Shown here: piece after piece, positions 1 through 23,224 of the stretch
How positions within the stretch are numbered: the first letter of the stretch is position 1
How the letters are laid out: each line of letters begins with the position of its first letter
Translations under genes and position numbers: made by a program
IMG/VR virus record: IMGVR_UViG_3300021378_000169
Location: 1-23,224 of that record
Reading direction: 5' to 3' (one strand)
Source of the DNA: a virus
DNA: 23,224 nucleotides
Notes under the pieces: model-generated
Told to the model about the DNA's origin: nothing
Seen by the model: only the letters and a program-made list of their open reading frames with translations
The model's database searches: none

Positions 1-107
1 CAGCCGAGGATTATGATTGAAGGTCCTACAGCAAAACCAGCAATCATGGCGGCATCAGCCATGTCGAAACCGTCATTACTTGGGTCAAAGAAAGCTGCGA
101 GAATCAC
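1..107 (-). CDS. Partial hydrophobic phage protein (N-terminus only)
   Basis: This minus-strand frame opens with GTG at 107 and stays open to the left edge, giving about 35 residues beginning MILAAFFDPSNDGF. The start overlaps the TGA of the upstream gene in a GTGA arrangement, the coupling used throughout this cluster. The second half (AAMIAGFAVGPSIIILG) is hydrophobic and could begin a membrane segment. It lies at the distal end of the terminase/tail-fibre cluster, where a holin or another small membrane protein would be plausible, but nothing specific identifies it. Confidence 0.5.
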   Translation of the reverse strand, partial: MILAAFFDPSNDGFDMADAAMIAGFAVGPSIIILG

Positions 108-307
108 AAAACCTCACCCCACTTACCTATAGGGCATTCTGCTTTAGCCAGTCTCACTTTAGCTGTCATAAAACAACCACATTCTTGGCAGATTTTAAAA
201 CGTAATTGTGGACATTTATTACAGATACGCAATCTATCCATTGCTTTTTCTTTATCTAAATACACTGTGTTTGGATTCAAAAAATCTAATGGGCTAACGT
301 CAGTCAT
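104..307 (-). CDS. Small Cys-rich zinc-binding phage protein
   Basis: This 67-aa protein has six cysteines at C29, C32, C40, C43, C45 and C58, in the pattern CNKC...CQECGC...CPIGKW. That arrangement is typical of small zinc-ribbon-like proteins encoded among the tail genes of aquatic phages; the fold is inferred and the function unknown. The chosen ATG at 307 overlaps the end of the preceding gene by 8 nt and follows GGAGAGGTGG in that gene. An ATG six codons further upstream has no better ribosome site. It is probably translated with its neighbours as part of the tail/structural transcript. Confidence 0.7.
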   Translation of the reverse strand: MTDVSPLDFLNPNTVYLDKEKAMDRLRICNKCPQLRFKICQECGCFMTAKVRLAKAECPIGKWGEVL

Positions 308-617
308 TAACTTCCACCTCTCCACCAGAAATCATTAAAGGTTCACCATTTTCATTAAGAAGAGTGAACTCATACCTTGATTCCCCAATAGGAAGAAAGT
401 AAGTATCGTTAGTGTCAAAAGTTATAACCCATTGACCAGCCTCGTAACCCAACCAATATTCTGAACTATCTACATTTCGGTTAAAGGTTGTTAAAAGATC
501 GCCCGAGGAGTCATAAAAGGTGACATCATCCCCAGCGGTAGGTAAAACAACATGGTCTTCTGGCATATTAGTAAATGGCAAAACCCATTTCAGGTGTAAG
601 CGTTCCCCTTTTTTCAC
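300..617 (-). CDS. Hypothetical beta-rich virion protein (105 aa)
   Basis: The frame could begin at ATG 632, but GTG at 617 is favoured. It overlaps the upstream TGA as GTGA and has GGAGGA five bases ahead. The protein begins MKKGERLHLKWVLPF and alternates short hydrophobic and polar stretches (DDVTFYDSSGDLL, SRYEFTLLNENGEP), as expected for a beta-sandwich. The opening resembles the N-terminal Ig-like domain of phage baseplate or fibre-associated proteins, but this is only a general likeness. It sits directly downstream of two fibre-like genes, so a tail-tip or fibre-accessory role is inferred. Confidence 0.6.
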   Translation of the reverse strand: MKKGERLHLKWVLPFTNMPEDHVVLPTAGDDVTFYDSSGDLLTTFNRNVDSSEYWLGYEAGQWVITFDTNDTYFLPIGESRYEFTLLNENGEPLMISGGEVEVND

Positions 618-1150
618 GATATCCTCCACCATTCTCCGTAAGAATCTGTATATCCTTCTGGGGTGCCATTTTTAACGTCGTTGTAACCTACGATTGACTG
701 TCCACGGGAACCACCACAGCAAATAGTTCCGTCAGCGCCGCAGTTACCATCAACACCACCACCCCAACAGTTGTTATAAGCGTTGCAGCAGTTTGGACCT
801 GGGCAGTTACCGGAGGGCCAAGAATAAGCAGGGGCACAGTTATCTACGTACACTGGTTCGGGATGAGTTGTGTATTTCTTTCTTTCCATATAACCAACTG
901 CAGATTGTGGCGAGGCCTGAGAATATCCAGAACTAATAGAAAACCTTGCATCAGTGCTGGATAAAGAAAAAACACCATTAACTGAATCTATTAATGTTGC
1001 AGTCCCACTACCAGAAATAAAAGTAGGCGTGTACGCAAGATTTGAATCATAATTTGTAACAACAAACTGTCCAATGGTCGTATGGTGGTCCATGATTGGT
1101 GCGGCAGGGGCACTAAGGCCCATGTTGAACCCTGCAAACGTAGGGATCAT
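614..1150 (-). CDS. Tail-fibre-associated protein with a Gly/Cys-rich tip
   Basis: The ATG at 1150 overlaps the upstream stop as ATGA and gives 178 aa. The first hundred residues are beta-like (GQFVVTNYDSNLAYTPTF, then an Ala/Ser/Thr-rich stretch). Residues 105-145 contain eight cysteines amid Gly, Asn and Pro, including PNCCNAYNNCWGGG and GTICCGG. Such a segment could be held by disulfides or metal and would suit an exposed receptor-binding tip. The position after a fibre gene supports a distal fibre or adhesin subunit. No family is recognised with certainty. A possible start nine codons earlier is less likely because it breaks the overlap pattern. Confidence 0.6.
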   Translation of the reverse strand: MIPTFAGFNMGLSAPAAPIMDHHTTIGQFVVTNYDSNLAYTPTFISGSGTATLIDSVNGVFSLSSTDARFSISSGYSQASPQSAVGYMERKKYTTHPEPVYVDNCAPAYSWPSGNCPGPNCCNAYNNCWGGGVDGNCGADGTICCGGSRGQSIVGYNDVKNGTPEGYTDSYGEWWRIS

Positions 1151-1791
1151 GCCACTAAACCGCCAACAGCAACCCACGTGTTCGTATCACGTTTAATCAA
1201 AGTACAACCAGCCCACTGACCGATGATTTTTAATCCAATAAACGAGTTAACTGTTACACCAACACCAGCGGTAATAGTTGTTTGACCTTCACCTGTTTGT
1301 ACAACAAGAATAGAAGTACCGATGGGGAAAGCAGCACTATTAGCGCCTGTATTTGGGGGGATGGTGAGAGTGTTTTCTGTAGCAACATTCATTTCTATTA
1401 TTTTTTGTGCGTCGCTAAGTTGCAGTGTGTATGAAGATGATGAAGGGTTAGTTAAAGGATTTAGTGGGTATTTAGCTGCGACATTAGTTTCAAGATTATC
1501 AATTTGAGTTTGCTTGGAAGAAAGATCAGAAGTCAAAGACGTGACTTGTGACTGTGAAATAGTTTTGTTAGTTAGAGTTTGAGTACCCGTCGTGGTGACA
1601 ACATCAGCACCTGACTTTTGCAAACCACCGGTAAAGTTGTGAACACCTGTGTAAGTGTCACCATCAACCGACGAAGCTGTATCCGCAAATTGGGAAAAAA
1701 GGATGCGTAAATCAGCATTGTCGTCGTATGCGGGTACGAAAAATACTGCCGAACGACCAGTCGGCGTGTATGAATGTGCTGCATCAGGCAT
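1147..1791 (-). CDS. Tail fibre protein
   Basis: This 214-aa protein shows signature pieces of aquatic phage fibres. TGTQTLTNKTIS lies in the shaft; it is followed by a short coiled-coil-like stretch (VTSLTSDLSSKQTQIDNLET) and then a C-terminal module reading YTLQLSDAQKIIEMN, TLTIPPN, FPIGTSILVVQTGEGQ, TITAGVGVTVNS and TWVAVGGLVA. That module is common at the ends of tail fibres and probably forms a trimeric beta-structure. It follows the large terminase after a 55-nt gap, with GAGGGGA a few bases ahead of the ATG. The likely role is host recognition or fibre assembly. Confidence 0.75.
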   Translation of the reverse strand: MPDAAHSYTPTGRSAVFFVPAYDDNADLRILFSQFADTASSVDGDTYTGVHNFTGGLQKSGADVVTTTGTQTLTNKTISQSQVTSLTSDLSSKQTQIDNLETNVAAKYPLNPLTNPSSSSYTLQLSDAQKIIEMNVATENTLTIPPNTGANSAAFPIGTSILVVQTGEGQTTITAGVGVTVNSFIGLKIIGQWAGCTLIKRDTNTWVAVGGLVA

Positions 1792-1846
1792 GTAACAGTC
1801 CCCTCACAATGAATCAGGATGTCTTAATCTTAGACCGTTTGAATCA

Positions 1847-3397
1847 TTAAATCACAAGGTAAGGGTTGTCTTCGCCAGAATCCTTCACCCAAACCACACC
1901 AGAAACCACATCCGCATTCCATTCAGGATCCAAAACCTGCATTGATTTAGGAACAAACTTGGTTTTACGCACACCCTCCATAGCTGCAGGTGCAGGTTGA
2001 TGAAGCACAGCATCATGCATGATTGCGAAAGCAGCCACATCGTCAGCCAAATGAGAATTCCACCTGCCAGGGGCATACACCTCCTCAACGGTTGTCGCCT
2101 TATGGGCATCAAAAGCTGGAGTGTTAGCAGGCAACCTGTACAAGCCCTGCTCGATAGCGGAGATGTATTCAACCAGCATGGTGGTCCTAGCCCTACCCAC
2201 CATCACAATCTTTCGGGCACGTTCGTCAATAAGGTCATTAACCACATTGCCGATACCTGTACCGTCATGGGCAGCAACAGCCTGATAGTTGTTGAGAACC
2301 GTGTTGAACATTTCAGCCATTTCAGGCCAAGGTTTACGGTTCACGCGACGTAAATACACAATTCGATGAGGCTTAATATCTGTTCTCGCCACCACAATCA
2401 CCGTTTTATCAGCCTCTTTAGCCCAGTCAGCACCTACCGCATACCAGCCATCATCCCTAGGCTCCTCAAACACCCATTCATCATCTGAACCTGCATGACG
2501 CTGATCAACCACATCCATGTGAATGAAGTACTCGTTAAGTTTGGCTAAATCAAACGCCCTTGACCCACCAGCAGGCTCCCCCAGCTCGTACTCAACACGG
2601 AACAGTTCCGAAGGGACAGAGCGTCTTTTACGCTCAATAAAGGCAGGATCCATCCAGCCAGAAGGGTTCTCCTCAGTCTTTAACACCTCACGAAAACACC
2701 ACGTTCGAACAGGTAAACCCTTTTTTAAGGCGTCATCGCGAACCTGTTGAAAAGTGCCTACAGGGTTCTGCCAAGTAGAGGATGCAACAACCATTTCATC
2801 AATTTCAATACCCCTGGCATTAGGTTTCTTCATCGCCTGACCCATGGCGGCGTCGTAAACCTTTTTATCCATCTCGTCGATCTCATCCAAGGCCGTCATT
2901 TGAGGGTGAGGGCCTCGAACAGTTTTCTGTGAATCAGGTAAGGGACGGATCCAGTTGCCGCCCGTGAAAGTTAACTGGGTTTGAATTGAGGCAGAAACAG
3001 CCCACGTTGGGGCTCCAGGATAAAGCAGCAGATTTTCGATATGTTCTTGGACGTTTTGTGACTGCGCCATGGAACCGCCCAGAAGGGCGACGTTGATCTC
3101 AAGGATCGCTGCCTTGGTGAGTGCTAGCAATGCCAGCATGAGGGATTTTCCCGTACCGCGGGATCCATACCAAAGTGCCCAGTTTGATTCGTTACCAAAA
3201 TATCCTTCAGCAAAAGCATCAAAAGGTGCATCGTGATCAGGACAAACTTTGATTCTTGGTATCGAAACTCCCCATAAGGTTTTAACCACCCACCACAACT
3301 CATCCTTGTTTTGAGGGGGTCTGGGTAAATAGATCCTTGGATGTATTGGGTTGCCGTTCTCATCCAACGGCAGGTTGGTTAAATCAATAACACTCAT
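1847..3397 (-). CDS. terL: Terminase large subunit (packaging ATPase/nuclease)
   Basis: This 516-aa protein drives ATP-dependent packaging of phage DNA into proheads and cuts the concatemer. The ATPase domain has a Walker A motif GSRGTGKS at residues 78-85 and a Walker B motif LDEID with D171/E172. The C-terminal RNase H-like nuclease domain has D324 in GADWAK, D378 in HDGTG and an acidic pair D452/D453 in LADDVAA. The length is normal for the family. The ATG at 3397 is the first in frame. The gene begins the leftward tail cluster. The terminase-small-like gene is more than 11 kb away on the other strand, an uncommon arrangement. Confidence 0.93.
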   Translation of the reverse strand: MSVIDLTNLPLDENGNPIHPRIYLPRPPQNKDELWWVVKTLWGVSIPRIKVCPDHDAPFDAFAEGYFGNESNWALWYGSRGTGKSLMLALLALTKAAILEINVALLGGSMAQSQNVQEHIENLLLYPGAPTWAVSASIQTQLTFTGGNWIRPLPDSQKTVRGPHPQMTALDEIDEMDKKVYDAAMGQAMKKPNARGIEIDEMVVASSTWQNPVGTFQQVRDDALKKGLPVRTWCFREVLKTEENPSGWMDPAFIERKRRSVPSELFRVEYELGEPAGGSRAFDLAKLNEYFIHMDVVDQRHAGSDDEWVFEEPRDDGWYAVGADWAKEADKTVIVVARTDIKPHRIVYLRRVNRKPWPEMAEMFNTVLNNYQAVAAHDGTGIGNVVNDLIDERARKIVMVGRARTTMLVEYISAIEQGLYRLPANTPAFDAHKATTVEEVYAPGRWNSHLADDVAAFAIMHDAVLHQPAPAAMEGVRKTKFVPKSMQVLDPEWNADVVSGVVWVKDSGEDNPYLVI

Positions 3398-3492
3398 TTT
3401 GTGACTTTTTCAGTAAAACGTATAGGTATTAGGTGGCTAGGTATTACATTTGTCAGTACGAATGTGGTTACAAGCCTTGTTTTAGGGGGAAA

Positions 3493-3654
3493 ATGAGTAT
3501 TAATGGATTTTTTGTCGAAATGTATAAAAAGTTTTTTCGTGTAGTCTCCCAAAATGGAGAACAAGGAAGTATTGATATTAACCCCCACGGGGTCGAAGAG
3601 TTCTCTGAGGAAATTCTCAATTGGGGGGAGGATCAGAAGCGTGAGAGTTCCTGA
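3493..3654 (+). CDS. Hypothetical small acidic protein overlapping the RHH gene
   Basis: This 53-aa frame from ATG 3493 is preceded by AGGGGGA, although the spacing is short. The translation (MSINGFFVEMYKKFF..., then GSIDINPHGVEEFSEEILN) reads like a genuine hydrophilic protein. It overlaps the start of the ribbon-helix-helix frame in another register. If the RHH protein begins at GTG 3641, the two genes overlap by 14 nt and could be translationally coupled, like an antitoxin/toxin or regulator pair. Function is unknown, and the frame could instead be spurious if the RHH gene uses its long form. Confidence 0.4.
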   Translation: MSINGFFVEMYKKFFRVVSQNGEQGSIDINPHGVEEFSEEILNWGEDQKRESS

Positions 3655-3754
3655 TGATCTTTGGGGTGCGGCAGCAGAAAAGGCTGCAAAAGAGGGCATA
3701 CCGCTTTCCATTGTAATCAGGCAGCTGCTTGAACAATGGGTTAATGAGAAGTAA
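3554..3754 (+). CDS. Ribbon-helix-helix (CopG/Arc-like) DNA-binding protein
   Basis: The C-terminal 40 residues (SVRVPDDLWGAAAEKAAKEG, then IPLSIVIRQLLEQWV) show the strand, helix A, turn and helix B pattern of RHH repressors, which bind operators as dimers. Two starts are possible. ATG 3554 gives 66 aa with the full beta-strand but a weak ribosome site. GTG 3641 has an excellent GGGGGAGG eight bases upstream but gives only 37 aa and trims the DNA-contacting strand. The gene is an isolated plus-strand unit between leftward operons and converges with the 36-aa gene ending at 3755. It probably regulates one of the neighbouring transcripts. Confidence 0.7.
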   Translation: MENKEVLILTPTGSKSSLRKFSIGGRIRSVRVPDDLWGAAAEKAAKEGIPLSIVIRQLLEQWVNEK

Positions 3755-3865
3755 TTAATCCCCATTTGAGATATCTACGTTCTTTTTAACTTTACTCTTC
3801 TTCCATTTCCATATGAATGCTTGACGTTTTTTAGACCATTTCCATTTTCCTATTAGCTGTTTCAT
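3755..3865 (-). CDS. Tiny Trp/Lys-rich basic protein (36 aa)
   Basis: A short minus-strand frame starts at ATG 3865, overlapping the preceding TGA as ATGA, with AAGGA six bases upstream. Its product begins MKQLIGKWKWSKKRQAFI and continues WKWKKSKVKKN; it is strongly positive and contains four tryptophans. Such composition could suit nucleic-acid or membrane interaction, but no family is recognised. The proper ribosome site and coupling to the nucleotide-metabolism gene argue that it is real. It stops exactly where the convergent RHH gene ends. Confidence 0.55.
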   Translation of the reverse strand: MKQLIGKWKWSKKRQAFIWKWKKSKVKKNVDISNGD

Positions 3866-4263
3866 GTTTTTTCCTTAGCCATTGCTAAAGCCATGGCAGC
3901 ATAAACAGCGTTATCCAGGAGTGAATCAATTAGTGATTCGTTAGTTGGTGTTTTACCTGATGAGACAAGGGCTCCTATGCGTGAGAGTTTTTGTTGGCAT
4001 AGGAGCAGGGATGAGAGCCATGCTTTATCTTCTGCACCAAGAAAACGGCTCATGTCTTCAAAGTTTGACCAGCGTGAGCTTGGGCGTGCATAGTCAGCGT
4101 TCTTTTTCCTAAACATTTTGACTATGTCTGCCATGGCGGATTCAAATGGGTCAGATTCATCCAAGAGTACTTCGTTGTGGTTTATTTTCTTGTACGGGTA
4201 TTTACCTGTTGGAATGAGTTCTGATGCGTAAAAGGTGTTGTTTTTTACTGTCACGTTGCTCAT
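3862..4263 (-). CDS. DUF1599-like nucleotide-modification-associated protein
   Basis: This 133-aa protein contains FRKKNADYAR...SRWSNFEDMSRF and a C-terminal all-helical part with QQKLSRIGALV, LIDSLLDNAVYAAMALAMA. The combination K-N-x-D-Y, K-L-x-R and D-x-L-D-N-x-x-Y matches the DUF1599 (nucleotide modification associated domain 1) group, related in architecture to MazG/dUTPase helical pyrophosphatases. The family is linked to phage nucleotide metabolism, often base-modified DNA, but the exact reaction here is not known. It overlaps both neighbours by ATGA junctions, forming a three-gene leftward unit. Confidence 0.65.
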   Translation of the reverse strand: MSNVTVKNNTFYASELIPTGKYPYKKINHNEVLLDESDPFESAMADIVKMFRKKNADYARPSSRWSNFEDMSRFLGAEDKAWLSSLLLCQQKLSRIGALVSSGKTPTNESLIDSLLDNAVYAAMALAMAKEKT

Positions 4264-4478
4264 TTGCTCTCCGTTGCTATGGCTACTGTCATTAAACGAA
4301 TATCTTTTTGCAGTTGAGAGATTGTTTCTTCTTGGTCTTCAATTCGTCTTAATAAGCCACTGGTGATGGTAAGTAGTCGTTCTGACTTGTCACGTAGGTA
4401 CGTGTTTTCTTTTCTTAGTGTTATTGGATTGAAGGTCATGGTGTGCATCATTACACACTTTGACTCATTTTGAAACAT
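4260..4478 (-). CDS. Small coiled-coil protein
   Basis: This 72-aa product is largely one helix. From ITLRKENTYLRDKSERLL through RRIEDQEETISQLQKDI it shows heptad-like spacing of leucine and isoleucine with many charged residues. ATG 4478 is the longest start; an internal ATG 13 codons on (MTFNPITL) is also possible, and neither has a strong ribosome site. The 3' end overlaps the DUF1599-like gene in an ATGA junction. It is the first gene of the leftward unit facing the 0.5-kb control region. Function is unknown. Confidence 0.55.
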   Translation of the reverse strand: MFQNESKCVMMHTMTFNPITLRKENTYLRDKSERLLTITSGLLRRIEDQEETISQLQKDIRLMTVAIATESK

Positions 4479-4501
4479 CTATTTTCATTGTGTCTTTTTG
4501 A

Positions 4502-4693
4502 GTGTTTCAAATTTATGTTTATGTAGCTCGCATACAGTGGGGCGTTGGTTTGCCGATCCGACCTTTCAGGGAGGTGTCGGCTAGAAACCTTATTGGTTTG
4601 TTTATTGTTGTGCTTTATTGGTTGGTTTTTTGTTTAATAATGCGCCCTGGATTGCATCCTCGCTACGAGTTTACACACCTTGTCAAATCATAA
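4502..4693 (+). CDS. Doubtful small membrane protein
   Basis: A GTG-initiated frame of 63 aa carries one convincing hydrophobic segment (NLIGLFIVVLYWLVFCLIM) flanked by charged ends. An internal GTG at 4574 would give a 39-aa version with a better topology, but AGGGAG lies immediately against it with no spacer. Neither start has a proper ribosome site. The membrane segment is the only argument for it; it may be a chance open frame in AT-rich DNA. Confidence 0.25.
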   Translation: MFQIYVYVARIQWGVGLPIRPFREVSARNLIGLFIVVLYWLVFCLIMRPGLHPRYEFTHLVKS

Positions 4694-4723
4694 TGATTCT
4701 GGGGGTGTGTTTTTACCCTCTGG

Positions 4724-4752
4724 TGATACATTATGTTGCTTTTTGATACATT
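4724..4752. promoter_or_regulatory. Tandem TGATACATT repeats (possible operator)
   Basis: TGATACATT occurs at 4724-4732 and again at 4744-4752, exactly 20 bases apart, or two helical turns, placing both on the same DNA face. TTGCTT (4736) with TAGGAT 18 bases downstream is a possible promoter overlapping the second copy. An operator for a phage regulator such as the RHH protein is inferred. Confidence 0.35.
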
Positions 4753-4781
4753 TATAAGATAGGATACTCGTTATCTGGGGA

Positions 4782-4799
4782 GGGGGAAAGTATGTCCTC
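4782..4799 (+). CDS. Five-codon leader ORF with very strong ribosome site
   Basis: ATG TCC TCA TTT AAT TAG encodes only MSSFN. It is preceded by GGGGAGGGGG with about eight bases of spacing, one of the strongest Shine-Dalgarno matches in the window. It lies 40 bases ahead of a rho-independent terminator and about 200 bases before the helicase gene. This resembles a leader peptide in a transcription attenuator. The purine run could alternatively be a protein- or RNA-binding site. Confidence 0.3.
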
Positions 4800-4838
4800 A
4801 TTTAATTAGGTTTTCATTTCTCTTTTCTGGTCACCAAC

Positions 4839-4870
4839 CCTTCAGGTTTCTACCTGAGGGATTTTTTTTT
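4839..4870 (+). terminator. Rho-independent terminator upstream of the replication operon
   Basis: A nine-pair stem (CCTTCAGGT with ACCTGAGGG, one G-U pair) closes a TTCT loop and is followed by A and then nine T residues. It would stop rightward transcripts starting in the control region before the helicase gene, either ending a short RNA or acting as an attenuator. Confidence 0.85.
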
Positions 4871-5002
4871 GTTATAAGACAGACACAGAAACGTGATCTA
4901 AATATGAAACATTTTGATTCATCAAGGTGCAAGATGAATCTCCCAGAACTTTTAGTTTTATTTCCTGGATTAAATCAATAAACAAACCAATAAGGAGACC
5001 TT

Positions 5003-6262
5003 ATGACCTCAGCAAACGTAGTTGAAATGACAAGTAAATCAACAGATCCAATGTCTCCTGAGGCTTTGTTTATTTCGGCTCTTATTGATTCTGGTTTTTA
5101 CTCCCCGGCTATTTACGGTATTGCGGACAGGCACTTTGGTGCCTGGACGAATGTTCATGGTTTTTGTACTGATTATCAAGAACATGCCAATACTGCACCT
5201 CCTGCACATTTGGTACAGGCTAAATTTCCTTCTTTTCCTTACACCACTGAGCCTGACCCTAAGTGGGCTGCGGAGCAGCTCCACAGGGCATATACCTCCC
5301 GTACCTTGCGTGTTGGGATGCAGCAAGCCATTCATCTTCTTAGCGAGGATGATGTGTCAAAAGCCATGATTGGCTTACAAGACACTCTACGCACGGCTGT
5401 GCCTCGTAAACGTAAAGGTTCAGGACTTCTGGATGAGGATTTACTACTGGAAGCCGATACTATTCCTTCCCCTGTTTGTCTTAACAGAGAAGACAATCTT
5501 GAGAAGTTAACGGGCGGTATTCGTCCAGGAAACCTTTGGTATGTGGCTGCACGTTTGAGTGTAGGAAAATCATGGGTTTTACAGCAAATGGCCATTGCTG
5601 CTGCCGAGGGTGGCTGGGATGTAAACATGTTTAGTCTTGAAATGACCAGTAAAGAAGTCATTAACCGTTTACATCGAATTGCTTTACGTGATGTCAAAAA
5701 TTATTACGAATTAACGATGCGTGAGCGGCTCGATCTTATGGAGAAATGGCAGGCCACTAATGGCCGTATCACTGTCCATGATCCTTCTATGGGTCCTGTT
5801 GATGCCGCAGTAATTGCAGGTTCACATGATCAAGATAACCCTGAGTGTGTTGCCCTTGTCGATTATGTGGGTCTTATGCGCTCCACGTCAGGTTCCCGCT
5901 CTATTGATGATTGGCGTGCGGCGGCAACTATCAGTAATGAATTAAAAGAAGTTGCCCTCTCTCATCGGATCCCTGTTATAGCTGCCGCTCAAATAAATAG
6001 GGCTGGTGCTAACTCTGAAGGTGGACCTAAAACTGAACATATGGGTCAATCAGATGCCCTTGGTCAGGACGCGGATGTGGTTCTTACTTTGCGTCGTGAA
6101 TCAAAAAGGGTGCTTTTAGCCAACCTTGCTAAGAACCGTCACGGTATTGCCGGTAGGCGCTGGAATCTGATTCTTGACCCAGGCAAAGGACGTTTTGGTG
6201 ATATCAGTCGCGATGATGCTTTGGATCTTATTGAAGCAGATGAAATGGAAGAAGAAAGTTAA
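5003..6262 (+). CDS. dnaB: DnaB-like replicative helicase (SF4)
   Basis: This 419-aa protein unwinds DNA at the phage fork and probably loads the primase encoded nearby. An N-terminal helical domain (about 1-135) precedes a RecA-like core. The core shows Walker A at 183-190 (ARLSVGKS, with Ala where Gly is usual), catalytic E213 in SLEM, Walker B LVDY with D287, the AQINR motif near 329-333, QDADVV at 355-360 and KNRHG near 377-381. Length is close to other DnaB proteins. AAGGAGA lies seven bases before the ATG. It opens the rightward replication operon. Confidence 0.92.
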   Translation: MTSANVVEMTSKSTDPMSPEALFISALIDSGFYSPAIYGIADRHFGAWTNVHGFCTDYQEHANTAPPAHLVQAKFPSFPYTTEPDPKWAAEQLHRAYTSRTLRVGMQQAIHLLSEDDVSKAMIGLQDTLRTAVPRKRKGSGLLDEDLLLEADTIPSPVCLNREDNLEKLTGGIRPGNLWYVAARLSVGKSWVLQQMAIAAAEGGWDVNMFSLEMTSKEVINRLHRIALRDVKNYYELTMRERLDLMEKWQATNGRITVHDPSMGPVDAAVIAGSHDQDNPECVALVDYVGLMRSTSGSRSIDDWRAAATISNELKEVALSHRIPVIAAAQINRAGANSEGGPKTEHMGQSDALGQDADVVLTLRRESKRVLLANLAKNRHGIAGRRWNLILDPGKGRFGDISRDDALDLIEADEMEEES

Positions 6263-6284
6263 TCAAATAGTAAGGAGACCAGGA

Positions 6285-6419
6285 ATGATCAATGTGAAGT
6301 TACCCAGAGCCGAATGGGATGCCATAGATGAGCTGTTGGAAATGCATCAGAAAACCGGTTGGCTTGTTGAACCGCTCCGTAAAGAAATCAAAGACCAGGT
6401 AGATAGGCAGGAAGCGTGA
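6285..6419 (+). CDS. Small hypothetical phage protein (44 aa)
   Basis: The true start is ATG 6285, preceded by TAAGGAG at a normal distance. The longer in-frame reading runs back into the helicase gene and is not supported. The peptide begins MINVKLPRAEWDAIDELL and ends KEIKDQVDRQEA; it is helical and acidic. The N-terminus loosely recalls an RHH strand and helix, but the protein is too short to assign. It lies between helicase and primase and overlaps the next gene. Confidence 0.6.
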   Translation: MINVKLPRAEWDAIDELLEMHQKTGWLVEPLRKEIKDQVDRQEA

Positions 6420-6634
6420 TGGATCCCAACGAAGTATTAAGGCTCCTGCGAGAGATTGTGACTGAAGTTAACAGCAATGGTGTTGATGACATAAGAAAGA
6501 AAGACCTTCAGGACCTTGTTGTGTACCTATCGGATCTCATCACCAATTTGGACACGTGGATTGTTAATGGGGGTTTTCTGCCTGCTGACTGGAACATTCC
6601 TACTTACAGCAATCAGATCAGCGCTAAAAGGTGA
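6416..6634 (+). CDS. Conserved-type actinophage hypothetical protein
   Basis: This 72-aa protein (start GTG 6416, or ATG 6419 immediately after) is helical and acidic and ends with LDTWIVNGGFLPADWN. Similar small proteins with a W-x-x-x-G-G-F-L-P-x-x-W ending recur near replication genes in actinobacterial phages; their role is unknown. CAGGAAG in the preceding gene serves as ribosome site. The last codons overlap the primase start in a GTGA junction, so helicase, both small proteins and primase form one coupled unit. Confidence 0.7.
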   Translation: MMDPNEVLRLLREIVTEVNSNGVDDIRKKDLQDLVVYLSDLITNLDTWIVNGGFLPADWNIPTYSNQISAKR

Positions 6635-7464
6635 GTGCTCAAACACTTGCTGAGGCTATCCAGTCTGGCAGGGGTATTGAGAGACCTTTCCGCTGCCATG
6701 TGCATGAGGACCGTAACGCCAGTGCGAGTGTAAACACAGTTGCAATGGTGTGGGTTTGTTACGCATGCGGGGCGTCAGGACGTGTTGACGGTGACGTGTT
6801 GGTTCCTGATGCCGAACAATTATTGGAATATTTGAGAGGAGATATACCTGCAAGGATTTATTCTGAAACATGGCTAGATTCATTTGACGCTTTTGAACCT
6901 AGCCCTTACTGGGCAAAACGGTACGGGAATGAGACGGCAAGCCATTTCAGGTGCGGTACTCATCCTTTAACTGGTTTACCTACCTATCCAATTAGGGATG
7001 CTGCTGGTCAAGTCCTAGGCGTTGTTGTCCGTAATGAGGACGGTCATCCTAAATATAAATATCCGTATGGTGCGAGAACATCAACTACCTTTTTTGGGCG
7101 CATTAAACCTAAACCGGTTGTAATTCTGGTTGAAGGTGCTTCGGATGTTATGGCCTTGCATTCAGCAGGAATCCATGAGTCTTGGGCTGTTCTTGGCTGC
7201 TATGGGGCTGGGATACATCACCCGCAAGCCGAAATATTGCATCGACTAGCCCCGAAACTCATCGTCCTTGCTTTTGACAATGATGATGCTGGTAGAGGCG
7301 CGATGACTCGAACAAGCGAAATATTAGGCAATTTGACTCCTTCTGTGTCACACCTATGGGGCACTATCGGAGACATTAAAGATCCTGGTGAAGCGGTGGG
7401 AGATGAGGCCGTGCAAGGCCTCGCACAAACCATCAAATCAGCAGGCTACACGCAATACACCTAA
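6631..7464 (+). CDS. DnaG-like primase (CHC2 zinc finger plus TOPRIM)
   Basis: This 277-aa protein should make RNA primers for the fork. An N-terminal CHC2-type zinc finger is complete (C22-x2-H25 and C43-x2-C46). The TOPRIM fold follows: E168 in VILVEGASD with D172, then D216/D218 in LAFDNDDAGRGA, and a late KDPGE motif near 250. It is much shorter than host DnaG (about 600 aa) and lacks a helicase-binding C-terminal domain, as in many phage primases. It starts at GTG 6631, overlapping the previous stop. Confidence 0.88.
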   Translation: MSAQTLAEAIQSGRGIERPFRCHVHEDRNASASVNTVAMVWVCYACGASGRVDGDVLVPDAEQLLEYLRGDIPARIYSETWLDSFDAFEPSPYWAKRYGNETASHFRCGTHPLTGLPTYPIRDAAGQVLGVVVRNEDGHPKYKYPYGARTSTTFFGRIKPKPVVILVEGASDVMALHSAGIHESWAVLGCYGAGIHHPQAEILHRLAPKLIVLAFDNDDAGRGAMTRTSEILGNLTPSVSHLWGTIGDIKDPGEAVGDEAVQGLAQTIKSAGYTQYT

Positions 7465-7492
7465 CAAAAAACACAAAGTAAGGAGATATGCC

Positions 7493-7939
7493 ATGACGGC
7501 AACCACCGAAACACTGCCCGATGAAATCGAGGCGGACTCAGAAATCCAAGAGAAAGCAGTCCTTTGGCACATGCTCAAAGGTGAAAAAGATCGAATTGAA
7601 CAAGAGATGAAAGAAATCACCGAGTTCATGTCTGCGCGTGTCAATAAGCGGGCGTTGTGGAAAGACGGTGATCAAACATTTGCTATTTCAGTTGTTAGAT
7701 CACACATGAAAGTGGTTGATTTCGATCTTCTACAAACTCTTGACCCTGATCTTTTTGGAATGGTCACTAAAACCAAGGTCGAATTGAACTCTACTGCTTT
7801 TGATAAAGCTAAAGAGTTGGGTTTGTTCTCTAACGGGACACCAGCTGGACGCTGTGTTACTTACAAACCTAAATCTCCTAGTTTGCGCTTTGGTACTTAC
7901 GCCCCTGAAACTAAGGAGGTTACAAGTGGGCTCGCGTAG
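7493..7939 (+). CDS. Hypothetical replication-operon protein with coiled coil
   Basis: ATG 7493 has TAAGGAGATAT just upstream and gives 148 aa; an earlier in-frame ATG inside the primase gene is rejected. Residues 17-50 form a charged helix (EKDRIEQEMKEITEFMSA). The remainder carries LDPDLFGMVTKTKVELNS and SPSLRFGTYAP, a pattern I associate with conserved actinophage proteins of unknown role. It follows primase by 28 bases and overlaps the HIRAN gene by 14. A DNA-metabolism accessory role is inferred from context only. Confidence 0.65.
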   Translation: MTATTETLPDEIEADSEIQEKAVLWHMLKGEKDRIEQEMKEITEFMSARVNKRALWKDGDQTFAISVVRSHMKVVDFDLLQTLDPDLFGMVTKTKVELNSTAFDKAKELGLFSNGTPAGRCVTYKPKSPSLRFGTYAPETKEVTSGLA

Positions 7940-9290
7940 GAAAGTCCTACGATCAAAAATCGTTGGTGTATCGAACTACACCGAAACTGTTGCCGATCTA
8001 AAAATAGGTGACCAACTGGCTGTTGAACATGAGCCAGACAACGTCCACGACTCCAACGCAATGAAAGTTATGGACGTAAATAACCGAACTGTCGGTTACC
8101 TACCTAAAGAGGTAGCAAAGCGAATCATCGAGAAGGACTCGTCTCGCTTGTTTTTAGCCAACGTCGACATCATCACTGAATATGAGGGTGCTGTTGTTGG
8201 TGGATTCATCACGTTTGAAACAGAGGCCGGGTACATCGAGTACGAACGGCCGTCAATTAAAAAGGAGCAAGGAAAAAACATGGGTAGATTCAGATTAGAC
8301 GACGAAGTAATTGAGCAAGGGCGTGAGGGCTGGGAAGCTCAAGAAAACAAAGTCCGCGTGTTCAAACTACCTGCTGGTCGAGCAATCACAGTTATTCCAC
8401 TTACCGACTACGCGACACAAAACCTTGACGGTGGTTGGATGAATGTCCGTGAAGTTTATGCGGACACTATTCGAACAGGTCATGACACCGCCGAGATCCC
8501 AGGAAGGCTTCGTACCTTCCCTGTTCAGGATTTTGTGACAATTACGGGTCGAGATGGAGCTAAGAAACGGCGATATGTTGCCGACCCTCTTTTGGAAAGG
8601 CTCCTACCCACAAAGTGGGAGTTGAAAAGAGTTAAGGATGGTTCAGAGCCTCCTAAGCACACAAAACCAAAAGACATGACATATTTGAACTGCATCTATA
8701 TTGATGGTCAGTTTGAAACGGGTGACAGGGCTAAATACAACCCAAAACCAACTGACCACATCCTGCTGTGTCTTGCATCTTCCTGGTATGAGAATTGGAA
8801 GAAGTTGATGGAGCGTGACCGTAAGAAAAATTCTGACTACTCCCCTGCCGGTCGTAGATGGACTATTCAAATTACAGGCAGTTTTTCTGCTGGAAACCTT
8901 GGATTTGCTGCCGATGATGAAGAAGGCGAACCAATTCCTATGCCAGATCTCATTAATTTGGATGAATTCCATGAAGCTCGTCGAGCTGAAATAGAAGCAT
9001 ATGTGCATGGATTGGATGAAATTGAAAATGCTGTATTCAATCCAATTGCTGCTGATCTAACAGATGACGAGGTTCGAGAATCAGATGATGATGCCACTAC
9101 TGATTTTGAGGACTTGATCAACACTGGGGGTGAAACTGTTGATTGGGCTGCACTCCCAGCGGCGCGTTTGAAGAAACTGCTGATGAGTGTTGGTGTTCCA
9201 GTTAAAACACGTCCAACTGCTGAGGAGCTTCTTGCCCTTGCAGCAGAACATGAAGCCGAACTGATCGCCATCATGGTGGAGGCGGCTTAA
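7926..9290 (+). CDS. HIRAN domain fused to probable DNA-binding replication protein
   Basis: GTG 7926 has AAGGAGG six bases upstream and opens a 454-aa frame. Residues 10-70 match a HIRAN domain: SKIVGVSNY, GDQLAVEHEPDNVHDSNAMK, VGYLPKEVAKRI. HIRAN is known from HLTF, where it binds DNA 3' ends at stalled forks, and from phage proteins. Without any stop, the frame continues into a 336-aa part (from M119) with RVFKLPAGRAITVIPL, an internal W-x-I-x-I-T-G stretch, an acidic region near 380-400 and a C-terminal SAP/HeH-like helix pair (LPAARLKKLLMSVGVPV). The second part may be the phage single-strand-binding or fork protein; that is inference. Confidence 0.72.
   Translation: MGSRRKVLRSKIVGVSNYTETVADLKIGDQLAVEHEPDNVHDSNAMKVMDVNNRTVGYLPKEVAKRIIEKDSSRLFLANVDIITEYEGAVVGGFITFETEAGYIEYERPSIKKEQGKNMGRFRLDDEVIEQGREGWEAQENKVRVFKLPAGRAITVIPLTDYATQNLDGGWMNVREVYADTIRTGHDTAEIPGRLRTFPVQDFVTITGRDGAKKRRYVADPLLERLLPTKWELKRVKDGSEPPKHTKPKDMTYLNCIYIDGQFETGDRAKYNPKPTDHILLCLASSWYENWKKLMERDRKKNSDYSPAGRRWTIQITGSFSAGNLGFAADDEEGEPIPMPDLINLDEFHEARRAEIEAYVHGLDEIENAVFNPIAADLTDDEVRESDDDATTDFEDLINTGGETVDWAALPAARLKKLLMSVGVPVKTRPTAEELLALAAEHEAELIAIMVEAA
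8280..9290 (+). CDS. Internal-start form: probable ssDNA-binding protein without HIRAN
   Basis: Within the fusion frame, ATG 8280 (MGRFRLDDEVIEQGREGW) follows AAGGAGCAAGGA, with AAGGA six bases ahead. This is a complete ribosome site lying in the linker KKEQGKN. A 336-aa product would result. It looks like the original start of an independent gene whose upstream HIRAN neighbour lost its stop codon. Both long and short forms may be made. Position after helicase and primase, an acidic stretch (DLTDDEVRESDDDATTDFED) and a C-terminal SAP-like element suggest DNA binding, but no definite SSB signature is visible. Confidence 0.55.
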   Translation: MGRFRLDDEVIEQGREGWEAQENKVRVFKLPAGRAITVIPLTDYATQNLDGGWMNVREVYADTIRTGHDTAEIPGRLRTFPVQDFVTITGRDGAKKRRYVADPLLERLLPTKWELKRVKDGSEPPKHTKPKDMTYLNCIYIDGQFETGDRAKYNPKPTDHILLCLASSWYENWKKLMERDRKKNSDYSPAGRRWTIQITGSFSAGNLGFAADDEEGEPIPMPDLINLDEFHEARRAEIEAYVHGLDEIENAVFNPIAADLTDDEVRESDDDATTDFEDLINTGGETVDWAALPAARLKKLLMSVGVPVKTRPTAEELLALAAEHEAELIAIMVEAA

Positions 9291-9298
9291 CACAAACT

Positions 9299-9340
9299 AG
9301 GGGTGGGGTCGATGAAGTTGTCTCGGCCCCACCCCTTTCT
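9299..9340 (+). terminator. Strong GC hairpin after the HIRAN/SSB-like gene
   Basis: A 13-pair stem pairs 9299-9311 (AGGGGTGGGGTCG) with 9324-9336, with a 12-base loop, followed by TTTCTATAT. The tail has only three consecutive T, so it may be a partial terminator or a 3'-end stabiliser. It would keep the helicase-to-SSB segment more abundant than downstream polymerase genes. Confidence 0.7.
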
Positions 9341-9360
9341 ATATCACAAGGAGACCAGCA

Positions 9361-9711
9361 ATGAGTTATTACACAATAAAAAAACACGACCCAGCAACAT
9401 GCACAAGAGATACTGCTGGTCAATTTCTAGGCATGAATATTCTTTGCGGGCACGAAGAAGATTATTGCTCTTGCAAATTTCGGTGTACTAACACTTTTGT
9501 AGTGCATGAACTAAATTTAAATCAAGCCATTGATGTCATTAACAATGATGCGTTTGTTTTCTACAGTTTTGAAGACGCACGGCGTGCGGCTTTACACCTT
9601 CAACTTAGTGACTCAGATAAAACCGCAACATTTCTCTCCGATGGTTTGTTTATCCCAACCCATAAAGATCGCGAGTACACGACTGGGTTTATTAGTGTGG
9701 TTGCCGCGTGA
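9361..9711 (+). CDS. Hypothetical Cys-rich protein (116 aa)
   Basis: AAGGAGA sits nine bases before ATG 9361. The N-terminal 45 residues hold cysteines at 14, 29, 36, 38 and 42 plus H31 (ILCGHEEDYCSCKFRC), suggesting a zinc-binding knob. The rest (AFVFYSFEDARRAALHLQLS) is helical and strand-like. It overlaps the next gene by a GTGA junction and lies between the SSB-like gene and the polymerase. Function is not recognised. Confidence 0.6.
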   Translation: MSYYTIKKHDPATCTRDTAGQFLGMNILCGHEEDYCSCKFRCTNTFVVHELNLNQAIDVINNDAFVFYSFEDARRAALHLQLSDSDKTATFLSDGLFIPTHKDREYTTGFISVVAA

Positions 9712-9884
9712 AACCAATATTGACGATATTTACTTTTGTTGCCACAAGCCTGTTGGTCTTTAGTTTCAAAAAACAAAAAGCCCTCAAGGAATTCAAACTA
9801 TCCGAAGCAAAGCGAATAAAGGAAATAGAAAACCTATTAAAAAGCTATGCAGCTTCTCACCCAAAGGAGAACAAATATGAGTGA
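9708..9884 (+). CDS. Small single-span membrane protein with basic helix
   Basis: GTG 9708 overlaps the preceding TGA by four bases and gives 58 aa. A hydrophobic segment (ILTIFTFVATSLLVFSF) is followed by a lysine-rich amphipathic helix (KKQKALKEFKLSEAKRIKEI). The 3' end contains the ribosome site AAAGGAG of the polymerase gene and overlaps its start by 8 nt. Topology suggests inner-membrane anchoring with a cytoplasmic tail. Its tight coupling to the polymerase is notable; function is unknown. Confidence 0.55.
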   Translation: MKPILTIFTFVATSLLVFSFKKQKALKEFKLSEAKRIKEIENLLKSYAASHPKENKYE

Positions 9885-12519
9885 TATGGCTTTTTGGTCA
9901 GCACACACCCACACTGCGTTTAGTTCCAAAGACGCATTACCAAGCCCCCAGGCAGTGATTAACAGGGCTGTTGAACTTAACTACCCTGCAATTGGACTCA
10001 CAGACCACGGAACTATGGGTGGTATTGCTCAAGGATATAAAGCATCACGTAAAGCTGGAATATCTTTCCTGCCAGGTATTGAGTCATACGTTGCTATTGA
10101 CCGTATGGTTTCTCGCCCCGCAACCATGCATTTAGGACTGCTGGCGACAAATTCGCATGGTTATAGGAACTTGGTCGGTCTTAACAATCTTGCGCAAAGG
10201 AACTTCAAATATAAGCCTGTACTTGACTTGGCTGACTTAGCGCAAGCAGCAGAAGACGGTCGAACTGAAGGTATTGCAGTTATGACAGGCTGCTGGTTTG
10301 GTCTTGCCGCAACTTTACTTCGAGGAGAAGCACCTGGGTCAGTGAAAAACATTATTTCGTCACTTGCTGGATGGTTCGGATCAGGCTGCTACGTGGAGAT
10401 TCAAAACCACATGATTAATGACGATGAGCATGATGATTGGCGTCACTCAGCATTACTGCAAAATATTGCAGACTCCATGGGTCTTCCAGTCGTTATTACG
10501 CAAGATTCTCATTACTGCCACTCGGAAGATCGACCAGCACACGAAACAATGAAACGTCTTGTTTCTTGGAGTAACGACCCTGACGATGCAGTTTTCCCAG
10601 GAGATGGCTACCACATGGTTGATTCGAATTGGATGGAAGAACACCACTCAATAAGAACATTCAACGCAGGAATGGAAGGTTTGGAGGATCTACTAAATAA
10701 AGCAAAAGTGCGTATCCCTGAATTAGATACGTTTAAAGCAGCGATACCAGATGTGACACCAGGGGCAAACCCTGATGATGCGCTGCGTAAAGCAGCAGCA
10801 GACGGTCTGGCAAAGAAAGTGACAAACGGGTCACTCACGGCAACAAAAGCTAAAAGTTACGCGAAGCGTGTTGATCGTGAACTTGAGGTTGTTTGCAATG
10901 CAGGATTTGCTGGGTATCTGCTGTTCACCGCAAAGGTATGCAAATGGATACGTAAGGAAGGAATTGCATACAACATTCGTGGTTCTGCTTCGGGTTCAAT
11001 GTTGTGTTGGTTGTTAGATATTACGCGTCTTGACCCTATCCAATGGAAGTTACCTTTTGAAAGGTTTCTTTCCACAGATCAAGCGTCTATGCCCGATATT
11101 GATATTGACGTTGAAGATGTTCGCCGTGATGAGGTCATGGCAATGCTTGACTCCCAATACACAACCTACCGGATAGGTACCTGGTTGGAAATGGGGTTAA
11201 ACGCTCAAGATGACACGAAAGGGTCACTTATTGTTAAATGGAAACAGAAAGCACGTAAGACTGGTGCTGACCCATACGCGCCTATACCTGACGTTGAAAT
11301 GGGCAAACTCAGGGAACTTGCAGCACACAGGCCTTACTCAGGTCAAGGCATACACGCAGCGGGCGTAGTTGTCGCACCTGATGAGGCAAGCCTTTCCGGT
11401 TTGCCTTTGACTTGGATTCCTTCAAGCAAGCAACTTGTTTCTGCTTTTCCTATGAAAGATGTTGAATCCATGGGCCTGGTAAAGCTCGACATTCTTGGTC
11501 TAAAAACATTATCGGCTTTGCGCGAAATGCAGGATTTAACCGGTATTGAACCATTCAGTGTTCCTTTAGATGACAAAAACGTATTCAAAATGATTGCTAA
11601 AGGTGATGTTGCTGGGGTATTTCAATTGGAAGGCTCTGCGGCAGCAAGAAATATTCGTGATGTTCGCGTAACCAAAATGGCTGACATTATTGCCTCCGTT
11701 GCCTTGTTTAGACCAGCTGTTATGCAATCAGGCGCGACACGTTCTTACCTTGACCGTAAAGCCGGGATTGAACAGATTGTTCAACGCCATCCAATAATCA
11801 TGGCAGAGACCAAAGACACGGCTGGAATTCTTATTTATCAAGAGCAGGCAATGAATATTCTCAGAAACTTTGGTTTACCTATTGAATATATTGAAAAGGC
11901 ACGCAAAGCCATTAAAGCTTCCAACGCAAATGTTGGTGACGCAGCAATGGTTATGTACGAGGTGATAGGCAAAGTTAAAGAAAATGCAATTGATTTGTCT
12001 GAGGAAGATGAGGACTGGCTTGAAGAAGTCCTTCAAGCATATGCAGGCTACTCATTTAATCGCGCTCACGCCACTGCCTATGGCCAAGTTGCCTACATAA
12101 CTGCATGGTTCAAATATCACCATCCGGTGGCCTTTTGGACGGCTCAAATTAATGCCTATATCGGTGATGATCAAGAAGTGATGTATCTGCGTGCGGCACG
12201 CAAACAAGGAGTATCAATTAGACCGCCACACGTAAACAAGTCAAACAGGTTCTACACACCTGATTTTAAATCAAACGCAATCAGAAAAGGATTAACCAGT
12301 ATTAAAGGTATTGGACCAAAAGCTGCCGTTGAACTCTCCGAAAAAGCACCGTTTATTTCACTCGTTGACCTTGCATCACGAGTAAATGCAAGTGCTGTCA
12401 CCGGAGCAGCGCTATTAAGGAAAGGACATTCGCCAGGAGCATGCGGCGGTGTAATCGCCCATTTAGAAGAAGCACAAGCCTTACTAGATATACCCAAGGA
12501 AATGGAGTTTGCAAAATGA
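9877..12519 (+). CDS. dnaE: DNA polymerase III alpha subunit (DnaE-type, compact)
   Basis: This 880-aa protein is the phage's own replicative polymerase. An N-terminal PHP domain keeps HTH at residues 10-12, GLTDHGTMGG and QDSHYCH. The polymerase active site shows PDIDID with D407/D409 and a third carboxylate D538 in VKLDILGLK, plus HAAGVVVAP. A helix-hairpin-helix (SIKGIGPKAAVEL, about 807-820) follows. Host DnaE is about 1,160 aa; this version ends soon after the HhH and lacks the C-terminal OB/tau-binding part. ATG 9877 has AAAGGAG upstream; the in-frame ATG at 9847 lies inside the previous gene. Confidence 0.95.
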   Translation: MSDMAFWSAHTHTAFSSKDALPSPQAVINRAVELNYPAIGLTDHGTMGGIAQGYKASRKAGISFLPGIESYVAIDRMVSRPATMHLGLLATNSHGYRNLVGLNNLAQRNFKYKPVLDLADLAQAAEDGRTEGIAVMTGCWFGLAATLLRGEAPGSVKNIISSLAGWFGSGCYVEIQNHMINDDEHDDWRHSALLQNIADSMGLPVVITQDSHYCHSEDRPAHETMKRLVSWSNDPDDAVFPGDGYHMVDSNWMEEHHSIRTFNAGMEGLEDLLNKAKVRIPELDTFKAAIPDVTPGANPDDALRKAAADGLAKKVTNGSLTATKAKSYAKRVDRELEVVCNAGFAGYLLFTAKVCKWIRKEGIAYNIRGSASGSMLCWLLDITRLDPIQWKLPFERFLSTDQASMPDIDIDVEDVRRDEVMAMLDSQYTTYRIGTWLEMGLNAQDDTKGSLIVKWKQKARKTGADPYAPIPDVEMGKLRELAAHRPYSGQGIHAAGVVVAPDEASLSGLPLTWIPSSKQLVSAFPMKDVESMGLVKLDILGLKTLSALREMQDLTGIEPFSVPLDDKNVFKMIAKGDVAGVFQLEGSAAARNIRDVRVTKMADIIASVALFRPAVMQSGATRSYLDRKAGIEQIVQRHPIIMAETKDTAGILIYQEQAMNILRNFGLPIEYIEKARKAIKASNANVGDAAMVMYEVIGKVKENAIDLSEEDEDWLEEVLQAYAGYSFNRAHATAYGQVAYITAWFKYHHPVAFWTAQINAYIGDDQEVMYLRAARKQGVSIRPPHVNKSNRFYTPDFKSNAIRKGLTSIKGIGPKAAVELSEKAPFISLVDLASRVNASAVTGAALLRKGHSPGACGGVIAHLEEAQALLDIPKEMEFAK

Positions 12520-13358
12520 GCGCTGATTTAGCAGAACTAGCACTATCTCGTGGAAGTGCATTACCTATCACGGCATATATGGAGAAGTGGCGGCGTGAAG
12601 GATCCATTATGGATATGGATTGTTTGCGTATAGCCATGGAAGCTATGTACAAGGACGTTTCTACGGGTAACCGTTCCGACGGTCGTGGTCGTTTACGTCC
12701 AAGCAAAATTGGTAACCCATGCCAGCGCGCCCAAGCGTTTAGTTATTTTGGCGCTGAGCAGGAAGAAAAGCCTGACTGGGTGCAAGAGAAGGCTAAAGGA
12801 GGCAGCCTTGCCCATTATTGGTTTCAAGCCGAAGGCATGAGTGCAGGTGTTCTAACTGATATCGAGGTTGAAATTGATATTCCTCAATGGCGCCTCAAAG
12901 GTCAGTTAGACGGGTTCATAGTTGATGGGTCCATATTTGAGTTGAAAACCATTTCAACTGACAAATTCAACGGTCGATTTAAAGGATGGATACCAGTAGC
13001 TAAATGGGAAGAGCCTAAAGAAGACCACATTCGCCAAGTACACGCCTACATGCTTGCCACCGGCGCAACATCTGCGTCTGTTGTTTACATGGACAGGGGT
13101 GAACAAGCATTTAAAGAGTTTCGGGTAAAGCTTGATGAAAACCTTCTTGATCAGATGGATACCGAAGCTAAAAAACTCTTAAAAAATGCTGATAAAGGGA
13201 TCCTTCCTGAGCGCATGTTTGGGTGCGAAATGCTTCAAGACGGATACAACCCCGCTGACCACTCAGTTAATGAAGTGAATAAGTGGCTAGCAGGCATGAA
13301 GTGGTGTGACTACAAGGACATGTGTCGCTTGGCTGATTTGGAGGAGTGGTCAATTTGA
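12516..13358 (+). CDS. RecB/Cas4-like PD-(D/E)XK nuclease, probable Fe-S type
   Basis: The 280-aa product shows the nuclease core in order: H100 in SLAHYW, D132 in GQLDGF, E142 and K144 in FELKT, then Q174/Y178 in HIRQVHAYM. C69 (GNPCQR) lies N-terminal to the core, while C237 and the pair C264-x5-C270 (WCDYKDMC) follow it. That resembles the iron-sulfur layout of Cas4/AddB-type exonucleases, though the usual C-x2-C step is missing at position 261. It overlaps the polymerase stop as ATGA. Likely role: recombination or end processing during replication; a CRISPR role is not suggested. Confidence 0.85.
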   Translation: MSADLAELALSRGSALPITAYMEKWRREGSIMDMDCLRIAMEAMYKDVSTGNRSDGRGRLRPSKIGNPCQRAQAFSYFGAEQEEKPDWVQEKAKGGSLAHYWFQAEGMSAGVLTDIEVEIDIPQWRLKGQLDGFIVDGSIFELKTISTDKFNGRFKGWIPVAKWEEPKEDHIRQVHAYMLATGATSASVVYMDRGEQAFKEFRVKLDENLLDQMDTEAKKLLKNADKGILPERMFGCEMLQDGYNPADHSVNEVNKWLAGMKWCDYKDMCRLADLEEWSI

Positions 13359-13489
13359 CAATACCAGGCTGTATTGAAAGAGGCTGTCAAGATCCCGCCG
13401 TTGTTTGTTGTGTAGTAGATGGCCGAGCAGATTACTGGTGCATTAAACATCAGAAAGACAAGCCCGGAGTCAGAATCACAAACGGATAA
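13355..13489 (+). CDS. Small zinc-finger-like protein with TTG start
   Basis: A 44-aa frame begins at TTG 13355, overlapping the preceding TGA, with GGAGGAG eight bases upstream. It carries C6, C11, C18, C19, C29 and H32 (GCIERGCQDP, then YWCIKH), a pattern common in tiny actinophage zinc proteins. Start choice rests on the ribosome site and overlap, as no ATG exists in frame. The likely role is nucleic-acid or protein binding; no specific function is known. Confidence 0.6.
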   Translation: MTIPGCIERGCQDPAVVCCVVDGRADYWCIKHQKDKPGVRITNG

Positions 13490-13515
13490 CGAAACAATTA
13501 AAAAGGAGTTACATA

Positions 13516-13977
13516 ATGGATACTGAAACACAGGAAGAATTTTTACTGACTGAAGACGAACGCGAAGCAATAGTTGAAACGATAATCTCAGCAAGATTCG
13601 AAGAGAGCAACTTATTTCAAAAAGAAGAGTTTCATACTCTTGCTTTAACTTTGCAAGATCAAAGAGCAAGAGATTTAGTGATATGGGAAATGTGTCGATT
13701 AAAACTCGACGAAAGAAATTATGTTTTCAAAACACTAAAATTAATGACAGAAAATGTCACAATGGTCGAAGCCCCTCACGCGTGGTCTGCTTACGCCGTG
13801 GCTCTGTGGATAGATGGTCAAACACCTGAAGCTGACACGATCTCTCGTTTAATTCTAAAAAGCCATCCTTTACACAAAATGTCATTTCTTATCGCTATAT
13901 CAATCCAAACCAATTTCACTTCCGAAACGTTCATAGAAACAATGAATTCTATGGAAAGAGATCAAGTAAGTGAATAA
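13516..13977 (+). CDS. Hypothetical helical protein, possibly DUF4192-like
   Basis: AAAAGGAG precedes ATG 13516 at a good distance. The 153-aa product is acidic at its N-terminus (TETQEEFLLTEDEREAI) and helical throughout. Its second half (AYAVALWIDGQTPEADTISR, ILKSHPL) recalls the C-terminal repeats of DUF4192 proteins found in actinobacteria and their phages. The likeness is partial and the assignment weak. It overlaps the RuvC gene by eight bases, so it belongs to the replication/recombination operon. Confidence 0.6.
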   Translation: MDTETQEEFLLTEDEREAIVETIISARFEESNLFQKEEFHTLALTLQDQRARDLVIWEMCRLKLDERNYVFKTLKLMTENVTMVEAPHAWSAYAVALWIDGQTPEADTISRLILKSHPLHKMSFLIAISIQTNFTSETFIETMNSMERDQVSE

Positions 13978-14446
13978 AAAGACTGGTTTTGTCGGTGCAG
14001 GGGTGGATTACGGAACATCACGTGTGGCTTTTGCCATCCCTGCAATGGGGGTTTTTGAGGATGTTGTCCTTAAGCCTGGTGACAATTTAGGGGCCTTAGA
14101 TGTTATTTCTGAGGTGGTTTGGAACGCATGTATTACCCATAAACCAGACCTTGTGGCGGTAGAAGCTCCCATAGTTGGGGCGAGTCGCAACCTGCGCGTG
14201 GGGGTATCACTAGGTATGGTTGCTGGAGCAATATGCTCTACTGTAATGCAAACTGATACATTAGTGACATTGGTGCCCCCAGCGTCATGGAAGAAAGGGG
14301 TGGTTGGTTTTGGCAACGCGGACAAGCAGCAAGTATCCCGCTGGCTTGAGGTTCACCATCCGATCTGGCACTCCCGATGCACCAGCCAAGACACAATCGA
14401 CTCAGTATGCCTCGCCCTATACGCAGAGATACAGGTGGACCGATGA
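13970..14446 (+). CDS. RuvC-like Holliday junction resolvase
   Basis: This 158-aa protein has the RNase H-like fold of RuvC with D13 (VDYGTS), E65 (VEAPIVG) and a C-terminal acidic pair D141/D144 (SQDTIDSVCLAL) in expected order. It should resolve four-way junctions or branched replication intermediates before packaging. Length is typical. It starts at GTG 13970 inside the previous gene, with only a weak ribosome site, so translational coupling is likely. Its 3' third is overlapped by the WhiB frame. Confidence 0.85.
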   Translation: MNKKTGFVGAGVDYGTSRVAFAIPAMGVFEDVVLKPGDNLGALDVISEVVWNACITHKPDLVAVEAPIVGASRNLRVGVSLGMVAGAICSTVMQTDTLVTLVPPASWKKGVVGFGNADKQQVSRWLEVHHPIWHSRCTSQDTIDSVCLALYAEIQVDR

Positions 14447-14708
14447 TGCAGCCTGCACCACAGTCCCACTGGAAGTCTTCTACGGAACTGATGAAAAGCC
14501 ACTCACTCGAATTGAGAAAGAGCAAGCACAAGACATTTGTAGATTCTGTCCAGTACGTAAAGAGTGCCTGATTGTCTCTTTGGAGACCAATGAATACTGG
14601 GGAATTTGGGGCGGAACTGATGAAAGAGAGCGCAGAGCTTTCATTAGAAAACATGGAAGCCCCACCAAGGCAGCAGATTATGTAAGACAAAACGGGGTAC
14701 CCACATGA
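14304..14708 (+). CDS. WhiB-like iron-sulfur transcription factor
   Basis: Four cysteines at C51 (DDAAC), C79, C82 and C88 (CRFCPVRKEC) and the turn GIWGGTDERERR define a Wbl protein, an actinobacteria-specific [4Fe-4S] regulator that works with the primary sigma factor. Phage Wbl proteins can alter host transcription. The start is unclear: no ATG lies in frame. TTG 14304 or 14310 (downstream of AAAGGGG) gives up to 134 aa and a 140-nt overlap with RuvC; TTG 14346 is shorter but lacks a ribosome site. The conserved part begins about 14430. The 3' end overlaps the next gene by ATGA. Confidence 0.85.
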   Translation: MVLATRTSSKYPAGLRFTIRSGTPDAPAKTQSTQYASPYTQRYRWTDDAACTTVPLEVFYGTDEKPLTRIEKEQAQDICRFCPVRKECLIVSLETNEYWGIWGGTDERERRAFIRKHGSPTKAADYVRQNGVPT

Positions 14709-15187
14709 CTACCCGTAAAAAATCAACGGCAGTTGCAATGTCACAAACAAACAAAGCAATAGTCGAGGCGGAAAAAAGAGAACGACAAACAAAGTTAGCC
14801 AAGAAAGCACATCAACTGCGAACTGAAGGCGCCTCCTGGTTTGAAATAGCCGAAGAATTAAAAATAACCGAAAACGTGGCCTCCTCACTTGTCGCAGACA
14901 GGGTGCGCGCCGCCGCAGCCCTTGTCGACGAAGGAGCCAAAAGGCAAATACTTAGCCTTGAACTTGAACGTCTTGACGCACTACAGCGTTCAATATGGTC
15001 AACAGCAATTACCGGCGACGCAAGAGCCATCGACACAGCCCTAAAAATTATGGCTGCAAGAGCCAAACTTCTTGGTCTTGATGAAGCCATTAACGCAAAT
15101 CAAGTAACAAACAACACCATTGTCGTACCCGGCAACCCTGTCGAGTATGTCGCTGCCCTTAGAGCGATGTCGGGAGGCAACGCATGA
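14705..15187 (+). CDS. Helix-turn-helix protein, probable terminase small subunit
   Basis: In this 160-aa protein a homeodomain-like HTH spans about residues 36-66 (LRTEGASWFEIAEELKITEN). It is followed by LELERLDALQRSIWS, then GDARAIDTALKIMAARAKLL. That second motif recurs in phage small-terminase or packaging HTH proteins. A small subunit recognises the packaging site and recruits the large one. Here the large subunit lies on the opposite strand near 3.4 kb, so the pairing is inferred and a plain regulatory HTH remains possible. The basic N-terminus (TTRKKS, AEKRERQTKLAKKA) supports DNA binding. Confidence 0.65.
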   Translation: MTTRKKSTAVAMSQTNKAIVEAEKRERQTKLAKKAHQLRTEGASWFEIAEELKITENVASSLVADRVRAAAALVDEGAKRQILSLELERLDALQRSIWSTAITGDARAIDTALKIMAARAKLLGLDEAINANQVTNNTIVVPGNPVEYVAALRAMSGGNA

Positions 15188-16233
15188 ACCCAATTGATTT
15201 CTTTGTGTCGTATTACGGAGCAAATTCATGGAAAGACATCATCCTTGCGTGGGGTGGTTCAGCAGATGTTTACACGCTTTATGAAGTAAACAATCCAACA
15301 CCTATTTACACAGGGCCAGGGCTCTCCTATTCACTATCAACTACCCCTAATACACGTGGCGATTACAGAATTGAAGCCAGTGGGGAAAATATTAATTACC
15401 AGTTCACAATCATGACGTACACAACAGCCCTACCAGCACCAGTTGGTTTTGGCACATCAAGTGTCAGCAGCAACGAAGCATTAATGTCATGGACACCAGT
15501 AAATGCAGTCAATGGATACGAAATCGCGGACGTTACAGAGTCATACCAAATAGTGGCAACCATCACCAACGGTGAAACCTCATGGACAGCTGAAAATCTT
15601 GAACCAAGTACACGCTACTCGTATGCGGTCCGAAGTATTTATGGTGAAAATCAAAGTAAATGGAGTTCTCCTTCAACATTCTTTACTAACGCCCCAACAA
15701 CAGTAACTCCAGGCGTATACGAGTTTTCACCCGAAAATATTTACGTTTGGACAACAGGAAAAGCAGGCAGCACAGATCCGCAATGGTTGCCATCATCAAG
15801 CCACTGGTACGCAGGTGACGGTTCTACGTGGGGTGTAAACACTGGAACAAACACCACATACTTCTTCTACGGATCACCAAATCAATTCGGCAACCTTGCC
15901 GGTGGCACTGTCACAAAATTTGAAATATATCTAGACCGAAATGGGCCAGGTGGTGACCCTGGAATAGTCCTTTCACGTTGGAATCTGCACCGCTACTCCG
16001 ATAAGCCAAGCGCCGAGCCGTCTGAATTGGTTGGTAGCACAGATAATGGACAGTTTGCGCGTGGACAAAAAGGTTGGATCGAACTTCCAACCGCATGGGG
16101 TGAGCAACTTGTTGCAGGAACCTACGCATCGGGTGTTGCTTGGGGTGGTACACCAGAGCGTTTCCAAAGCTCACTAAACACCAACTATGAAATTAGTCCG
16201 CGCACAGGAAACGTAAGAATCACGGTTTCCTAA
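15184..16233 (+). CDS. Virion-associated protein with fibronectin type III domain
   Basis: This 349-aa protein is coupled to the HTH gene by an ATGA overlap. Residues 1-80 look like a beta-sandwich (WKDIILAWGGSADVYTLYEV). Residues 83-170 form an FnIII domain (LPAPVGFGTSS, ALMSWTPVNAVNGYEI, LEPSTRYSYAVRSIY). The remaining 180 residues are rich in Gly, Ser, Thr and aromatics and probably form another beta fold binding a surface ligand. No signal peptide is seen. Such proteins decorate tails or capsids and aid adsorption to carbohydrate. It is separated from the minus-strand fibres. Confidence 0.7.
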   Translation: MNPIDFFVSYYGANSWKDIILAWGGSADVYTLYEVNNPTPIYTGPGLSYSLSTTPNTRGDYRIEASGENINYQFTIMTYTTALPAPVGFGTSSVSSNEALMSWTPVNAVNGYEIADVTESYQIVATITNGETSWTAENLEPSTRYSYAVRSIYGENQSKWSSPSTFFTNAPTTVTPGVYEFSPENIYVWTTGKAGSTDPQWLPSSSHWYAGDGSTWGVNTGTNTTYFFYGSPNQFGNLAGGTVTKFEIYLDRNGPGGDPGIVLSRWNLHRYSDKPSAEPSELVGSTDNGQFARGQKGWIELPTAWGEQLVAGTYASGVAWGGTPERFQSSLNTNYEISPRTGNVRITVS

Positions 16234-16415
16234 TGGACATGACAAGCGGACGTATCAGTCCAACAGGTGGACGTTCCGGACACGGACATCCCATAACAGA
16301 AATATTTGAATCAATCATGGCTTTTCCAAGCAACTCAGTCCAAACAAATATTGATAACGCAACAACCTTTACTGAACTCAAAACAGCAATTCAAGAATGG
16401 ATTAGTGAACAGTAA
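16233..16415 (+). CDS. Small hypothetical protein (60 aa)
   Basis: ATG 16233 shares its A with the preceding TAA, a one-base overlap consistent with coupled translation. The first half is Gly/Ser/His-rich (GRISPTGGRSGHGHPITEIF); the second is a helical acidic tail (FTELKTAIQEWISEQ). It could be a short structural partner of the FnIII protein. No ribosome site of its own is evident and no family is recognised. Confidence 0.55.
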   Translation: MDMTSGRISPTGGRSGHGHPITEIFESIMAFPSNSVQTNIDNATTFTELKTAIQEWISEQ

Positions 16416-16483
16416 AACATGTAATACAACTTAATATTTAGCTCTTCCGATGTGAGGAAGGGGAACATCAAGTAAGGAGTTCC

Positions 16484-16933
16484 ATGTTAGAAGCAATTGC
16501 GTTAATTGCAATATTGAATATAACAACACCAACTAATTCACCTGATGAAGTTAAGCAAATGGTGAGCATTCTTACAACAGCAGCCACGCCGCCTAAAGGA
16601 CTCACAGAATGGTCCAAATGCATCCTTAAACGCGAAACAGGCGCAGTGCTTCATAACAAAACATCACGGCAAGATGCCAAAAATAAAACCTCCAGCGCAT
16701 CGGGGCGGTGGCAATTCTTGGATTCATGGCAACACGGCCTTCCTTACATGGTGAAAGAAAGACTCATGGAAAAAGGAATGTCACACGCAGATTCAAAAAA
16801 AATTCGCATACAACTTTCCGCTAAACCCATTAGGCAATGGCCCGGCATTTACCAAGACATAGGGGCGTTTGAAGTAATGAGTCGAGGCGGTTTTCACCAT
16901 TGGGCAGGCCATTCCTGTGGCTCCCCAAACTAG
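16484..16933 (+). CDS. Transglycosylase/lysozyme-like muralytic protein
   Basis: TAAGGAG precedes ATG 16484. The 149-aa protein has a short hydrophobic N-terminus (MLEAIALIAILNI), which could be a signal or anchor. The catalytic region begins with CILKRETGA (E51 as candidate acid), then SSASGRWQFLDSW, the motif of Rpf/transglycosylase domains, and ends GGFHHWAGHSC. C46 and C145 might form a disulfide. It should cut the glycan of peptidoglycan for lysis or entry. No cell-wall-binding domain is attached. Position next to an FnIII virion protein leaves both uses open. Confidence 0.75.
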   Translation: MLEAIALIAILNITTPTNSPDEVKQMVSILTTAATPPKGLTEWSKCILKRETGAVLHNKTSRQDAKNKTSSASGRWQFLDSWQHGLPYMVKERLMEKGMSHADSKKIRIQLSAKPIRQWPGIYQDIGAFEVMSRGGFHHWAGHSCGSPN

Positions 16934-16941
16934 GAGACTAA

Positions 16942-17292
16942 ATGCAAACACTTGAAGAGACTTTGATCCTCTTAGCTGAAGTAAGCAGACTTCTTGACGA
17001 AACAACAGAAGACATTGCAGAAATGGACAACATTGCCGTTAAAGCAAAGATTTCTTATCTGCGTGTTTACAACACTGCATTACTGCGATCTGAGGGTACG
17101 GCTGATGTCAAAAAAGCTAAGTCCGAGTTGGAATCACTTGATGAAATGCAACATAAAGATTTATGTGAATCCAATGTACGTGTAACAAAGGAAAGATTAA
17201 GAACTTTGCGTGACCAAATGGAAATCTTACGCACAACCGCCGCAGGTCAACGTGTCCAATTTCAGGCCGAACCAACAGGTCAATGGTCATAA
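16942..17292 (+). CDS. Coiled-coil phage protein of unknown function
   Basis: TAGGAGA precedes ATG 16942. The 116-aa product is almost entirely helical, with long heptad-like runs (LAEVSRLLDETTEDIAEM; AKSELESLDEMQHKDL) and a C-terminal RVTKERLRTLRDQMEILRT. Proteins with that last motif are widespread in actinophages and other phages, and no biochemical role is settled. A dimeric coiled coil is the likely form. It follows the muralytic gene by eight bases. Confidence 0.7.
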   Translation: MQTLEETLILLAEVSRLLDETTEDIAEMDNIAVKAKISYLRVYNTALLRSEGTADVKKAKSELESLDEMQHKDLCESNVRVTKERLRTLRDQMEILRTTAAGQRVQFQAEPTGQWS

Positions 17293-17308
17293 CGGGAAGG
17301 AAACTGAT

Positions 17309-17467
17309 ATGAAAATAAAAAAGAGAGTTATTCCTTTAGTTAACAAATGTGATGAATGTAAACAGACAGAAGATCACACTTGGCGTGATTCTTGGACAGG
17401 TAGAGAACTGTGTGAAAAGTGTGTACGAAGGGCTACTTGGGGTAACCCAGAAAAATATATGAAATAG
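17309..17467 (+). CDS. Small zinc-ribbon protein
   Basis: ATG 17309 lies eight bases after GGGAAGG and gives 52 aa. Two CxxC knuckles, C14/C17 (CDEC) and C35/C38 (CEKC), separated by 17 residues, define a four-cysteine zinc ribbon. The N-terminus is basic (MKIKKR). It could bind nucleic acid or a protein partner. An upstream in-frame ATG at 17210 lies within the previous gene and is not supported. Confidence 0.7.
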   Translation: MKIKKRVIPLVNKCDECKQTEDHTWRDSWTGRELCEKCVRRATWGNPEKYMK

Positions 17468-17475
17468 TTAAATGA

Positions 17476-17742
17476 ATGCGTAATAGATCCAAGAAGCGTC
17501 AAGCTCTTTATCAGCAGGTTCGTATTCCATTAGTGAAACGTTTACTTGAAGAGCACCCAATATGCCAGCGCTGCTGGAAGCAAAGATCAATAGATGTACA
17601 CGAAATTAAAACTCGCGCCAGAGGGGGCTCTATAACCGACGAGGAAAACTTGGTTTGCCTTTGTAGGCCATGCCACGACCTTATAACCCGAGATCCGAAG
17701 ACAGCCCATGAGAAAGGCTGGATTAAGCATTCGTGGGAGTAG
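17476..17742 (+). CDS. HNH endonuclease
   Basis: This 88-aa protein has the metal-binding knuckles C30-x2-C33 (CQRC) and C63-x2-C66, with H42 (VHEI), N58 (EENLV) and H67 (CH) as the HNH residues. A basic N-terminal helix (MRNRSKKRQ) could grip DNA. HNH enzymes in phages act either in packaging with the terminase or as free-standing homing nucleases. Here it stands far from the large terminase and its last codons lie in a 32-bp repeat that recurs 272 bp downstream, which hints at mobility. The ribosome site is weak. Confidence 0.85.
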   Translation: MRNRSKKRQALYQQVRIPLVKRLLEEHPICQRCWKQRSIDVHEIKTRARGGSITDEENLVCLCRPCHDLITRDPKTAHEKGWIKHSWE

Positions 17743-17749
17743 ATGCTGA
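17718..17749 (+). repeat. 32-bp perfect direct repeat, left copy
   Basis: This copy covers the end of the HNH gene (residues WIKHSWE and the stop) and a few bases beyond. An identical 32-base sequence is found at 17990-18021. Identity ends sharply at both sides. Confidence 0.95.
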
Positions 17750-17767
17750 CAAACGAAAGGGTATGTC

Positions 17768-17998
17768 ATGGAGAAAGTGTTCAAGGGCTATCGAATTGTT
17801 CTTGAGGTAGATCAACAATGGTTTGAGGCTATTGCAAAGATGACTGATTACACAGAGCATGATGAACTAATGAATTGGGTATCAACAGAACGTATCACAA
17901 TTACCCGCGAGCAATGCGACCTTTGTGGCTTTATTGCAGATGAGTTAGAAAATATTGAACATTATGATTTCTTTCACGAACAAGAGGAACTGGATTAA
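17768..17998 (+). CDS. C2H2-type zinc-finger protein
   Basis: This 76-aa acidic protein has a C-terminal C50-x2-C53...H65-x4-H70 set (CDLCGF, HYDFFH), consistent with one zinc site. The N-terminal 45 residues look like a small alpha/beta unit (YRIVLEVDQQWFEAI). AAAGGG lies nine bases before the ATG. Its last two codons and stop are supplied by the right copy of the 32-bp repeat, so the present C-terminus may date from a recombination or insertion. Function is unknown. Confidence 0.6.
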   Translation: MEKVFKGYRIVLEVDQQWFEAIAKMTDYTEHDELMNWVSTERITITREQCDLCGFIADELENIEHYDFFHEQEELD

Positions 17999-18021
17999 GC
18001 ATTCGTGGGAGTAGATGCTGA
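17990..18021 (+). repeat. 32-bp perfect direct repeat, right copy
   Basis: This copy overlaps the end of the zinc-finger gene (L, D, stop) and lies 22 bases before the integrase start. In the left copy the same bases are read in another frame as the HNH C-terminus. Confidence 0.95.
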
Positions 18022-18043
18022 TCCTGGGGGTAGTCTTCGTTAA

Positions 18044-19165
18044 ATGTCAGTAAAGGATGGAATTACTCGTCGCGGTGACCTTTGGTACGTCGTCCTGCGG
18101 GAACCTGACCCTGTCACAGGTAAAACCAAAATGGTGTGGCATTCAGGTTTCCGCAGTGAGGACGAGGCTAAAGCCTTTCGTGACGACAGACGTGTTTCGC
18201 TACGAAAAGGTCAAGCTGTTCGTAAAGATAAAATTACTGTTGCTCAATATCTTGAAGAATGGCTGCCAATGCACGCCAAAACTAAGCAGTTAAGTCCAAA
18301 CACTGTTTATGGATACGATCGACAGATATCTAGTTATGTCATTCCTTATATAGGTAAGTTGAAAATGCAGGAAGTAACTCCTGTGACTATTTCACGACTT
18401 TACTCAGATCTATCAGAAAATTTTGCTCCTCGAACAGTGGAATACACAGGTACGGTGTTGAGAATAGCCTTTAAACACGCCATGTTGGTGTATCGCATTA
18501 TTGAAGTCGATCCAACCCGTGATGTTCCAATTCCTAGACCAAAGAAGAAAGTTAAGGAAACTTGGTCTGTGGAACAAATGAGACTCGTTTCCGTTTTCAT
18601 GGCTAAACACCCAAACGGCGCTCTGTATCAAGTAATGGCTGCTACTGGCTGTAGACGCAGTGAAGTTCTTGGTTTGAGGTGGATCGATGTTGATCTTTCC
18701 GAAGGGGTTATTAAATTCACGCAAGCTAGGGTCTTAGCAGGTGGGCAAGTCATAATTAAAGAAACCCTGAAAAACGGTGTTGGGAAAAATGTTCCTATTG
18801 ATGACGCAACTGTAGATGCTTTGCGTATTTATCGGACTAAGCAAAAAGAAGCAAAGATGAAGTCGCTCACCTGGCTTGAAACAGGTCTGGTTTTTACTAA
18901 CAGCCATGGCAATGGGGTTTATCCATCAAATATTTATGATGACTGGCGCAAGATCTGTGAACAGGCAGGCGTTCCTTACTTGAAACCTCATGGCCTGAGA
19001 CATACTCACGCCACCTGGCTTTTAGAGGCTGGAGTGCCTCTACACGTGGTTGCTGAGCGTCTTGGGCACCGAGATGCCATGGTTACAGCCACTATTTACG
19101 CCCAAGTAACCGGAAATCAGGCTAGGGGCGCCTCAGACATTTTTGCTGAAAAAATGGGCAACTGA
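18044..19165 (+). CDS. int: Tyrosine integrase
   Basis: This 373-aa site-specific recombinase integrates and excises the phage. An N-terminal arm-binding domain (about 1-60; RRGDLWYVVLREPDPVTGK) is followed by a SAM-like core-binding domain (64-160). The catalytic domain has R204 in TGCRRSE, K248 in GVGKNV, H316 and R319 in HGLRH, H342 in LGHRD, and nucleophile Y352. All required residues are present, so it should be active. ATG 18044 lacks a clear ribosome site. An attP built on tRNA-Asn lies 100 bases downstream, the usual placement for this family. Confidence 0.95.
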   Translation: MSVKDGITRRGDLWYVVLREPDPVTGKTKMVWHSGFRSEDEAKAFRDDRRVSLRKGQAVRKDKITVAQYLEEWLPMHAKTKQLSPNTVYGYDRQISSYVIPYIGKLKMQEVTPVTISRLYSDLSENFAPRTVEYTGTVLRIAFKHAMLVYRIIEVDPTRDVPIPRPKKKVKETWSVEQMRLVSVFMAKHPNGALYQVMAATGCRRSEVLGLRWIDVDLSEGVIKFTQARVLAGGQVIIKETLKNGVGKNVPIDDATVDALRIYRTKQKEAKMKSLTWLETGLVFTNSHGNGVYPSNIYDDWRKICEQAGVPYLKPHGLRHTHATWLLEAGVPLHVVAERLGHRDAMVTATIYAQVTGNQARGASDIFAEKMGN

Positions 19166-19173
19166 TAGATAAT

Positions 19174-19184
19174 TGCTAGATATT
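19174..19184 (+). repeat. Candidate arm-type integrase site, left
   Basis: TGCTAGATATT, ten bases after the integrase stop, is identical to the copy at 19417-19427 across the attP core. Confidence 0.55.
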
Positions 19185-19222
19185 GCCCTTCGATTAACGC
19201 ACTACAACAGTAGTAGCATCCC

Positions 19223-19263
19223 AAAAAACTATATGGGCCCCAACGGTTTTTCGCTGGGACCCA
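19223..19263 (-). terminator. Terminator carried with the tRNA-Asn 3' half
   Basis: Read on the minus strand, a 12-pair stem (two G-U pairs) closes an AAAAAC loop at 19263-19234 and is followed by TATAG and T6. It lies four bases past the tRNA 3' end. After integration it would restore termination of the host tRNA transcript. On the plus strand one internal pair is lost, which favours the minus-strand reading. Confidence 0.7.
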
Positions 19264-19266
19264 CAC

Positions 19267-19312
19267 GCTCCCCCATCTGGACTCGAACCAGAAACCCTTC
19301 GATTAACAGTCG
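19267..19312 (-). other. 3' half of tRNA-Asn(GUU), attP core
   Basis: On the minus strand the sequence carries the anticodon loop CTGTTAA, T-arm TCTGG-TTCGAGT-CCAGA and acceptor strand TGGGGGA with discriminator G. Anticodon GTT identifies asparagine. No D-arm or 5' acceptor strand follows upstream, so it is not a complete tRNA gene; it is the segment that restores a host tRNA after phage integration. Confidence 0.85.
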
Positions 19313-19416
19313 CCTAGTTGAGCAACTGAATGCATCGAAATGTTTCACAAACTCCAAGGTGTTTAGGGATTTTTGTTCATTTTGAATCAGCAGTATTTGA
19401 TCTGTTTCAAGGTGTC

Positions 19417-19435
19417 TGCTAGATATTTGCTAGAT
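19417..19435 (+). repeat. Candidate arm-type integrase sites, right pair
   Basis: TGCTAGATATT is followed immediately by TTGCTAGAT, giving two tandem copies ten bases apart. The second overlaps the repressor stop codon. Their position mirrors the left copy about the tRNA core. Confidence 0.55.
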
Positions 19436-19813
19436 GGAAGGGCTTTTGGTTTTCAGTTGTTGCAGTGTTGCATTAAATGCAGCTTGGGCAACTATTCGCG
19501 CTTGTTCCAAAGCTTCGGGCGTTGCATCCGAGTCAACGGTAAGTGTCATTGTGCGACCCTCAGAATCCCCACTTGCTGTTTCAGTTAGGTAGCCTGAAGG
19601 AAGGTTAAGTTTTAGCTCCAAAGTGGCAAGTGTGCTTCTGGTTACGGAGTCGCGCCTGGCGCCTTCAAGGGAAGTTATTGTTCGATAATCCAGACCTGTT
19701 TCTAGCCCTAGCTTGCGTGCGCTTCTAAAACCAAGCTCCACACGACGTCTGACAAGTATTTCGCTTAGTCTGCGGGCTGCTGCTGGATCTAAGTGAATAT
19801 CGCGGTTACTCAT
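19430..19813 (-). CDS. XRE-family repressor (probable immunity repressor)
   Basis: This 127-aa protein has an N-terminal Cro/C1-type HTH over about residues 14-76 (RRLSEILVRRRVELGF, SARKLGLETG, YRTITSLEGARR) and a short C-terminal part without a peptidase signature. AAGGAG lies five bases before ATG 19813. It is transcribed away from the divergent AlpA-like gene across a 240-base operator region and ends at the attP arm, the classical place for a lysogeny repressor. Lacking an autocleavage domain, induction must differ from LexA/CI-type cleavage; this is inferred. Confidence 0.85.
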   Translation of the reverse strand: MSNRDIHLDPAAARRLSEILVRRRVELGFRSARKLGLETGLDYRTITSLEGARRDSVTRSTLATLELKLNLPSGYLTETASGDSEGRTMTLTVDSDATPEALEQARIVAQAAFNATLQQLKTKSPSI

Positions 19814-19874
19814 TTTTTCTCCTTACTTAAAATATTTTCTATATTTGCTTATGTACACATTAGATCACAGTGTT

Positions 19875-19892
19875 ACATATTGCAACATATTG
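19875..19892. promoter_or_regulatory. Tandem ACATATTG repeats, candidate repressor operator
   Basis: ACATATTG occurs at 19875-19882 and 19885-19892, exactly ten bases apart, so both face the same side of the helix. The pair lies about 60 bases before the repressor start and 165 before the divergent gene, where a switch operator is expected. Confidence 0.45.
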
Positions 19893-20019
19893 GTGCGTTT
19901 TAGACACGCTTTGACCGAACATTAATTTTTTTTGACATTTATGTGAATAATGATTCATTTTTGCCATACAGTGATTTACCTCACAGCGAAAGGAAGTTAC
20001 GACACAGATAAGCAAAGTG

Positions 20020-20049
20020 TTGACGAATGCATCATTATGCCTATATATT
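20020..20049 (+). promoter_or_regulatory. Promoter of the AlpA-like gene (leaderless)
   Basis: TTGACG (20020-20025) is followed 18 bases later by TATATT (20044-20049), or 16 bases later by TATATA. Transcription would begin about seven bases on, at or next to ATG 20056. No ribosome site precedes that ATG, so a leaderless transcript is likely, as is common in actinobacteria. A second TTGAC hexamer at about 19935 has no matching -10. Confidence 0.6.
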
Positions 20050-20055
20050 TACGCC

Positions 20056-20268
20056 ATGACTCATTCTGAAGCAATAATGTTGCCTATAATGCTGACACTG
20101 GCAGAAGTCGCCAAAAGCCTTGGATGTTCCAGGGCACACGTACACAGACTGATACACAGTGGAGCATTAAAAGCTGTGAACATATCTGTTCCAAATAGCA
20201 AAAAACCAAGAATGAGAATACGGGTGGAGGATTTTAATGAGTACGTTTACGTCGCCTCTGGCAACTGA
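20056..20268 (+). CDS. AlpA/excisionase-like winged-helix DNA-binding protein
   Basis: This 70-aa protein carries a MerR-type winged HTH over residues 13-62: LTLAEVAKSLGCSRAHVHRL, then IHSGALKAV, with a basic wing (SKKPRMRIRVEDFNEYV). This is the HTH_17/excisionase family, which bends attP DNA for excision or activates early genes. It is divergent from the repressor and near attP, so a directionality factor or Cro-like role is likely. ATG 20056 is chosen because the promoter ends there. Confidence 0.75.
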   Translation: MTHSEAIMLPIMLTLAEVAKSLGCSRAHVHRLIHSGALKAVNISVPNSKKPRMRIRVEDFNEYVYVASGN

Positions 20269-20488
20269 TATCGAAACGCATCAAAGAGTAATTGGAATCA
20301 CAGCAGCATGGCTCCACGAAGAGCCAACAATACCTGCCGACCTTTTACCAGAAGGACGTGACGAACTAATAGCAGTAATCCTCACACTGGGTTTAATGAC
20401 TGCCACATTTCTTAAACTTTGGGGAGCAGAGACAAATATTGACCCTGCAATCCTTTTACAAGACATCGCTCTTGGGCGAGTCAAATAA
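20237..20488 (+). CDS. Hypothetical helical protein (83 aa)
   Basis: ATG 20237 has GGGTGGAGGA six bases upstream and overlaps the excisionase-like gene by 32 bases in another frame. The product is helical and mildly hydrophobic in the middle (DELIAVILTLGLMTATFLKL), then acidic. The hydrophobic stretch could pack in a helical bundle or touch membrane. No family is recognised. It likely shares the leaderless transcript. Confidence 0.65.
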   Translation: MSTFTSPLATDIETHQRVIGITAAWLHEEPTIPADLLPEGRDELIAVILTLGLMTATFLKLWGAETNIDPAILLQDIALGRVK

Positions 20489-20515
20489 TCTCCGCCAACA
20501 GTTAAGTTGACGGTA

Positions 20516-20594
20516 GCCACCACCAGGGGTGGCACAACCAATAAATCAGGGCCAGATTCCGCGGGTGCAACCGCATAAGGGGTCTGGCCCTGAT
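20516..20594 (+). promoter_or_regulatory. Folded RNA leader of the DUF932 gene
   Basis: Two hairpins precede the gene. The first pairs GCCACC (20516-20521) with GGTGGC (20528-20533). The second is a perfect 12-pair stem, ATCAGGGCCAGA (20545-20556) with 20583-20594, enclosing an inner GCGG/CCGC hairpin. No T-run follows, so neither is a normal terminator. A translational control element or processing site is inferred. Confidence 0.55.
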
Positions 20595-20621
20595 CACTCT
20601 ATAAGGAGATGGAAAAAGTAT

Positions 20622-21617
20622 ATGTCACACGAGATAGAAACAATCAACGGCAAGTCAAGTTTCTTTGCAGTACGCGAACCAGCATGGCATCAACTAGGCC
20701 AAATCGTAGAAAATACACAAACAAGTAATGAGGCATTAGAGCTTGCTGGTTTGAACTACACGGTCTACAAAAGCAAAGAACCAATCATGTTTAAGCATGA
20801 TCAGATTATTGGCGGTGTACCCAATATTTACGCAACATACAGGCAATGGCCTAACAATAAAGTTGATGGGCTTGGTGCAGTAGGTGAAAATTATCAAGTT
20901 TTTCAAACCTACGAAGCAGCTGAATTTGTCGAAGCCATAACTGACCAACACAAGCAAGCAATTTGGGAAACTGCTGGTTCACTGCGTAACGGGAAACAGT
21001 TTTTTATGACCATCAAATTGGGTGAAGAATTCGACATAAAATCAAATGAAGATAAAGCAGAAACGTGGATGGTGGTGGCCTCAAGTCATGACGGTTCTAT
21101 GGCATTGACTGTTTACATCACAAGAATCCGTGTTGTGTGTGCAAACACCTTAACGTGGAGTTTAAGTGAAGCCACCAACGTGTATAAGGTCAAGCACACC
21201 TCTAATGCGCAAGCTCGCGTGGCAGATGCCAGGGCAGCTATTGAGTTGGCATGGAGGGGTCAAGATCCTTTTGCCCACGAAATGGAGTTACTCATGAATA
21301 CATCAATCACAAACAGCGACTTTGATCGAGTCGTGGCAGGACTATTCCCTGTTGATGCAGATGAAATGTCCAGCACAATGGTGACCTCACGGGTAAATAA
21401 AATCAATGAGATCTCTGATTTGTATTACGCCTCACCAACTGTGGGTAAATTTACCGGAACAGCCTATGGACTGTGGAATGCTGTCAGCGAATATGAGCAA
21501 TGGATTGCCCCAACTAAAGGAAAATTAGGCTCATCTGACCGCCAAATAAATGTTGCATCACGCAATGTTTTTGAGTCCCCTAAAACCCTTTCAAACAAAG
21601 CTCTGGCACTTCTTTAG
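20622..21617 (+). CDS. DUF932 phage/plasmid-like protein
   Basis: This 331-aa protein shows hallmarks of the DUF932 family (also known as phage/plasmid-like protein): SFFAVREPAWHQLG near the start, VGENYQVFQTYEAAEFVEA, GKQFFMTIKLG, SHDGSMALTVYITRIRVVCANTL, and a helical C-terminus. Members are widespread on phages and plasmids; biochemical function is unsettled. Start ATG 20622 has AAGGAGA upstream at a rather long distance. An in-frame GTG at 20529 lies within the leader hairpins and is rejected. It begins the right-hand gene cluster. Confidence 0.85.
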   Translation: MSHEIETINGKSSFFAVREPAWHQLGQIVENTQTSNEALELAGLNYTVYKSKEPIMFKHDQIIGGVPNIYATYRQWPNNKVDGLGAVGENYQVFQTYEAAEFVEAITDQHKQAIWETAGSLRNGKQFFMTIKLGEEFDIKSNEDKAETWMVVASSHDGSMALTVYITRIRVVCANTLTWSLSEATNVYKVKHTSNAQARVADARAAIELAWRGQDPFAHEMELLMNTSITNSDFDRVVAGLFPVDADEMSSTMVTSRVNKINEISDLYYASPTVGKFTGTAYGLWNAVSEYEQWIAPTKGKLGSSDRQINVASRNVFESPKTLSNKALALL

Positions 21618-21626
21618 AGCAAGGGC

Positions 21627-21700
21627 GTGTAGGGCGACCTGTGCTTTAGATGGTTTAGAGCATTATGGTCACCCTACACTTTGTAGGAGACCAGGCCTAC
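21627..21700 (+). promoter_or_regulatory. Switch-like RNA structure after the DUF932 gene
   Basis: GTGTAGGG (21627-21634) pairs with CCCTACAC (21672-21679); GACC/GGTC extends the stem past one mismatch and an inner TGCT/AGCA helix caps it. The 3' arm can instead pair as CCTACA with TGTAGG (21682-21687), which itself can pair with CCTAC (21696-21700). Such mutually exclusive helices are typical of RNA switches. No T-run is adjacent. Confidence 0.5.
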
Positions 21701-21877
21701 GGTTTAAGGGTACTGAAGCCAGCGTGCTTGTGCACAAAAATTGTAGATAGATCACGGCGTGTCATAATGCGTAATTAAAGCAATTCTGATACCTTATGTG
21801 CACGTTGTTATTCCTCCTTGGGCGCGGTGTTTGGGGCCCGATTCTCCCCCGTTTCGGGTCCCATTCACATTAAATGG

Positions 21878-21906
21878 TTGCATCAAAATGTTTAATAATG
21901 TACAAT
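21878..21906 (+). promoter_or_regulatory. Promoter for the structured RNA
   Basis: TTGCAT (21878-21883) and TACAAT (21901-21906) are separated by exactly 17 bases, close to the primary-sigma consensus. The predicted transcript start at about 21913 coincides with the first helix of the RNA. The dyad ATGTAC-AATAA-GTACAT (21898-21914) overlaps the -10 and start site and may be an operator. Confidence 0.65.
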
Positions 21907-22000
21907 AAGTACATATGGCGAGGGCAGGAAACTGTCTAAAACCATATGAAACTCCCTCACGGAGTAGCCCGCAAGAGCAGGCGAAGTGAGAGATAAAAAC

Positions 22001-22026
22001 AGCCTTTCAGCACCCGCTGAAGGGCT
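22001..22026 (+). terminator. First terminator of the structured RNA
   Basis: An 11-pair stem (AGCCTTTCAGC with GCTGAAGGGCT, one G-U pair) closes an ACCC loop and is followed by TATTTCATTT. The T-tract is interrupted, so termination may be partial. Confidence 0.65.
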
Positions 22027-22038
22027 TATTTCATTTAT

Positions 22039-22066
22039 GCCTCATCCACATCGGATGGGGCTTTTT
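22039..22066 (+). terminator. Second terminator of the structured RNA
   Basis: A nine-pair stem (GCCTCATCC with GGATGGGGC, one G-U pair) closes an ACATC loop and is followed by TTTTTCTATTT. This is a standard rho-independent terminator, 19 bases before the next gene. Confidence 0.85.
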
Positions 22067-22084
22067 CTATTTATGGAGGTAACA

Positions 22085-22387
22085 ATGAGCAACGTCATAG
22101 CCTTCCCAAAGGCATCACAAGACCCGTTTAGCCTAGAAGAATATGAAGCAATTTTTGGCGATCAACCCCTCATAACCATTAACCAAAAGATTCAAGCAGC
22201 TCACCAAGCATTAGTGAGTTACTGCGGCGGGGACCCGTCAGAAGCCGGAACATACGGCATTCAAGCAGCTGCAAGTGACCTTTTTATCGACCTACTACAC
22301 CTGGTTGATCACTACGAAATTGATCTCAAGACTTTTGTTAGAAGTTCAATAAAAACTTTCAAAAACGAAATATGGCACGAGCAGTGA
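22085..22387 (+). CDS. Hypothetical helical protein (100 aa)
   Basis: GGAGGTAACA immediately precedes ATG 22085, one of the best ribosome sites here; an upstream in-frame ATG lies within the RNA and is rejected. The product begins MSNVIAFPKASQDPFSLEEY and is mostly helical (INQKIQAAHQALVSY; AASDLFIDLLHLVDHY). No family is recognised. It lies just after two terminators, so its expression may depend on readthrough or antitermination. The 3' end overlaps the next gene. Confidence 0.7.
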   Translation: MSNVIAFPKASQDPFSLEEYEAIFGDQPLITINQKIQAAHQALVSYCGGDPSEAGTYGIQAAASDLFIDLLHLVDHYEIDLKTFVRSSIKTFKNEIWHEQ

Positions 22388-22560
22388 ACAATATTCGACT
22401 CACCAATAGGGGAATAACCGTTTTGGTTATCGCCGTCCTTATTTTCATTACCGCATTTACCGTGGCAATGAGAGATGTCTGCTGGGTTGGTTCAGGATAT
22501 GGATCATGTCAGCAGCTGTATGTAAGCAGCACTACCAATCAAGTAAAGGAAAAAACATGA
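22372..22560 (+). CDS. Small single-span membrane protein
   Basis: One transmembrane segment (ITVLVIAVLIFITAFTVAM) follows a basic N-terminus and precedes a short Cys-containing tail (CWVGSGYGSC), suggesting the C-terminus faces outside and may form a disulfide. ATG 22372 gives 62 aa; GTG 22384, which overlaps the preceding TGA as GTGA, gives 58 aa and is equally likely. It could be a holin-like or superinfection-exclusion protein; evidence is topology only. Confidence 0.6.
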   Translation: MARAVNNIRLTNRGITVLVIAVLIFITAFTVAMRDVCWVGSGYGSCQQLYVSSTTNQVKEKT

Positions 22561-22775
22561 CAGAAACAAAGGCTATTGTTCAAAGCGGCTTTACGGACCG
22601 TTTTAACAGCGTTATCCAAGGAATAAGCCAATCACTGACAAATGCAAAAAACCCTGGGGAAATCGTTACCCCACCAGTAAACGAAGGTGAAACAGCAGGT
22701 CGACTACTCGGTGTAGCAATACTTCTCGTATTTGCGCTTATCGCACTTAACGCACCCAAGAAGGAGACTGCATGA
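22557..22775 (+). CDS. Small membrane protein with C-terminal span
   Basis: ATG 22557 overlaps the prior stop as ATGA and is preceded by AAAGGA. The 72-aa protein has a hydrophilic first half (TDRFNSVIQGISQSLTNA) and one transmembrane helix near the end (LLGVAILLVFALIAL) followed by PKKETA. The topology suggests a cytoplasmic or periplasmic domain anchored by its tail. No family is recognised. Two ATGA junctions tie it to its neighbours. Confidence 0.6.
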   Translation: MTETKAIVQSGFTDRFNSVIQGISQSLTNAKNPGEIVTPPVNEGETAGRLLGVAILLVFALIALNAPKKETA

Positions 22776-22900
22776 TCCTTATGTTGAGCCTGCTTGCCTT
22801 TTGGCTGGCATGGCGCTTAACAAAAACCCGCATAAAACTTAAGCAAGCAGAGCAAATGAACTCTTGGCTTATAGAAGCGGATTTAAAACAAAACATTTAA
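22772..22900 (+). CDS. 42-aa membrane peptide
   Basis: ATG 22772 overlaps the preceding stop as ATGA, with AAGGAG eight bases upstream. The peptide is MILMLSLLAFWLAWRL followed by a basic amphipathic helix (TKTRIKLKQAEQMNSWLI). The layout (one span plus charged tail) resembles the protein encoded just before the polymerase gene. It is the last gene before a terminator. A third membrane protein in a row suggests a surface or lysis module. Confidence 0.6.
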   Translation: MILMLSLLAFWLAWRLTKTRIKLKQAEQMNSWLIEADLKQNI

Positions 22901-22918
22901 CTACTACAGCAGCGAATT

Positions 22919-22950
22919 GACCCATCAGCCATTGGTTGGTGGGTCTTTTG
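22919..22950 (+). terminator. Terminator of the small membrane-protein operon
   Basis: A ten-pair stem (GACCCATCAG with TTGGTGGGTC, two G-U pairs) closes a seven-base loop and is followed by TTTTGGTTG. It separates the membrane-protein genes from the next gene. Confidence 0.75.
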
Positions 22951-22990
22951 GTTGTTGGAAGCACCAACACCTAACTAAGGAGAAAAAGAG

Positions 22991-23224
22991 ATGAGCATAT
23001 CAGCCATCGCGCCCGCAGAAGTGGCGCAAAATATTGCATCTGTGGCGCAACTTGCCAAAGATAAACTCCAATTTGCAAAGGCTTTTAAAGCCGCCAACAT
23101 TGCACAAGGCAAAGCAGTTGCAGGTCGTAAAGCAGCCGCTGAATTCACACGAAATCATAATCGCGCTACCGGCGTAACATTGGCGGCAGCATTTTCTTCC
23201 CCCGCCTTGTATCACTTGGGATTG
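22991..23224 (+). CDS. Partial Ala/Lys-rich helical protein
   Basis: AAGGAG lies nine bases before ATG 22991, and the frame stays open for 78 codons to the window edge. The product is alanine- and lysine-rich and helical (AEVAQNIASVAQLAKDKLQF; AQGKAVAGRKAAAEF), followed by a more hydrophobic stretch (VTLAAAFSSPALYHLG). It could be a basic DNA-associated or virion protein, or have a membrane segment beyond the edge. The composition alone does not identify it. Confidence 0.65.
   Translation, partial: MSISAIAPAEVAQNIASVAQLAKDKLQFAKAFKAANIAQGKAVAGRKAAAEFTRNHNRATGVTLAAAFSSPALYHLGL

Follow-up and report, generated by a model that had tools for sequence, protein, structure and literature searches.

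The interval 3′ of a DUF932 gene in the phage DNA analyzed here specifies a predicted structured RNA that has its own conserved promoter and terminator, lies at the equivalent site in three related phages, and shares its 5′ hairpin with leaders behind other promoters. We give about even chances to the interpretation that this element is the antitermination leader of a short early operon in a temperate actinobacterial phage. The window, that is, the whole stretch of DNA that was analyzed, comprises positions 1–23,224 of the IMG/VR virus record IMGVR_UViG_3300021378_000169 (23,224 bases). Family matches of its proteins include WhiB, DnaB, DNA polymerase III alpha, and an integrase; the WhiB gene points to an actinobacterial host, and we read the window as a temperate actinobacterial phage of a little-known family. 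The terminase (1847–3397) has many relatives in IMG/VR and a single distant match among 50,697 GenBank phages. The RNA locus (21878–22066) is situated between the DUF932 gene and a gene for a 100-aa protein, with the following features.

20529–21617, + strand: DUF932 gene (PF06067, E 1.8e-46), 5′ of the RNA in all four phages
21878–21906, + strand: candidate promoter TTGCAT-N17-TACAAT, assigned from sequence, with the 17-nt spacing kept in the related phages G003, G009, and G010
21912–21948, + strand: 5′ module, P1 (21912–21918/21942–21948) around P2 (21922–21937, GAAA loop); z of −5.6 on its own; recurs after other promoters
21953–21993, + strand: core domain, in both the minimum free energy (MFE) and the centroid structure, with CCTCA, AGTAGC, and GCGAAG invariant in the four phages
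22001–22033, + strand: terminator 1, hairpin 22001–22026 plus T-run, kept at the equivalent site in the homologues
22039–22066, + strand: terminator 2, hairpin 22039–22061 plus T-run, in the window only and absent in the homologues
22085–22387, + strand: first downstream gene, 100 aa, weak match to phrog_3963

The non-coding stretch between the DUF932 gene and the promoter (21617–21870) is itself structured (z −4.1) and partly kept in G003. It contains a hairpin directly 3′ of the DUF932 stop codon, GGAGACCAGGCC, and, adjoining the promoter on its upstream side, a stem (GGGGCCCGA..TCGGGTCCC) that encloses CTCCCCCG.

The promoter recognized in a preliminary description of the locus is present, with TTGCAT at 21878–21883 and TACAAT at 21901–21906 separated by 17 nt, and places the predicted transcription start at about 21912. 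Its agreement with the consensus is weak (8/12, under the cut-off of the promoter scan), but matching hexamers with a spacer of exactly 17 nt occupy the equivalent site in all three related phages.

The fold of 21905–22075 has an energy of −70.2 kcal/mol (z −7.2 relative to shuffles), and the terminator-free segment 21911–21998 retains a z of −4.9, with 0 of 200 shuffles folding as well, in keeping with the earlier claim of structure beyond chance; the pre-terminator fold in G003 and G009 equals shuffles (z 0.2). Helix P1 (CATATGG/CCATATG), helix P2 with its GAAA loop (GGGCAG-GAAA-CTGTCT), and hairpin P4 (21967–21982) are all found as originally proposed. The loop-to-tail pseudoknot between CTCAC (21956–21960) and the complementary GTGAG (21986–21990) is rejected. 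In the MFE and centroid structures of 21911–21998, these segments instead form a nested helix, P5 (TC.CTCAC, 21953–21960, paired with GTGAG.GA, 21986–21993), that encloses P4, and the ACTCC/GGAGT hairpin that the pseudoknot requires is poorly kept in the homologues (65% of cells, with the innermost pair in the window alone), as against 75% for P5 and 83% for P4. Between P5 and P4, AGTA (21963–21966) lies opposite GAA (21983–21985) in an internal loop. The AGUA/GAA of this loop, invariant in the four phages, is what we take to be a bulged-G (loop E, sarcin-ricin) signature. A coding interpretation of the region is also rejected, as the homologues, on inspection, do not preserve the GTG frame at 21986.

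Conservation was traced through the terminase and the DUF932 protein. The terminase led to G003, which is colinear with the window, has a DUF932 protein 59% identical to that of the window, and carries promoter, core, and terminator behind its DUF932 gene. Alignment of the terminase yielded 80 contigs; the RNA is present in two (G009 and G010) of ten further records with DUF932 at 23–30% identity. The four sequences align across the promoter, 5′ part, core, and terminator, and all three relatives keep the RNA at the equivalent site 3′ of DUF932 with the core CCTCAY..RAGTAGC..GCGAAG; the core (class I) was found solely at this locus. The full-length sample consists of four sequences from three lineages. 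Absence of covariation had been named beforehand as evidence against the RNA; two P1 pairs are changed on both sides, which favors the RNA weakly, and helix retention elsewhere is low. Four sequences yield too little covariation to back a statistical claim, and support for the predicted structure comes from sequence conservation and context. At the site that the RNA occupies in the window, G012, G013, G015, G016, and G023 carry, behind DUF932, a short cassette made up of promoter, hairpin (TTCAAGC..GCTGCCTGAA), and terminator (L122–L126, L131).

Searches for relatives among described RNAs place the element outside Rfam, as the preliminary description had anticipated when it matched no known riboswitch or ribozyme. 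No Rfam 15 family reached its gathering threshold in the window, and the strongest match below threshold (17.6 of 49.5 bits) is located on the terminators. When the RNA was compared with phage and plasmid sequences by BLAST, terminators or chance matches alone were returned, and a pattern scan of viral contigs recovered G003 as a real match and seven others as chance. The RNA was not found in a scan of DUF932-bearing bacterial genomes or in other DUF932 phages (34% identity), and 50 family contigs searched with a covariance model gave no homologues beyond those already known. Within the openly accessible literature, a search on antitermination and leader RNAs of actinobacterial phages yielded no description of the element.

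A second class of structured leader RNA was observed in these phages at G013:43204- (L171), G016:4509- (L165), G023:45533- (L159), and G050:64471- (L164), with a conserved GGAUAACC–hairpin–CCGGACAAACC and its own promoter and terminator, 5′ of a small gene and a gene of ∼330–390 aa. Its outer stems seem to covary (GUCU/AGAC vs CGGGA/UCCCG), and Rfam gave no match in L159, L171, L164, or L155.

Both hairpin terminators of the preliminary description were called on the + strand. Start codons follow the terminator after 18 nt in the window and after about 25–30 nt in G003, G009, and G010, and the 18-nt gap that separates terminator 2 from the gene at 22085 contains no promoter. Because gaps of this length are too short for another promoter, the downstream genes would be read from upstream or through the terminator. 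The suggestion of an attenuated leader for the gene at 22085 is therefore plausible, given the conserved promoter, the terminators, and the promoterless gap. The gene itself varies: the 100-aa protein of the window shares only a short N-terminal similarity with the 134-aa protein of G003, G009 has an unrelated 129-aa protein, and G010 has a DUF4192 protein. This variation indicates that the RNA forms an independent unit, a cassette separable from the gene behind it. A 153-aa protein encoded elsewhere in the window (13516–13977) weakly matches the end of DUF4192, the domain found behind the RNA in G010. A late-operon leader, an idea that arose from a weak virion-protein match (phrog_5838), was rejected because G003 has its large, terminase-bearing gene block on the opposite strand.

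The preliminary description treated the RNA as a single site and missed the repetition of its 5′ hairpin (P1/P2, the first ∼40 nt) after other promoters, including that of the dnaB leader in the window. The hairpin occurs twice more in G009 and once more in G010, each time preceding a terminator and then another gene. When the module matrix was trained on the DUF932-locus RNAs and nothing else, these extra copies ranked directly after the training site in their genomes, and the dnaB leader of G022 took the top rank among 73,544 positions. The dnaB leader of the window contains the following features.

4736–4765, + strand: promoter-like TTGCTT-N18-TAGGAT, assigned from sequence and weak by consensus; the crude promoter scan chose another pair
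4777–4797, + strand: second copy of the hairpin module, rank 3 of 46,396 positions with the matrix from other phages
4838–4870, + strand: strong terminator CCCTTCAGG..CCTGAGGG-A-T9, between the module and dnaB (5003)

The covariance-model match for this copy is weak (4771–4810). Among the dnaB leaders surveyed for the hairpin, those of the window (4736–4870) and of ten related phage records, inspection placed a purine-rich GGG...TGYCC hairpin just past the promoter position in all examined leaders except that of G050, the crude promoter finder having chosen other hexamers in some, the window's included. A strict form of the motif is present in 8/10 dnaB leaders against 0.44% of random 45-nt windows, a contrast that overstates the case because the motif was defined after the leaders were seen. 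Matrix and motif were both partly chosen post hoc; the matrix rank in G022 is free of the motif's bias. A terminator-like hairpin was called in the module-to-dnaB interval of 8/11 records, and the long-looped terminator-like stems in the dnaB leaders of G013, G016, and G023 were identified by eye only. What the dnaB leaders share with the DUF932-locus RNA is the hairpin, not the second domain or core. Also 5′ of dnaB in the window, at 4909–4955, TTGATTCATC..GATGAATCTCCCAGAACTTTT resembles a stretch at 59.0 kb in G009 (L133:2050–2000, minus strand) that likewise ends in CCCAGAACTTTTT.

Lambda nut and HK022 put share a layout in which the series promoter, 5′ hairpin, terminator, and early operon is repeated within a genome, and the correspondence of the element with this layout suggests an antitermination leader. 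At lambda nutL and nutR, a promoter, a short RNA hairpin, a terminator, and early genes follow one another at several operons, with the N protein as the factor. The phages studied here show the same order at several operons of a temperate phage, with a hairpin of boxB size. The letters that open a few leaders (GCTCTTACAC in G016) may be boxA-like, and serve as a lead only. A search of ten small unknown proteins of the window, poor at finding N, recognized nothing N-, Q-, or NusG-like, and the scanned proteins of the window, which is a fragment, include no NusG-like family. The terminated short RNA upstream of an operon also recalls lambda Q and pR′–tR′ (6S RNA), but here the genes are probably early and the conserved element is RNA rather than DNA.

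In HK022, two ∼70-nt put RNAs of two stem-loops each, located behind the promoters of two early operons (putL directly behind its own), allow polymerase to pass terminators with no need for a phage protein (PMC9378689). Read-through at put proceeds by way of the β′ zinc-binding domain of RNA polymerase. The element resembles put in having a 5′ end that is predicted to fold into two stem-loops (in the window, P1/P2 and P5/P4; weaker in the homologues), terminators downstream of the 5′ RNA, and related copies at two or more operons (DUF932-distal and dnaB), although only the hairpin module and not the second domain is repeated. It differs in phage group and host and in having ∼90 nt before the terminator; the sequences were compared via Rfam only. 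Bacillus LoaP passes an intrinsic terminator using a small leader hairpin upstream (PMC12691694). Such a hairpin 5′ of an intrinsic terminator is likewise present here, but LoaP/dfn has a UNCG hairpin and a NusG paralogue, and no such protein was seen in this case.

In the proposed mechanism, transcription would start at ∼21912 and the nascent RNA would fold at once, the P1/P2 module first and then the domain of P5, the bulged-G-like loop, and P4. Polymerase would then meet one or two intrinsic terminators 20–30 nt 5′ of the first gene, where by default most transcripts would end as an RNA of ∼120–155 nt. By itself or together with a factor from phage or host, the folded leader may bind the elongating RNA polymerase, which would then read through the terminators into the operon. 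Through the copy in the dnaB leader, one factor or state could switch several early operons in coordination. Gene order suggests that the transcript is early.

The same anatomy could serve other functions. The terminated transcript of ∼120–155 nt might itself be the product, a trans-acting sRNA with a protein or the mRNAs of phage or host as its regulatory targets, and we think this unlikely while noting what speaks for it: a conserved promoter and terminator of its own, doubled terminators in the window, and a core better conserved than the neighboring gene, which is swapped between phages. An sRNA does not account for a gene 18 nt past the last terminator that has no other promoter, and a 5′ half common to the leaders of other operons such as dnaB is a better fit for a cis element.

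Alternatively, the P5/P4 core may sense a metabolite or a phage protein and set the operon terminator. Such an attenuator would explain the invariant AGUA/GAA internal-loop bases and CCUCA as well as terminators immediately 5′ of the gene, and within the same gene block, G013, G016, G023, and G050 carry another conserved internal-loop RNA. We regard it as quite improbable, in that inspection by eye revealed no conserved pairing of core with terminator that could act as an antiterminator (the core AGCCC matches the terminator in the window and G009 but not in G003) and the downstream genes differ between phages. Least credible, and very unlikely in our judgment, is a plain 5′ stabilizing hairpin accompanied by leaky terminators that do no more than tune transcription or insulate it. 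P1/P2-type 5′-end hairpins of varied sequence do follow many promoters of these phages, yet the GGG...TGYCC sequence of the module is kept beyond what pairing demands, and the core has invariant unpaired bases.

The antitermination leader could represent a new form of RNA-based processive antitermination, with a put-like leader unrelated in sequence to known ones acting at the dnaB and DUF932-distal operons throughout the family, a wider proposal that we put forward tentatively and consider doubtful. The antitermination reading, if correct, would provide a compact conserved candidate that is testable with a single reporter, and it would join a family almost without terminase relatives among GenBank phages to lambda-style early gene control.
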